Shown: piece by piece, positions 1 through 64,000 of the stretch
Layout of the letters: every line of letters starts with the position of its first letter
Position numbering within the stretch: position 1 is the first letter of the stretch
NCBI RefSeq assembly: GCF_014202275.1
Contig: NZ_JACHGF010000016.1
Coordinates: 1-64,000, forward strand
Source: Rhabdobacter roseus
GTDB lineage: Bacteria > Bacteroidota > Bacteroidia > Cytophagales > Spirosomataceae
Direction of reading: 5' to 3'
DNA length: 64,000 bases
Notes under the pieces: model-generated
Told to the model about the DNA's origin: nothing
Databases searched by the model: none
What the model saw: only the letters and a program-made list of their open reading frames with translations
Program-made: the position numbers and the translations under genes

Positions 1-129
1 GTGGTTTGCTTGTACCTAATGTACTCACTCCCCATCGAAAGCTGGTACCGACTGGCCGTTTGGCTCTTGCTGGGGCTGGCTATTTATTTCTTTTACGGGA
101 AAAAACACAGCAAGATTCGGGAACAATAG
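1..129 (+). CDS. Amino acid permease, C-terminal end (partial)
   Basis: The frame is open from base 1 to a TAG at 127-129 and gives 42 residues, so the start lies outside the window. A hydrophobic last membrane helix (WLLLGLAIYFFYG) is followed by a short basic tail (KKHSKIREQ). The combination of a PIESWYRLAVW lead-in and an IYFFYGKKHS ending is typical of the C-terminus of APC-superfamily (CAT-like) cationic amino acid permeases. This is inferred from the tail only; substrate cannot be judged. It is followed by a strong hairpin terminator. Confidence 0.7.
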   Translation: MVCLYLMYSLPIESWYRLAVWLLLGLAIYFFYGKKHSKIREQ

Positions 130-151
130 CTTCTGGATGAATTTGTAAATT

Positions 152-186
152 AAAAAACCCGCCGAATAGCCGTCCGCGGGTTTTTT
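152..186 (+). terminator. Rho-independent terminator after the permease
   Basis: Perfect 11-bp inverted repeat, AAAAAACCCGC at 152-162 and GCGGGTTTTTT at 176-186, with a 13-nt loop. The U-tract on the right arm makes it a good intrinsic terminator, 22 nt past the permease stop codon. Confidence 0.85.
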
Positions 187-288
187 AATTGGTTATTTGC
201 AAAATATTATTTTGCTTAGAGATTCGAAACTGATATAGTATTTTACCTATACCGTAATTCACCCTTTAATCTATCACTGAATAACCTT

Positions 289-1824
289 ATGAAACACCCT
301 TACACGCTCTTAATGGTCGTACTTGCCTCCCTGCTAGCTCCCTCTGCTATGGCACAGATTGTAGAAAAAGGCTGGGATGAAAAAATAAATGAAGTAGTGC
401 AGCCCGCCACTGACCTGGTCAGTACCATTGTTTTCTTTCCCGTTCAGTTGGGCGATAGTGCTGCCACCAACATGCCGTTGGTCATTATCTTTCTCCTCTT
501 CTCAGCGCTTTTCTTCACGATCTATTTTAAGTTCATCAACATTCGTGCTTTCAAGACATCCATCGCTACCGTAAGCGGAAAATACAGTGACCCCAATAAT
601 CCGGGTGAAGTAAGCCACTTTCAGGCGCTTACGTCCGCGCTTTCGGGTACCGTAGGGCTGGGAAATATTGCTGGTGTAGCCATTGCCATCTCGCTGGGAG
701 GCCCCGGCGCTACCTTCTGGATGATCCTGGCCGGGCTCCTGGGCATGTCTTCGAAATTTGTGGAGTGTACGTTGGGGGTAAAGTACCGCGACATCGACAA
801 AGACGGGGTAGTATACGGCGGCCCCATGTACTACCTTACCAAGGGACTCCAGGAGCGCGGAGCGGGTAAGCTAGGTAAAGTGCTGGCAGTATTTTTTGCC
901 ATCATGTGCATCGGCGGGTCGTTCGGCGGCGGCAACATGTTTCAGGCCAACCAGGCCGCTCAACAGTTTATCAGCATGGTTGGTACTTCTTCTTCCTCGG
1001 CAGGTACCTACTTCGGCATTGCACTGGCGCTGGTGGTAGCGCTGGTTATTATCGGGGGCATCAAGCGCATTGGGGCCGTTACGGAAAAGATCGTCCCTTT
1101 TATGTGTGGCATCTACGTCCTGGCCGCCATCGTGGTCATGGTGGTCAATGCCTCGAGCTTGCCGGCTACTTTTGGTATGATCTTCACCGAGGCTTTCAAC
1201 CCCGTGGCGGTAGCGGGCGGCTTGGTGGGGGTACTTGTGCAGGGATTCCGCCGGGCGGCTTTCTCCAACGAAGCCGGTGTAGGCTCGGCGGCCATTGCGC
1301 ACTCGGCCGTAAAAACCGACTACCCTGCCAGTGAAGGCATGGTGGCGCTGCTAGAGCCTTTCATTGATACGGTCGTGATCTGTACCATGACGGCGATGGT
1401 GGTGATCGTAACGGGCGACTACCAAACGGATGGCGTCATGAGCGGAGTCAAGATGACCTCCGATTCCTTTGCTACAGTTATCCCCTGGTTTCCCTACATC
1501 CTGACGGTCGCGGTTATTCTCTTTGCCTTCTCTACCATGATCTCCTGGTCGTACTACGGCTTGCAGGCCTGGCTTTTCCTTTTTGGGCGTACCAAGTTCA
1601 ACAGCATGTTGTACCGGGTACTTTTCTGCCTGTTTGTGGTGGTAGGTTCAGCGGCCAGCCTGGGTGCCGTGACGGATTTCTCGGATGCGATGATTTTTGC
1701 GATGGCCGTGCCCAACCTCATCGGGCTTTTCTTCCTGCTGCCGGTGGTGAAAGCGGAAGTAACGCGGTACATGGCTTTCATTCAGAAGGGCGAATGGCGC
1801 AGCTACACTACTCCTAAAAAGTAA
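289..1824 (+). CDS. AgcS/AlsT-family sodium:alanine symporter
   Basis: Protein of 511 aa, the usual length for the alanine or glycine:cation symporter family (AgcS), which imports small neutral amino acids with Na+ across the inner membrane. Visible marks are the family block GLGNIAGVA at residues 123-130, followed by GGPGATFWM, then YGGPMYYL, and about ten hydrophobic helices. The first 22 residues look like a cleavable signal peptide ending AMA-Q, which places the mature N-terminus outside the cell. It starts at the first ATG after an AT-rich leader of about 100 nt. It stands alone between terminators, downstream of another amino acid permease. Family assignment is secure; whether the substrate is alanine, glycine or another amino acid is not. 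Confidence 0.92.
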   Translation: MKHPYTLLMVVLASLLAPSAMAQIVEKGWDEKINEVVQPATDLVSTIVFFPVQLGDSAATNMPLVIIFLLFSALFFTIYFKFINIRAFKTSIATVSGKYSDPNNPGEVSHFQALTSALSGTVGLGNIAGVAIAISLGGPGATFWMILAGLLGMSSKFVECTLGVKYRDIDKDGVVYGGPMYYLTKGLQERGAGKLGKVLAVFFAIMCIGGSFGGGNMFQANQAAQQFISMVGTSSSSAGTYFGIALALVVALVIIGGIKRIGAVTEKIVPFMCGIYVLAAIVVMVVNASSLPATFGMIFTEAFNPVAVAGGLVGVLVQGFRRAAFSNEAGVGSAAIAHSAVKTDYPASEGMVALLEPFIDTVVICTMTAMVVIVTGDYQTDGVMSGVKMTSDSFATVIPWFPYILTVAVILFAFSTMISWSYYGLQAWLFLFGRTKFNSMLYRVLFCLFVVVGSAASLGAVTDFSDAMIFAMAVPNLIGLFFLLPVVKAEVTRYMAFIQKGEWRSYTTPKK

Positions 1825-1848
1825 GTCAACGTAACTTCTCTGCGGGCC

Positions 1849-1891
1849 AATGCCCCGTCTCTGGCACTACTTCCGCCGGGGACGGGGCATT
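1849..1891. terminator. Bidirectional hairpin between convergent genes
   Basis: Perfect 11-bp inverted repeat, AATGCCCCGTC at 1849-1859 and GACGGGGCATT at 1881-1891. It lies just after the symporter stop, and its right arm encodes the last residues of the opposing small gene. There is no long T-run, so termination is inferred from stem strength and position. Confidence 0.5.
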
Positions 1892-2196
1892 TCGTCTATG
1901 CCCAGGGTGGTGAGGTGCGGATTGATGATTCGTTTTTGAATGCTAAGCTGAAAGTACTTTACGCCTTCTACTTCAAAGGTATAAAAGAAGTAATCCCTTA
2001 GTTTAAGATCGCGATAAACGGACGAGTAGCTGACCGAACTAGGCCACCCTTGCGCCCCCAGTACGATGTGAAGCGTATCGATGGCTCTTTTTAAATTAGA
2101 AAAATAGGTAACCGTGGGCTCCAGGTACTTAAACGGATCTACCCGTACCAACGCCTCGATTTTTACTTCATAAATGGTTTGCTGACGAGCGGCCAT
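1867..2196 (-). CDS. Hypothetical protein, 109 aa
   Basis: I do not recognise this protein. It is soluble, with no signal peptide or membrane segment, mixed charge and a basic end (PRPRRK). The sequence alternates short amphipathic strands (VKIEALVRV, YFFYTFEVEGVKYFQLSI), suggesting a small alpha/beta fold. It begins with ATG and has normal codon use. No gene of known function shares its orientation nearby, apart from the ModF-like gene that ends about 230 nt upstream behind its own terminator, so it is probably transcribed alone. Being real is likely from length and composition, but function is unknown. Confidence 0.6.
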   Translation of the reverse strand: MAARQQTIYEVKIEALVRVDPFKYLEPTVTYFSNLKRAIDTLHIVLGAQGWPSSVSYSSVYRDLKLRDYFFYTFEVEGVKYFQLSIQKRIINPHLTTLGIDEMPRPRRK

Positions 2197-2359
2197 ACTG
2201 GTATTTAGTTGTCCTAAAAGCCTAACCTATGCACGAACCTTGCCATTTGTCAATTTTGTTGAAAAATTACGCAACTATTTTTCAATCGTAAAACTTTTCG
2301 TACAAGTACCTCGTTATATACGTGTCTTCTGATTAGAAATATTTTTCGGATCAGAACCA

Positions 2360-2406
2360 AAAAAAGTCGGTGCTCCTTCTCATTCAGAGAAAAGCCCGAC
2401 TTTTTT
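2360..2406 (-). terminator. Terminator after the ModF-like ATPase gene
   Basis: Perfect 11-bp inverted repeat, AAAAAAGTCGG at 2360-2370 and CCGACTTTTTT at 2396-2406. It lies 17 nt beyond the stop of the minus-strand ATPase gene. Read on the minus strand it is a stem ending in a run of T. Confidence 0.85.
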
Positions 2407-2422
2407 GTTTTTGCCGAGGTAC

Positions 2423-3904
2423 CTAAACTACCTTGCCCTGGTGTAGTTCTAGCCGGTGGGTTACACAAGACGGAATTTCGTGCGGGTAATGCGACACGTA
2501 CACGAGGGTTCGTTCGGGCGAGCTGCATACGGTATCTACCAGGTACTTGAAGTGCTCCACCGAAGCAATATCCAATCCCTGACAAGGCTCATCCAAAATG
2601 AGAAGCGGCGGATTTTTCACCAGTGCGCGCGCCAAAAGTACCCGGCGTTGCTCGCCTTTTGATAGCTTACGAAAAGGGCGGTCGAGCAAAGTACCTACGC
2701 CGAGTAGCTGGGCCAAGGTACCTACCTGCTCGGTTTGTGGGCCGGTTAGGGTACGGAAATAAACGCCCGTGGCGTCGAAAAAACCGGAAGCAATGGTTTT
2801 GAAAACGGTAGCTTCCGTTGGAAAATAAAGATGCAGCTCCGGCGACACGTGGCCGATCCGACCCTTGATGTCCCAGATTGAAGTACCCTTCCCACCCCTA
2901 TGCTGATCAAAAAGGTCGTAATCGTTGGCAAAGCGCTGCGGATGGTCGGCCGTCAGAATACTCAGAAGGGTTGATTTACCCGAGCCATTAGGGCCCATCA
3001 ACGCCCACTTTTCTCCTTTTTTCACATCCCAGGAGAGTTCATCGAGCACGGCTTTCCCGTGGTAAACTACCTTGATTTTCCGCAACCGAAAGGCGTAAGC
3101 GTAGCTTGTAAATTCCGGCTCTTCCAAAACTACCCTGGGGGCCTCCTGAACGGAAGTAGCTAAGGTACCTGCCGAGGTACTTGGGGGTACTTTTACGTCT
3201 TCCACGGCTCCGTGCTGCACGATACGCCCCTGGTGCAGGAGCAGCGCGTGCGTCATGCAGTCAGGTACCTCGCCCGGCGAAGTAGCCAGCACCAGCGTCA
3301 CCCCCTGGGTAGCCAGCACCGCCAGCGCCTCCCGAAGTACCTGCCGGGAATGTACGTCCAGGCCCACGAAGGGGTGGTCGAGCAGGAGGATGTCGGGCTG
3401 CCTGAGTAGCGACCGGGCCAGCAGCATCCGGCGGGTTTCGCCGTTGGAGAGCGTGATAAAAGGCTGGTCCAGCAGCTCCTGTAGCCGTAGGAGCTGCGCT
3501 ATTTCGGTCAGGTGTTCGGGAGGGTAGGGACTTGGTGGCAACGTAACTGACCGCTCGTCTACGGTTCCGATGGGTTTGAGCTGACCCGTAAGTACCTCCC
3601 GCACGGTGGGGGCGATCTCGGCTTCCTGCGCCTGGAAGCGCTGCTGGTAGTACTGCGCAGCGGCCTGCACGATGCGGTGAAACGAATAGTCGTTGGCAAC
3701 TAACTCTACGGTACCCGTGCGCTTGACTTTGCCACTGGCGGCCGCCCAGCGCCCGGCCAGGGTCTCTAGAAGGGTGGTTTTGCCCGAGCCATTTCCGCCC
3801 AATACTACCCACTGCTCATCGAGAAGTACCCTCCAGGATAGCTCAAACAAGACGGGGGTATCGTACTTACGCACGGTAACGTTTTCTAAATCAATAGGAT
3901 GCAT
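2423..3904 (-). CDS. Tandem ABC ATPase, ModF/PhrA-like
   Basis: A 493-aa protein with two complete ABC ATPase domains and no membrane domain. The first has Walker A GGNGSGKTT at about residues 36-44 and signature LSNGETRRM near 151. The second has Walker A GPNGSGKST near 303 and signature LSKGEQRR near 414. The two-domain soluble layout and length match ModF (PhrA) of enterobacteria, whose true role is poorly defined. The start is placed at the ATG giving MHPIDLENV, because the 10 codons upstream of it overlap a strong hairpin and do not look conserved. It follows pdhB on the same strand, but the hairpin between them suggests separate transcription. It could also be read as an EttA-like or efflux-type ATPase, but the linker and length fit ModF better. 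Confidence 0.8.
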   Translation of the reverse strand: MHPIDLENVTVRKYDTPVLFELSWRVLLDEQWVVLGGNGSGKTTLLETLAGRWAAASGKVKRTGTVELVANDYSFHRIVQAAAQYYQQRFQAQEAEIAPTVREVLTGQLKPIGTVDERSVTLPPSPYPPEHLTEIAQLLRLQELLDQPFITLSNGETRRMLLARSLLRQPDILLLDHPFVGLDVHSRQVLREALAVLATQGVTLVLATSPGEVPDCMTHALLLHQGRIVQHGAVEDVKVPPSTSAGTLATSVQEAPRVVLEEPEFTSYAYAFRLRKIKVVYHGKAVLDELSWDVKKGEKWALMGPNGSGKSTLLSILTADHPQRFANDYDLFDQHRGGKGTSIWDIKGRIGHVSPELHLYFPTEATVFKTIASGFFDATGVYFRTLTGPQTEQVGTLAQLLGVGTLLDRPFRKLSKGEQRRVLLARALVKNPPLLILDEPCQGLDIASVEHFKYLVDTVCSSPERTLVYVSHYPHEIPSCVTHRLELHQGKVV

Positions 3905-3917
3905 ATACAAAGTACTT

Positions 3918-3959
3918 AAACAGCAAAGCCGCACCCCAAGGGCGGCGGCTTTGCTGTTT
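3918..3959 (-). terminator. 15-bp hairpin between pdhB and the ModF-like gene
   Basis: Perfect inverted repeat with arms 3918-3932 and 3945-3959 and a 12-nt loop, GC-rich in the middle (GCCGC/GCGGC). It sits 42 nt past the pdhB stop and only 13 nt before the ATG of the next gene. The T-run is only three bases. It most likely terminates pdhB transcription, but its position could also affect translation of the ATPase. Confidence 0.65.
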
Positions 3960-4001
3960 GTCCATACATTATTTTCAATACTCCTGTACCAAAAGGTACT
4001 T

Positions 4002-4982
4002 TTAACGGTACATCACCGCCTTGACCGCCTCGATGGTGCGCTTTACATTGGGGAGAATTTCCTCGATGAGCGTGGGCGCGTAAGGCAGAGGTACGTCGCG
4101 GTTGGTGACGCGAAGTACCGGAGCATCCAGGTAGTCGAAGGCGTGGCGTTGCGCGTGGTAGGCCAGCTCGGACGAGATAGACGCCAGCGGCCAGGCTTCC
4201 TCTACCACCACACAGCGGTTGGTTTTCTTGATAGACTCAATCACCGTGGCGTAGTCGATGGGCCGTACGGTACGTAGATCCACTACCTCGGCTTCGATGC
4301 CTTCCTTGGCGAGTTGCTCCACCGCGGGCATTACCACGCGGGGTACCATTTTGCCAAAAGATACGATGGTAACATCCTTACCACTGCGTTTTACTTCGGC
4401 TTTTCCCAGCGGAATCAGGTATTCTTCTTCGGGTACTTCCATTTTATCGCCGTACATTAGCTCCGACTCCATAAAAATTACGGGGTCGTTGTCCCGAATG
4501 GAAGATTTGAGCAGTCCCTTGGCGTCGTAAGGGTTGCTGGGAACAACAACCTTCAGACCGGGCGTGTTGGCGTACCAGTTCTCGAAGTTTTGTGAGTGCT
4601 GCGCTCCGAGCTGGCCGGCGTTGCCGGTAGGGCCCCGAAACACAATAGGTACCGAGTACTGTCCTCCCGACATGGAAAGCATTTTAGCCGCGCTATTGAT
4701 GATTTGATCAATAGCTACCAGCGAAAAGTTAAAGGTCATGAATTCTATGATGGGGCGCAGACCATTGCTGGCGGCACCCACTCCGATACCCGCAAAACCC
4801 AATTCGGCAATGGGGGTGTCGATAACACGCTTCGGTCCGAATTCGTCCAGCATTCCCTGGCTTGCCTTGTAGGCGCCATTGTATTCGGCAACCTCCTCGC
4901 CCATTAGGAATACGCTTTCGTCGCGGCGCATTTCTTCCGACATAGCGTCTCGTACCGCGTCTCTAAATGCAATTTCTTTCAT
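4002..4982 (-). CDS. pdhB: Pyruvate dehydrogenase E1 component, beta subunit
   Basis: 326-aa transketolase-like subunit that, with the alpha subunit, binds thiamine diphosphate and decarboxylates pyruvate in the cytoplasmic PDH complex. The sequence starts [18 protein letters not shown] and contains the E1-beta blocks [45 protein letters not shown] and GQLGAQHSQ. The ATG at 4980-4982 was chosen because the product then has the usual length of about 325 aa; the 39 codons upstream in frame are unlike any E1. The alpha subunit gene is not adjacent, which is common in Bacteroidota. Related branched-chain 2-oxoacid E1-beta enzymes are the main alternative, but the length and the GQLGAQHSQ block favour PDH. 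Confidence 0.93.
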
Positions 4983-5024
4983 CAGAATTGGGGTTCTGGA
5001 TAGTGATAGTTGTAAAAAACTGGG

Positions 5025-5055
5025 TAAAATTAGAGAAAGGAGGCCAATTCTCAAA
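5025..5055 (-). promoter_or_regulatory. Candidate Bacteroidota promoter for pdhB
   Basis: On the minus strand a TTTG (plus 5052-5055) is followed by 19 nt and TAATTTTA (plus 5025-5032), one base off the Bacteroidota -7 consensus TAnnTTTG. It lies about 43 nt before the pdhB ATG. Inferred from consensus match only. Confidence 0.45.
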
Positions 5056-5122
5056 TTGTTTGGACAGAAGCCGTGCGCTTTTAACCAAATGCTGCTCAAC
5101 CCCTTTACGTACCACCCTGCTT

Positions 5123-5815
5123 TTATAGTATAGTAAGGCGGTTCATGAGCTCCGCTTTGTTGGCCCGGCTGATGGGGATGACCTTATCAGAAATAACGAG
5201 GGTATTCTCCTCAATATCCACGATACGGCCTAAATTGACGATGAAAGTCCGGTGCACCCGGAGGAAACGCTTGGGGTCCAGCTTTTCTTCCAGATTTTTC
5301 ATCGTGGTATGTACTACGTGCGATTGATTGACCGTCCTGATTTTGACGTAGTCGCCAATGTTTTCGATGTACAGCACGTCATCCAGCGAAAGCCGGATAA
5401 AGCGCCCGTCGGAACGAACGTATATGTCCGTCGGGGAAGGAGCCTGCGAAGTAGCCGATTTCAGCAGCTCCAGTACCTTATCCACCGCCTGGGAAAAACG
5501 CGGAAGCGTAACGGGTTTTTTTAAGTAATCCACTACCTGATACTGAAAGGCATCGAAGGCGTATTCGGTTTTGGAGGTAGTCATGACTACGTGCGGGGTG
5601 TAGGGCAGTAGGTCCAGGAGCTGCAGGCCCGTCATGCCGGGCATCTCTACGTCCAGAAAAAGTAGTTCAACGCGCTGCCGATCCAGGATCTGCAACGCCT
5701 CTTCCGCACTCGAACAGACTCCTGCTACGGTAAGCTCAGGACGCTTGGCACAAAGATGTTCCAACAATTGCCGCGCCATAAGTTCATCATCTACAATTAG
5801 GCAATTACATTTCAT
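5123..5815 (-). CDS. LytTR-family response regulator
   Basis: 230-aa DNA-binding regulator. The receiver domain (residues 1-120) has the acidic pair in IVDDE, the phospho-acceptor D55 in [10 protein letters not shown], and the conserved Lys in DYLKKPV. The LytTR DNA-binding domain (about 130-230) shows [14 protein letters not shown] and [13 protein letters not shown]. Such regulators act with 5TM or LytS-type histidine kinases. No kinase gene lies beside it, so the partner is elsewhere. It is transcribed toward pdhB, but 140 nt and a separate candidate promoter lie between them. The downstream target is not evident, although the polysaccharide locus begins on the other side of the intergenic region. 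Confidence 0.92.
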
Positions 5816-6316
5816 CAGGCCAACGTTTTAAGAAGATCGTAAGTTGAGGTATCCAAATCAATCCAGTAACAGTGTATGATATAAGTAATTTAATTATTTT
5901 CGTTTGGAGGCTCCTAATATAGCAAAGGCACACTTACTCCAATATACTTCTTTCCCTTGGCTATCTCCCATGCTTTTTTATGGAACAATGTACCCCAAAA
6001 CCAAATTTAAGGTACGTTTTTTGTTAGAAATAACAAGCCTGCGGTTAAAAAGCGTGTGTCATGAGCAAAGGTTTCCGATTAGAGCGCCTGTGGTTTCAAG
6101 GAAGAAGAAGGTTGCTTGGAGTATTTCGTAGCAAAATACGAAAATCATTGATCATACGATGATTCGTAGATTACTTATTCTGTATTAGCTTTCTGAAAAT
6201 CCTGAAAAGCACTCCTTCGTAGCTGATCCCAAGGTAGCTCATGGTTTTCTTCCAAAGGTAGTTTATAAGCAGGTCATCCCATGAATTATTCGGTTACATA
6301 ATGGTAAAAAACTACC
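5816..6316. other. AT-rich intergenic region, no gene seen
   Basis: About 500 nt between the divergent LytTR gene and the polysaccharide locus. It is AT-richer than its surroundings and nearly free of the RRGTACYY octamer. A possible 75-codon frame at 5904-6131 has no ATG start or recognisable content and is not accepted. There is room for regulatory sequence for the exopolysaccharide locus. Confidence 0.5.
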
Positions 6317-6324
6317 TATCTTTG
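6317..6324 (+). promoter_or_regulatory. -7 element TATCTTTG before the polysaccharide locus
   Basis: Exact match to the Bacteroidota TAnnTTTG element, 49 nt before the ATG at 6374. The matching TTG at -33 is not clear (TTCGGTTAC lies in the right area), so the call rests on the -7 box and position. Confidence 0.5.
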
Positions 6325-6373
6325 TAAGAATACTCAGTAAAATAGTATTAAATTTTAATTGTATATCGAGTCC

Positions 6374-7786
6374 ATGGCGCTTGGCTTACGCTCCCTGCTG
6401 CACGCATTACTTCTGCTGGCGCTCATTGTGGCGCTTGCCTTGGTTATTGCGAAGGGGCAGTTGGCGGCCGTATTAGGGCTAGCCGCTTTGCCGCTTATAG
6501 CCGCTTACTTAATCGCCCTATTTAAGTACCCCGTCGTGGGCCTTTACTCGGTATTACTCATCTCCTTCGTGGCCATCGGTATTACCCGGTATACGCCCGC
6601 TCCCATTGGACTGGCCGTAGATGCCCTCCTGATTTTGACCTTTCTGGCCGAAGTCTTCAAACGCTTCGATGCACTAACCTGGCCGGTACTTCGCAAGAAC
6701 CCGGTCATGATCATCCTATACATATGGTGCCTCTATTGCCTGGCGGAGATCGCCAACCCGGAAGCCCGGAGTATTGCCGCCTGGTTTTATGCCATGCGAG
6801 CCATGGTACTTTACCCGCTCTTGATCGTGCTGCTGGTCCTTGAGCTCATGAACAGGCTTAGCCAGCAGCACTTCGATCGCTTTCTGACCATTTGGCTGAC
6901 TTTCTCCTGCGTGGCGGCTTTGTACGGAATGAAGCAGCTGTTTGTAGGGCTGGATGGAGCCGAAAAGGCCTGGCTGGACGCTGGTAATGCCTCCACGCAT
7001 ATCCTTCACGGCAAGCTCCGGGTTTTTTCATTCTATTCCGACGCGGGCCAGTTTGGAGCCGCCACCGCCCATGCGGGCTTGGTAGCGCTGATCATGAGCC
7101 TGGGGCCCTTTTCTATTCGAAAGAAAATTTTCCTCACTATTGCTGCTTTGCTTTGCCTGTACGGCATGGCCATTTCGGGTACCCGGGGAGCTCTTTTCGT
7201 CCCCATAGCGGGTTTTGCGAGCTACCTGGTGCTGGGCAAAAATTTTAAATTACTCATCGTCGGTGGTCTGATGGCTGGCTCCATCTTTGGCGTACTGAAA
7301 TTTACTATGATTGGCCAGAGCAACTACCAAATCCAGCGGATGCGCAGTGCCCTGGACCCTAACGACCCTTCCTTATTAGTACGAATTGAGAACCAGAAAA
7401 AACTAAGTACCTACCTGGCCTCCCGGCCCATCGGTGGCGGCATTGGCTCCGCTGGCTATTGGGGGCTTCGTTTTAGCCCTAACACGGTACTTGCCCAAAC
7501 CCCCACCGACAGCTGGTACGTGAAGATTTGGGCTGAGACGGGCATCATTGGCTTACTGATTCACGTAGGCATGCTGCTGTTTTTCTTGGGGTACTTTTTC
7601 AAAAAGCTCTGGCTTATGCCTCCTTCGCCCCGCCGTCAGCAGTCCGTGGCAATTTATGCCGGCGTAGTGGGCATCGTAGTCGCTAGCTATGGCAACCAGG
7701 TACTTGGGCAGCTACCTACCAGCACAGCGGTGTACATGAGTATTGCTTTTCTTTATCTATTTACGCATAATCCTCTCCGCGAGTAG
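6374..7786 (+). CDS. O-antigen ligase/polymerase-like membrane protein (Wzy_C family)
   Basis: 470-aa integral membrane protein with about ten to twelve hydrophobic helices. A large hydrophilic loop near residues 310-395 contains RIENQKK and PTDSWYVKIWAETG, the region typical of the Wzy_C/O-antigen ligase family. Members polymerise or ligate lipid-linked saccharides on the periplasmic face of the inner membrane. A TTG five codons upstream is possible, but the ATG at 6374 gives a normal membrane N-terminus. It opens the exopolysaccharide locus, followed 65 nt later by a receiver gene. In this context polymerase is more likely than ligase; sequence alone cannot decide. Confidence 0.82.
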   Translation: MALGLRSLLHALLLLALIVALALVIAKGQLAAVLGLAALPLIAAYLIALFKYPVVGLYSVLLISFVAIGITRYTPAPIGLAVDALLILTFLAEVFKRFDALTWPVLRKNPVMIILYIWCLYCLAEIANPEARSIAAWFYAMRAMVLYPLLIVLLVLELMNRLSQQHFDRFLTIWLTFSCVAALYGMKQLFVGLDGAEKAWLDAGNASTHILHGKLRVFSFYSDAGQFGAATAHAGLVALIMSLGPFSIRKKIFLTIAALLCLYGMAISGTRGALFVPIAGFASYLVLGKNFKLLIVGGLMAGSIFGVLKFTMIGQSNYQIQRMRSALDPNDPSLLVRIENQKKLSTYLASRPIGGGIGSAGYWGLRFSPNTVLAQTPTDSWYVKIWAETGIIGLLIHVGMLLFFLGYFFKKLWLMPPSPRRQQSVAIYAGVVGIVVASYGNQVLGQLPTSTAVYMSIAFLYLFTHNPLRE

Positions 7787-7851
7787 GTAAAGCATTATTT
7801 TTTGTAACTTACGGTCGAATTGCATATACTTTTACAACCTCAACGTAGCTC

Positions 7852-8241
7852 ATGAACTCCCGCAAAAACCTACTAATCATTGATGACGAACCTAGTACCA
7901 GCCGTGTCCTGGAGCATTTTCTAAAAAAAGAATTCGATGTCGTGATCAAAAACGACGGTATGGAAGGAATGGCCTGGCTGGAAGAAGGGCATGAGGTAGA
8001 TTTGATCATTGCCGACCTGAACATGCCCAATCTTAACGGGAAGGAGTTTGTGAAAGTAACCCGCGCCAGTAATCTGTACGGCGATATTCCTATCATCATT
8101 CTGTCGGGGACGGACGAAAGCAGCGAGCGGATTCAGTGCCTTAACTTGGGAGCCGACGACTTCATGCTTAAACCCTTCAATCCGATGGAAGTACTGGCTA
8201 AAATCAATGCCATTTTACGGCGGGTAAATCGTTATCATTGA
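7852..8241 (+). CDS. Stand-alone response regulator receiver
   Basis: 129-aa single receiver domain with all key residues: the acidic pair in IIDDEP (11-12), phospho-acceptor D55 in LIIADLNMPN, S85 in IILSGT, and K107 in MLKPF. There is no output domain, so it probably acts by protein contact. It lies 10 nt before a gene whose product begins with a related but degenerate receiver fused to a sugar transferase. A simple inference is that this intact receiver signals to, or dimerises with, that fusion to control polysaccharide initiation. No kinase gene adjoins it. Confidence 0.9.
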   Translation: MNSRKNLLIIDDEPSTSRVLEHFLKKEFDVVIKNDGMEGMAWLEEGHEVDLIIADLNMPNLNGKEFVKVTRASNLYGDIPIIILSGTDESSERIQCLNLGADDFMLKPFNPMEVLAKINAILRRVNRYH

Positions 8242-8251
8242 GGCTACACTT

Positions 8252-9460
8252 ATGGAAAAACCTGTTACTTCTACCCCTACGGCAGCAGTAAGTACCCCTC
8301 CACTCCTGCGCGTGGTTTATTTTAACGATCATTACGAACAAAGCATTCAGTTCATCAATCGTTTTGGCGAGCAGCTACAGATTGAGTACTTTGATCGGAT
8401 CGAGACGGCGTTGAATTTTCTTCAGAAGCAATATCCGGTTGATGCCGTCATTGCGAGCTTCGATTCGGGAGGAATGAGGCTGCTTCGAGCGATGCGGGAT
8501 AATCCGTGGTTTCATAAACTACCCCTGATTTTAACCGCCAATACCATTACACCGGAGCTGATTCGTGAAGCTCTCCAACACAAGGCAGATGATGTGTTTC
8601 CGAACGATTTTTCGCGTGGAGATCTGCTAACGCGGCTTCACTACTTTGTGAGGCGTCAGCATTTTGTGGCCATGAAAGCTTCCCAAAAGGTAGCCGAGCT
8701 CAATGTACGTACCCCTCTTTGGAAGCGGGGCATCGATATGCTGGTCACAGGGACGGCACTTTTGCTGCTTTCTCCGCTGCTACTCCTCATGGCCCTCCTC
8801 ATCAAGCTGGACTCCAAAGGCCCGGTAGTCTACAAGTCCAAACGGGTAGGGGCGGGTTACAAAATTTTTGAGCTGTACAAGTTTCGTACCATGCGCACCG
8901 ACGCCGACCAGCTCATTAAAAAGATGGCCTCTTTTAACATGTACAATAAACAAACCGAGCCTGCCCCTTCTACCAACGGGATTAGCCTCTGTAGCAGTTG
9001 CAGTGGCTTGGGAAAGTGCCAGCAGTTACTTTTTTTGGATGGGGAGCAGGTCTGCGAGAAGCAATACCAGCAGCAAAAAGAAGCTAAAGCGGCCTTCATG
9101 AAATTTCAAAATGATCCCCGCATTACAAAGTTGGGCCGATTTTTGCGGAATACGAGTATAGACGAGTTACCACAGCTCTACAACATCTTTAAAGGGGATA
9201 TGTCTTTGGTCGGAAACCGGCCCTTACCCTTGTATGAGGCGGAAAAGCTAACCACCGACGAGCACATACTGCGGTTTGCGGGGCCCGCGGGCCTCACGGG
9301 TCTGTGGCAGGTAACCAAGCGAGGAAAAGGAAAAAAAGACATGTCGGAGGAGGAACGGATTCAACTGGATATTGAGTACGCCCAAAATTTTTCGTTTTGG
9401 ATGGACATGAAAATAGTCCTGAAGACATTCCCGGCGCTTCTGCAGTCAGAAAACGTATGA
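8252..9460 (+). CDS. Pseudo-receiver/undecaprenyl-phosphate sugar transferase fusion
   Basis: 402 aa. Residues about 19-135 form a receiver-like domain that has lost its chemistry: the acceptor position reads VIASFDSGG (Ser where Asp is expected) and the Lys position reads VFPNDF. A membrane helix follows (about 165-188, LVTGTALLLLSPLLLLMALL). The rest is the bacterial sugar transferase catalytic domain (KRVGAGYKIFELYKFRTM, NDPRITKLGRFLRNTSIDELPQLYN, MSLVGNRPLP), which moves a hexose-1-phosphate to undecaprenyl phosphate to start a repeat unit. Inside that domain is an extra segment with four Cys (C247, C250, C256, C268), possibly a metal site. The large periplasmic and four-helix part of WcaJ-type enzymes is absent. 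It is the likely initiating enzyme of this locus. Confidence 0.9.
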   Translation: MEKPVTSTPTAAVSTPPLLRVVYFNDHYEQSIQFINRFGEQLQIEYFDRIETALNFLQKQYPVDAVIASFDSGGMRLLRAMRDNPWFHKLPLILTANTITPELIREALQHKADDVFPNDFSRGDLLTRLHYFVRRQHFVAMKASQKVAELNVRTPLWKRGIDMLVTGTALLLLSPLLLLMALLIKLDSKGPVVYKSKRVGAGYKIFELYKFRTMRTDADQLIKKMASFNMYNKQTEPAPSTNGISLCSSCSGLGKCQQLLFLDGEQVCEKQYQQQKEAKAAFMKFQNDPRITKLGRFLRNTSIDELPQLYNIFKGDMSLVGNRPLPLYEAEKLTTDEHILRFAGPAGLTGLWQVTKRGKGKKDMSEEERIQLDIEYAQNFSFWMDMKIVLKTFPALLQSENV

Positions 9461-9472
9461 CGCAAAAAAACT

Positions 9473-10180
9473 ATGAAAAAATGGCTCGTGGTACTGGTGC
9501 TGGCTCCTTTGGCGTTGGGAGTGCTGGGACAAGCGGCCCCAAAACCACCAACTACCGAACAACAAATTGTGCTTCCGCCGTTAAATAAAGTAGTGGAGAT
9601 GGTACTGCAGCGCTCGCCGGACCTGCGTTACCAGGAGGCCCTGATCAAAAGGGATGAGAATAACATTGAAAACAAAAAGCGCCAGTGGATGGAGGGGATG
9701 GGAATTGATTTACAACTTAGTGCGGGCAATCAGGCCCTGCTCATTCAGCAGCCGATAGGTACCGTAGATGCTTACCGCAACTTGAATAACGGCTACCGGG
9801 CGGCCTTCAATGTGCGGCTTTCGGCCTTTGACTTCCTGGGCAGGCGTAGCACCGTACGTATGGCCGAGTACGAGCGGTTGATGTCAACCGAAAAAAAGGG
9901 GTCCGTAGAACAGGAAATCGAGACGGCTGTGGCAACCCGCTACTACGCGGCCCAAGCCTCCATCAACCTCTTGCAGATCAAAAGCGAAGTAAAGCAATCG
10001 ACGCAGCTCAACCGGCAAATGGCCGATAAGGCCTTTACCCAAGGTACCATCACAATCGAGGAATTAACGCGGGTCGTGGAGATATCCGGAAGGGCCGCCG
10101 CCGAATACGAGGTAGCGAAACAGTACCTGTACGAAAACTTACGGGCCCTGGAAATCATGACCGGGCAAAAGCTTTATTGA
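9473..10180 (+). CDS. Short TolC-like outer membrane protein
   Basis: 235 aa with a signal peptide (about 1-20, ending VLGQA). The rest is mostly long amphipathic helix with spaced hydrophobics (VVEMVLQRSPDLRYQEALIK near 45, and a second helical pair after 145), as in outer membrane efflux proteins. A full TolC monomer has two such repeats and about 430-480 aa; this one has about half. It sits 12 nt after the sugar transferase and 4 nt before the Wzz-like gene, so it is part of the export operon and may serve with it as the outer-membrane or periplasmic partner. Alternative: a periplasmic coiled-coil protein that does not form a pore. Confidence 0.65.
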   Translation: MKKWLVVLVLAPLALGVLGQAAPKPPTTEQQIVLPPLNKVVEMVLQRSPDLRYQEALIKRDENNIENKKRQWMEGMGIDLQLSAGNQALLIQQPIGTVDAYRNLNNGYRAAFNVRLSAFDFLGRRSTVRMAEYERLMSTEKKGSVEQEIETAVATRYYAAQASINLLQIKSEVKQSTQLNRQMADKAFTQGTITIEELTRVVEISGRAAAEYEVAKQYLYENLRALEIMTGQKLY

Positions 10181-10184
10181 ATGT

Positions 10185-13100
10185 ATGACCATACTCCGTT
10201 TCATCAGGTTAGTCTTAGCGCGTAAGTGGCTGCTGCTTTTCTTTCCGGCAGCCCTGGCCCTGACCGTATTTTTCCTGACCAAAAAGTCCAAACGCGAATA
10301 TGCCTCCAATACACTGATCTACACGGGTCTGGCTTCGGGCTATACGCTGGAGTCAGGCGAGGGAGCGAGGATTGACTACGCCACGGTTACGAATGCCTTC
10401 GACAATTTGATCAATACCGTAAAGGCCCGGACTACCCTGGAAGAAGTCGGCATTCGGCTCCTGGCTTCACACATGATGCTCCGGCAGCCTACACCCGGTG
10501 TAGCCAACGACGAGACCTACCAACACATCCGTGAGCTTATTCCGGCGGAGGTGATCCGGCAGGTGGTTGATTACAACTCGCAGAGCCAGACCGTCGAGAA
10601 TATCTACAAGTACTCCCAGCTCCCCAAGAACGTCATTGCCGAAAAACTTCTCAATGCCAAAGAAGAGCCGTACAGCGTGCAGGGGATCGCTCAGAAATTA
10701 ACCGTGGCCCGGGAAGGGAGCAGCGACATGGTGAAAATTACGTATATAGCCAACGATCCTGCCGTGGTAAAACAAACACTGGAGCTGGTGTCATCGGTCT
10801 TCATGCGTCGTTACCGGGAAATGAAAGTGAGCGAGACGGGCAACGTGGTGGCCTATTTCGAGGAGCAACTGCGTAGAGTAGGCGAAAAATTAGCGGGCTC
10901 GGAAGGACGCCTACAGGAATTTTCCAGCCAGAATAATATTATTAATTTCAATGAGCAAACCCGCAACGTAGCCGCCCAGGACCGCGACATTAGCCAGGAG
11001 ATACAAAACGAACAGAAAGAGCTCCAGGCCTCGAAAGCCGCCTTGAAAGAGCTGGAAAGCCGCCTGAGTATTCGGCAGGATTTAGCCCTGGAAAACCAGA
11101 CGGTCAATAGCGTGCGTGATTCGCTGGCGGTGCTCAATGCCCGTATGGCCTTGCTGGAAATGCAGCCTGATGTTAACCAGGAGACCATTCGCCGCTTGCA
11201 GGGCCAAATAGGCTCGCTGGAGCAACGCGCCCGGAATGGCATCAGTGCCCTCTACGAAATGCATAACAACAAAAGTGGCGTACCCAACCGGCTGCTGTTT
11301 GACGAATGGGTACAGGCCTTCGTAGGCGTTGATAAGAGCGAAGCCCGGCTGCTCGTCCTGAGTGATATCAAGCAGAACTTTGACCGAAATTACAAAAAGA
11401 TGGCTCCGCTGGGTTCTAGCCTGGGCAGGATCGAGCGGGAGATCAGCGTAGCGGAGAAAGAGTACCTCGACATCATTCATGGCTTAAGTCAGAGCAAGCT
11501 ACGGGAGCAAAACCTGATGCTTTCGACCAACCTGAAGGTGATTGATCCGCCCCGGTACCCGGACCGGCCCGAGCCTTCGAAGCGACTGATCCTGGTCATT
11601 GGTGCTTTTATGGTTGGGTTCATCCTGATTATAAGCTATATTATTGCCAAGGAGTACTTCGACTGGACTCTCAGGAGCCCAAGCCGGGCCGAAAATCAGG
11701 TGGGGGTACCCTTTGTGGGCGGCTTACCCGTTTTAACAAAAAAAGAAGCCAGCTATTACGATAAGCTCATAGAAGACCGTACGCTTAACCAGGGCGTTTC
11801 GAAAATAAAGCATTGGGCAGCCGGAATAACGGGCCGCCCGGCGGTTGTATTGCTTTTTAGCGTAAAGGAAAGTACCGGCAAGAGCCATTTTGCCGGGCGG
11901 CTCCTCAAAAAACTAAATGAAAGCGGCAATAGAGCCCTATGGCTCACTCCGGACGGCTCGTCAGAGCCGGGAAGAGAAAACGTATTTCCTTACAAATGGC
12001 GCCCCGACCTGGATAGTTTGCTTTCCATCCAGGAAATGCTCCCCAACGACGAATGGAAGCACGCGCGCTTCGTATTGGTAGAACTACCCGCGCTCATTAC
12101 CTCACCCATGCTGGTCCAATGGGTGCAGCAGGCCGACTATTCCTTACTTGTGGCGGATGCTGCCCGGGGCTGGGATCACTCGGACCGAAACGCTCTACAG
12201 ACCTATCAGGAAAACACATCGCGCCCGGTAGGGCTCCTACTCAACCGCATCCAGCCGGATCATCTGGAAGAGGTGATCGGGGAAGTACCTCGCCCGCGCT
12301 CTTCTTTCCGTCGCTGGATGAAGCGACTACTGGTACGTACCTCGGCCGTGAAGCTCGGCAAGGAGTCGGCGCAGGTAGCTAGTTTGTCGCCAGATAGTCC
12401 CGCCGCCCTAAGTACCCCTCCGGCCGTGCCCGTTGTGCCGGTAGTACCTTCAGCGGCCGCAAAGAAAAGCCAGCAGGGCCCCTCGGGTCATAAAAAGGTT
12501 CGTCGTGCCCGCTCGGCTCAGGAGCCCTCCAAGTGGATCGTAGGGGTACTTCTCCTGCTGACGCTGGTAGGAAGCGGAGCATACCTCTGGTGGAAAACCG
12601 CCGCCGACTCCCAGCACCAGACATTTTGGGCCTATTGGTTTTCTGGAAAAAAAGCTGCCCTCTTTTCCCAGACGATCGAGGACGTAGACACCAGCTCCGA
12701 CTCGATTGGTATTTATAATCCGGCCGAAGACGATACCCTACCCATGCTCGCCGAGGCCAGTGCCTCCGAGCCCACCGACAACTGGGACGCCCCCGCACCG
12801 TCGACGGAGGAACCACGAGAAGTACCCGCACCGAGCCAGTCGGTGGCCCCCGTGGCACCTGCTCCCGCGCCGCCCCGAGAAACGCAGTACTTTGTGCTGG
12901 GAGGTACCTTCAACAGCCGGGAGAGCGCGCGTCCCCGGCAGACAGAACTACTCAACGGTGGTTACCGGGCCGAAATTCAGGAAGCTGGAGGTACTTTCCA
13001 GGTACTTACCGGCCCCTACGACAACTACAAGGCGGCCCAGGATAAAGCGGAGTCCATTGGATTTATTTTAGAGATCAAAACGTCCATTATAAAAAAGTGA
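10185..13100 (+). CDS. Wzz-like chain-length protein fused to a degenerate P-loop domain and SPOR domain
   Basis: 971 aa. In order: membrane helix 1 (about 15-32); a large periplasmic Wzz/GumC-like region with coiled coil (about 220-350, rich in E, Q, K, R); helix 2 (about 466-488); and a cytoplasmic P-loop-like domain. The P-loop reads VKESTGKSHFA near 560, and the Walker B-like strand reads RFVLVELPAL, with Glu where Asp is usual. A third membrane helix (about 782-802, IVGVLLLLTLVGSG) follows, then a Pro/Ala/Glu-rich linker and a C-terminal SPOR domain (about 900-970; YFVLGGTF, FQVLTGPYDNYKAA). The Tyr-rich tail of BY-kinases is missing. The protein probably controls chain length and export and anchors to septal or other denuded peptidoglycan through SPOR. 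It is in the middle of the exopolysaccharide operon. Confidence 0.85.
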   Translation: MTILRFIRLVLARKWLLLFFPAALALTVFFLTKKSKREYASNTLIYTGLASGYTLESGEGARIDYATVTNAFDNLINTVKARTTLEEVGIRLLASHMMLRQPTPGVANDETYQHIRELIPAEVIRQVVDYNSQSQTVENIYKYSQLPKNVIAEKLLNAKEEPYSVQGIAQKLTVAREGSSDMVKITYIANDPAVVKQTLELVSSVFMRRYREMKVSETGNVVAYFEEQLRRVGEKLAGSEGRLQEFSSQNNIINFNEQTRNVAAQDRDISQEIQNEQKELQASKAALKELESRLSIRQDLALENQTVNSVRDSLAVLNARMALLEMQPDVNQETIRRLQGQIGSLEQRARNGISALYEMHNNKSGVPNRLLFDEWVQAFVGVDKSEARLLVLSDIKQNFDRNYKKMAPLGSSLGRIEREISVAEKEYLDIIHGLSQSKLREQNLMLSTNLKVIDPPRYPDRPEPSKRLILVIGAFMVGFILIISYIIAKEYFDWTLRSPSRAENQVGVPFVGGLPVLTKKEASYYDKLIEDRTLNQGVSKIKHWAAGITGRPAVVLLFSVKESTGKSHFAGRLLKKLNESGNRALWLTPDGSSEPGRENVFPYKWRPDLDSLLSIQEMLPNDEWKHARFVLVELPALITSPMLVQWVQQADYSLLVADAARGWDHSDRNALQTYQENTSRPVGLLLNRIQPDHLEEVIGEVPRPRSSFRRWMKRLLVRTSAVKLGKESAQVASLSPDSPAALSTPPAVPVVPVVPSAAAKKSQQGPSGHKKVRRARSAQEPSKWIVGVLLLLTLVGSGAYLWWKTAADSQHQTFWAYWFSGKKAALFSQTIEDVDTSSDSIGIYNPAEDDTLPMLAEASASEPTDNWDAPAPSTEEPREVPAPSQSVAPVAPAPAPPRETQYFVLGGTFNSRESARPRQTELLNGGYRAEIQEAGGTFQVLTGPYDNYKAAQDKAESIGFILEIKTSIIKK

Positions 13101-13105
13101 CGTCC

Positions 13106-14317
13106 ATGCCGCCCCCCACCTACGACATCGTTTGCGTGGCTTTCCCGTCCTGGGAGGGCGACTACGTAAAAAGTACCGTGAAGCTGATGGAGGAGCTGGG
13201 CAGGAGGCACCAGGTACTTTACCTGGACTACCCCTATACCTGGAAGGACTGGCTCCTGGGCCTGCTGGGCCGAAACAAAGTACCCGTAGCACGTATGCTG
13301 GGGCTGTCGGACCGGCTGCGGGTGGTGAAGCTGGAGAATGGGGGCACGGTACACGTACTGACCGCCCCCCCGGTGATACCTACCAATTTTATCAAAAACG
13401 AAAAGCTATACAACCGGGTACAGCGGCTTAACGCCAGCCTGATCCGCCGGGTGGTACTTGGGACCTATAAACGCCTCTCAATTCAAAATCCGGTAGTTAT
13501 TAATGCCTTCAACCCCTTTATTGGGGTCCCGCTGGCGGGTACTTTGGACGAGCGCCTGCTGGTATATTACTGCTACGACGAAATCGCCACCTGCGCCTGG
13601 GCGTTGGTACACGGAGCCCGCGTGGAGCGGGAATTCATAGCCCACACCGACGCCGTGGTGGTGTCGTCGACGGGCCTGCGGGAAGCCAAACAAAAGCTGG
13701 GAAAACCCACGTTTCTGGTCAACAATGGCGTTGAGTTCACGGCCTTTAACCGCGGGCAGGTACCCGTCGAAAGCAAGCCTTCCACGCCAAAGATCATGGG
13801 CTACGTGGGCAGCATCGACAGCCGGCTTGATTACCCGCTGCTGCATACGCTGGCCACGACCTTTCCCGACAGCCAGCTGATGCTGGTAGGCCGCGAAACC
13901 TATGACAAACCCGGCGTAGAAGCGGCCATTCAGCAGCTAAAAAAACAACCCAACGTGTCATTTACCGGGGCCCAGCCGCCCGATCAACTACCCAATTACC
14001 TGCGGGACTTCCGCGTAGGGTTGATCCCGTTTGTTAAAAATACCCAGACGGCCGCCATATACCCCATGAAGATCAACGAGTACCTGGCCGCGGGCGTGCC
14101 GGTAGTCAGTACTGATTTTGCTCCCCTGGGGGAATTTAGCCCGGTTGTAGCCATCACCGCCAGCCACGAAGCATTTGTAGAAGAAGTGAAACGGGCGCTC
14201 TACCAGGATAGCTCGGCCCAGCAGCTGGCGCGCGTAGCGCTCGCGCGGCAAAATTCCTGGGAACAACGCGCGCAGGAAATGGAAACGATTATCCAACAAC
14301 TTATCCCCGGCGCTTGA
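13106..14317 (+). CDS. Glycosyltransferase, GT4-like
   Basis: 403-aa soluble GT-B enzyme expected to act on the inner face of the membrane in building the repeat unit. The N-terminal domain carries YDIVCVAFPSWEG and the C-terminal nucleotide-sugar domain has GYVGSIDSRLDYPLL and KINEYLAAGVPVVST, a motif typical of GT4-type enzymes. Start: an ATG at 13106 just after the Wzz-fusion stop. A GTG at 13097 overlapping that stop (GTGA) is equally possible and would indicate translational coupling. The next gene overlaps by 4 nt. Donor and acceptor sugars cannot be predicted. Confidence 0.85.
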   Translation: MPPPTYDIVCVAFPSWEGDYVKSTVKLMEELGRRHQVLYLDYPYTWKDWLLGLLGRNKVPVARMLGLSDRLRVVKLENGGTVHVLTAPPVIPTNFIKNEKLYNRVQRLNASLIRRVVLGTYKRLSIQNPVVINAFNPFIGVPLAGTLDERLLVYYCYDEIATCAWALVHGARVEREFIAHTDAVVVSSTGLREAKQKLGKPTFLVNNGVEFTAFNRGQVPVESKPSTPKIMGYVGSIDSRLDYPLLHTLATTFPDSQLMLVGRETYDKPGVEAAIQQLKKQPNVSFTGAQPPDQLPNYLRDFRVGLIPFVKNTQTAAIYPMKINEYLAAGVPVVSTDFAPLGEFSPVVAITASHEAFVEEVKRALYQDSSAQQLARVALARQNSWEQRAQEMETIIQQLIPGA

Positions 14318-15573
14318 ACGTAAAACTACTCCTCAAACACCCGAAGGTACTTTCGTTCGTTGGCATGGGCGTGTCAGCGGCCTCGGGCTTCCTGGGCGTG
14401 ATGGTCCTGGCGCGTACGCTTTCGCCCACGGAGCTGGGTACCTGGGTACTGTACCTGGCCGTGTGGTCGTTTCTGGATATGCTGCGCTCGGGCATGGTAC
14501 ATACCGCCCTGGTTCGTTTCCACGCCGCCTCGGCCGACGACCGCTACGCGGGAGCCGCCTGGGTTATGAGCGGTGCCTTCACCTTGGGCGTAAGTACCCT
14601 GGTGCTGCTCAGCTGGCTGGCGGGCGTTCGCCTACCCGACGACTGGCGGCTCATCCTGCCGCAGCTCCCTTGGCTCATGCTGGCTACCTGGCCCTACAGC
14701 GTGGCGCTCTGGCAGCGGCAGGCCGAAAACCGCTTTGATCATATCCTGATTTTACGCCTGATTTTCACGGTACCCTTCCTGATTTTCGTCACGCTGGGCT
14801 TCTGGTACTCGTGGTCACTGACCCAGATCGCCTGGGCCCAAACCATTCTGTTTACCATCGCTTCGGGGGGAGCGATCCTGTTCGGCTGGACGCGTTGGCA
14901 GGCCGTCAGGAGCTACGAGCGCCGCCACGTGCGCGATTTGTGGGGCTTTGGCAAGTACACCATAGGTACCTTACTATGCACCAATCTCCTCAAAAGCTCC
15001 GACACCTTTCTGCTGGGCTACTACCTCAACTCCGCCGCCGTAGCGGCCTATAATCTACCCTACCGGCTCGTCGAGATCGTGGAGATACCCCTGCGGAGCG
15101 TTACGGCCACGCTGCTTCCGAGCCTGTCGAGGCACGGCGAGCGGCGCGAGTTTGGCCAGGCCCGCGCGCTTTTCTTCAAAGAACTCAAGCAGCTGATGCT
15201 GGTACTTGTGCCCCTAAGTACCCTCTGCTTTTTTGGCGCGGAGCCGCTGGTGGTGCTGGTGGGAGGCGAAGCCTACCGCAGCTCGGCCATTTTCCTTCAG
15301 GTATTTGCGGTATATAGCCTTTTTCTGCCCGCCGACCGGCTCATCGGTGTTACGCTCGACAGCCTGGGGCGTCCGCGCTTCAATACCATCAAGGTGGTAC
15401 TTATGGCTATTTTTAATATCGTCGGTGACATAATAGTTTTGTACATTTGGAAAAATCCCGTGCTGGTAGCCGTCGTAACCATCGGTACTGTCATCACGGG
15501 GGTCGTCTTTGGCGGTTTTGTGTTGGGCAACGTTTTTAAAAGCCAGCCAGCTGCACAGTCACCTACTCTTTGA
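14314..15573 (+). CDS. Polysaccharide flippase, Wzx/MOP-like
   Basis: 419 aa with about twelve membrane helices and the short charged loops of oligosaccharide flippases, which move undecaprenyl-linked repeat units to the periplasm. Family-like segments are GVSAASGFLGVMVLARTLSP near the N-terminus and YYLNSAAVAAYNLPYRLVE in the middle. The start is the TTG at 14314, which overlaps the previous stop (TTGA); the next ATG, at 14364, would remove the first amphipathic residues. With Wzy-like and Wzz-like genes nearby, this makes the locus a Wzx/Wzy-type pathway. Confidence 0.85.
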   Translation: MNVKLLLKHPKVLSFVGMGVSAASGFLGVMVLARTLSPTELGTWVLYLAVWSFLDMLRSGMVHTALVRFHAASADDRYAGAAWVMSGAFTLGVSTLVLLSWLAGVRLPDDWRLILPQLPWLMLATWPYSVALWQRQAENRFDHILILRLIFTVPFLIFVTLGFWYSWSLTQIAWAQTILFTIASGGAILFGWTRWQAVRSYERRHVRDLWGFGKYTIGTLLCTNLLKSSDTFLLGYYLNSAAVAAYNLPYRLVEIVEIPLRSVTATLLPSLSRHGERREFGQARALFFKELKQLMLVLVPLSTLCFFGAEPLVVLVGGEAYRSSAIFLQVFAVYSLFLPADRLIGVTLDSLGRPRFNTIKVVLMAIFNIVGDIIVLYIWKNPVLVAVVTIGTVITGVVFGGFVLGNVFKSQPAAQSPTL

Positions 15574-15592
15574 TCATCCAGCTGGGCCATCT

Positions 15593-16471
15593 ATGCATCC
15601 TTTGGTATCCATTATTACGGTCAACTACAACCAGCCCCAGGTAACGGCCGAGCTGCTGCGTACGCTCCGAGCTATCACCTACCCCAAGGTGGAGGTCTGG
15701 GTGGTCGACAACGCCAGCCCTCAGCCCGGCTTTGATGCCCTGATACCTCTTTTTCCGGAGGTACATTTCCTGAAAAGTGAGGTCAATCTGGGCTTTGCGG
15801 GCGGCAACAACCTGGCCGTGAAGCAGGCCCAGGGCAAGTACCTGCTTTTTATCAATAACGACACCGAAGTACCTCCGGGCTTCCTGGAGCCCCTGGTGGC
15901 TCGGATGGAAGCCGATCCCGGTATTGGGATGGTGAGCCCCAAGATCAAGTACTTCTACGAAGACAACCTGATTCAGTACGCGGGTAGTACCGAGATCAAC
16001 CCCCTCACAGGCCGCAACCGGGCCATTGGCCAGCGCGAAAAAGACGACGGCCGTTTTGACCAGAGCGGCCCTACGGCCTACATTCACGGAGCCGCCATGC
16101 TGGTGTCTCGGGCGGTGATAGAGAAAGTAGGCCTGATGGACGACATTTTTTTTCTCTACTACGAAGAGCTCGACTGGTGCGCCCGTGCCCAGCGCGCGGG
16201 CTTTGCCGTTTGGTACGTAGCCGAATCGGAAATCTTGCACAAAGAGTCCGTGTCGACGGGCCGCGAAAGTACCCTGAAGACGTACTACCTGACGCGCAAC
16301 CGGCTGCTGTTTATGCGCCGTAATTTCCGCGGATTAGTAGGTTGGGTAGGAATTCTGTTTTTCTGGTTGGTTGCTTTGCCCAAAAACATAGTAATGCTAA
16401 GCTTGAAAAGGAGGTTTGACCTGGCCAATGCTTTCTGGAAGGGGGGCATCTGGAATTTGAAGCACCGATAA
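15593..16471 (+). CDS. Glycosyltransferase family 2 (rhamnosyltransferase-like)
   Basis: 292-aa GT-A enzyme. It begins MHPLVSIITVNYNQPQ and has the nucleotide-sugar pocket WVVDNASP, the metal-binding FINNDTEVPPG, and the acceptor-side EELDWCARAQRAG. These blocks are typical of the GT2 branch that includes dTDP-rhamnosyl and N-glycosyltransferases. A C-terminal hydrophobic stretch (VGILFFWLVALP) may attach it to the membrane. The ATG at 15593 was chosen because the GT2 fold starts right there; the longer upstream frame overlaps the flippase gene. It lies 19 nt downstream of the flippase. Confidence 0.9.
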   Translation: MHPLVSIITVNYNQPQVTAELLRTLRAITYPKVEVWVVDNASPQPGFDALIPLFPEVHFLKSEVNLGFAGGNNLAVKQAQGKYLLFINNDTEVPPGFLEPLVARMEADPGIGMVSPKIKYFYEDNLIQYAGSTEINPLTGRNRAIGQREKDDGRFDQSGPTAYIHGAAMLVSRAVIEKVGLMDDIFFLYYEELDWCARAQRAGFAVWYVAESEILHKESVSTGRESTLKTYYLTRNRLLFMRRNFRGLVGWVGILFFWLVALPKNIVMLSLKRRFDLANAFWKGGIWNLKHR

Positions 16472-16520
16472 ATTTTTTTAAAATAATGGCTTCTGTATTC
16501 GTACTCGCTTAACATGTAGC

Positions 16521-17633
16521 ATGGCTTCAAAAAACATTTACCTTCCTAATCTTGACGGTATACGGGCTCTGGCGGTACTTTTTGTTATCGTGTCGCACGT
16601 TGAGCTGCATAAGGAGACATTTGGCCTGGCCACCTCCGTGACCTACGAGCAACACAAAATGCTGGGTGGCACAGGTGTGACCATCTTCTTTGTGCTGTCG
16701 GGCTTTCTGATTACCTACCTGCTCTTTGAAGAAAAAAATACCAGCGGGCAGGTGGTGATCCGCAACTTCTACCTCCGCCGCATGCTGCGGATCTGGCCTT
16801 TATTCTTTCTGGTACTGCTGGTTGGTTTCAGCATCAGCAGCGGCTGGTCGTGGTCGGCGGTAGCTCTGAGTATTTTCTTTCTGACCAACGGTGCGTTTGT
16901 GGCCGGAATGCTACCGGCCATCATCGACCCGATCTGGTCCATTGGTGTGGAGGAGCAATTCTACCTGTTCCAGCCTCACCTGGTCAAGTCGGGCCAAACC
17001 CGCCGCGTCGCGATAAATTTCCTGGTGGTCATTTTTCTTTTTTACCTCATCAAGTATGTATGTACCCGGCTTCTTTTTCCGGTAGGTAGCACCCATTATA
17101 CCTTGGTTACGAGCCTTTTTTACTTTACACGTTTTGATTGTATGATGATCGGTGGCTTAGGAGCCTGCGCATTTTATGAGTTCAGGCAACTCCCTGAGCG
17201 CGCTACTTTCCTGAGTACTTCGTTCTTCCGGCCTTGGGTAAAGTACCTTTTTCCGCTGCTGCTACTCGCCTACCTGGTGTTGTATATTTCCGAAAAAGTA
17301 CCCTTTAACCACCAGCTGCTGGCGCTGCTTTTTTTGCCCGTGGTGCTCAACCTGGCCAACGACCCAAAAGGTAATGGCTTGTTGGAATCCTGGCCTTTCA
17401 AAGAAGTGGGTAAGGTATCCTACGGTTTGTATCTACTTCACAAATTCCCGCTGTATCTGGTACTTTGGGCTTTTACCAACTGGCAAATTGAATGGGGAAT
17501 TTGGAACAACCTAACCATATATGCATTTACCTTGCTTCTGTCTTTGCTCTTGGCCCGGGTATCGTTTTATTACTTTGAAAAGCCTTTTCTCAAGTTGAAA
17601 TCCCGTTTTGCAACCCTAACCCGGCCCGACTGA
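16521..17633 (+). CDS. Acyltransferase family 3 (OafA/YrhL-like)
   Basis: 370-aa membrane protein with about ten helices. The N-terminal signature NLDGIRALAVLFVIVSH contains the presumed catalytic H26, followed by GGTGVTIFFVLSGFLITYLL and the arginine-rich NFYLRRMLRIWPLF. Such enzymes transfer acetyl or other acyl groups to sugars. Here the likely substrate is the exopolysaccharide repeat unit. It lies 49 nt after the GT2 gene in the same orientation. No SGNH domain is fused, so it is the short OafA-like form. Confidence 0.9.
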   Translation: MASKNIYLPNLDGIRALAVLFVIVSHVELHKETFGLATSVTYEQHKMLGGTGVTIFFVLSGFLITYLLFEEKNTSGQVVIRNFYLRRMLRIWPLFFLVLLVGFSISSGWSWSAVALSIFFLTNGAFVAGMLPAIIDPIWSIGVEEQFYLFQPHLVKSGQTRRVAINFLVVIFLFYLIKYVCTRLLFPVGSTHYTLVTSLFYFTRFDCMMIGGLGACAFYEFRQLPERATFLSTSFFRPWVKYLFPLLLLAYLVLYISEKVPFNHQLLALLFLPVVLNLANDPKGNGLLESWPFKEVGKVSYGLYLLHKFPLYLVLWAFTNWQIEWGIWNNLTIYAFTLLLSLLLARVSFYYFEKPFLKLKSRFATLTRPD

Positions 17634-17694
17634 CCCTTTCTTTGCCTTTTATATATATTCAACCATATAGCTTCGGTATTTTAACTCAACGCTT

Positions 17695-18888
17695 ATGCAA
17701 TTCTTGTTTTTTATTGCCTACCTTCTTTTTGGTGCCACCGCTATCTTCGCGGGTTACCTTCTGCTGTTTGCCGTAGCCGGGCTTTTCCGCCACAAAGCCC
17801 CCTACCTGCCCGGTAAGCACACCCGGCTGCGGAGAATGGTGGTCTTCTTGCCTTCCTACCGCGAAGACAGCGTCATTCTGGAGTCGGCGGCCCGCGCCCT
17901 GGAGCAATCGTACCCGGCCACGCACTACGACGTAGTCGTGATCGCGGATTCGTTGCAGCCCGCCACGCTCGAAAAACTACGCAAACTACCCATTCGGGTA
18001 GTGGAGGTCGTTTTTGAAAAATCCACCAAAGCCAAAGCATTAAACGTGGCCCTGAGCCAACAGGCAGAAGGTACCTACGAAGTAGCGGTGATCCTGGACG
18101 CGGATAATATCCTGGCTCCGGATTTTCTGGATCGCCTGAACCAGTCTTTTGACCAGGGCTGGCTGGTGGTGCAGGGGCACCGTACCGCCAAAAATACAAA
18201 TACCAGCACCGCCATACTCGACGCCATCAGTGAAGAGATTAATAACCATATTTTGCGCAAAGGCCACCGGGTATTGGGGCTCTCCTCGGCTCTGATTGGC
18301 TCGGGCATGGCCTTTGAGTATGGGCTTTTCCGTAGCCTGATGGCCCAGATCCACGCCGTGAGTGGATTTGACAAAGAATTGGAAATGAGGCTATTGAAAC
18401 AGCGGATTCAGATTGAGTACCTCGACGATGCCATTTGTTACGACGAAAAGGTGCAGAACCCCGCCGTGTTTGAAAAGCAACGCACCCGCTGGATCGCCGC
18501 GCAGTTCAAGTACCTACGCCTGAACTTCGTATCGGGCTGGCAGGAGCTCTTTCGGGGCAATGTCGATTACTTTGATAAGGTATTCCAGGCGCTATTTCCA
18601 CCCCGCGTTATGCTGCTGGGTGGCATTGTGGCCGGTGCTTTCCTTCTTTGGATTTTCCTGCCGGGCTACTCGCTTACGTGGTTTGTTACGGCCCAGATGG
18701 TAGCCCTCTTTCTGGCTTTTTTCCTGGCTACTCCCCCCGACATGCGTTCGAAGCTGGGCTGGCGCGAGCTCTCTTTACTACCCAATCTGTTTATCCGAAT
18801 CGTGCGCTCGTTGTTCAAGCTGGACGAAGCCCACAAGAAATTCATTCACACGCCCCACGGCATTGAGGAAGATACCACCAAAAAATAG
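17695..18888 (+). CDS. Membrane GT2 glycosyltransferase (processive type)
   Basis: 397 aa. An N-terminal membrane helix (about 3-28) is followed by a GT-A domain with FLPSYRED, VIADSLQP, LDADNILAP and the QRTRW motif (the QxxRW box of processive beta-glycosyltransferases). Two more helices follow near 305-345. The layout resembles hyaluronan or cellulose synthase-like enzymes, so it could polymerise or add a beta-linked sugar. It is the last plus-strand gene of the first polysaccharide locus and converges on a GT4 gene 30 nt away. Confidence 0.85.
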   Translation: MQFLFFIAYLLFGATAIFAGYLLLFAVAGLFRHKAPYLPGKHTRLRRMVVFLPSYREDSVILESAARALEQSYPATHYDVVVIADSLQPATLEKLRKLPIRVVEVVFEKSTKAKALNVALSQQAEGTYEVAVILDADNILAPDFLDRLNQSFDQGWLVVQGHRTAKNTNTSTAILDAISEEINNHILRKGHRVLGLSSALIGSGMAFEYGLFRSLMAQIHAVSGFDKELEMRLLKQRIQIEYLDDAICYDEKVQNPAVFEKQRTRWIAAQFKYLRLNFVSGWQELFRGNVDYFDKVFQALFPPRVMLLGGIVAGAFLLWIFLPGYSLTWFVTAQMVALFLAFFLATPPDMRSKLGWRELSLLPNLFIRIVRSLFKLDEAHKKFIHTPHGIEEDTTKK

Positions 18889-18918
18889 GAAAGGTACTTT
18901 AGGAGCCACAGCCGCCAT

Positions 18919-20049
18919 TTACCCTGCTACCTCCTCGTAAAGACGAAGGGTAGTACGAGCGGTATTTTCCCAGGTAAAAAGGGCGGCTTGCCGGTAACCC
19001 GCTGCTATATTCATCTGACGCTCCTGGGTGGCCAGCAAGGCTCGTTTTAGCGTTTCTTTAATACTTGCCGGGTCGGTCGGGTTGGTGTAGAAGGCCGCCT
19101 GGCCAGCTACTTCGGGCAGCGCCGACACCGACGAAGTGACTACCGGAATACCACAGGCCATGGATTCCAGCAGCGGCAGGCCAAAGCTTTCGCGCAGGGA
19201 AGGATACAAAAAAACCGTTGCCTGCGCATACACCGCCGGAAGCTGGTCCGCCGACAGGTAGTTGGTCACAACGATCCGCTCCATAAGCCTTTCTTGACCT
19301 ATCTTTTCTAAAAGCCGCTTCATGGTTCTGGTGCTCGTATCGGCCACCACCAGGTAGAGGTCCGGCATTTCCGGTGCCAGCAGCCCAAACGCTTTTACTA
19401 CGTTGACCATATTCTTTTTGGGATCGGTATTGCCAAAAAAGAAGAGGTAGCGCTCGGGTAGTTGATGACGCTTTCGGGCCGCGCGGAGCTCCACAGCCGA
19501 CGGCTTCTCAAAAAAGCGTTCGCTCACCCCGTTGTAAACTACCTCCACCTGGTCGGCCCGTAACGACAACCGCTCCAGGATGTGTTTTTTTTCGTAGCCG
19601 GATACGGTAATGATTTTCTGGCATCGCTCTACCACCCTGGGTACTACCCACCGGCGGTAAAGTACCCCCAGCCGCTGGTACAGCGTACGCGTGTTGGGCT
19701 GGGAGGATTTCTCCAGGAAGATCACGTCGTGGAGCGTGAGCAGGAGGGGTACTTTCAGGAAAAGGGGGGCCGTATTGGCGGTACAATGCAGTACATCGAG
19801 CCGGTACTTGCGTACGTAATAAGGAAGGAACACTTGCTCCCACAGGGCATAGTTACCGGCCCGGATGCGTACAATGTGTACATTCGTGGTTTCGGTGAGG
19901 CAGGTATCGTCCTGGTCGGGCTTTACAAAGATATAGAATTCGTGGGTGCTGGAGAGTCGCTGCAAAGCCCGGATGAATTCGAGCGCTACAATGTCCATAC
20001 CGTGTTTGTTGGGCCGGAATAAACGTTGCGCTTCGATGCCGATTCTCAT
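18919..20049 (-). CDS. Glycosyltransferase family 4
   Basis: 376-aa GT-B enzyme. N-terminal MRIGIEAQRLFRPNKHGMDI and C-terminal ESFGLPLLESMACGIPVVTS, which contains the EX7E motif of retaining GT4 (mannosyltransferase-type) enzymes. The middle holds RYLFFFGNTDPKKNM, the start of the nucleotide-sugar domain. Cytoplasmic, probably loosely membrane-bound. It is transcribed opposite to the main locus and after the GT2 gene at 20166-21377, but it has its own candidate promoter. Role in repeat-unit assembly is inferred from neighbourhood. Confidence 0.9.
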   Translation of the reverse strand: MRIGIEAQRLFRPNKHGMDIVALEFIRALQRLSSTHEFYIFVKPDQDDTCLTETTNVHIVRIRAGNYALWEQVFLPYYVRKYRLDVLHCTANTAPLFLKVPLLLTLHDVIFLEKSSQPNTRTLYQRLGVLYRRWVVPRVVERCQKIITVSGYEKKHILERLSLRADQVEVVYNGVSERFFEKPSAVELRAARKRHQLPERYLFFFGNTDPKKNMVNVVKAFGLLAPEMPDLYLVVADTSTRTMKRLLEKIGQERLMERIVVTNYLSADQLPAVYAQATVFLYPSLRESFGLPLLESMACGIPVVTSSVSALPEVAGQAAFYTNPTDPASIKETLKRALLATQERQMNIAAGYRQAALFTWENTARTTLRLYEEVAG

Positions 20050-20094
20050 AGAGGATACCCTACCGGGCGGGTGTGTCTGAAACTATATAACTTT

Positions 20095-20127
20095 CAAAGC
20101 TACATGATTCATTATTTTTTCTACCAA
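20095..20127 (-). promoter_or_regulatory. Promoter for the GT4 gene
   Basis: Minus-strand TTG (plus 20125-20127), 22 nt, then TAGCTTTG (plus 20095-20102), an exact Bacteroidota -7 box. The expected transcription start is about 40 nt before the GT4 ATG. Both boxes match and the spacing is within the known 17-23 range. Confidence 0.6.
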
Positions 20128-20165
20128 GTACCTTTTATTTTATGCCTGCTACTACCCATAAGTAC

Positions 20166-21377
20166 CTATTCGGCCCGGCGTACTTTCTCCCAAATACCGG
20201 AGGTAGTGCCCCGCCGGTAACGAAGGTACCCCAGAATGGCGCACCAGTTCATGAAGGAAAAGTAGTAGGGCACAAACAGCAGCTTGACGCGGACTTTCCG
20301 GTTTTCGAGCGCATTGCCTACCAGCGCGGCACCGTAAAAAAGTACCTGCGCGCCCAAAAGTACCTGGTAGACCGGCGCCGCCAGCCAGCCCTCCCGATCC
20401 AAGAAAGCCAGCGGAATATTCGCTAAGAAGATGATGATCAAGCAAAAAGGAGCCACCGCCCAGCGCATAGCCCGATGTGATATGTATTGAAACGAAAGCC
20501 AACCGTACCGAAAAACATTCAGCAGGTGCGTCAGCCTACCAATGGCCTGAAAGCCACCCGCCGCAATGCGTATTTTGCGTTTCTGCTCGTCGGTGATGGA
20601 GAAGGACGGGCGCTCGATGGCGTAAGCCTCGGGCTCGTAAATGACCCGGTACCCCTGGCCCGCTATACGCAAGGAAATCACGAAGTCGTCCAGGAGCGTA
20701 TCTTTCTCGACATGCCCGAATAAGTCGGTGCGTACGGCAAAGAGCTCACCCGCAGCTCCCACTACGCTGTACAGCTCGGTATCCAGCTTTTTCAGAAAGG
20801 ATTCGTATTTCCAGTAAAGCCCTTCGCCGGCTCCGGCCGCGGCCTCGTTTTCGGCCACTTCGATGCGCTTTTCGCCGGCTACGGCCCCTACTTTGGGATT
20901 TTTAAAGTGACGAATGATATTTTTAATGGCCTGTGTATTGAGCTTGGTGTTGGCGTCCGTAAAAATCACGAGCGGGGTCGTGATCTGGGGCATTGCCATG
21001 TTCATGGCCTCTATTTTCCCCCGGCGCTCCGTGCCGCCCATCACCCGAACAGCAGGGTACTTGCTACGCTGGGCTTCCAGAAATTCCGTGGTACCGTCGG
21101 TGGAGCCTTCGGTCACAAACAGCAGCTGGAGCTGCCCGGCGGGGTAGTCTAGCGAGAGTGAGTTATGGAGCTTGGTTTCGATGTAGGCGCGCTCGTTGTA
21201 GGCCGGTACCACCAGCGTAACGGGCGGCAGGTAAGTAGGGTCGTTGGCCGGAGGCCAGGAGATACCCATCGCTTTTCGAATCTTCACCAACGCCCACACC
21301 AGAACGCCGTAGCCGATGTAGGTATAAAGTACGAGGAAAATACCCAGCCAGAAGAGAATTTCAAGCGCAAGTTTCAT
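20166..21377 (-). CDS. Membrane GT2 glycosyltransferase
   Basis: 403 aa. An N-terminal membrane helix (about 5-30), then a GT-A domain with TLVVPAYNE, FTDANTKL (DxN metal site) and LLDDFVISLRIAGQGYRV. Three helices follow near the end (about 300-375). The usual QxxRW is replaced by KRKIRIAAGG, a variant common in Bacteroidota proteins of this kind. It likely adds a sugar to a lipid-linked intermediate or polymer. It is first in the minus-strand pair with the GT4 gene, 116 nt apart. Confidence 0.87.
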   Translation of the reverse strand: MKLALEILFWLGIFLVLYTYIGYGVLVWALVKIRKAMGISWPPANDPTYLPPVTLVVPAYNERAYIETKLHNSLSLDYPAGQLQLLFVTEGSTDGTTEFLEAQRSKYPAVRVMGGTERRGKIEAMNMAMPQITTPLVIFTDANTKLNTQAIKNIIRHFKNPKVGAVAGEKRIEVAENEAAAGAGEGLYWKYESFLKKLDTELYSVVGAAGELFAVRTDLFGHVEKDTLLDDFVISLRIAGQGYRVIYEPEAYAIERPSFSITDEQKRKIRIAAGGFQAIGRLTHLLNVFRYGWLSFQYISHRAMRWAVAPFCLIIIFLANIPLAFLDREGWLAAPVYQVLLGAQVLFYGAALVGNALENRKVRVKLLFVPYYFSFMNWCAILGYLRYRRGTTSGIWEKVRRAE

Positions 21378-21511
21378 GATTGAACGTTGAGTTTATAGAT
21401 CATTCGGACCAAAGTGGGCACATCCAAAGGTACGGATAGTCCGGTGCTTTCCAGGCCATTTACTTTCCGGATACACACCAATAAGTACTTGTCCCAGAAA
21501 AGGTACCTGGG

Positions 21512-21875
21512 CTAGGAGTCAAGCTCGCTAAGCCGGGCCGCCTCCTGCTCAATAATAGGTAACATGCGTTTTAACTCCGTAGAAATATCGCGATATAGGG
21601 CCGGAATGGCCGATTTATCGGCTTCGTAACGGGCCGTCCGTTCCAGGGACTCTACTTTGGGATGCAACCAGGTGAGGCCGATCATGGAAAAAGAAGGCTT
21701 GAGCCCGTGCGCCAGCTCGCCAATTTTCAGGTAGTCATTTTTGGGGATCAATTCCTCTAGAGATTCCCAGCGGGGCACCACGTCCGTCAGGAAGGTGTCA
21801 AACATGAGCTGAACGATCATAGCATCGTCACCGTAGATTTCCTGCAAATAGGCAACGTCAAGTTCAGGATTCAGA

Positions 21876-21883
<8 letters not shown>
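21512..21883 (-). CDS. Hpt-domain phosphotransfer protein
   Basis: 123 aa, essentially one four-helix Hpt domain. The phospho-accepting His is in ELAHGLKPSFSMIG, followed by a second helix with VESLERTARYEAD. It relays phosphate between receiver domains. The ATG at 21881-21883 overlaps the end of the upstream hybrid kinase gene by 8 nt, which points to translational coupling and to this protein being the kinase's immediate partner. Final output regulator unknown. An in-frame longer start would place an unlikely hydrophobic leader inside the kinase gene. Confidence 0.85.
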
Positions 21884-24371
<2,488 letters not shown>

Positions 24372-24762
24372 ACCGTCGCTTTTTTGACTCAAATCAACTG
24401 ATTTCGTTGCTTTCGGATTGGATGCTTCGGCTCCTACATCATAACAGACTACCCCAACCTACGGTTTAGCTGATTCTACCAGTAGTACCAACTAAAAGTG
24501 GAAATCTACTAATTTTTTAGCGAAAAGTAAGGGACTTTCTCAGAAAAACGGAGCCGTGCAGAAGAGCTGGTAAGTAGCTGCCATCCGCAAAATACGGAGA
24601 AGCAACGGCGAACCTAACCCTAAGTCGTTTTTAAAATTCCCTGGCTCCTGAAAATTTATTGACCGGTCGCTTTACCAAAAGGTACCTGCCTAACTACCCT
24701 TTAGTATTGCGCGCCAGGAAGGTACCTTGGGAATAAAGTAAGGAACCTTCCTGGCTCAATGC
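24372..24762. other. Intergenic region between hemE and the kinase gene
   Basis: About 390 nt with no credible gene. It contains a perfect 11-bp inverted repeat, GCCAGGAAGGT at 24713-24723 and ACCTTCCTGGC at 24745-24755, just past the hemE stop. That is the likely hemE terminator, though it has no T-run. Nothing else is recognised. Confidence 0.5.
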
Positions 24763-25791
24763 TTATTTCTCTGACAGCTCCTTCACGGCTTCGATAAAGC
24801 AACGTACCTTATCCGGATCGGTGTCGGGGTATACGCCGTGGCCCAGGTTGGCGATGTAGCGCTGGGTACCAAAAGCGTCCAGCATTTTCTTTACTTCGGC
24901 CCGGATCTGCCCGTAGGAGCTATACAAGACGCAGGGGTCCAGGTTTCCTTGTAAGGTTTTATGTGGAATTAGCGCGCGCGACTCCGCTACATCCATGTTC
25001 CAGTCCAGCCCCACTACCGAGCAGCTGAGTTCGCCGATTTCCTTTCGGGCAAAAAACGCGCCTTTGGCAAAGACCGTCACGGGTACTTCGCTAATAGCGT
25101 CGCAGATTTGCCTGATGTAAGGTAGCGAGAAAACCCGGTACTGCTCGGGCGAAAGAATACCCGCCCAGGAGTCAAATACCTGCACCAGATCGGCCCCCGC
25201 CGTCACCTGCGCCCGCAGGTAGGCAATGGTACTGTCGGTGATTTGCTGGAGCAGGCGGTGCGAAAAGTCGGGATCGGTATAAAGAAGTTTCTTCGCTACG
25301 GAAAACGTTTTGGAGCCTTTGCCTTCGGTCATGTAGCAAAAAATGGTGAAGGGGGCCCCCGCAAAACCAATGAGCGGTACCCGGCCGTTGAGCTCGCGCT
25401 TCACCAGCCGAATGGCCTCCAGCACGTAGCCCAAGTCAGCTTCGGGATCGGCCGTGCGAAGCGTATCCAGGTCACTGAGGGTACGTACCGTGCGCGGAAA
25501 TACGGGCCCGCGCTGCTCCACCATTTCGTAGGGAAGCCCCATGCCTTCGGGTACGACCAGTATATCCGAAAAAATAATGGCGGCATCTACCCCCAGCAGG
25601 TCTACGGGCTGAATAGTCACCTCGGCGGCGAGCTCCGGAGTAGTGGCGAGCTGGATAAAACTACCCGCTTTTTCGCGGACGGCGCGGTATTCAGCCAGGA
25701 TACGGCCAGCCTGGCGCATCATCCATACGGGCGGGCGCTCTACCTCCTGGCCCCGGGCGGCCCGTAGTAACAAATCATTTTGTAAATCCAT
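24763..25791 (-). CDS. hemE: Uroporphyrinogen decarboxylase
   Basis: 342-aa cytoplasmic enzyme that removes four carboxyl groups from uroporphyrinogen III to give coproporphyrinogen III in heme synthesis. It shows the substrate-binding [11 protein letters not shown] near the N-terminus, [16 protein letters not shown] in the middle and [12 protein letters not shown] near the end. The ATG at 25789-25791 gives the standard start [15 protein letters not shown] and normal length. The same frame stays open for another 285 codons upstream, but only because it runs antisense to nadC. On the minus strand an exact TACCTTTG lies only 4 nt before the ATG, so a very short or leaderless message is possible. 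Confidence 0.95.
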
Positions 25792-25935
25792 GCCACAAAG
25801 GTAGTCAAGAAACCGTTGGCTCCTCAGGTACTTGGACGGAAACTTGCGTAGGTACCCTCTAGGCGGGCCAGGCTTTTCAGAGGCCAATCCTTCGCTCGGT
25901 TTGGTCATTCCGGGGGTTAAGCGTAATTTCGACCC

Positions 25936-26784
25936 ATGGAAACAAATCCCAATGAATTGATAGACCTGGTGCGCCTGGCGCTGCGGGAAGACGGAGGCGA
26001 CGGCGACCATTCGTCCTTGTCGTGCGTGCCGCCCGAAGCCACGAAACGGGCCCGCCTGCTGGCCAAGCAGGACGGTATCCTGGCGGGTGTGGCGGTAGCG
26101 CTGACCATTTTTAAAGAAGTAGATGCTTCGCTGGCCGTAGAGGTACTTGTGCAGGACGGCGAGCCCATTCGGGTGGGAGATGTGGTACTTACCGTCGAAG
26201 GCCGCGCCCAGTCCATCCTGCGGGCTGAGCGCCTGGTCCTTAACACCATGCAACGCATGAGTGGCATCGCTACCTATACCCGCCACATGGTGGAGCTCAT
26301 CGCCGACCTGCCCGTAAAGCTGCTGGATACCCGCAAAACCACGCCGAATTTCCGGCTGTTTGAAAAAATGGCTACGCGCATCGGCGGAGCTACCAACCAC
26401 CGCATGGGCCTCTACGACATGATCATGCTCAAGGATAACCACATCGACTACGCCGGGGGCATCGAGGCGGCCATTACCCGCGCCCGTACCTACCTTCAGG
26501 CGACGGGCCGGAACCTCAGGCTCGAAGTTGAAGTACGTAACCTGACCGAGGTTGAGGAGGTACTTCGGGTAGGCAACGTGGATATTATTATGTTGGATAA
26601 TTTCTCGCTGGATGACCTCCGTGAGGCCGTGCGCCGCATCGACCACCGCTTTGAAACTGAAGCCTCGGGAAACATCAACGAAAAAACCCTGCGGGCCGTG
26701 GCCGAAACGGGCGTCGATGGTATTTCAAGCGGCGCGCTTACACACCAGATCAAAAGCCTGGACCTGAGCCTCAAAGCCTATTGA
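25936..26784 (+). CDS. nadC: Nicotinate-nucleotide pyrophosphorylase (quinolinate phosphoribosyltransferase)
   Basis: 282-aa enzyme that converts quinolinate and PRPP to nicotinate mononucleotide in NAD synthesis. Characteristic blocks are [48 protein letters not shown] and [14 protein letters not shown], with the phosphate- and substrate-binding Arg, Lys and His residues in place. Normal length. It is divergent from hemE with 144 nt between the starts. A possible promoter (TTTG at 25900-25903, 20 nt, TAATTTCG at 25924-25931, one mismatch) would again leave almost no leader. Confidence 0.95.
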
Positions 26785-26810
26785 AATCTCAACTTTGCTA
26801 AGTACCTTTG
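26780..26810 (+). promoter_or_regulatory. Promoter of the helix-hairpin-helix barrel gene
   Basis: ATTG at 26780-26783, a 19-nt spacer, and TACCTTTG at 26803-26810, an exact Bacteroidota -7 box. It lies 35 nt before the ATG at 26846 and overlaps the nadC stop. Caution: the -7 box includes a copy of the common GTACC motif. Confidence 0.6.
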
Positions 26811-26845
26811 CGGCCGGATTCTTAAAAAAAGAGAGGTTGTAGGGC

Positions 26846-28927
26846 ATGGTACGGGGCGTATGGGTAGTGGTAGGAATAATGCTAGGGTACTTGCTGCCCT
26901 TGCCGCTCGGGGCGCAAACGCCTCCGCGTCCCGAGATCGACCTGAACCTCTTCATTCAGGAGCTTTTTCCGGTACCTACCGACGACGCCAACTACGACGA
27001 CCTGTACGAAGCGCTGTTTCAGCTTTACGCCAATCCACGCAACCTCAATACCGCCACCCGCGACGAGCTCACGGCCACCTACCTGCTCTCGGAAGCACAG
27101 CTCACGGCCCTTTTCCACTACCGCGACCAGCTGGGGCCGTTCTTGTCGCTGTATGAGCTACAGGCGGTACCTGGCTTTGATCTGCTCACGATCCGGCGCT
27201 TGCTGCCGTTTGTGACGGTACAAACAACCCACCTCCCGCTGGCGCAAAGCCTCCGCAACCCCACCCAAAACTTCCTGCTGATCCGTAGCCAGCGGCTGCT
27301 GGAAACCCAAAAAGGTTTTACGCCCATCGACACCACCACCCGTTCCCGAACCCGCTACGCGGGCGGTCCCTACCAATGGTACGGGCGGTTTCGGTACGCG
27401 CGCACCGGTGCCTACAGCTTTGGGCTTACGGTAGAAAAAGACGCAGGCGAGGTACTGAGCTGGCAGCCGGGCCGTCATGTCTTCGGCCCCGATTTCACCT
27501 CTTTCCACGCCCAAATCATGAACCGGGGCCGCCTCAAAAACCTCATCGTGGGCGACTACCAGATGCAGGCGGGCCAGGGCCTGGTGATGGCCGCCGGTTT
27601 TTCGCTCGGCAAAGGCGCCGAGTCCATCCGGACGACCTACCGAAGTACCCTTGGGCTGCGGCCGTACACGTCGGTGTTGGAGGCGGGGTACTTTCGGGGC
27701 ATCGCCGCGACCGTGGCCTTAAACAAAACCATGGACCTGACGGCTCTGTACTCGGCCGTGCGCCGGGACGCCAGCCTCGACGCCAGCGCCAGCGACTCGC
27801 TGGGGCTGGTGGTGTCGTCGCTCCGGACAGCTGGCCTGCACCGTACCCCTTCCGAGCAGGCCAGCCAGGGGATCATCCCCGAGCGCAATACGGGCCTGCA
27901 CTGGCTGTACCGTATGCCCGCCCAGCGCGGACAGCTGGGCCTCACGACTTTGTATACGCAATATGAAGCTTCGCTACGCCGCCGGGAGGTACCTTATAAC
28001 TACTATGAATTTCGGGGAAAAGAGAATCTGGTGGTGGGGCTTCACGGAAACTACCGCTGGCAGAATATCCATTTCTTTGGCGAAGGGGCCCGCTCGCAGA
28101 GCGGCGGCCTGGGCGGAGTAGGGGGGCTCATTGCCGCGTTGGGCAAAACGCTCGATTTCACGCTGCTGCTCCGCCACTACGACCGCCATTTCCATTCGTT
28201 CTACGGCAATTCGTTTGGTGAAGGTACCCGGCCCATCAACGAGACCGGTACTTACTGGGGGCTCCGCTACGCGCCCAACCGCCGCTGGCAACTCAGCGGG
28301 TTCTACGATCGCTTCCAATTCCCCTGGCTCAAGTACCAGGTCAACGCTCCCTCCGACGGCTTCGATTACCTGCTTCATGCCCAATGGGTACCTAGCAAGC
28401 GCTTTAGGACCTACGCCCTTTTTCACGAAAAGCAGCGGCAGCGCAACGAGCCCGGCCAGTCGGAGCCCATGGCACCCCTGGTGACGACCGTACGGCGCAC
28501 GGTACTTATCAACGCCGAGTACAACACGCCCCTTCGGTACAGCCTCCGGACGCGGGTGCAGGCGGGAGATTTTTCCCACCAGGCGGCGCCCCGTTCCGTG
28601 GGCTGGACGGTGTTGCAGGATGCTTCCTGGCACTGGCGACAGCTCGAGCTCAGTGGCCGCATGGCGCTTTTCTCCACCGACAGCTACGACAGCCGTCAGT
28701 ACGTGTACGAAAAAGACGTCCTCTACGCCTTTTCGCTGCCCGCCTACTACGACAAAGGTACCCGCCACTACCTCATGGCGCGTTATGTACTCAACCCGCA
28801 CACGCGGCTGTGGCTGCGGTGGTCCCAAACCCGGTTTTCCGATCTGGAGACGATCGGCTCGGGCCTCAACGAGATTCAGGGCAATACGCGCAGCGAACTA
28901 AAAGCCCAGCTCATGTACCTGTTTTAA
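26846..28927 (+). CDS. Helix-hairpin-helix and outer-membrane beta-barrel protein
   Basis: 693 aa. Signal peptide about 1-23 (LPLPLGAQ). Residues about 60-125 resemble ComEA-type helix-hairpin-helix repeats: NPRNLNTATRDEL, LFHYRDQLGPFLSLYELQAVPGF, TIRRLLPFV. The remaining 550 residues are strand-rich with repeated aromatic endings (RYALF-like, YLMARYVL) and end in LMYLF, as in outer-membrane barrels. The family occurs in Bacteroidota with unknown role; DNA contact outside the cell, for example in DNA uptake, is an obvious but unproved idea. It converges on the DUF4249 gene with 3 nt between stops. Confidence 0.75.
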   Translation: MVRGVWVVVGIMLGYLLPLPLGAQTPPRPEIDLNLFIQELFPVPTDDANYDDLYEALFQLYANPRNLNTATRDELTATYLLSEAQLTALFHYRDQLGPFLSLYELQAVPGFDLLTIRRLLPFVTVQTTHLPLAQSLRNPTQNFLLIRSQRLLETQKGFTPIDTTTRSRTRYAGGPYQWYGRFRYARTGAYSFGLTVEKDAGEVLSWQPGRHVFGPDFTSFHAQIMNRGRLKNLIVGDYQMQAGQGLVMAAGFSLGKGAESIRTTYRSTLGLRPYTSVLEAGYFRGIAATVALNKTMDLTALYSAVRRDASLDASASDSLGLVVSSLRTAGLHRTPSEQASQGIIPERNTGLHWLYRMPAQRGQLGLTTLYTQYEASLRRREVPYNYYEFRGKENLVVGLHGNYRWQNIHFFGEGARSQSGGLGGVGGLIAALGKTLDFTLLLRHYDRHFHSFYGNSFGEGTRPINETGTYWGLRYAPNRRWQLSGFYDRFQFPWLKYQVNAPSDGFDYLLHAQWVPSKRFRTYALFHEKQRQRNEPGQSEPMAPLVTTVRRTVLINAEYNTPLRYSLRTRVQAGDFSHQAAPRSVGWTVLQDASWHWRQLELSGRMALFSTDSYDSRQYVYEKDVLYAFSLPAYYDKGTRHYLMARYVLNPHTRLWLRWSQTRFSDLETIGSGLNEIQGNTRSELKAQLMYLF

Positions 28928-28930
28928 GCC

Positions 28931-29839
28931 CTACTCTTTGGGCTTGGCTTGGGCCGGATCAATCACCGTTTCGGCCCGGCTAATGGCCGAGGCCCCAAAG
29001 TACCCCAGCGCCAGCGGGCCGGTTGGCCTGGTATTCCGGATGTTGCTCACGATGTTGTTAGGTGGAGTACCAAAAATGCCGCCGTTGGTAGCTTCCTGAC
29101 GTACCTGCTGTAAGAAATAGAAGGCCTCTAACGTAATGCTGTGCAGCTCCACGCCCACCGTATCGCCCGCCGAAAAGAGTTCATTGACGTTGATAGATTG
29201 ACGGATCGGGAGAATAAAAAGAATGCCGTCGGCCTGCGAGCCCGGACTAAAGGAGCCGTCGAAGGCAACGGTGATGTCGCCTGGACTACTACTTCGGAGC
29301 TGCCGCCCGCTAAAGGATTTAATCCAGTAGCAATCTCCTGCCCCCACAAAGTCGCGGGCATAAAACTCGGCAAGAAAGCCATCTTTGGGGCCATTGGGAG
29401 GCGTAAAGGGAAGCGACTCCACCTGGTACACCAGCGAGTCGATCGGCGGTACCCGGTTGATGGCCGTGGTGGCCCGGTAGGTTTCGCCCTGGTACCGGAT
29501 CGTGAGCGTATAGGTACGGCCCACGTGCCCGAGGGTATCCTCCTCGTCGGGTACCCATTCGTAGAGCCCGTTGTTGTCTTTATCCGTAAAAACAAACCGA
29601 TGGCTCAGGTCGTCTACTACCTCTACCTCGGCCCCAAGGGCCGGTTGGGCCGGGCCGCTGGCGAAGTAAGCCCCCGAGAGCGACAGCCGGATGCTTTGCG
29701 GGCCGGGCTCGTTGGTGAGCCAGCCGTCCACTACCAGTTGCGACGGGCCGGTTTCGGTCGTGAGGTCAATGACATCCTCACAGCCGGTAAGTACCAACGC
29801 GAGCAGGAAAAATATAGCGAGGGAAGAGTGTTTTTTCAT
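28931..29839 (-). CDS. DUF4249 lipoprotein
   Basis: 302 aa with a lipoprotein signal peptide (LVLTGCEDV; Cys about residue 20). It continues with DLTTETGPSQLVVDGWLTN, the typical start of DUF4249 proteins, and a beta-rich body (GAEVEVVDD, YTLTIRYQGETYRA). These outer-membrane lipoproteins are encoded with TonB-dependent receptors and are thought to help capture the ligand. Here the receptor gene lies upstream on the same strand, with a small NmrA-like gene between. Ligand unknown. Confidence 0.85.
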   Translation of the reverse strand: MKKHSSLAIFFLLALVLTGCEDVIDLTTETGPSQLVVDGWLTNEPGPQSIRLSLSGAYFASGPAQPALGAEVEVVDDLSHRFVFTDKDNNGLYEWVPDEEDTLGHVGRTYTLTIRYQGETYRATTAINRVPPIDSLVYQVESLPFTPPNGPKDGFLAEFYARDFVGAGDCYWIKSFSGRQLRSSSPGDITVAFDGSFSPGSQADGILFILPIRQSINVNELFSAGDTVGVELHSITLEAFYFLQQVRQEATNGGIFGTPPNNIVSNIRNTRPTGPLALGYFGASAISRAETVIDPAQAKPKE

Positions 29840-29845
29840 GATGAA

Positions 29846-30523
29846 TTAAGCTTCAAAAATAACGGGTTTCTGGTGGATGTACTGCCCCTGTTCCAGGCAG
29901 TCGAGCATAAAGCGGGCCGTCATCCGGCGGCTGATGGTAAGCTTGGGTTTGGTGTGGTGGGTATTGAGTAGTACCCGCACGGGTACTTCCTTGTTATGGT
30001 TGGTCAGGCCCACGGGACGCACCAGGGTCCAGTCGGTGCCTGATTGCTCAAGTACCTCCTCCTGCCGCTCGTGGTCCTGGTAGGTGACGCCAATCTGGGT
30101 ATTATTGATGATCCAGCGAAACCAGCCCGGCAGGTCTTTTTTGGTCTCGGCTACGCCCCAGGCCGTAACCACTAGCAGCCTGCGTACGCCCAGTGAGGTA
30201 CCTACCTTCACCAGCTGCCGCATCACGTCACTCATCAACGTAGGGGCCGCACTCAGCTCCGACCACAGCCACCATTCTTTTTTCCGGGAAATATTGAGCG
30301 CGCTCAGTGCGGCGACGCAGCCCGCCAGGGCCTGGCCAAGTACCTGTTCGTCGAGGGGGGAGCCGCGAAAAACCGTCAGTCGCTCGTGCGAGATAGGCAA
30401 GGTACTTTGCGGGCGGACCAGCGCGTGTACCTGGTAGCCACGTTCGAGGGCCTCGCGCACCAACCACTGGCCGGTCCGTCCCGTCGCGCCCAGAATCAGT
30501 ATTTGCTTCGTCTCAGTAGCCAT
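29846..30523 (-). CDS. NmrA-like NAD(P)-binding protein
   Basis: 225-aa Rossmann-fold protein of the atypical short-chain dehydrogenase type. It has the nucleotide-binding GATGRTGQWLVREAL near the N-terminus, LLVVTAWGVAETKKDLPGW and WTLVRPVGLTN. The classical YxxxK active site is not evident, as in NmrA-type regulators or redox-linked isomerases. It lies 6 nt upstream of the DUF4249 gene and 12 nt downstream of the TonB receptor, so it is co-transcribed with an uptake pair. Why an NAD(P)-dependent protein sits there is not clear. Confidence 0.8.
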   Translation of the reverse strand: MATETKQILILGATGRTGQWLVREALERGYQVHALVRPQSTLPISHERLTVFRGSPLDEQVLGQALAGCVAALSALNISRKKEWWLWSELSAAPTLMSDVMRQLVKVGTSLGVRRLLVVTAWGVAETKKDLPGWFRWIINNTQIGVTYQDHERQEEVLEQSGTDWTLVRPVGLTNHNKEVPVRVLLNTHHTKPKLTISRRMTARFMLDCLEQGQYIHQKPVIFEA

Positions 30524-30535
30524 GCGCAGGAACTT

Positions 30536-32908
30536 CTAAAACTTGAAATTATACGTGATCGCCGGTACGATGGTACCGATCACGGCGTAGCGAATGGCCT
30601 CGGTCCGGAGGTTGTCGTTTTCGTTGAGGCGCGTATACACCGAAAACGGATTCCGCCGATTGTACACATTATACGCCGAGAATACCCACTCGCCTTCGCC
30701 TTTGCCAAACAGCTTTCGTTTGGACTTCAGCGTAGCCGCCAGGTCGAGCCGGTGGTAAGCCGGAATGCGGTTGTTGTTGCGGGCGTTGTAGTAATTGTGG
30801 GGCAAAGACCAGCCATTCCACACAAAGCGGTTGGTCGGGAACGTAGCCGGGGTACCTGAGGTCACGGTGAAGTTGGACGAAAGCGTCCAGCGCGGGCTCA
30901 GTGCGTAGATTCCTACCGCCGTAACGTTGTGCGGCTTGTCAAAACGGGCCGGAAACCACTCATCCCGGTTGATGCCCTCCACGAGCCGTTCCGTGCGCGA
31001 CAGCGTGTAGCTTACCCAGCCGGTGAGCTTTCCTTTGTTTTTTTTGAGGTAAAACTCAGCCCCGTAGGCGCGCCCTTTGCCAAAGAGCAAGTCGCCCTCT
31101 ACGTACTGGTTCAGGAGTAGGTCCGAGTTCCGGACGTAGTCAATCTGGTTCTGCATATCTTTATAATATACCTCCACCGACGCCTCGTAGGCATTGTCGC
31201 GGAAATTGCGGAACCAGCCCAGCGCAACCTGGTCGGCGAGTTCGGGCCGGATGATGCTGGTACTGAGCGTCCAGACGTCCAGTGGAGAGCTGGCGGCAGT
31301 GTTGGAGAGCAGGTGCAGGTACTGCGCCGTACGGTTGTAGCTGGCTTTCAAAGAGGTACTTGCCGAAAGGCCCACGTTGATCGCCGCCCGCGGCTCCCAG
31401 TTTCCGTACTGGTTAATTACCTCTCCCTGGTCGTAGGTTTGCCCCGGCAGCACCGGGTACTTGCGCTCGCCCGGCTGCACCTCCACAAAATCATACACTA
31501 CGCCCGGCCCCAGGTTGCGGTAGAGCGAGTACCGAATGCCGTACTGCACCGACAGCCACTCCGTGATTTTCAGCTCGTTGCTTACGTACAGCGCCGACTC
31601 GTCGCCGTAGCGGGGCGACAGGCTGATGTCTACCCGCTCACCACCCGACGCTGCCAGCGCTTTGCCCGGCCGGGAGTCGTAATGAATGTACTGCCCGCCA
31701 AACGACAGCTGGTTGTTGGGCGTGATGTAGTACGTAAAGTCCGGCTTGATGCTCTTGCTGATAATCTTGGAGCTCCAGTCGAAGCTATCCTGCGTATTTT
31801 CCCCGCTCACGTCCGACTGGATGGCGTAGTCGTAGTTGCTGTAGTAGCCCGTCAGGTTCAGGAATAGTTTGTTGGAAAATACGTGGTTCCAGCGGGCGGT
31901 GGCGGTGCCGTTGCCCCAGCCGAAGCCAAAGCCCGCCCCAAACACATCGCGGCCAAAGTACCCCGAAGCGTAAAACGTATTTTTATCGTCGAGGCGGTAG
32001 TTTACTTTGGCCGTAAGGTCGTAGAAATTAAAGCGCGCCCCTTTCAGGTCACTGTTCAGGAAGGGCTTGGCCAGCACGTCGATGTAGGAGCGCCGCCCCG
32101 CCACAATGAACGAGCCCCGGCCCTGAGCAAACGGCTGCTCGTAGGTGAGGCGGGAGAAGATAGTACCTATACCGCCGTTGATCTCCCGTTTTTTGGTGTT
32201 CCCTTCCTTCATCCGTACGTCCAGGATCGACGAAATACGCCCGCCGTACTGGGCCGGAATCCCCCCTTTGATGAGCTTCACGTCCTTGACGGCATCGGGA
32301 TTAAAAACCGAGAAAAACCCAAACAGATGCGAGGAATTATAGACCGGTGCTTCGTCAAGCAGGACCAGGTTTTGGGAAATATCACCCCCGCGTACGTTGA
32401 AGCCCGACGCGCCCTCACCCACCGTTGTGACGCCCGGTAGCAGCTGAATACTCCGGATCAGATCTACCTCGCCCAGCAAAGCGGGCATTTGCCGGATGGT
32501 CTTCATCTCAATCTTATTGACCGACATCTCCAGGCTCTTGACGTTTTCATCCTCCCGTTCGGCCACTACGGTCACTTCCTGGAGCTGGCTGCTTTCTTCG
32601 GCTAGCTCCACGTCCACGCGCTTGTCGGCCGTTAGGTCTACGCCTTGCGTCGTTTTTTCGAAGCCTATGTAGGTAAATACCAGCGTATAAGTACCACTAG
32701 GGATCGTGAGGGAATAAAAGCCGTAGGGGTTGGTAGTGGTGCCGGTACCTAGTTCACGTACGTAGACTGATACGCCGATGAGCCCCTCGCCATTGGACGC
32801 ATCCCGGACGTACCCACTCACCGTGGGCTTCGTTTGGGCCCGCGCCGTCGCTCCCGTTAGCCAGGTACCTAGTAATAAACAGAGGGTTGTGTATAGTATG
32901 TATTTCAT
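30536..32908 (-). CDS. TonB-dependent receptor with carboxypeptidase-like N-terminal domain
   Basis: 790 aa. Signal peptide (MKYILYTTLCLLLGTWLTG...ARAQ), then a CarboxypepD_reg-like beta-sandwich (about 27-115, SGYVRDASNGEGLIGVSVYV and VFTYIGFEKTTQG). A plug domain follows (VDLIRSIQLLPGVTTVGEGA, FNVRGGDISQNLVLLDEAPVYN) and then the barrel, ending in ITYNFKF with the usual terminal aromatic. It transports an unknown ligand across the outer membrane with TonB energy. The ATG at 32906-32908 is chosen because it starts a proper signal peptide. It heads an operon with the NmrA-like and DUF4249 genes. Confidence 0.93.
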   Translation of the reverse strand: MKYILYTTLCLLLGTWLTGATARAQTKPTVSGYVRDASNGEGLIGVSVYVRELGTGTTTNPYGFYSLTIPSGTYTLVFTYIGFEKTTQGVDLTADKRVDVELAEESSQLQEVTVVAEREDENVKSLEMSVNKIEMKTIRQMPALLGEVDLIRSIQLLPGVTTVGEGASGFNVRGGDISQNLVLLDEAPVYNSSHLFGFFSVFNPDAVKDVKLIKGGIPAQYGGRISSILDVRMKEGNTKKREINGGIGTIFSRLTYEQPFAQGRGSFIVAGRRSYIDVLAKPFLNSDLKGARFNFYDLTAKVNYRLDDKNTFYASGYFGRDVFGAGFGFGWGNGTATARWNHVFSNKLFLNLTGYYSNYDYAIQSDVSGENTQDSFDWSSKIISKSIKPDFTYYITPNNQLSFGGQYIHYDSRPGKALAASGGERVDISLSPRYGDESALYVSNELKITEWLSVQYGIRYSLYRNLGPGVVYDFVEVQPGERKYPVLPGQTYDQGEVINQYGNWEPRAAINVGLSASTSLKASYNRTAQYLHLLSNTAASSPLDVWTLSTSIIRPELADQVALGWFRNFRDNAYEASVEVYYKDMQNQIDYVRNSDLLLNQYVEGDLLFGKGRAYGAEFYLKKNKGKLTGWVSYTLSRTERLVEGINRDEWFPARFDKPHNVTAVGIYALSPRWTLSSNFTVTSGTPATFPTNRFVWNGWSLPHNYYNARNNNRIPAYHRLDLAATLKSKRKLFGKGEGEWVFSAYNVYNRRNPFSVYTRLNENDNLRTEAIRYAVIGTIVPAITYNFKF

Positions 32909-33210
32909 CAAATTGATTTTTATAAACACCGACCCCAAAAGAGGGTTCGCCGTTGGACAGCTAGTTTTGGTTTTGGTACAAATTGAATTTTTCTTACTCA
33001 ATATCTACGCAAAACAAGGGAGTAAAGAGAAAGGTTAGAATAAAAAGATGATGAAGCGACGAATTGGAGGTCTGAACGGAAAGAAAAAAGCGACAAAGCT
33101 GATCCCTAGGTACCTTGAAGCACAAAGTACCCTTTTACAAAAAGCCGTTTATTCCCACCGTGGCTCGGCCTGGGGAATAAACGGCTCACTGATTGGGTAA
33201 GGTCAGCAAA
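32909..33210. other. Intergenic region with leader of the TonB receptor and GH2 terminator
   Basis: About 300 nt. Near the receptor gene a minus-strand TCAATTTG, one base off the -7 box, could be its promoter. The far end carries the terminator of the beta-galactosidase gene. No gene seen. Confidence 0.4.
33138..33186 (-). terminator. Terminator of the GH2 gene
   Basis: Perfect 14-bp inverted repeat with arms 33143-33156 and 33173-33186. On the minus strand it is followed by TTTTTG. It lies 25 nt past the GH2 stop. Confidence 0.85.
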
Positions 33211-36585
<3,375 letters not shown>

Positions 36586-36710
36586 TTACGGAGTCGGGCC
36601 GACCTACTTGTAAAGTTTGAAAACTAAGATTTATCTTAATCATAGTCAAATCTTGGCCCCTGGCTACGTTTAAAAACGCCCTAAAAAGCCAATTTATTTC
36701 CACAATCCCC

Positions 36711-36718
36711 TTAATTTG
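36711..36718 (+). promoter_or_regulatory. Candidate -7 element before coaX
   Basis: TTAATTTG, one base off TAnnTTTG, 24 nt before the ATG at 36743. No clear TTG at -33, so tentative. Confidence 0.35.
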
Positions 36719-36742
36719 TTCCCACATAACAAAAAACCAAAG

Positions 36743-37513
36743 ATGCTGCTAGCCATCGATACCGGAAATACGGACACCGTATTTGGGTTGTTTCAAGCCG
36801 GCACGTGGCAACACGTCTGGCGTACTCGCTCGCTTATTCAAGAGCCCGCGGCTCACTACGAATCCCAGCTACGCCTCCACTTCATGGAGGCGGGTATCTC
36901 GCTCAGTGAGGTAGATACGGTGGTGTTTAGCAGCGTAGTACCTCCGCTTACTCCTACCTTGTATCCTATGCTGCAGGGGCTGTTTGGGAAAAAGCCCATT
37001 GTGGTCGGGCCGAGCATCTACCCGGCGCTGAGCGTGAGCATAGACCACCCGCACGAAATCGGGGCCGACCTCATTGCCAACGCCGTGGCGGCCCACACGC
37101 GCTACCAACAAAACTGCGTCATCGTGGATTTCGGCACGGCGCTTACCTTTACCACGGTCTCGGCCGACGGGCAAATTCTGGGCGTGGCCATTGTGCCGGG
37201 ACTCAAAACGGCCGTAAAAGCCTTGTTTGCCAATACCGCCCAACTACCCGAAGTACCCCTTAAATTGCCCGACTCAGCCATTGGCAAAAATACGGTCCAC
37301 GCCATTCAGGCGGGTATTTTGCTCGGCTACGAAGGCTTGGTGAAAGCCCTGATCCTGCGGATTCGGCAGGAGCTGGGCGGCGACTGTATTGCCATTGCTA
37401 CGGGCGGGCTATCGTCGATCATTGACACGCTGCGCGACGAGTTCGTGGCCATTGACCGCCGCCTCACGCTGGACGGCCTCCGCATCATTGGCGAAAAAGT
37501 TGGTGGGTCATGA
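36743..37513 (+). CDS. coaX: Type III pantothenate kinase
   Basis: 256-aa cytoplasmic ASKHA-fold kinase that phosphorylates pantothenate, the first step of coenzyme A synthesis. Blocks are MLLAIDTGNTDTVFGLF (phosphate loop 1), EIGADLIANAVAA, VIVDFGTALTFT and ATGGLSSII. The start is set at the ATG at 36743; nine in-frame upstream codons are not conserved-looking and overlap the promoter region. Length matches the family (about 255 aa). It converges on a gamma-glutamylcyclotransferase-like gene. Confidence 0.93.
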   Translation: MLLAIDTGNTDTVFGLFQAGTWQHVWRTRSLIQEPAAHYESQLRLHFMEAGISLSEVDTVVFSSVVPPLTPTLYPMLQGLFGKKPIVVGPSIYPALSVSIDHPHEIGADLIANAVAAHTRYQQNCVIVDFGTALTFTTVSADGQILGVAIVPGLKTAVKALFANTAQLPEVPLKLPDSAIGKNTVHAIQAGILLGYEGLVKALILRIRQELGGDCIAIATGGLSSIIDTLRDEFVAIDRRLTLDGLRIIGEKVGGS

Positions 37514-38034
37514 AGTACCCGAAAAGAGGTACTTTCACGTAAACAGGCCGCTTTCGATCCGAAGAAGGGCGTCGGTAGGTTGGTTGTAGAGGTAGGTCCA
37601 GCAGCGAAGTACCCGGCCGTCGGGTACCTGTACGGGTACTTCACGCCGCAGGTACAGGCTCCGGGCGGGGTCTTCCTGCACGTCTTCGTAGGCGTCAAGC
37701 TCGGGCAGCAGCCGGGCTGGCTCATGAAGCTCAAAGATTTCTCCCTGCACCCGCCCCGGCGCGCCGGGCTGGTACACGGCCCCAGGGTACCACTCAATGC
37801 GGTAAAGTACCCCCGGAAAAGTACCCAGCCCGACGAAGGTAGCGTACTGGCGAAGCCGCTGCGCAAACGGATTGGCGTGGCCGCGCATGAGAGTACCGTA
37901 AACAAACAGGTAGGTAGGCTGCATAGTACCCCAAAAGTACCATAAAGCGGGCCAGGCAGGTACTTCCAGGGCTTTTTTTTCTTTGGAAAAAGGTACTTGA
38001 TCAAGGTACTTTTAGCCCCAAAGTACCCTTTGCA
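37513..38034. repeat. Highest local density of the RRGTACYY octamer
   Basis: Eleven exact RRGTACYY copies by hand count in about 520 bp, several within a gene and several in the gaps on both sides. Two pairs are inverted and could fold: AAGTACC at 37513-37519 with GGTACTT at 37528-37534, and copies at about 37,991-38,030. The octamer is spread over the whole window; this is its densest stretch. No mobile element boundaries are seen. Confidence 0.75.
37535..37924 (-). CDS. Gamma-glutamylcyclotransferase-like (AIG2) protein
   Basis: 129-aa small alpha/beta protein with the family's N-terminal YLFVYGTLMRGHANP, in which YGTLMRG forms the substrate loop. ELDAYEDVQED carries the catalytic-type Glu, and PVQVPDGRVLRCWTYLYN makes the last strand. 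Family members cleave gamma-glutamyl compounds to 5-oxoproline or act on modified amino acids. It lies on the same strand as the OMP-kinase operon but 110 nt away, with the octamer repeats in between. Confidence 0.82.
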   Translation of the reverse strand: MQPTYLFVYGTLMRGHANPFAQRLRQYATFVGLGTFPGVLYRIEWYPGAVYQPGAPGRVQGEIFELHEPARLLPELDAYEDVQEDPARSLYLRREVPVQVPDGRVLRCWTYLYNQPTDALLRIESGLFT

Positions 38035-38655
38035 TCAACGCCCCCCAAAAAAGTAGCTCACCGCCGCCGCTCCCTGAAGCAGGCGCAGGTCAGGGCGGTC
38101 TTCGAGGCCGGTGCCGCTCATCTGGAAGGACGTGAATTTACCCCAGCCCGCGGTGGCGTTGAGCGAGAGGTTGAGCCGGGGCGTGAGGAAGAACCGCAGT
38201 CCGCCCCCCACCGAAAACGTGGCTCCTTTTAGTTTAAATTCATACAGTTCGTTATCGAGCGATACGGGATCGACCACCAGCGACGCGCTGTGAGCGCCTA
38301 CCTCCACGTAGGGGCGTAGCCGCTGCAAAGTACCCCCAAAGTTCACCCTTCCGCCAATCCCAACGGTAGATAGCGCGTAGCGGTCCCAGGCTTCTTTGAT
38401 CAAAAACGAATTCCAGTCGTAACGGGCAAAAAGTTCGTAGCGTTGGTTGAAGCCGTAGCCAGCCTCCAGGCCCAGGCCCGCGCCCAGCGGCTCCAGCTCG
38501 TCGAGGTTCAGGAAGTACTTGGAAGACCAGCTGGCCACGCCCGCGCGCAGGCCCAGGTGCAGGCCTTCCGTGTTGGACCGGACGCTAAGTACCTCCTGGG
38601 CCTGCGCCGCCCACAAAGGTACTACGCAGGCTATGATACAAATGAGGGTTCTCAT
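38035..38655 (-). CDS. Outer membrane beta-barrel protein
   Basis: 206 aa with a signal peptide (about 1-19, CVVPLWAAQAQ). The rest is an alternating-strand sequence with Gly/aromatic turns (GLGLEAGYGFNQRYELFARYDWN, RLRPYVEVGAHSASLVV, SVGGGLRFFLTPRLNLSLNATAGWG). It ends AAVSYFFGGR, an OmpW/PorT-like eight-strand barrel. It sits 6 nt downstream of a membrane Ser/Thr kinase gene and so closes the FHA-protease/phosphatase/kinase operon. Role unknown; structural partner or target of the signalling set is an inference. Confidence 0.75.
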   Translation of the reverse strand: MRTLICIIACVVPLWAAQAQEVLSVRSNTEGLHLGLRAGVASWSSKYFLNLDELEPLGAGLGLEAGYGFNQRYELFARYDWNSFLIKEAWDRYALSTVGIGGRVNFGGTLQRLRPYVEVGAHSASLVVDPVSLDNELYEFKLKGATFSVGGGLRFFLTPRLNLSLNATAGWGKFTSFQMSGTGLEDRPDLRLLQGAAAVSYFFGGR

Positions 38656-38661
38656 GATGGG

Positions 38662-40473
38662 TTAATTAAGGGATTTGATGGTAAGAGAAACGGTACCTAC
38701 TTTGGCACTGATGCGGGTACTTTTGGCAAACTCGACGGCCTGGAGGCTACTGCCACTCCGGCCAATGGGTGGGTTTTTGAGGGGTATCCACTGCCCGTTT
38801 ACCGCCTGTACTTTATCCAATTCAAATTCTAGAAAAGAGCGGCTGTTGCCGGCAGCCGGGCGTACTTTGGTGATGGTACCCGTGGCGGGTGCTCCGGCCG
38901 CAATGACCGTAACGCCCCGGCTCACTACCTCGTTGACCGCCCGAAGCCGCACGCTTTTACCGGCGGCATTAGGTACCTCGGAAGAGAGCGTCTCGACGAG
39001 CTCAAGCAGCACCGGCTCACCCCGTAGCACAATGCGGTGGGTAGATACGGTAGGGGAAATCGGCTTGGCCTCTTCCACCACGGTTTCGGCCTTTTCGGGT
39101 ACTTCGCTTTTCTTTTCCTCTTTCTTCTCCTCCCGAACCGCCACGTTTTCTGCGGGGGTACTTTCCTCTTTCTTAGGCTGTTCCTTTTTTTCGTCGGGTA
39201 CTTTGGTCCGTTCGCGGGCTTTGCGGGGCTCCGGCGCGGGCTCCTCGGGTACCGTGCGTTGTACAATGGGGACGACGCTGAGCGGCGGCTGGGCGGCGTC
39301 CGGCTCCAAACGGGGTACCTCCACCAGCGAGCGGCTGGTGTCGGGCGTCGAAAGGGTTAGCTCCCGAAAGCCGTCGGTTGGTTTCATGATCGGCAACGTG
39401 TCGCTAGGTACCTCCATCGCCTCGGACGCTTTTTTAATGTACTTTTCGCCTACCAGTAAAATCGCCAGGGCGATCAGAACCGCCACGGCCAACACCGCGC
39501 TCTCCGGGCTCAGGAGCTTTCCTTTAGGAATTTGCTTGAAGGGGTTCGTCGTCAGGAAGCGGGGTGGAACTACATCGGAAAACCATTTTTTAGCGGCCGC
39601 CGGGCCCAATAAGACGCGGGTTTGGGGCGGAGCGTACGGCCGCTTGGGTTTGGGGGTACTTTCGCGGGCCAAAGCCACCAGCGCCAGCCGAAGCTCATCA
39701 GCGCTGCCAAATCGTTTTTCGGCTTTTTTGTGCAATAGGCGGGCCAGGATGCTTTCAATACCACGGGGCGGGGCCAGTACTTGCTTGCTGAGCGGAATGG
39801 GGCTTTTATTAACAATGGCCGAAATAAGGGCCGATTCGGTAGTACCCTCAAAGGGTAGTTTACCCGAAAGCAGCTCGTAGAAAAGTACCCCCGCCGCGTA
39901 CAGGTCGGACTGCACGGATGGGTCGCGCCCCTCGATGAGCTCCGGGGCCATGTACTCCAAGGTACCTACCACGTGGTTCATGCGGGTAAGGCGCTGGGCA
40001 CCCACCACGCGGGCTATGCCGAAGTCCATGAGCTTTACTTTTCCCTCGCGCGTCAGCATGAGGTTGGCGGGCTTGATGTCGCGGTGCAGCACGCCCCGGC
40101 TGTGGGCGTGCTGGAGCCCTTCCAGTACCTGCCCCATCAGCAGAAAAGCCTTCTCTACCGACAGCGCCCCACCCTGCCGGAGTAGCTGCTCAAACGTAGG
40201 ACCGTCTACGTACTCCATGATCATGTACCACTGCCCGCCCTGCTGCTGAAAGCTGTACAAATTGGCGATGTTGGGGTGGTTGAGCCGCCCCAGGATGATG
40301 GCCTCGTTGCGGAAACGATCCAGGAACGAGCCGTCGCGCAGGAGGTGGCTGTGCAGTACCTTGATCGCCACCGGGCGATCCAGGGTGGTGTCGGTGCCCC
40401 GGTACACCGTACCCATGCCGCCTTCACCCAGCAGCTCTTCGATCCGGTACTGTTGAATGGATTGCCCGATCAT
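38662..40473 (-). CDS. Membrane Ser/Thr protein kinase
   Basis: 603 aa. The cytoplasmic kinase domain (about 10-270) is complete: glycine loop GEGGMG (16-21), K38 in VAIKVL, HRD at 130-132, DFG at 150-152 and APE at 176-178. One membrane helix lies at about 324-342 (LAVAVLIALAILLVG). The periplasmic part has a long Pro/Glu/Lys-rich linker. Its final beta domain (about 480-603) has the pattern SRGVTVIAAGAPATGTITKV seen in secreted pore- or channel-linked proteins. There are no PASTA repeats. It overlaps the PP2C gene by 4 nt, so kinase and phosphatase are coupled. Ligand and targets unknown; the downstream barrel and upstream FHA-protease are candidates. Confidence 0.9.
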   Translation of the reverse strand: MIGQSIQQYRIEELLGEGGMGTVYRGTDTTLDRPVAIKVLHSHLLRDGSFLDRFRNEAIILGRLNHPNIANLYSFQQQGGQWYMIMEYVDGPTFEQLLRQGGALSVEKAFLLMGQVLEGLQHAHSRGVLHRDIKPANLMLTREGKVKLMDFGIARVVGAQRLTRMNHVVGTLEYMAPELIEGRDPSVQSDLYAAGVLFYELLSGKLPFEGTTESALISAIVNKSPIPLSKQVLAPPRGIESILARLLHKKAEKRFGSADELRLALVALARESTPKPKRPYAPPQTRVLLGPAAAKKWFSDVVPPRFLTTNPFKQIPKGKLLSPESAVLAVAVLIALAILLVGEKYIKKASEAMEVPSDTLPIMKPTDGFRELTLSTPDTSRSLVEVPRLEPDAAQPPLSVVPIVQRTVPEEPAPEPRKARERTKVPDEKKEQPKKEESTPAENVAVREEKKEEKKSEVPEKAETVVEEAKPISPTVSTHRIVLRGEPVLLELVETLSSEVPNAAGKSVRLRAVNEVVSRGVTVIAAGAPATGTITKVRPAAGNSRSFLEFELDKVQAVNGQWIPLKNPPIGRSGSSLQAVEFAKSTRISAKVGTVSLTIKSLN

Positions 40474-41333
40474 AGCACATCAAGTTTTACGGTGGGCCGC
40501 GCCGACTGGAAAGTAGCCGCCGACACGCGTTCCATGAGTAATACGGTAATGTTATCGTGTCCACCGCGCTGTTTGGCCAGCTCAATCATGGCCCGTACGG
40601 CCTCGCTAATGGGCGACAGGTTCATGTGCTCGGCAATTTCTTCTGCGTTGAGGTAGTCGTAGAGCCCGTCGCTGCACAGCAGGAGGCGGTCTTCGCTTTC
40701 GAGGAGCTGCGGAGCCTCGAAGGCGTCGATCTCCACTTGGTTGTGGGTACCCAGGGCGCGGGTCAGGACGTTTCGTTCGGGATGGCTAATGGCTTCGCCC
40801 GGGGTAATTACTCCCTGCTCCACCAGGGTTTGTACGTGCGTATGGTCCGTGGTGAGCTGAAAGAGCTGTCCTTTTTTGAGCAGGTAGAGGCGGCTATCGC
40901 CCACGTGGGCCACATACAAAGTAGCATCCAGAATCGCCACCGCCGTGCAGGTAGTACCCATGCCGCGCTGCCGGGCGTTGCGCCCGGCGGCCTGCCACAC
41001 GGCCCGGTTGGCCCGGGAAAGCGCCAAGTACAGGCTTTCCTCGTTGCTTTCCGTACGCTCGTAGTAGGTTTCGGCTACGAGCTCCACGGCCATCTGGGAG
41101 GCCACCTCCCCGGCCGCGTGGCCACCCATGCCGTCGGCCAGGACGGCCAGGTACCCTTTTTGCTGGCGTACGGCGGGGTCGGTGGGCCGCACAAAGCGGG
41201 CGGCGTCCTCGTTGTTGGTGCGCACACAGCCTACGTCGCTGAGCAGCACCGCCCGCAGGTCCGAGCCCTCCTCCCCGGACGAGCGAAATACCTCCTCTTC
41301 CATCTTCTTTTTTCTTTTTCGATTCCAGAACAT
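40470..41333 (-). CDS. PP2C-type Ser/Thr protein phosphatase
   Basis: 287 aa with the metal-binding motifs of PPM phosphatases: SDVGCVRTNNEDA, DGMGGHAAGE, HVGDSRLYLL, CSDGLYDYL and GHDNITVLL. The N-terminus is basic (MFWNRKRKKKMEEE). It should remove phosphates placed by the adjacent kinase, as in PrpC/PrkC and Stp1/Stk1 pairs. Its stop overlaps the kinase ATG by 4 nt, and the FHA-protease gene ends 36 nt upstream. Confidence 0.93.
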   Translation of the reverse strand: MFWNRKRKKKMEEEVFRSSGEEGSDLRAVLLSDVGCVRTNNEDAARFVRPTDPAVRQQKGYLAVLADGMGGHAAGEVASQMAVELVAETYYERTESNEESLYLALSRANRAVWQAAGRNARQRGMGTTCTAVAILDATLYVAHVGDSRLYLLKKGQLFQLTTDHTHVQTLVEQGVITPGEAISHPERNVLTRALGTHNQVEIDAFEAPQLLESEDRLLLCSDGLYDYLNAEEIAEHMNLSPISEAVRAMIELAKQRGGHDNITVLLMERVSAATFQSARPTVKLDVL

Positions 41334-41369
41334 AACTACCTACGGTTGCCGCTGGGTGAGATAAGCTAC

Positions 41370-43070
41370 TTATTTATTGTTCAAAATCTCCAGGCCGTAC
41401 TTGATGGGAACGGCGTAGGTAATGTGCGGACCGGCCCCCAGTTGCTGTGCAAAGTAGATCCCGATGACGCGCCCGCGGTTGTCGAACATCGGTCCGCCGC
41501 TATTGCCCGGACCGGTGGCATTGATGGTAAGCTGGTAGGCATCGCCCATTTGGCTCATGGTTGGGGCAAACTCCGTCGAGCTCTTGATGAGCTTAGCCAC
41601 GTTGCCGCTCGTCATGGTGGGGTTGGCCATGGAGGTAGTGGCCGAATTAGGCTTGAAGGGGTCGTTGGACTTGCGCACCAGGAACTGCTCCGGCGATGCT
41701 CCTGGGTAGCCCATTACTACTGCCTGGTCTCCTTGTTTGATACTGTCGTAATTATCCAGCAGTTCGACGGGCGCTAGCGGCTTGGCGACGTCAATTTTAA
41801 TAAGGGCCACGTCGTGATTTTGCGAGGCAATGTTCACGACCGCGTCACGGCGGTTGGTAGAGCCCGCAAACACCACTTTCATGCTGTAGGTGCGGCCTTC
41901 TACCTGGCTAGGGTATCCATTGACGTAGCGGGCCTCCGAAGGTACCCACTGCACCTGGCCTTGGTCTACGTAGCCTAGTTTAGCCATTTTCCCGTCGGCG
42001 CCCGCTCCCACCACGATTCCCGGAAAGGCCTCCTGCGGAAACGAGTAGCTCGTCTGCCAGGAGTAGGCCACGTGGCGGTTGGTCATGATGAGGCCGTTTT
42101 CGGAAACCACAAAGCCCGTTCCCCAGCCACCTGCCGCACCGATGGGGATACCCAACTGCGCGTTTTTACTAGTAATAAGGTAGGGTTCAATCTTGCCGTC
42201 GGGTGTTTGCATAAATACCCCGCGTATGGCTTTGCTCCCGTCGGGCATTTTTTCTTCCTGATAAAGCTGCCACAGCGCCTCGCCCGTAGCCGGATCAAAC
42301 AAGCCCCAGGAGGTTTCGATTTTCACTACTTTATCCAGATTCAGGGCGGCAATTTCGGTTTCGGATAGCGGGCTGTTCTCGGCTTTTTGCTTAATCTCGC
42401 CCAGGTTATCCTGCAAACCTTTTATTTCATTCAGTAGCTTACTGTTCGACTCATTGATGGTACTTGCCACCTCTTTTTTGATGTCCTCGGCGTTGGGTTG
42501 GTTTTTCCACATCGTAAATCCAATGGCTCCGAAAATCACTACCGCCGCGGCCATGGCCGTCCAGAGCGTGGTGCGTGACTTGCTGCGCTCGTGGGTAATC
42601 ACCCGCTCAAAGGTATCTTTTCCGATGCCCGCCTTGGGCTCTACGGCCACTACCTCCGGCACGTTGGCCTCGGTGGTAGGCTTGCTCAGGCTCACCATAC
42701 GGGTAGCGGGCATGAGGTCCTGCGGGCGGGGATCTACGTCAAAGACAAAGGTGGGGCCATTGTTGCCAAGCTGTACTTCGTCGCCGGGCATGAGTGTGCT
42801 CGCGCCCTGTACGCGTTTTCCGTTGACAAATAAGCCGTTGCGACTTTCGTTGTCTTCAATCGTAAAGCTGGATGCGGGCGTATTGGCCTTCACGATCCGG
42901 CCGTGCTCCCGGCTCACCATCAGGTCCAGTTCCGGATCGAAGCGAACATGGTTATCGGCCGATCGGCCGAAGGTGAGTTCTTCGAATTTATTGAAATCAA
43001 ATTCTTCGGTTTGGTTGGCCTTGGTACCGGAAAGGTGCCTGATCACAAATTTTTGAATAGAAGCTGCCAT
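41370..43070 (-). CDS. FHA-domain membrane trypsin-like serine protease
   Basis: 566 aa. The N-terminal FHA domain (about 5-110; TFGRSADNHV, SREHGRIV, NGLFVNGKRV) binds phosphothreonine peptides in the cytoplasm. A membrane helix (about 165-188, WTAMAAAVVIFGAIGFT) leads to a periplasmic trypsin-like domain. Its catalytic triad is intact: H333 in TNRHVAY, D420 in NHDVALIKI and S524 in GPGNSGGPMFD. No PDZ domain is present, unlike DegP. First gene of a four-gene operon with PP2C, Ser/Thr kinase and a barrel. The FHA could read the phosphorylation state set by the kinase and tie it to proteolysis in the envelope; this is inferred from layout. Confidence 0.9.
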   Translation of the reverse strand: MAASIQKFVIRHLSGTKANQTEEFDFNKFEELTFGRSADNHVRFDPELDLMVSREHGRIVKANTPASSFTIEDNESRNGLFVNGKRVQGASTLMPGDEVQLGNNGPTFVFDVDPRPQDLMPATRMVSLSKPTTEANVPEVVAVEPKAGIGKDTFERVITHERSKSRTTLWTAMAAAVVIFGAIGFTMWKNQPNAEDIKKEVASTINESNSKLLNEIKGLQDNLGEIKQKAENSPLSETEIAALNLDKVVKIETSWGLFDPATGEALWQLYQEEKMPDGSKAIRGVFMQTPDGKIEPYLITSKNAQLGIPIGAAGGWGTGFVVSENGLIMTNRHVAYSWQTSYSFPQEAFPGIVVGAGADGKMAKLGYVDQGQVQWVPSEARYVNGYPSQVEGRTYSMKVVFAGSTNRRDAVVNIASQNHDVALIKIDVAKPLAPVELLDNYDSIKQGDQAVVMGYPGASPEQFLVRKSNDPFKPNSATTSMANPTMTSGNVAKLIKSSTEFAPTMSQMGDAYQLTINATGPGNSGGPMFDNRGRVIGIYFAQQLGAGPHITYAVPIKYGLEILNNK

Positions 43071-43130
43071 GTCTTGGATTGGTTATAATGGTTAAGGGTT
43101 CCAGTAGATTTGAGTGCTGATTGAACACTA

Positions 43131-43161
43131 CAAAGTTGCCGGATCTCCCACCCGAGACCAA
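43131..43161 (-). promoter_or_regulatory. Candidate promoter of the FHA-protease operon
   Basis: Minus-strand TTG (plus 43159-43161), 20-nt spacer, CAACTTTG (plus 43131-43138), one base off TAnnTTTG. It lies 60 nt before the ATG. A plus-strand TACATTTG at 43174-43181 next to it may serve the divergent histidine kinase. Confidence 0.45.
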
Positions 43162-43268
43162 TCCCCGAACGCCTACATTTGCCATACAGGAAAACCTATA
43201 ATTTAATAAGGTACCGTACCAACAAGGCCTTATTTTGAGTACATTTCCTCACTCAACCGCCGTTCAAC

Positions 43269-45092
43269 ATGCTCGTCAGGTACCTGCTGTGTAGTATCCT
43301 TATCGCCTCTGAAGTATCTTCTACTCAGGCACAAAACCCTACGCTGGATACGCTGATAGGGAAGATAGGCCGCCTACGGCACGAAAACGCCAGCCTGAGC
43401 CGGGACACGACGCTGATCCTCACGCTGAGCCTGCTGACCGAGCGGCTCTACAACCAGAACAACCCCCAGGCCGACGCCTACCTGGATACGCTCCAAACGA
43501 CCACCCGCCAGCTGCCATGGGCCAAAGGGGAGGGGCTGTACCTACGGGCGCTGGGCAAGAAACACGACGTGCAGGGAAAGTACCCCGTGGCGTTCGACTA
43601 CTACTCACAGGCCATTGCGGCGCTGGAAAAAGTGGGCGGCGATCCCTACGAGCTTACGTACGCCTACATACTAGCGGCTTTTGTGCTCAACAACAACGGC
43701 ATGACCGACAAATGCATCACCTACCTGCAAAAGGCCCTGCCGCTGGCGCGAAGTACCCACAACACCAACAACCTCTGCTGGATACTGGACTTCTTTGGCG
43801 ACTACAACTACTACGATTCGTTTGGGGTGCGGAATTACCGCAAGGCCCTCTACTACTATAAGGAAGTTGAAAAGTACCTGCCCCGCTCTACCAGCCCTAA
43901 CCTGCAGGCCGACAACCCCCACGGCCTAGCCAACTGCTACCTGCGGCTGGGCGACGAAAAGAAGGCTGAAGCGTACCGAAATAAAGCGCTGGAGGTAGCC
44001 CGGAAAATCAATAACCGGGTGGTGATTTTTGCGATCTATGCCGACCTGGCCGCCATCCACGAAGATAAAGCGGAGTACGCCCAGGCCATTGCCTACCGAC
44101 AGCAGAGCCTGGACTTTGCGCGGCAGTCGGGCTGGAAAGAGATGGAATCTCGGGCCGAAAACTACCTGTATCAAACCTACAAGCGGGCGGGCGACTACCG
44201 CAATGCGCTGAGGTACTTTGAGCAGCACAAAGCCCACGAAGACAGCCTGGGCCGCTATGACGTACAAAAACAGTACGCCGAGCTGCAAACCCGCTACCAG
44301 GCCGAAAAGCAGCAGCTGCGTATTCAGGAACTGGAAAACGAAAGCCTGATTCAGCTGCGCAATTTTTTGGGGCTGTCGTTGCTGCTGGGGGTACTTGTGC
44401 TTAGCGTCGTAGGCTGGACCAACCGCCGCCTCCGGGCCAAAAATGAATTGCTGCTCACCAAAACCCGGGAGATTGAAGAGGCCCAGGCCCGCGGCCAGAC
44501 CCTGGAGCGCAAGCGCGTGGCCGGGGAGCTGCACGACAACCTGAATACGAAGGTGGCGGCGATTCGGTGGCGGCTGGAAGCCATGAGCAAAAAAGGCTGG
44601 ACGCCGCTGGACCAGAAAATTCACGGGGAGCTGCTGGGCATGATGAACGACGTGTACGCTGACATCCGGCTGATTTCCCACAACCTGCTCCCGGTGGAGC
44701 TGGAAACCCAGGGGTTGTCATCGGCCCTCCAAAAGCTCGTGGCCACGCTCAACGCCAGCAACCGGATAAAGTTTTACTACGTAGGGAGCGGCCAGGAGCA
44801 GCGGCTATCGCCCCACCTGGAGCATCAGCTCTATAGCGTGGCCCTGGAACTCGTCAACAACATCATCAAGCATTCTAAGGCCCAGAAAGCCTGGATCAGC
44901 TTAACGTACCAGTCCGAAGCCACCATCCTGACCGTAAGCGACAACGGCGTGGGCTTCGACACCCAGGCCTATGCCGAAGGCGTGGGCCTGCGCAACATCA
45001 GTACCCGCGTCGAGAGCCTGAAGGGTACCTGGCAGGTAGACAGCAAGCCTGCCCTGGGTACCAAAATCATCGTGGAGGTACCTACCACTTAG
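43269..45092 (+). CDS. TPR-containing membrane histidine kinase (HisKA_3)
   Basis: 607 aa. Signal peptide about 1-21 (EVSSTQAQ). Periplasmic TPR repeats run from about 40 to 355 (YPVAFDYYSQAIAALEKVGG, CITYLQKALPLARST, YAQAIAYRQQSLDFARQSG). A membrane helix (about 365-385, LGLSLLLGVLVLSVVGW) precedes the kinase: the HisKA_3 phospho-acceptor is H422 in RVAGELHDNLN, and the ATPase has ELVNNIIKHSKA and DNGVGFD. This class pairs with NarL/LuxR-type regulators, and one lies tail-to-tail 12 nt away. The TPR part probably senses a protein or peptide in the periplasm. Confidence 0.92.
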   Translation: MLVRYLLCSILIASEVSSTQAQNPTLDTLIGKIGRLRHENASLSRDTTLILTLSLLTERLYNQNNPQADAYLDTLQTTTRQLPWAKGEGLYLRALGKKHDVQGKYPVAFDYYSQAIAALEKVGGDPYELTYAYILAAFVLNNNGMTDKCITYLQKALPLARSTHNTNNLCWILDFFGDYNYYDSFGVRNYRKALYYYKEVEKYLPRSTSPNLQADNPHGLANCYLRLGDEKKAEAYRNKALEVARKINNRVVIFAIYADLAAIHEDKAEYAQAIAYRQQSLDFARQSGWKEMESRAENYLYQTYKRAGDYRNALRYFEQHKAHEDSLGRYDVQKQYAELQTRYQAEKQQLRIQELENESLIQLRNFLGLSLLLGVLVLSVVGWTNRRLRAKNELLLTKTREIEEAQARGQTLERKRVAGELHDNLNTKVAAIRWRLEAMSKKGWTPLDQKIHGELLGMMNDVYADIRLISHNLLPVELETQGLSSALQKLVATLNASNRIKFYYVGSGQEQRLSPHLEHQLYSVALELVNNIIKHSKAQKAWISLTYQSEATILTVSDNGVGFDTQAYAEGVGLRNISTRVESLKGTWQVDSKPALGTKIIVEVPTT

Positions 45093-45104
45093 CTTTGGGG
45101 GTAC

Positions 45105-45752
45105 TTACAGAAGCTTGTACTTCAACGCATACTTAATGATACCGATGACGTTCTTGGCCCCCAGCTTCCGCATGATGTTGTGCCGGTGCGTCTCGACGGT
45201 ACCCACGCTGATAAACAGCTTATCTGCGATCTCCGACGTAGAAAGCTCCTGGGCGATGAGCCGCACAATTTCCAGCTCCCGCCGGGTGAGCTGCACAAAA
45301 TCCGTGGTGTACTCTTCGTCCGCTTCCTGTCGCCCGGCCGTCAGCAGCTCTTTCATCACGGCTTCACCAAAGTACTTTTGTCCGCTGGCTACGGTGCGCA
45401 GGGCTTTTTCCAGCTCCGCCCGCTCGGCCTTTTTCATCACGTAGCCCGACACCCCCGCCCGGTAGGCATCCTGGATGGGGTCCAGGTCGTCGGCCACGGT
45501 GAGCATCAGTATTTTCAGGTCGGGGTACTTTTGCCGGAGCTGCAGCGTCAGCTGGATGCCGTCCAGGTAGGGCATGGTGAGGTCGGTGATCAGTACATCC
45601 ACCGGATAAGCCTCCAGGTAGGCGGCCACTTTCCGGCTGTCGTTGAGGGTACCTACTACATTAACACCTTCCAAGGTACCTATCAGGAGGGAGAGGCTAT
45701 CCAAAATGATCTGGTGGTCGTCTACCAGCAGTACGTCGATGGGCGAGGGCAT
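45105..45752 (-). CDS. NarL/FixJ-family response regulator
   Basis: 215 aa. Receiver with DD at 11-12 and acceptor D57 in VDVLITDLTMPYLDG, the conserved Lys in GYVMKKAE, and a LuxR-type helix-turn-helix near the end (LTRRELEIVRLIAQELSTSE, GTVETHRHNIMRKL). It converges on the TPR histidine kinase gene, so the two form a likely cognate pair read from opposite strands. The target genes are not evident here. Confidence 0.92.
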   Translation of the reverse strand: MPSPIDVLLVDDHQIILDSLSLLIGTLEGVNVVGTLNDSRKVAAYLEAYPVDVLITDLTMPYLDGIQLTLQLRQKYPDLKILMLTVADDLDPIQDAYRAGVSGYVMKKAERAELEKALRTVASGQKYFGEAVMKELLTAGRQEADEEYTTDFVQLTRRELEIVRLIAQELSTSEIADKLFISVGTVETHRHNIMRKLGAKNVIGIIKYALKYKLL

Positions 45753-45975
45753 AGGAAATGGATTACTTTCGGGTCGTGTGCACGATGAAATTATAGTAAA
45801 GTTTACGCTTTACCAAGTACCAGCCATAGTCCAAATGCGGGCATGAAGAGGTATAAAAGTACCTTTCCTGGTATTTTTCCTTTTGTTATACGTAATCCTG
45901 CCCCCTTAGATGCGTTAAAAAGTAGTATATTTCTTATATTCATCTTTTCCTTCCCCAATCATCTCTTTTTGCGGT

Positions 45976-47436
45976 ATGTACGATAAAAGCCTAGGAACAA
46001 AACAGAAAGCCCTGCGGATCAACCTGGATCGACGCATGTACGGCTCTTTTGCGGAGATCGGTGCCGGGCAGGAAACCGCCTCGCTCTTTTTTCGGGCCGG
46101 TGGTGCTTCGGGGACCATCGCCAAGACCATGTCCGCCTACGACATGGCCTTCAGCGACGCCATTTACGGTACCGAAACCAGCGGGCGCTACGTCTGTGAA
46201 TCAAGGCTCACGAAGATGCTGGATAAGGAGTACAGCCTGGTGGAAAAACGCCTGGCCGAGCAGCGGGGCGTCGATAGCCTCTTTTTTGCTTTTGCCAATA
46301 CCGTGGTGGCCCTCAACTACCAGAAGACCAACGAACCGCACGGCTGGATTGGCCTGCGGTTTCAGCTGCGGCCTTTGGGGCCTTATAATGACGTAGTGAT
46401 CCACGTGCGCATGCTCGACAACGAGAACGTACTACAGCAGCAGGCGCTGGGGATTATCGGCGTCAACCTCATCCACGGTTGTTTTTACTACCATAAATCG
46501 CCCGAAACGCTGTTGCTGTCGCTCATGGACGACCTCAACCCTGACCGCATCGAGATTGACATGATCCGGTTCAGCGGGCCCGACTTCGTGCACGTCGACA
46601 ACCGGCTCATGAGCCTCCACCTGGTGAAGAACGGTTTCACGGGGGCGGCCGTATTTGGGGCCGACGGAGGGGTACTTCAGCCGTCGGAAGCCTTTTACAA
46701 AAAACACATCCTGCTTATGCGCGGGCGGCTGCGGCCCATTACCAACGTGCACGTGGACCTGATCAGCAACGGGCAGAAGCAATTTCTGGCCGAGCCCGAC
46801 GTGGAGCCCGACCGCGTACTGCTGGTGTCGGAGCTGACGCTGCATAACCTCAAGGCCGACGACCGGGAGATCGACGAAAAGGATTTCCTCGACCGCGTGG
46901 ATATCCTGTGTTCGCTGGGCCATACGGTGATGATCTCCAGCTACCACCATTACTTCCGGCTGGTGGCCTACCTGTCGCGCCTCACACGCCTCAAGATCGG
47001 GCTACTGCTGGGCATTCCTAGTTTGCAGGATATTTTTGACGAAAAACACTACGAGCAGCTACCCAGCGGGATTCTGGAGTCGTTTGCGACGCTCTTTAGC
47101 CGCAAGGTGAAGCTGTTTATCTACCCCACGTTGCAGGCCGACGACTCCATCTACAACTGCGAGAACTTCACCCTTCCCGACCACCTGCGCCCGCTCTACC
47201 AGTATTTGGTACTGAATGATAAAATTGAAGACATTCGAAACTACAACGTAGAGTCGATGCGCTGGACCACCGACCAGGTACTGGCCAAAATCAAGCGCGG
47301 TGAGCCGGGCTGGGAAACCCTGGTACCCGAAAGCGTGGCCCAGATCATCAAGGAGCGCTGCCTCTTTGGGTACCCCTGCGACGTCCACTATCCCAACGTC
47401 GTCAACCAGATCCATCAGATCGTGGGAAATTTATGA
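45976..47436 (+). CDS. Conserved protein of unknown function, 486 aa
   Basis: I recall highly similar proteins in unrelated bacteria, carrying conflicting automatic names, but know no proven function. No signal peptide or membrane helix. Conserved-looking blocks are GTKQKALRINLDRRMYGSFA near the N-terminus, IGAGQETASLFFRAGGASGT, CESRLTKML, FAFANTVVALNY and NEPHGWIGLRFQ. The C-terminal half has SELTLHNLKADDREID and HTVMISSYHHYFRLVAYL. The pattern of small dense motifs suggests an enzyme. It stands alone, with a strong terminator 23 nt after it. Names such as TonB receptor or NMN adenylyltransferase sometimes applied to it do not fit what is seen. Confidence 0.75.
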   Translation: MYDKSLGTKQKALRINLDRRMYGSFAEIGAGQETASLFFRAGGASGTIAKTMSAYDMAFSDAIYGTETSGRYVCESRLTKMLDKEYSLVEKRLAEQRGVDSLFFAFANTVVALNYQKTNEPHGWIGLRFQLRPLGPYNDVVIHVRMLDNENVLQQQALGIIGVNLIHGCFYYHKSPETLLLSLMDDLNPDRIEIDMIRFSGPDFVHVDNRLMSLHLVKNGFTGAAVFGADGGVLQPSEAFYKKHILLMRGRLRPITNVHVDLISNGQKQFLAEPDVEPDRVLLVSELTLHNLKADDREIDEKDFLDRVDILCSLGHTVMISSYHHYFRLVAYLSRLTRLKIGLLLGIPSLQDIFDEKHYEQLPSGILESFATLFSRKVKLFIYPTLQADDSIYNCENFTLPDHLRPLYQYLVLNDKIEDIRNYNVESMRWTTDQVLAKIKRGEPGWETLVPESVAQIIKERCLFGYPCDVHYPNVVNQIHQIVGNL

Positions 47437-47459
47437 TCAGGGGTACCTTACGGGCGCTA

Positions 47460-47509
47460 CCACAAAAGAAGCCTCTCCCTGCTTGGTTAGGGAGAGGCTT
47501 CTTTTGTGG
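47460..47509. terminator. Strong bidirectional terminator
   Basis: Perfect 21-bp stem, arms 47460-47480 and 47489-47509, loop GCTTGGTT. Runs of A on the left and T on the right flank the GC-rich core. It separates the convergent unknown gene and rpmB. Confidence 0.9.
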
Positions 47510-47532
47510 GGTACTTTACGGCCTATAGAAAC

Positions 47533-47772
47533 TTAGAACGTAAGGGTACCTTTTTCGTACGATTTACGGATGGTATTTTCGATACCATTTTTGTTGATGG
47601 TGCGAAGCGCCGAAGTAGACACCTTCAGCGTAATCCACTCGCCCGTAGACGGAATGTAAAAACGCTTCGTCTGCAGGTTCGGGTAGAACTTGCGCTTCGT
47701 CTTATTGTTAGCGTGCGAAACGTTATTTCCAACACGCGTTCTTTTACCAGTAATTTGACAAACCTTAGCCAT
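47533..47772 (-). CDS. rpmB: 50S ribosomal protein L28
   Basis: 79-aa basic protein starting [20 protein letters not shown], with [14 protein letters not shown] and [14 protein letters not shown], typical of bacterial L28. It belongs to the large ribosomal subunit. The usual Bacteroidota neighbour rpmG is not adjacent; upstream on the same strand is a small DUF5522 gene. No zinc-ribbon cysteines beyond one N-terminal Cys, so it is a C-minus type. Confidence 0.97.
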
Positions 47773-47854
47773 GATCTTTCAACTTTTGCAAATGAGGGTG
47801 CAAATATGAATAAAACTCTTTAAATCAGCAAACTCTTTTTCAAAAAATGCTGCG

Positions 47855-48052
47855 TTATTTCGTCTTTTCGGATTCGCCGGGGCGTTGAAAGCCGTACGGA
47901 CAGTGTCGGCAAGCATTCTTGCAGCAATAGCCGCGCTTTAAATGATAGCAAGGCGTGAAAACCAGCAGGCCGTTTTCATCCAGGTAGTAGTCTTCTTTCT
48001 GAAGACCGTGGCGCGGTGCCGATGAAGAAGACTGTTTGCTGCGATTACTCAC
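47855..48052 (-). CDS. Small Cys-rich DUF5522 protein
   Basis: 65 aa. The C-terminal half holds CYHLKRGYCCKNACRHCPYGF, five Cys and a His in a 20-residue span, probably a metal-binding site. This matches the DUF5522 family as I recall it, of unknown role. The N-terminus is basic and Ser-rich (MSNRSKQSSSSAPRHG). It lies 82 nt upstream of rpmB on the same strand and is divergent from rocD. Confidence 0.82.
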   Translation of the reverse strand: MSNRSKQSSSSAPRHGLQKEDYYLDENGLLVFTPCYHLKRGYCCKNACRHCPYGFQRPGESEKTK

Positions 48053-48054
48053 TT

Positions 48055-48132
48055 TTTGGGCGGAGATGGAGGTTTTAGTATCTTTGAGAAACGACTTGTT
48101 TCTCTTTTTGTTTAAAGCTTATTAAACAAAAA
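48055..48132 (+). promoter_or_regulatory. rocD promoter with two tandem inverted repeats
   Basis: TTTG at 48055-48058, a 20-nt spacer, and TATCTTTG at 48079-48086 form a full Bacteroidota promoter. Right after it lie a 7-bp inverted repeat (GAGAAAC 48086-48092, GTTTCTC 48098-48104) and an 11-bp inverted repeat (48105-48115 and 48122-48132, TTTTTGTTTAA/TTAAACAAAAA). The first covers the expected start of transcription. They could be operators or leader hairpins. Confidence 0.6.
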
Positions 48133-48156
48133 TTTATTTTCCTAAAATTAGCTGTC

Positions 48157-49413
48157 ATGTCAGGTACCCCCGATACCTTGTTGCCTCCAGATGCGCAACA
48201 CGTAATAAACTTAGAGTGGACCTACGGAGCCCACAATTACAAGCCCATGCCCGTGGTACTGGCGCGGGGTGAAGGCGTGTACGTATGGGACGTAGCCGAA
48301 AAACAGTACTTTGATTTCTTGTCGGCCTACAGCGCCGTGAGCCAGGGGCACTGCCACCCGCGGATCGTCCGGGCGCTGGTGGAGCAAGCCCAGCGGCTCA
48401 CGCTTACGTCACGAGCTTTTTATAACGACCGCCTGGGCGAATGCGAAAAAATGCTCTGCGAGTACTTTGGCTACGACAAAGCCCTGATGATGAACTCCGG
48501 CGTTGAAGGCGGCGAAACCGCCCTGAAACTAACGCGCAAATGGGCCTATAAAGTAAAAGGGGTACCTGCCAACCAGGCCAAAGTGGTGTTTGTGAACGGC
48601 AACTTCTGGGGGCGTACACTGGCGGCCATCTCGGCTTCCACCGATCCCGATAGTACTACCGACTACGGCCCTTTCCTGCCGGGCTACGAGCTGATCCCCT
48701 ACAACGACCTGGATGCGCTGGAAGCAATTTTCCAAAAAGACCCAAACATCGCGGGCTTTATGGTGGAGCCCATCCAGGGCGAGGCGGGCGTGGTAGTGCC
48801 GCACGAAGGTTACCTGCGGGGCGTACGTGAACTCTGTACCAAGTACCGGGTACTTTTCATCGCCGACGAAGTACAGACCGGCATTGGCCGCACCGGCCGG
48901 AGACTCGCCTGCGACTGGGAAGACGTCAAGCCGGATATTCTGGTACTGGGGAAAGCCCTCTCGGGGGGTACTTTGCCGGTATCGGCGGCCCTGGCCAACG
49001 ACGAGGTGATGCTCACCATCGGGCCGGGCGAGCATGGCTCTACCTACGGGGGCAATCCGCTGGCCTGTGCCGTCACCATGGAGGCGCTGCGGGTAGTAGT
49101 GGACGAAGGCCTGGCGGAAAACGCCGAGCGCATGGGGCAGCTTTTCCGAAGCCGAATGGAGGTACTTAAAGAAAAATGTGCGCTGATTGAACTCGTTCGC
49201 GGGAAAGGTCTGCTCAATGCCATCGTGATCCAGGGCGAGGAAGATAGCCCCACGGCCATGAACCTCTGCCTGGCCATGATGGAAAAGGGCCTCCTCTGCA
49301 AGCCTACCCACGGCAACAAGATTCGCTTCGCCCCGCCGCTGGTGATCACCGAAGCCCAGATGCAGCAGGCCTGTGATTTGATTGAAGAAGTATTTTTAGC
49401 TTTTGATAACTAG
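48157..49413 (+). CDS. rocD: Ornithine aminotransferase
   Basis: 418-aa class III PLP enzyme that moves the delta-amino group of ornithine to 2-oxoglutarate, giving glutamate semialdehyde, in arginine and proline metabolism. The PLP lysine is K266 in [11 protein letters not shown]; other marks are [29 protein letters not shown] and [13 protein letters not shown]. The N-terminal [17 protein letters not shown] is typical of ornithine rather than acetylornithine enzymes. It has its own promoter with palindromes and a terminator. Confidence 0.92.
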
Positions 49414-49415
49414 CC

Positions 49416-49461
49416 AGAAGGGTAGTTGAGGACTTTTTTAATTTCTTCCAACTACCCTTCT
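49416..49461. terminator. Bidirectional terminator between rocD and the metalloprotease gene
   Basis: Perfect 13-bp inverted repeat, AGAAGGGTAGTTG at 49416-49428 and CAACTACCCTTCT at 49449-49461. It lies between two convergent stops. Confidence 0.8.
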
Positions 49462-49466
49462 TAGGT

Positions 49467-50621
49467 TTATTTCAGCTTCTCGTCGTTTTCGTAGTAGCCT
49501 ACCTCCCGGGTGCCGTTTTTGCGGTAAAGTACCCCGTAGCCTTCCCGTACTCCCGTTCGGAAGGTACCTACAAAGCGCTCGCCGTCGCTGTAGTGATAGG
49601 TACCTTTGCCGTGCGGCACGTTGCGCTGGAAGTCGCCGACGTACTTATCGCCGTTGGTGAAGTAGTAGGTACCCTTGCCCGAGCGCTGGTCCTGCGCAAA
49701 CTCTCCTTTGTAGCGCAGCGTGCCGTCGGGATAAAACATCACGCCCGTGCCGTGCTTCTGGCCGTTGCGGAATTCGCCCTCGTAGCGTTCCTGATTTTCG
49801 CGCACCAGAATACCCAGGCCGTTCAGGCAGTCGCCGGAGGCGCAGCCCTTGGGTTTTGCGTAAACGGTCACGTCCGTTTCGATCTCCACGGCCCGGTTGC
49901 TGCTACTGGACGAAGGCCGTTGGTACACCGCCCTGGGGGTACCTGCTGAGGCCGTTGCCACCGGCGGCTGGCCGTTTTTATTCCAGCGGGGGTACATCCG
50001 CTCCGCTTCGTCCCAACCTTTTCGGATGGCCTCTACCCGTACGGGGCGGCCCGGATGCGTATCGGTCGACTCGTGGTCGGCGAGGGTACGTATCGCAATC
50101 AGCGATTCGTCCAGCGAAGCGCCCAGCTGATGCAACACAAAGCCCGAGAAACGGTCGGCTTCCAGCTCCTTTTGGGGGCGGCTGCCCATGCCGTCGATGG
50201 TGTGCCCCTGCAGGTGATGCCCAATCTCGTGCGCCACGATACTGATCGCCGACCAGTCGGTTTTGGTGATGCTCTCGATCTGTTTCATGAACTTACTGTC
50301 GTAAATAATGAAGCGCTTACCCTCCACGACAGTAGCAAAACAGTTGTCGGTCTCGGGGCATTCTACCACCACAAAATTGCGGTTCAGCCCCACGGTCTGT
50401 AGGATGCGCTCCACCACGCGCTCGGCATGACGGTTAGAGGTAAACGAAATGTACTTGCAGATGTCCTGCGGGCTACTGATGCCGCCGCTCACGTAGTGGC
50501 AAACAAAAGCATTGGGATCGTGTACCAGTAGAAGCTGCCCGTCGGTAGGTCCTTCTTGTGCCATGACCGCACCGCCCAGGCACACTCCCATCATTAGTAC
50601 GAATGATTTCTTCACAGACAC
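49467..50621 (-). CDS. Secreted metalloprotease with C-terminal MORN repeats
   Basis: 384 aa with a signal peptide (about 1-21, GAVMAQ). The zinc protease part has HEIGHH at 131-136 and the third ligand region ELEADRFSG (E154), the M48-like arrangement. After a Ser-rich linker (about 225-245), four to five MORN repeats run from about 265 to the end: YEGEFRNGQKHGTG, YKGEFAQDQRSGKG, YVGDFQRNVPHGKG, FVGTFRTGVREGYG. MORN repeats usually bind lipids or proteins. A peptidase on a MORN platform in the periplasm or outer surface is unusual. Substrate unknown. Confidence 0.87.
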   Translation of the reverse strand: MSVKKSFVLMMGVCLGGAVMAQEGPTDGQLLLVHDPNAFVCHYVSGGISSPQDICKYISFTSNRHAERVVERILQTVGLNRNFVVVECPETDNCFATVVEGKRFIIYDSKFMKQIESITKTDWSAISIVAHEIGHHLQGHTIDGMGSRPQKELEADRFSGFVLHQLGASLDESLIAIRTLADHESTDTHPGRPVRVEAIRKGWDEAERMYPRWNKNGQPPVATASAGTPRAVYQRPSSSSSNRAVEIETDVTVYAKPKGCASGDCLNGLGILVRENQERYEGEFRNGQKHGTGVMFYPDGTLRYKGEFAQDQRSGKGTYYFTNGDKYVGDFQRNVPHGKGTYHYSDGERFVGTFRTGVREGYGVLYRKNGTREVGYYENDEKLK

Positions 50622-50845
50622 AGGAGCTTATAGGTTTTATAAAAAGATAGTCGCGTTTCGTTACTAAGAACGGCCTGGCAACGTTTTGTCTTGTATAAAA
50701 CCCGGAGAAAAAATTAGTGCCCCGTGCAGCGCAGCCGAAGCGGAGGCTGGAAGGGGTTATATCAGGCTCCTTTGAAACAAATTTTGGCTTACTTGCGTTA
50801 GCAAAAGGCAAAACCAATCACTTGCTTTATTTCAACGACAACCGC

Positions 50846-52249
50846 ATGAAAATTAAGCGTTTAATAATGGTATTTTTCGTAGTAGGTGCCCTTAGTTCCT
50901 GCCGTGAAAAAGTCATTGATCCGGTGGTATCCGATACCGAGGTTAACAACTGGATTTACGACAACATGACCACCTGGTACTACTGGGACGACAAACTACC
51001 CCCCAATCCGAATCGTTCGCTGGCTCCCAGTCCTTTCTTCGAATCACTCCTTTATACCTACAATGCCACCCTCCGCCCCGACGGCGACCGGTTCTCCTGG
51101 ATTCAGGAAAACGCCGATGAGCTGAAGGCGTCACTGAGCGGGGAATCCAAAACGACGGGCATGGATTTTCGCCTGGTACGCTACAGCGGTAGCAACGACA
51201 TTTTCGGCATTGTGCTCTACACCTTACCCGGATCACCGGCGGCGCAGGCGGGCTTCCGGCGCGGCGACTTTTTTACGCAAATCAACGGACAGAAACTCAA
51301 TTCTTCCAACTACTATTCGCTGCTTTACAATAATGACAAAAAGAGCTTCACGATGGGCAGCGTGGACGGTAGCGGCAATATCGTAAGTACCTCCCAGGTG
51401 CGGGAAGTGACGCCGGTGGTTTTTCAGGAAGATCCGGTCTTTTTTGATACGCTCTTCGTGCGGGGCAGCAAGCGCATTGGCTACGTGGTGTACCACCAGT
51501 TTATTCCCGGCCCCAACGGCGGCACGACCAAAACCTACGACCAGAAGCTCGACAATATTTTTGCGAAATACAAAAGCGAAAACATCAACGAGCTCATCAT
51601 CGACTTCCGCTACAACGGGGGCGGCTACGTGAGCTCCGCCGTGAACCTGGCCAGCCTGATTGCCAAGGGCGTGACGGCCAACGAGGTGTTTGCCTACAAG
51701 GAGTGGAACAAGACCATCACGCCTGAGCTCGAGAAAGAGTACGGCAAGGAATTTTTTGCGGATAAATTTGTGGCCAAACCCCAGAACGTAGGCGGAAATC
51801 TGAGCCGGGTTTTTGTGCTCACCTCCAGCCGCACTGCCTCCGCCAGCGAGCTCCTGATCAACGGTTTGAAGCCCTACATGAACGTGCTGACGGTAGGAGC
51901 TACTACCACGGGAAAAAATGTGGGCTCCATTACCCTCAGTGATGATAAAAAGCGCATTAAATGGGGCATACAGCCTATCGTCTCGAAGTCGTTTAACAGC
52001 CAACGGAAATCTGACTATAGCGCTGGCTTTCAGCCCAACTATGAGCAAAGTGAAGGCTTTGTGCTGTACCCCTACGGAGATACGCGCGACCCGCTGCTGG
52101 GCACGGCCCTGGCCCAGATTATAGGTACCCAAAACGGACGCCGCGGACTGGAAGATACCGAGCCGGTAGTGCGGGCGGGGCAGGAGGTAGGCTCTTCCGT
52201 AGACCGCAAAGCCGGAGGTGCCAACATGTTTTATGAGCTTCCCAAGTAG
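50846..52249 (+). CDS. S41-family C-terminal processing protease, lipoprotein
   Basis: 467 aa. Lipoprotein signal (VVGALSSC, Cys about residue 17). An N-terminal helical cap with YDNMTTWYYWDDKLP, a PDZ domain (about 95-185, SPAAQAGFRRGDFF), and the protease core LIIDFRYNGGGYV. The catalytic Ser is S332 in SSRTASASELL and the Lys K357 in TTTGKNVGS. It cleaves proteins or C-terminal tails at the outer membrane, facing the periplasm. The ATG at 50846 gives the lipoprotein signal; the longer frame upstream does not. It is divergent from the metalloprotease gene. Confidence 0.92.
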   Translation: MKIKRLIMVFFVVGALSSCREKVIDPVVSDTEVNNWIYDNMTTWYYWDDKLPPNPNRSLAPSPFFESLLYTYNATLRPDGDRFSWIQENADELKASLSGESKTTGMDFRLVRYSGSNDIFGIVLYTLPGSPAAQAGFRRGDFFTQINGQKLNSSNYYSLLYNNDKKSFTMGSVDGSGNIVSTSQVREVTPVVFQEDPVFFDTLFVRGSKRIGYVVYHQFIPGPNGGTTKTYDQKLDNIFAKYKSENINELIIDFRYNGGGYVSSAVNLASLIAKGVTANEVFAYKEWNKTITPELEKEYGKEFFADKFVAKPQNVGGNLSRVFVLTSSRTASASELLINGLKPYMNVLTVGATTTGKNVGSITLSDDKKRIKWGIQPIVSKSFNSQRKSDYSAGFQPNYEQSEGFVLYPYGDTRDPLLGTALAQIIGTQNGRRGLEDTEPVVRAGQEVGSSVDRKAGGANMFYELPK

Positions 52250-52274
52250 GAAGAAAATTACTCCGTTTTATTTG

Positions 52275-52311
52275 GTGCCACCCAGATCTGTTCTGGGTGG
52301 CACACTTTTTT
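52275..52311 (+). terminator. Terminator after the S41 protease gene
   Basis: Perfect 12-bp stem, GTGCCACCCAGA at 52275-52286 and TCTGGGTGGCAC at 52292-52303, loop TCTGT, then ACTTTTTT. Confidence 0.9.
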
Positions 52312-52366
52312 AGTATTTATTACACGATCATTTAATAGAGTATATTTCAAACCTCCATCCATCATT

Positions 52367-52639
52367 ATGGGGCTTTTAGCTTGGATTTTTGTCGGCCTTA
52401 TAGCCGGAGCGGTGGCCAAAGCCGTTTATGCCGGGAAAGATCCTGGTGGTTTTATTCATTTTCTTACCATCCTCATTGGGATAGGCGGGGCGATTGTGGG
52501 TGGGTTTGTATCTACCTTGTTTGGATTTGGAGCTATTTATAGCCTCGATATTCGTAATCTACTCATTGCCATTTTGGGCGCGGGCCTACTCCTCTTTTTT
52601 TACCAGAAGTTCAGTACTCGCCGGGCCGAAGACTCTTAA
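52367..52639 (+). CDS. GlsB/YeaQ/YmgE-family membrane protein
   Basis: 90 aa with three hydrophobic helices (LLAWIFVGLIAGAVAKAVY, FLTILIGIGGAIVGGFV, LLIAILGAGLLLFFY), the standard form of this family, often called transglycosylase-associated and linked to stress response. PGGFIHFLTILIGIGGAIVG is the typical core. A single gene, 55 nt after the protease terminator. Biochemical role is not known for the family. Confidence 0.88.
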   Translation: MGLLAWIFVGLIAGAVAKAVYAGKDPGGFIHFLTILIGIGGAIVGGFVSTLFGFGAIYSLDIRNLLIAILGAGLLLFFYQKFSTRRAEDS

Positions 52640-52927
52640 GGGTACTTTCTGGTAAGGCGAAGGCTATCAGGCATTTTGGTTACTGGCACCTAGTTTTTTC
52701 TTAGCCTTGGTTTACCGCTCCGATCGTACGGCTCACTTCCATTCGGCTTTCCCCAAGTACCCCTCTGCTGGTTTCTCAAAGTTTTCAAATTTCTTCCCGT
52801 CCTTCCTGCCAAGAGCTCCTCTGTAACTAAGCGGCGGGCTTTTTATTTCAAAAGGAAAATTTTGAGTAAGTTTACCAACCCGCTAAAACGGGAGCGATAA
52901 CATTTACCATTTTTATATCTCCAATAC

Positions 52928-54457
52928 ATGAAGGTAGTGAATGACATGGTGGTGTGGTTTCTGAAGCGCCGCATCGAGCGAATCGAACACTTCATGGCCC
53001 ACCCGATTGAGACGCAACAGACCGTTTTTTCCGAACTGATCTATTCAGCACGGTATACCGAGTTTGGCACGCGCTACAACTTCAGCCAGATCAAATCCCT
53101 GCAAGAGTACCGCGAGCAGGTGCCGGTCTCTACCTACGAAGACCTTTTTCCCTACATCGAGCGCGTGCTAAAAGGGGAGCCCAACGTGCTGTGGCCCTCG
53201 CAGGTAGAGTGGTTTTCGAAGTCGTCGGGTACTACCAACGCGCGCTCCAAGTACCTGCCTGTCACACCCGAAGCCCTGGAAGACTGCCACTACATGGGGG
53301 GCAAAGACATGATGACGCTGCTGGTGCGGAACCGCCCCGATACCAAGGTATTTGAGGGCAAGGGGCTTTCCATTGGAGGTACCTTGCACCCCAACCCGTA
53401 CAATCCTGACACCCAGGCCGGTGACGTGTCGGCGGTGATTATGCAGAACCTCCCTGCCTGGGGTGAGTTCATCCGGACGCCTCCGCTGGAGGTAGCGCTG
53501 CTGGACAAATGGGAGGAGAAGCTCGAAAAGATGGCGGAAATTTGCGCTTCCGAAAACGTAACGAGCATTCTGGGGGTACCTACCTGGACCATCGTGCTGC
53601 TGGACCGCATTCTGGAGCGGGAAGGTGCGGCTAACATGCTGGACGTGTGGCCGAACTTCGAGGTTTTTGTGCACGGTGCCGTGGCGTTCCATCCCTACCG
53701 CGACCTATTCAAAAAGAAGTACTTTCCCGCAGAGCAGGTGACGTACCTCGAAACCTACAACGCTTCGGAAGGCTTTTTTGCCCTGCAAGACGACCTCGAC
53801 CGCGTGGGCGAAATGCTGCTTATGCTCGACTACGGCATTTTTTATGAATTCATGCCCATGGAAGAGCTCGGAAAGCCACACCCCCGTACACTCAGCCTGG
53901 ACGAAGTTGAGCTCGACAAAAACTACGCGCTGGTAATCTCTACCAACTCGGGCCTGTGGCGGTACATCATTGGCGATACGGTTAAGTTTACGTCCAAGTA
54001 CCCCTTCCGAATTAAAGTAAGCGGCCGCACCAAGCATTTTATCAATGCCTTTGGTGAAGAGGTGATCGTCGAAAACGCCGAGGCGGCCATTACCGAAGCC
54101 TGCAACCGCACCGGGGCCGTGGTTAATGACTTCACGGCGGGGCCCGTCTACATGGGCGACGGCTCCCGGGGCCGCCACGAGTGGATCATCGAGTTTAGTG
54201 TGGAGCCGCACGATGCTGCCGTGTTTTTAAACACCCTGGACGAAACCATCCGGCATCTCAACTCCGACTACGACGCCAAACGCTACAAAGACATGGCGCT
54301 CCTGGCTCCAAAAATTCACCACGTACCCAAGGGTACTTTCTACACCTGGATGGGCCAGCGCCAGAAGCTGGGCGGCCAAAACAAAGTACCTCGCCTGAGC
54401 AACGACCGCACCTACGTGGAGGAGATCCTGGAAATGATCAGCCAGGCTGCTCAATAA
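52928..54457 (+). CDS. GH3-type acyl-adenylating enzyme
   Basis: 509 aa, of the GH3 auxin-responsive-promoter family, which adenylates carboxylic acids and joins them to amino acids or other acceptors. Family-type blocks are SKSSGTTNARSKYLPVT (phosphate-binding loop), LETYNASEGFFALQ and NSGLWRYIIGDTVKF, followed by a small C-terminal domain with RQKLGGQNKVPRL. The bacterial members have unknown substrates. The start ATG follows a 288-nt spacer with no gene. It is followed 42 nt later by a membrane protein gene of the second saccharide-related run. Confidence 0.9.
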   Translation: MKVVNDMVVWFLKRRIERIEHFMAHPIETQQTVFSELIYSARYTEFGTRYNFSQIKSLQEYREQVPVSTYEDLFPYIERVLKGEPNVLWPSQVEWFSKSSGTTNARSKYLPVTPEALEDCHYMGGKDMMTLLVRNRPDTKVFEGKGLSIGGTLHPNPYNPDTQAGDVSAVIMQNLPAWGEFIRTPPLEVALLDKWEEKLEKMAEICASENVTSILGVPTWTIVLLDRILEREGAANMLDVWPNFEVFVHGAVAFHPYRDLFKKKYFPAEQVTYLETYNASEGFFALQDDLDRVGEMLLMLDYGIFYEFMPMEELGKPHPRTLSLDEVELDKNYALVISTNSGLWRYIIGDTVKFTSKYPFRIKVSGRTKHFINAFGEEVIVENAEAAITEACNRTGAVVNDFTAGPVYMGDGSRGRHEWIIEFSVEPHDAAVFLNTLDETIRHLNSDYDAKRYKDMALLAPKIHHVPKGTFYTWMGQRQKLGGQNKVPRLSNDRTYVEEILEMISQAAQ

Positions 54458-54499
54458 GTTGATCAAGCGTTTAGTTTCTTTTGTCACACACTAGATTCT

Positions 54500-56119
54500 A
54501 TGAATCAAACCTTTACGCCAATTGTCCTTACGGTACTTCTGGGTCTTTTATCCTTTTTTCTCTGGCAGAATAATCAAAAAAAGGCGGCCCTTTCTGCGGG
54601 TGCCAGCCGCTGGTGGCTAGGCCTTCTGCTGGTCCTTGCGCTGCTCTTCAGGCTGCTTGTGGTGCGCAATCAGGAAGGAAACGAAGACACCAGTACCTGG
54701 CTTTCCTGCCTCATCACCATCCAGCACGATCCGGATACGGCCTGGACCTTCTTGAACTACACCGATTCGCGTCCGCTAACGGTGCTGCCTTTGGTGCTGG
54801 CTTCGAAGCTCGGGCTGCCCATGGACTACGCCGGGGCGCAGGTGGTGAGCATTCTGCTGTGGCTGGGTACTTTCTTTCTATTTTACCGCACTATTCTTCT
54901 TTGGGAAACCCGACGCTACGCGCTGCTTTATACCTGGGTACTTTGTCTCTTTATGGGCACAACGAATTACGCCGATTACGTCAGTTATAATTCGGAGCAC
55001 GTGGGCGTACTGATGCTGTGTTTGGCTACGTATTGGTACTTACAAAACGAAAAGGTGGGGCCTATCGGAAAAGTTAAAACATTGCTCTTGGGGCTGTTGC
55101 TGGGTAGTTTGCTCTTTGCCAAATTTCAGAATATTCCTATGGGCCTCATCATCGGTGGTTTTTGCCTGGTGTCTTTTCTGGCCGCTAAGGATTGGTTGCG
55201 GGCAGGGCTGCTTATTGTGGCGAGTTTGCTGCCTACCCTGGTGGTCAATGGGTACTTTGCCTGGCGTGGCGAGCCAAGTACTTTCTGGAACAACTACTTC
55301 TGGAACTACTTTTATTATTCCTACACCAACGAGTTTTCGTCTACCGCTATCAGCGACCGCTTCCATCCGGTCCGGCTGGGCTTCTTTATTTTCCGAAGCC
55401 GCTTTCACGGGCTGTATTTTATTCCGCTGCTGGGGGTACTTTTGCTGGCCGTCTACTATGTAGGCCGCTACCGGCCCTCGCTGGATTATTTTCAACGGAT
55501 CAATGGAGCTTTTGCCAGTCTGCTATTACTGGCCAGCGTTTACGCCGTGGCGCAATCCGGCAGCCTTTTTGATCACTACCTCCTTTACCTGCTCGTTCCG
55601 TTTACCTATCTGGTAGCCTGGCTGGTATCGTTTGTTCCTACGCCCCTGCGGTCGTACTTGCTAGGGTTGCTTTTGGTAGGCGCGATGGTACAAGCTAGTC
55701 ATAACATGCTGACGCGCCTTCCCTGGTCCGAGCCCACGGGCCATCAGTTTGACACCCCCCTTGTAGAGTATATCAAGAAAAATAGTCGCCCGGCAGACCG
55801 CCTAGTGGTATGGGGCTGGGCCGACCGCCTATACGTCAAAACCCGACGGGCCCTTGGCTACCGCATGCCCCATAGCCACCACCTCCTGATGCCGTCCAGG
55901 TTGTATAATTTTCGGGAAAAGATTTTTTTGCACGATATGGAGCAAAACCAACCTGCCCTCTTTGTGGATGCGGCCGTTCCCGGCTTCTCTATCATGGAAA
56001 ACCTGCTGAAACCCCACGATTCGTTTCCAAACATTGCCGCCTACATTCGAAAGAATTACCGCTTGACCAAAACCATACGCGGTATCCGAGTTTACAAACG
56101 CCTAGCGGTACCTTTATAA
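54500..56119 (+). CDS. Polytopic membrane protein, GT-C glycosyltransferase-like
   Basis: 539 aa with about ten to twelve helices. After the second helix comes an acidic loop (NQEGNEDTSTWLSC), as in GT-C enzymes that use a lipid-phosphate sugar donor (PMT or GT39-like). The C-terminal part is soluble (RPADRLVVWGWADRLYVKT, LLKPHDSFPNIAAYIRKNY) and probably lies in the periplasm. A GT39-type role fits the neighbouring DPM-like GT2, which makes such donors. Exact family not certain. Confidence 0.65.
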   Translation: MNQTFTPIVLTVLLGLLSFFLWQNNQKKAALSAGASRWWLGLLLVLALLFRLLVVRNQEGNEDTSTWLSCLITIQHDPDTAWTFLNYTDSRPLTVLPLVLASKLGLPMDYAGAQVVSILLWLGTFFLFYRTILLWETRRYALLYTWVLCLFMGTTNYADYVSYNSEHVGVLMLCLATYWYLQNEKVGPIGKVKTLLLGLLLGSLLFAKFQNIPMGLIIGGFCLVSFLAAKDWLRAGLLIVASLLPTLVVNGYFAWRGEPSTFWNNYFWNYFYYSYTNEFSSTAISDRFHPVRLGFFIFRSRFHGLYFIPLLGVLLLAVYYVGRYRPSLDYFQRINGAFASLLLLASVYAVAQSGSLFDHYLLYLLVPFTYLVAWLVSFVPTPLRSYLLGLLLVGAMVQASHNMLTRLPWSEPTGHQFDTPLVEYIKKNSRPADRLVVWGWADRLYVKTRRALGYRMPHSHHLLMPSRLYNFREKIFLHDMEQNQPALFVDAAVPGFSIMENLLKPHDSFPNIAAYIRKNYRLTKTIRGIRVYKRLAVPL

Positions 56120-56260
56120 CATCCTACCTTTTGGGTTCAGAAACTTTGGGTAGGTACATCGCTCTCACGCCGTCGTGCGTAGATTTGCAAGAGCGCTCGT
56201 ACTCATCTTAGAGGGCTAGGGTAGAGAAAAAACCTACGAATACGAAGAACCCGCTTCCGC

Positions 56261-56294
56261 TTGCAGGTCGCTTCAAATAAAAACAGTATTTTTG
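56261..56294 (+). promoter_or_regulatory. Promoter of the methyltransferase gene
   Basis: TTG at 56261-56263, 23-nt spacer, TATTTTTG at 56287-56294 (exact TAnnTTTG). It lies 28 nt before the ATG at 56323. Confidence 0.6.
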
Positions 56295-56322
56295 GGCCAT
56301 CTTAAAAAAATCTAATAAACGA

Positions 56323-57204
56323 ATGACCCACCAGGATTTTTTAAAGGCGTTGGTGTGCCCACGTACTCAGACGCCCCTGCAGGTAGCTCCTGACGGCAAA
56401 ACCCTCACCAGCCAGGACGGCACCGTCTACGAAGTAGGAGATACGGGCATTGTCAACATGCTTTATCCCAAAGAATTACTACCCGACGACGCCCGTGAGC
56501 AGTACCTCTACGACCAGGCCTTTCTGCGCTACGACCGGGGTGTTTCGTGGGTATTCGAAACGCTCAACCACTCCGATGAAGCCGCTACGCGCCAATTTAT
56601 GATTGACCTGATGGAGCTCAAACCCGGCATGACCGCCCTGGAGGTAGGTGCGGGTACGGGTAAAGATTCGGCCCTGATCCTGGAAAAAATCAAGCCCGGC
56701 GGCACGGCCGTACTGTCAGACTTGTCGCCCAACATGCTCAAGCTCGCACAGGATAAGCTCAACACGGAAGAGGTCAACGTCCACTATTTTCTGGGCAATG
56801 GCTCCTACCTACCCTTCGACGACGACACCTTCGACGCCGTGTTTCACTTCGGGGGTATCAATACCTTCTCGGAGCGTAAAAAAGCCTTTGAAGAGCTCAC
56901 CCGTGTGGTGCGGCCCGGTGGCAAAGTAGTGGTGGGCGACGAAAGCGTAGCGCCCTGGATGCGCCAGCAGCCGACTTACCAGACCTTGCTGAAGGCCAAC
57001 CCGCTGTTTCGGGCCGAAGTACCCCTGGAAGACGTACCGGCCAACGTCGAGAACTTCAAGCTGCACTGGATCTTTGGCAATGCTTTTTACGCCATGGAAT
57101 ATACCGTGAGCGCTCAGGCACCCGAAATAGACATCGACCTGCCCATTCCGGGCAAAGACTTCGTGGATACCTGGCGGCTGCGCGCCGAAAAGGCCGAGGG
57201 CTGA
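56323..57204 (+). CDS. Class I methyltransferase with Trm112-like N-terminal segment
   Basis: 293 aa. Residues 1-50 resemble a Trm112p-like domain (LKALVCPRTQTPLQVAPDG, LTSQDGTVYEVGDTGIVNML), here with one Cys left, so no zinc ribbon. The SAM-dependent domain has motif I ALEVGAGTGKDSALIL, LSDLSPNMLKLA, and AVFHFGGINTF with LTRVVRPGGKVVVGDE. It probably methylates a small molecule or glycan. It lies in a run with a beta-propeller, a PhyH-like oxygenase and three GT2 enzymes, and has its own promoter. Confidence 0.85.
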   Translation: MTHQDFLKALVCPRTQTPLQVAPDGKTLTSQDGTVYEVGDTGIVNMLYPKELLPDDAREQYLYDQAFLRYDRGVSWVFETLNHSDEAATRQFMIDLMELKPGMTALEVGAGTGKDSALILEKIKPGGTAVLSDLSPNMLKLAQDKLNTEEVNVHYFLGNGSYLPFDDDTFDAVFHFGGINTFSERKKAFEELTRVVRPGGKVVVGDESVAPWMRQQPTYQTLLKANPLFRAEVPLEDVPANVENFKLHWIFGNAFYAMEYTVSAQAPEIDIDLPIPGKDFVDTWRLRAEKAEG

Positions 57205-57231
57205 TTTGTTGAAAATAGCGGATGCGCTTAA

Positions 57232-57316
57232 AGTTCATGAGTTCAACGTTTGAAAAATACCGATTGGTAGGACAAACCCAGGCTCATAAACGTCTAAACT
57301 CATAAACTCCTGAACT
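57232..57316. repeat. Imperfect inverted and direct repeat in spacer
   Basis: AGTTCA at 57232-57237 and TGAACT near 57311-57316 are the outer arms; ACGTTT and AAACGT are inner arms. CTCATAAAC occurs twice between them. It is a structured 85-nt stretch just before the beta-propeller gene; function not known. Confidence 0.35.
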
Positions 57317-57325
57317 AGAATAATA

Positions 57326-58261
57326 ATGTGGATTAAGAAAGGGGTAGTTTATAAGCCCGATGGTAGCCTGGCGCACAGCCAATCGCACGCTCAGGTACCT
57401 TTTGCCTACAAGCACGAGGATTTTTTGCGCGTTTATTTTTCGTCTCGCGACGCCCAGGGGCAATCCAGACCTACCTTCATTGACGTAGATTATGACGACC
57501 CGACCAAGATCCTCTACGTGCACGACAAGCCCGTGCTGGAGCTAGGCGGACCCGGCGAGTACGACGAAACCGGCGCCATGCCGGCCTGGTTTGTGGACCG
57601 CCCCAACGGCGACATCTGGCTGTACTACACCGGCTGGAACCGCACCTGGAACTCCTACCGGCTGTCGATGGGCCTGGCCGTGAGCCACGACGGCGGACTT
57701 AGCTTTAAAAAAATGTTCACGGGCCCCATCATGGACCGCAGCATTCAGAACCCCCTCTGGGCGGCGCAGCCGTCGGTCATGATCGACGAAGACGGTACCT
57801 GGCGGATGTGGTACATCTCGGGGCACAAGTGCGAGTACATCCATGGGTACCCAGAGCCCTTTTACCGGGGACAGTCGGCTACCTCGCAGGATGGCATTCA
57901 CTGGGAAATCAGCGAAGTACCTACGCTGGAATTTGATGATTTCCTGCACGCGGTAGGACGGCCCAGTGTATACAAGGAGGACGGACTTTACAAGATGTAC
58001 TACTCCTACCGCCACACCCGCGACTACCGCACCGACCGCAACCAGAGCTACCGCCTGGGCTACGCCGAGTCGGCGGATGGGGTACATTGGGAGCGCAAAG
58101 ATGAGCAGGTGGGCATTGGAAAATCCGACAATCCGGAAGACTTCGACTACCAAATGATCAACTATGCGCACCGCTACGAGCACAAAGGCAAAAAGTACCT
58201 GCTCTACAACGGAAACGGCTTCGGGGCGGCGGGCTTTGCCTATGCCGTTTGGGAAGATTAA
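57326..58261 (+). CDS. Five-bladed beta-propeller protein, GH43/GH32-like
   Basis: 311 aa, no signal peptide. Blade-like repeats of the form SxDGxxW occur: VSHDGGLSFKKMF, TSQDGIHWEISEVP and SADGVHWERKDEQ, with MIDEDGTWRMWYISG and YKEDGLYKMYYSYRH, as in GH43/GH32/GH130-like propellers. It could be a hydrolase, a phosphorylase or a binding protein; catalytic acids cannot be assigned safely. Intracellular location and neighbours suggest a role in glycan or sugar-nucleotide handling rather than digestion of outside polysaccharide. Confidence 0.75.
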   Translation: MWIKKGVVYKPDGSLAHSQSHAQVPFAYKHEDFLRVYFSSRDAQGQSRPTFIDVDYDDPTKILYVHDKPVLELGGPGEYDETGAMPAWFVDRPNGDIWLYYTGWNRTWNSYRLSMGLAVSHDGGLSFKKMFTGPIMDRSIQNPLWAAQPSVMIDEDGTWRMWYISGHKCEYIHGYPEPFYRGQSATSQDGIHWEISEVPTLEFDDFLHAVGRPSVYKEDGLYKMYYSYRHTRDYRTDRNQSYRLGYAESADGVHWERKDEQVGIGKSDNPEDFDYQMINYAHRYEHKGKKYLLYNGNGFGAAGFAYAVWED

Positions 58262-58377
58262 AAGGCCAACTTGACCGAATACTAAAATCAGCATATAGCC
58301 TAACCAAAGTCATTCGTTAGGCTTACCGTAAGACGTAAATAGCAGTGTTTTTGTAACACTAACCACAATAATCCAGT

Positions 58378-59196
58378 ATGGCAACGCTTCAGGAACAATT
58401 TAACAAAGAGGGATTTCTCATCCTGCGTGGCGCGCTCGATAAAGAAGTTATCAACGCCATTTACCGGGAAGCCCGGGAAATTTTTGCCGTTCAAATCAAA
58501 CGCGTTACGGGCCAAACGGTCGACATCGATGATCGGGATGTCTTCGAAAACGCCATGTTCGAGTTTTTTGAGAAGGACTTCGACGCTTTCGTCAATACCG
58601 GCAAGACGGTCCAGCACTCCATCAGCCTGCACCGGCTGGGCGTGAGCGACCAGATTCTGGATTTGCTCTGGCAGGTTGGTATTTCGCAGCCCGTCATTGG
58701 AGCCCGGCCCGCCATGCAGTTCAACAGCCGCTTCCTGTCTAAGGGTGGCAGCAAGCACTGGAAGCTCGACGCCCACCAGGACTGGCGCACCGGCCAGGGT
58801 TCGCTGGATAGTACCGTCATCTGGTTTCCGATGGTGAACGCCGGGGAGGAGATCGGCGCGCTGCAGGTTATTCCCGGTAGCCATACCGTGGGCTTGCTGG
58901 AGTCAAGTACCTCCGGCTACCAGGGCGGCATCACGGCCGCGCTGCGCGAAGAGGAGTTTGTGCAGACGGAATTTGAGGTGGGCGACCTGCTCATTTTTTC
59001 TTCCTTCCTGGTACACCGCTCCGGCAACAACGTGACCCACAACATCCGGTGGTCGGTGCAGCTGCGATACAACAACCTCGACGAGCCTACCTTCATTGAG
59101 CGGGGCTATCCCATGGCGTACCTATACAAGCCCGAAACCGAACTGGTAACCCCCGGTTTTCCCACCGTAGAGCAGCTGAAAAGTTTGTACGAATAA
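58378..59196 (+). CDS. Phytanoyl-CoA dioxygenase (PhyH) family protein
   Basis: 272 aa. Iron- and 2-oxoglutarate-dependent oxygenase fold with HxD at H133/D135 in LDAHQDW, a distal His (H213 in LVHRSG, or H221) and an Arg for 2-oxoglutarate (R224 or R230). Also ALQVIPGSHTVGLLE, typical of PhyH. It probably hydroxylates a sugar, lipid or small metabolite made by its neighbours. Followed by a perfect 20-bp terminator hairpin. Confidence 0.85.
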   Translation: MATLQEQFNKEGFLILRGALDKEVINAIYREAREIFAVQIKRVTGQTVDIDDRDVFENAMFEFFEKDFDAFVNTGKTVQHSISLHRLGVSDQILDLLWQVGISQPVIGARPAMQFNSRFLSKGGSKHWKLDAHQDWRTGQGSLDSTVIWFPMVNAGEEIGALQVIPGSHTVGLLESSTSGYQGGITAALREEEFVQTEFEVGDLLIFSSFLVHRSGNNVTHNIRWSVQLRYNNLDEPTFIERGYPMAYLYKPETELVTPGFPTVEQLKSLYE

Positions 59197-59198
59197 GC

Positions 59199-59250
59199 CA
59201 AAGTACCCGCTGGTTTGGGTGATTATTTCTCCAAACCAGCGGGTACTTTG
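59199..59250 (+). terminator. Terminator with 20-bp perfect stem
   Basis: Arms 59199-59218 and 59231-59250, each containing a copy of the GTAC octamer (CAAAGTACCCGC and GCGGGTACTTTG), loop of 12 nt. It ends the PhyH gene unit, 18 nt before the next GT2 ATG. Confidence 0.85.
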
Positions 59251-59267
59251 TTGATCAACCTAAGTCT

Positions 59268-60239
59268 ATGACGAAAGTCAGCGTAACCATACTTACTTAC
59301 AATCAGGCGGCTTTCATTGGTAAAACCATTGAAAGCGCCCTGAACCAAATCACCGATTTTGAGTACGAAATCCTGGTTGGGGATGACTTCTCGACGGATG
59401 GGGCCCGGGATATTATTCTCGACTACCAAAAGCGGTACCCGGATAAAGTCAAGGCGGTACTTCATTCCAAAAACCTGGGACAGAATGGGTTATTTAATAC
59501 CATCGAAACCCTCAAACTAGCCAAAGGTACCTACATTGCCCCGCTCGACGGCGACGACTACTGGATCAGCCCGCACAAGCTCCAGCAGCAGGTCGATTTC
59601 ATGGAAGCACATCCTGATTTCTCGGCTTGCTTCCACAATGCCTTCATTACTTACGAAGACGGCTCCCCCACGCAGGAGGTCAATCCATCCGACCAGAAGG
59701 AAGTCATTGGCGTAGCGGATCTCATTGGCGAAGAGGAGATTTGGTTCATGGCTACTTCGGCCGTGATGTTCCGCAACGGCCTGATGTACTACCCCGACTG
59801 GTTTCTGAAGTCTACTAGCGGCGATATTCCCCGCTACGTGATCCTGGCCAAGCAGGGGCCCATTGGGTACCTGCCCGAGATCATGTCGGTGTACCGGAAA
59901 AACCGGGCCGGGGCCAGCTTCAAAGACCACTACCGCGACGCGCGCTTTCTGCGCAACCGCATCATGATGTACGAGGGCATCAATACCGAAACCAACTACG
60001 CGTTTGATCGTACGCTGCGGCGCAACATCTGCCGCTACTACCGCATGGAGCTGGACGCCCGCCAGTACCACAAAAGCTACTTCCGCCGGGCAGCTCTGGC
60101 GCTTCAGTACTTGTATAGAAAACAGCCGGGGGCAGAAGAGTGGCGCGAGATCGTCCGCGACTACGTCATACCTCAGTGGATGCTGAAATTTTATAGCTTT
60201 TTTGCGCTGCTTCCCCACCGTTTGCGGGGTACTTCTTAG
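59268..60239 (+). CDS. Glycosyltransferase family 2 (tandem copy 1)
   Basis: 323 aa GT-A enzyme. MTKVSVTILTYNQAAFIGK at the start, LVGDDFSTDGARDI (nucleotide pocket), PLDGDDYWISPHKL with the metal-binding Asp residues, and WFMATSAVMFRNGLMYY. Its partner at 60243 shares these blocks in order (GDDYW, HPDFSACFHN-like, YEDGSP, DQKE), so the two arose by duplication. Donor unknown; cytoplasmic. Confidence 0.9.
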   Translation: MTKVSVTILTYNQAAFIGKTIESALNQITDFEYEILVGDDFSTDGARDIILDYQKRYPDKVKAVLHSKNLGQNGLFNTIETLKLAKGTYIAPLDGDDYWISPHKLQQQVDFMEAHPDFSACFHNAFITYEDGSPTQEVNPSDQKEVIGVADLIGEEEIWFMATSAVMFRNGLMYYPDWFLKSTSGDIPRYVILAKQGPIGYLPEIMSVYRKNRAGASFKDHYRDARFLRNRIMMYEGINTETNYAFDRTLRRNICRYYRMELDARQYHKSYFRRAALALQYLYRKQPGAEEWREIVRDYVIPQWMLKFYSFFALLPHRLRGTS

Positions 60240-60242
60240 CCT

Positions 60243-61073
60243 ATGATGAAGCTGTCGGTATGTGTACCTACCTATAACCACGAACGGTACATTGGTCAAA
60301 TGCTCGACGGAGCCCTGAGCCAGCAAACTACCTTTCCGTTTGAGATTGTCATCGGCGACGATGGCTCCACCGACCAGGCGCCGCAGATTATCCGCGAATA
60401 CGCCGACCGCTTTCCGGACCGCATACGCGCCTATTTGCATGCTGAAAACCTTGGCCCGCAAACCCCCCGCGAGTTTGCGGGCCGTAACAATGTACTTTTC
60501 CTGCTCAAGGCTTGCCAGGGCGAGTACGTGGCCCTGTGCGAAGGCGACGACTACTGGACCGACCCGCTCAAGCTCCAAAAGCAGGTCGATTTTTTGGATA
60601 AAAACCCCGACTACGCCATTTGCCACCACAACGTGCGCGTCACCTATGAAGACGGCTCGCCGGAGCATTTGTTTAACCCGGCCGATCAAAAGGGTACTTC
60701 TACCATCGAGGATCTGCTGCAGGACCGCTGGTTTATGGCCACGGCCAGTTTGGTGTACCGTAACTTTTTCCGGACCGACGACTTCGCCGACTGGCACCAC
60801 CAAGCCGCCGCCGGTGACTGGGCGCTGGTGATTCAGCTTGCCGCGCGGGGGCCAATCAAGTACCTGCCGGACGTCATGGGCGTGTACCGTAAGCACCGGG
60901 GCGGCCTCAGCAACGTACACGCCCCCACCAATGGGTACTTTCTCCAAAACCGGAAAGAAATGTTTGAAAACGTAAACCGCTGGCTGGACCACCGCTACGA
61001 AAGTACCGTGGCTCAGACGCTACGCCAGTACGAAGAAAAAATTTGGGCGTTGAAAAATGCCGCTTCTTACTAG
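60243..61073 (+). CDS. Glycosyltransferase family 2 (tandem copy 2)
   Basis: 276 aa, paralogue of the previous gene: MMKLSVCVPTYNHERYIGQ, IVIGDDGSTDQAPQIIRE, EGDDYWTDPLKLQKQVDFL, YEDGSPEHLFNPADQKG, WFMATASLVYRN. The catalytic acidic residues are intact, and the last residues are shorter than in copy 1. Starts 4 nt after copy 1. Probably adds a second sugar of similar kind. Confidence 0.9.
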   Translation: MMKLSVCVPTYNHERYIGQMLDGALSQQTTFPFEIVIGDDGSTDQAPQIIREYADRFPDRIRAYLHAENLGPQTPREFAGRNNVLFLLKACQGEYVALCEGDDYWTDPLKLQKQVDFLDKNPDYAICHHNVRVTYEDGSPEHLFNPADQKGTSTIEDLLQDRWFMATASLVYRNFFRTDDFADWHHQAAAGDWALVIQLAARGPIKYLPDVMGVYRKHRGGLSNVHAPTNGYFLQNRKEMFENVNRWLDHRYESTVAQTLRQYEEKIWALKNAASY

Positions 61074-61123
61074 GCTATCCTTTCTTTTATACTACTTTTG
61101 ACATAAAAATACGTCCCATATCC

Positions 61124-61888
61124 ATGAAGCTAAGCGTCGTCATACCGGCTTACAACGAAGAGGAATCGCTCCCGGACACGCTCCGAACGCTCTACGCTAC
61201 GCTGAAAAAGTATAATATCCCGCACGAAATCTGCGTCACCAATGACAATTCGAAGGATGGTACCCTGCGCGTGCTGGATGAACTCTCGGTAGAAATACCT
61301 ACCCTGACCTACTACACCAACCTGGGGCCCAATGGCTTTGGGTACGCCGTGCGCTACGGGCTGGAGCGCTTCACGGGCGACTGCGTGGCGGTCTTCATGG
61401 CCGACATGTCCGACGACCCCGAAGACCTGGTGCGCTACTACTTCAAGATGCTGGACGGTAACTACGACTGCGTCTTTGGCAGCCGCTGGGACAAAGGCGG
61501 GCGGGTAATTGACTACCCCCAGCTCAAAAAAGTGGTCAACCGGCTGGCGAATTTCATTGTCCGGATGATGATGGGCATTAACTACAACGACACCACCAAC
61601 GCCTTCAAACTCTACAAGCGCGAAACCATCGAGGGCATTAAGCCGTTTCTGGCCCCCCACTTCAACCTCACCATTGAGCTACCCCTCAAGGCCATGGTGC
61701 GGGGCTATACCTACGCCGTAGTACCCAACAGCTGGACCAACCGCAAGTACGGCGAGTCGAAGCTCAAGATCAAGGAAATGGGGAGTAGGTACTTTTTTAT
61801 CCTGATGTACTGCCTCATCGAGAAGTACTTCTCACGCGGGGATTACATGAAAAAAACAGCCGCTCCGCCCAAGGAAGTTAGCAGGTAG
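61124..61888 (+). CDS. GT2 polyprenol-phosphate sugar transferase-like (DPM1-like)
   Basis: 254 aa. MKLSVVIPAYNEEESLPDTL, VTNDNSKDGTLRVL, AVFMADMSDDPEDLVRYY and FGSRWDKGGRVIDYP are close to dolichyl-phosphate mannose synthase and related enzymes that place a sugar on polyprenyl phosphate. The ATG at 61124 follows a TACTTTTG (61093-61100), which may be its own -7 box. The longer upstream frame overlaps the previous gene and is not used. Its product could feed the GT-C-like membrane protein at 54500. Confidence 0.88.
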   Translation: MKLSVVIPAYNEEESLPDTLRTLYATLKKYNIPHEICVTNDNSKDGTLRVLDELSVEIPTLTYYTNLGPNGFGYAVRYGLERFTGDCVAVFMADMSDDPEDLVRYYFKMLDGNYDCVFGSRWDKGGRVIDYPQLKKVVNRLANFIVRMMMGINYNDTTNAFKLYKRETIEGIKPFLAPHFNLTIELPLKAMVRGYTYAVVPNSWTNRKYGESKLKIKEMGSRYFFILMYCLIEKYFSRGDYMKKTAAPPKEVSR

Positions 61889-62260
61889 TTTGCTTTGGGT
61901 AAACCTCTTTAAAAGTACTGATGTTACAGTTGCTACGAACTGATTACGGGAAACGTATCAACCGGTTATTGGTATAGGGGCTGATAAAGGTTACCTTGAC
62001 TTGACTAAAAGGTTCGGTCATTCTATTGATTATTCACTTCTTGTTTAGAGCAGGTTAAATCGGCTTGGAGTTACTGTGGCGCGAAATCCATAAACGGACG
62101 GCTCAGACACTGGCGATTCACCTATTACCTACACCTACAAAGCAGTTGGTAGCTGATAAGGGTATAACTACCAACAACAGGGTATTAGTAAATACTCCAA
62201 AAGCTTACCTTATTCCTCTCAAACTACTTTATAGCATCAGATGATTAAGATCGGTTCAAC
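61889..62260. other. AT-rich spacer, no gene
   Basis: About 370 nt, AT-richer than surroundings and without the GTAC octamer. No RNA gene or terminator recognised. It may mark the edge of a transferred segment. Confidence 0.4.
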
Positions 62261-63817
62261 ATGAAATTAACTTGTCTATTCCTGCTTTCCTGGTTCTTGC
62301 CAGCTTCCCTACTGGCAAATCCGGTATTGAAAAATAACCCTGAGCATAATTTCGAGGTATTCTGGCGGCTTTTTCATGAACAGTATGCCCATTTTGAAAC
62401 CCGGCAGGTTGACTGGCAGCAACAGCACAAAATCTTTAAACCAAAGGTAAATTCCAGTACTACCCCAGAGCAGCTATTGACTATACTTAACGAAATGGTA
62501 GCTCCGCTTAAAGACGGACATGTGGTGATTTCACCGACCGGTGACCTGCCCGCCAGCGCAAAATATGCTCCTTTTTATGGAGAATTCCCGACTAAGGAGT
62601 TGCAGGCGCAGTTTCATAAAGTCACGCTTGACGTTCTGTACCAGCAAGGATTTGCTCAACTAAAAAAATTTAATAGCGCTCCGTATACCATTGGGGGCTA
62701 TTGTCGCTCCAAAGACTATGGCTATCTTCAGTTAAATGGATTTGGTGGTATGTCATTAGAGGCTTTCAACAGACAACTGGATGAGATGGTTTCTGAATTT
62801 GAGGATGTCAAAGGACTTATTATTGACATCCGGATTAATGGAGGTGGCTCTCCGGCCTATCTTGATTCATTGGCTGGCCGATTAACGCAGGTTAAGAGAC
62901 TGGTGGGTTTTGGTCGTACCCGCGTCCATACGCGTAAGCATGAATATACCCCTTGGCAGCCTTATCACATCTCACCCGTGAGCCGCAAGCAACTCATCAA
63001 ACCTACTTTGCTACTGACGAGTGGCGCTACGATCAGTGCGGGGGATCATTGTGCCATGTATTTAAAAGAATTACCTTACGTGAAGCTAATCGGCGAGAAT
63101 ACAAATGGTATTTTTTCACCGATGCTTGGCAAAAAACTTCCCAATGGCTGGGAAGTTTCATTGTCTAACGGGCAGACCGTTAGTAGCAAGCGGGTTAATT
63201 ATGAAGGGAAAGGAGTTCCGCCTGACATACTTGTAGTCCATCGTCAAAGCGACATGCGGCAAGGCATTGATCTGGGTTTATTCAAAGCGCTAGCCGTTCT
63301 TCAAAAAGAATCTGACGAGCTGGCCTCAAAGACCATTTGCTATGAACAGCTTGCTGTTAACTTTTTTGCAGACAGCCTGATGCTTAAAAAACCCTACGAA
63401 GCTATTGCTGCCTATTCCACTGGATTAGTGGAAGAAGACGCCACTTTACTGGCTCCATTTGCCCATAAATGTTATTCCCTTCAGGCAGAAAACAAATCAG
63501 ATGAGCTGCAGAGACGAATCCTGGCAGAGCAGGTTGCTGATTCAAACTTCTATCACCAAAATGTCCACAGCCGCTTTTATGTAGCACTTCGTCCCCCAAT
63601 CCAACCAAAAAGGCGATGGCCGTTTGGAAATCGAAATGCCCGCAGGCTAACCGTTGCCCATCATATTACAATCGGAGACAAGAACTATGTTCGTTTGCAT
63701 TTGAGCCAGGGAGGTTGGAAAGGAGAGACCGTACTGGTTGTGGTAGATAACGCAGGGCATATCGTTGAGCATTGTTTCTTATCATATAATTATCTAAACA
63801 ATCCATTTTACCAATAA
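62261..63817 (+). CDS. S41-family peptidase, divergent
   Basis: 518 aa with a signal peptide (about 1-19, LPASLLAN). The N-terminal half is an IRBP/tricorn-like S41 fold: GLIIDIRINGGGSPAY, LLTSGATISAGDHCAMYL with the likely catalytic S259, and IGENTNGIFSPML. The residue usually Glu after the Ser motif (SAxE) is D262. No PDZ domain is seen. The last 180 residues are of unknown fold (RRWPFGNRNARRLTVAHH). AT-richer codon use than the neighbours and no GTAC octamer. Peptidase activity likely but not certain. Confidence 0.8.
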   Translation: MKLTCLFLLSWFLPASLLANPVLKNNPEHNFEVFWRLFHEQYAHFETRQVDWQQQHKIFKPKVNSSTTPEQLLTILNEMVAPLKDGHVVISPTGDLPASAKYAPFYGEFPTKELQAQFHKVTLDVLYQQGFAQLKKFNSAPYTIGGYCRSKDYGYLQLNGFGGMSLEAFNRQLDEMVSEFEDVKGLIIDIRINGGGSPAYLDSLAGRLTQVKRLVGFGRTRVHTRKHEYTPWQPYHISPVSRKQLIKPTLLLTSGATISAGDHCAMYLKELPYVKLIGENTNGIFSPMLGKKLPNGWEVSLSNGQTVSSKRVNYEGKGVPPDILVVHRQSDMRQGIDLGLFKALAVLQKESDELASKTICYEQLAVNFFADSLMLKKPYEAIAAYSTGLVEEDATLLAPFAHKCYSLQAENKSDELQRRILAEQVADSNFYHQNVHSRFYVALRPPIQPKRRWPFGNRNARRLTVAHHITIGDKNYVRLHLSQGGWKGETVLVVVDNAGHIVEHCFLSYNYLNNPFYQ

Positions 63818-63903
63818 AATCTATCTTTTACTCTACTCTTCTGTGGGTTTTGCATCAATAAAAGGTTGTGATGTAGCACCCAACTGGTACCTCAGCATTT
63901 CCC

Positions 63904-64000
63904 CTAAAACCGCACGTTCAGCCCCAGCAGGAAGTTGGTACCCGCCTGCGGGTAGTAAAAGTTCTCCCGAACGGTACTTCCGTAGATGTAGGCGTAGGTA
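63904..64000 (-). CDS. TonB-dependent receptor, C-terminal end (partial)
   Basis: The minus strand is open from the window edge to the stop at 63904-63906. The last residues (TVRENFYYPQAGTNFLLGLN then VRF) are the typical final strand of a TonB-dependent receptor barrel ending in Phe. The rest of the gene lies beyond the window. Confidence 0.8.
   Translation of the reverse strand, partial: TYAYIYGSTVRENFYYPQAGTNFLLGLNVRF

Follow-up and report, generated by a model that had tools for sequence, protein, structure and literature searches.

Here we analysed a window of 64,000 nt from Rhabdobacter roseus (GCF_014202275.1, contig NZ_JACHGF010000016.1, positions 1-64,000 of the forward strand), which holds a four-gene operon at positions 38035-43070. 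All four genes lie on the minus strand in the order FHA-TM-protease, PP2C phosphatase, Ser/Thr kinase and outer-membrane barrel protein. The spacing computed from the ORF coordinates is 36, -4 and 6 nt, matching the values claimed in the sequence-only reading of this DNA. Pfam, alignment and a structural model define the first product as a 566 aa membrane protease with an FHA domain, a TM segment and a trypsin (HtrA-fold) domain (41370-43070). It is followed by a 287 aa Stp1-type PP2C phosphatase (40470-41333; Pfam, NCBIfam), a 603 aa Ser/Thr kinase with one TM segment and a periplasmic VirB10-like domain (38662-40473; Pfam, predicted fold) and a 206 aa outer-membrane beta-barrel protein (38035-38655; Pfam), which is an accessory component. 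A TPR histidine kinase is encoded divergently on the plus strand (43269-45092), adjoined by a LuxR-type response regulator on the minus strand (45105-45752), both assigned by Pfam and neighbourhood comparison. Further neighbours in the window are a type III pantothenate kinase, a GGACT protein and a GH2-like enzyme, the last identified from a reading of its ORF alone. A sigma-70 promoter scan gave 0 sites against 2.2 expected, and a Bacteroidota-type promoter pattern matched twice in the window (1.13 expected) with no match before the operon.

The FHA-protease exceeds the Pfam cut-offs for FHA (55.3 vs 20.7 bits) and Trypsin_2 (81 vs 27.6 bits). The FHA domain occupies residues 33-102 (42765-42974, minus strand; Pfam, alignment), and its residues G35, R36, R54, H56, S76 and N78 are invariant in 38/38 aligned relatives, as are T123 and T153. 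T123 begins a TR-hydrophobic motif, T123-R-M (42696-42704, minus strand; alignment, model), which opens a linker with pLDDT <50. Hydropathy indicates a single TM segment at residues 169-187 (42510-42566, minus strand), in agreement with the model. The periplasmic protease domain spans residues 237-566 (41373-42362, minus strand; Pfam, alignment, model) and contains the triad H333/D420/S524. The earlier description of an active-site-complete trypsin-like protease holds, since all three triad residues are present and invariant in 38/38 aligned relatives. The AlphaFold2 model (mean pLDDT 85.6) orders the chain as FHA domain, low-confidence linker 123-151, helices 151-189 and 194-231, and protease domain, with the TM segment held in the long helix 151-189.

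Structure comparison with VIA-align placed the protease domain with HtrA proteases, with Z 23-25 among the matches listed, including DegP, DegS, HtrA1 and HhoA. PDZ was not matched by Pfam anywhere in the FHA-protease, and the protease domain reaches the end of the model; as modelled, the protein is an HtrA-fold protease without a PDZ domain. DegS is a single-pass periplasmic protease that acts within a stress pathway. The FHA-protease shares the predicted trypsin-like fold and intact triad of HtrA/Deg proteins (DegS, DegP, HtrA1), but differs from them in lacking a PDZ match and in having a cytoplasmic FHA domain, a linker with the TR motif and a kinase/PP2C operon. It falls below the cut-offs of the curated HtrA/Deg models (TIGR02037 for the Do family, 49.8 vs 416.2 bits; TIGR02038, 18.7 vs 422.95 bits). 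The best NCBIfam match is MarP (NF033740), yet at 54.5 bits against a cut-off of 250. Mycobacterial MarP is likewise a membrane-anchored periplasmic trypsin-like protease. MarP has several TM helices, whereas the FHA-protease has one TM helix and an FHA domain.

The kinase domain comprises residues 9-257 (39703-40449, minus strand; Pfam Pkinase, 201.9 bits vs 31.7), with K38, D132, N137 and D150 invariant in 25/25 sequences. It is followed by a juxtamembrane linker with a second TR-hydrophobic motif, T285-R-V (39613-39621, minus strand; motif count), and by the only TM segment indicated by hydropathy, at residues 324-342 (39448-39504, minus strand). Beyond the membrane, the hydropathy parse gives a Pro/Glu/Lys-rich periplasmic linker of 138 residues with 14% Pro (39034-39447, minus strand), then a predicted VirB10/TrbI-like beta domain at about residues 477-603 (38665-39045, minus strand; predicted model, structure comparison). 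The kinase was correctly described as having no PASTA domain: it scores 321.9 bits against the PASTA-kinase cut-off of 450 (NF033483), the match is confined to the kinase part (residues 8-278), and Pfam matched no PASTA in the protein.

What had been called an unusual periplasmic domain can now be given a predicted fold. Sequence comparison gave little here. Pfam returned no match at E<=0.1 for the periplasmic end of the window kinase, and a PDB sequence search with a profile of the kinase C-terminal domain gave 0 matches at E<=1. At E<=0.1, TrbI was matched weakly in 7/42 relatives (best E 8.5e-4) but not in the window domain; many single chance matches also appeared across the 42 relatives. 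A 135-residue model built from these relatives has a mean pLDDT of 96.1 and consists of strands only. In Foldseek, every one of the top 20 matches is a chain of a T4SS core complex or of ComB10 (CagY and VirB10-type where named), with prob 0.99-1.00 and query TM-scores of 0.36-0.56; the best E was 9.8e-4, the sole one <0.001. VIA-align gave Z 9.5, 9.3 and 9.2 for 8rt6, 6gyb and 3jqo, with rmsd 3.4-3.6 over 117-118 residues. Since the tool's own note warns that Z 7-8 is common even for models that match nothing clearly, the VirB10-like call rests on the gap between the T4SS-type matches (Z 9.2-9.6) and the first unrelated fold (Z 4.0), and on the presence of one family in all top rows. As modelled, the periplasmic end of the kinase resembles the C-terminal beta-barrel domain of the type IV secretion protein VirB10.

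The likeness extends to the layout of the chain. VirB10 has a Pro-rich periplasmic linker, and the kinase shares with VirB10/TrbI/CagY a cytoplasmic start, a TM segment, a linker of this kind and a C-terminal beta domain. The kinase differs in that its N-terminus is a protein kinase and in that the modelled domain has 135 residues, compared with about 190-220 in the matched chains. The model is without a helix, so it lacks the outer-membrane helical antenna of VirB10. In 48 relatives the linker from TM segment to domain measures 94-163 residues (median 118), and by its length it could, fully extended, cross a periplasm. By profile, the VirB10-like domain occurs once in the whole window genome, and none of the nine window genes scanned with Pfam (36.7-47.4 kb) is of type IV secretion kind.

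The phosphatase matches Pfam PP2C_2 at 68.3 bits (cut-off 24) and exceeds the Stp1/IreP cut-off NF033484 (255.6 vs 230 bits). When the four operon proteins were compared with PADLOC, the kinase matched PD-T4-6 kinase models strongly (best 308.9 bits), with weaker matches for the PP2C (42.9 bits) and the protease (37.7 bits). These matches probably reflect common kinase, PP2C and protease folds rather than a role in defence.

We determined the spread of the FHA-protease in family, order and phylum samples. Among 150 genomes of the family (own included), 27 have a trypsin-type FHA-protease matching over most of its length and two more (L057 and L058) have an FHA-TM front with an exchanged periplasmic domain; the remaining matches among the 64 family genomes reported are short, covering the protease or FHA core alone. 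At least 7/291 genomes of the order sample (E<=1e-20) and at least 8/395 of the phylum sample (E<=1e-40) carry a relative, both lower bounds because the first three or four candidates per genome were scored. The distribution within the samples is patchy. A scan of named genomes found 146 FHA-protease relatives, and the best 80 of the 146 loci were kept. Their titles include, within Bacteroidota, Emticicia, Dyadobacter, Runella, Fibrella, Spirosoma, Larkinella, Arundinibacter, Ferruginibacter, Saprospiraceae, Aequorivita, Terrimonas and Tannerella, and outside it Acidobacteria, Chloracidobacterium, Gemmatimonadetes and Armatimonadetes, all of the latter MAGs by title. Records titled Methylothermaceae (L131) and Actinomycetota (L109, on a contig named WN_Acidobacteria) are possible binning errors.

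The sequence-only reading had named a lack of co-occurrence outside the source genome as one refuting outcome, but co-occurrence was found. Among these best 80 of 146 loci, PP2C and kinase genes lie downstream of the FHA-protease in 71/71 uncut loci, some with the last kinase truncated by the contig end. This count includes L088, L090 and L091, which carry PP2C, and L123, in which PP2C is fused to the first kinase. In the other nine loci the contig ends <=3.5 kb from the FHA gene and the full set is not reached; the next gene is a kinase in six and PP2C in two, and one has nothing before the contig end. The order FHA-protease, then PP2C and kinase, was scored in 67/80 loci, ignoring unlabelled opposite-strand ORFs <330 aa as probably spurious. 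An extra kinase lies between FHA-protease and PP2C in 36/67 of these, and 31/67 are without it, as in the window. Mantel correlations for protease, PP2C and kinase-domain distances were 0.62, 0.77 and 0.85 over 62 loci, with 0/2000 permutations as high, though the correlation alone is not specific because species descent would give a similar one. The kinase, PP2C and FHA-protease thus form one conserved unit, as proposed. Conservation of the four-gene order, which had been suggested as a check, holds for these three core genes but not generally for the barrel.

The barrel (Pfam OMP_b-brl, 43.2 bits vs 28.7), the N-terminus of which reads as signal-like, adjoins the operon by profile in 26/80 loci, all in Spirosomaceae or Saprospirales as placed from titles. 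No barrel was found beside the operon by profile in 54/80 loci, which rules it out as a core component and goes against the suggestion that it is a general target or anchor; it is an accessory, lineage-limited gene. For 17 barrel-less loci, no obvious barrel was seen by eye at the ends of the next genes. The barrel-bearing versions are linked to the window's TPR histidine kinase: a match >140 bits lies in the flank of 24/26 barrel loci and of 2/54 barrel-less loci, both Dyadobacter, in fetched flanks that differ in length and on contigs that are sometimes short. This gene is mostly upstream and divergent in Spirosomaceae, and mostly downstream on the same strand in Saprospirales (exceptions L075 and L101). 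A strong response-regulator match was not found at each of the histidine kinase-linked loci. The window genome has 12 HisKA_3 kinases in 6.9 Mb, so chance proximity to the operon is unlikely. Shared ancestry explains part of the barrel and histidine kinase pattern.

Outside Bacteroidota the sensor end of the kinase changes. The VirB10-like profile has no match in kinases of the other phyla, where a Pro-rich tail ending in a brief conserved stretch, or some other sequence, takes its place. What is sensed must therefore differ, and from sequence we take this to be a constant kinase with an exchangeable sensor. The FHA-protease also appears to exchange its periplasmic part. L057 and L058 retain the FHA-TM front but continue into an unrelated periplasmic domain; a 213-residue protein replaces the first kinase, and PP2C, kinase and barrel are still present. 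A relative of this domain without an FHA-profile match occurs in a further genome (G427), adjoining a relative of the 213-residue protein, in a stretch that matches none of the remaining operon profiles. This arrangement, together with L057 and L058, suggests domain exchange, which is expected if the FHA-TM front is the control part and the periplasmic back the effector. By its C and H spacing the exchanged domain may be a transglutaminase/papain-like enzyme, a tentative identity: Pfam gave FHA-type matches and one sub-threshold adaptin match only, and no PDB sequence matched when the C-terminal 349 residues of L057 were searched.

A short motif is shared by the kinase and the FHA-protease. 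From 68 kinases, 64 linkers with a TM segment were obtained and dereplicated to 53, in which TRL is the commonest 3-mer. TR[LVIMF] is present in 30/53, with 48 copies, against a shuffle mean of 3.5 proteins and a maximum of 11 (2000 shuffles). By title it is found in 11/13 linkers from other phyla vs 19/40 from Bacteroidota. The exact motif is missing from 23/53, of which ten are titled Chitinophagaceae or Aequorivita; the remaining titles include Spirosoma, Larkinella, Tannerella, Saprospirales and one Acidobacteriota. Behind the FHA domain, linkers were parsed from 73/81 proteins, one of the rest being excluded by hand. After dereplication TR[LVIMF] is in 32/36 FHA linkers (shuffle mean 3.8, maximum 11), the broader T[RKQ][LVIMF] is in 35/36 (shuffle mean 9.8, maximum 20), and 18/36 have at least two copies. 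TR[LVIMF] was not above chance in the second kinase (3/31 vs 4.5 expected), in PP2C C-ends (4/49 vs 2.9 expected) or N-ends (0/56 vs 2.4 expected), or in unrelated TM kinases of the order (1/20 vs 0.9 expected). These 20 control kinases come from 30 loci, two of which were dropped (own genome, one system operon) while the others yielded no linker that could be used; some near-duplicates are present because the set was not dereplicated. The Fisher p of 4e-5 for 30/53 vs 1/20 is a guide only, because the pattern was chosen after some sequences had been viewed and related sequences are not independent. The shared motif suggests where the FHA domain may dock.

The logic resembles that of GarA and OdhI, which are switched when their own FHA domain closes on a phosphothreonine of the same chain; here the motif lies both on the kinase and behind the FHA domain. 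We propose that the operon encodes a phosphorylation-controlled membrane protease, switched by the kinase and reset by PP2C, and put the probability of this reading at roughly 0.55. It is based on which genes are present and in what order, on conserved active sites, predicted folds, the enriched motif and correlated divergence; from these we infer that the motif is phosphorylated and bound by the FHA domain, and likewise the direction of the signal, what is sensed and what the protease cuts. The VirB10-like periplasmic domain would sense the state of the envelope and thereby set how active the cytoplasmic kinase domain is. TR-hydrophobic threonines would then be phosphorylated by the kinase on both proteins, in its own juxtamembrane linker and in the stretch that follows the FHA domain. 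Phosphothreonine could be bound by the FHA domain either on the kinase (in trans) or on the protease's own linker (in cis), and binding would rearrange or cluster the single-pass protease, switching the HtrA-fold domain across the membrane on or off. PP2C would strip the phosphates. Because the unit is conserved and its active-site residues are kept, we read it best as coupling phosphorylation inside to periplasmic proteolysis; that much of the original idea survives, without the barrel as a general partner. A bolder version, in which the VirB10-chassis kinase spans towards the outer membrane, reads the state of the barrel and steers periplasmic proteolysis through FHA docking on phosphothreonine, giving inside-out control of the protease, is one we regard as tentative and rather unlikely.

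The signal could also run in reverse. Docked through its FHA domain on the autophosphorylated kinase, the protease would trim the kinase's Pro-rich periplasmic linker or its VirB10-like domain, thereby ending or starting signalling. The kinase linker bears the same motif, so the FHA domain could bind there; both proteins are single-pass by hydropathy, and the kinase offers a long Pro-rich periplasmic linker. However, the protease is conserved in other phyla whose kinases differ in their periplasmic part, which leaves no evident shared site for cleavage, and we consider this direction unlikely. We doubt more strongly that the protease degrades misfolded periplasmic or outer-membrane proteins in general, as an HtrA-like enzyme, with the FHA domain serving only to recruit it to kinase foci and not to switch its catalysis. 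Its predicted fold (Z 23-25 with DegP, DegS, HtrA1 and HhoA) and the linked barrel and TPR histidine kinase genes in some lineages would suit such envelope quality control. HtrA proteases choose their substrates through PDZ domains, however, and none was matched here, while its strict association with kinase and PP2C is more suggestive of a regulatory than of a housekeeping role. That the genes are mere neighbours acting apart is hardly credible and is already contradicted for the three core genes by the 71/71 uncut loci in several phyla by title and by the correlated divergence, the lineage-limited link (26/80) favouring it for the barrel alone.

Like the Stk1/PknB PASTA kinase systems, the operon combines a Hanks-type TM kinase with an adjoining Stp1-type PP2C and an FHA partner. 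Compared with those systems, which have GarA, OdhI or FhaB as FHA proteins, the operon kinase has a VirB10-like domain in place of PASTA, and the FHA partner is itself a transmembrane protease. The kinase-kinase-phosphatase (KKP) module of Pf prophages has Hanks kinases, PP2C and an FHA domain in a single operon (PMC11341870); the window operon has one kinase and carries its FHA domain on the protease. In searches of the open-licence literature we found no description of an FHA-protease with kinase and PP2C, or of a VirB10-like kinase. Each part is of a known kind; the combination of an FHA-headed transmembrane protease with a VirB10-tailed kinase was not found described there.

To our knowledge, Ser/Thr kinase signalling has been little studied in these Gram-negative phyla, and we know of no route by which cytoplasmic phosphorylation controls a periplasmic protease. 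A kinase built on a VirB10-like chassis would, moreover, point to signalling having taken over the trans-envelope layout of type IV secretion. Beyond Bacteroidota, record titles place the core in at least three further phyla, and the predicted docking motif, the triad and the sensor fold make phosphorylation control of the protease testable. As a minor observation, at least 10 of the 28 first neighbourhoods have an ABC exporter and a protein of ~450 residues upstream.

The operon is adjoined in the window by genes for a TPR histidine kinase and a LuxR-type response regulator (43269-45752), and a strong match to this histidine kinase was found near 24 of the 26 barrel-bearing loci. For the 486-residue ORF at 45976-47436 of the window, Pfam gave no match at E<=0.1. 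In the related locus L031, the genes upstream of the FHA-protease (11335-14500 within the locus) encode an ABC exporter and a ~450-residue protein that had no Pfam match above the cut-off. Equivalents of both are present ahead of the FHA-protease in Emticicia, Runella, Arundinibacter, and Dyadobacter.

The FHA-protease contains a G-K-x-T motif within residues 150-155 (window 42606-42623), directly before the TM helix. The threonine of this motif, T153, is the protein's second invariant threonine; it is kept in all 38 aligned relatives and is a possible further phosphosite. The FHA-TM front is also found fused to a different periplasmic domain in L057 (7641-9335) and L058 (9452-11146), and this exchanged domain reads like a transglutaminase-like thiol enzyme.

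Some loci encode a further kinase, missing from the window operon, between the FHA-protease and PP2C. In L057 and L058 its place is taken by a 213-residue protein. In L108, L116, L126, and L135, this first kinase carries a hydrophobic segment of its own, and the small domain at its C-terminus reads like PEGA repeats. The system kinases of L092, L094, L109, and L116 end, past a Pro-rich stretch, in a short similar tail of the ALDQ or LLDQ type, which may serve as a docking peptide.
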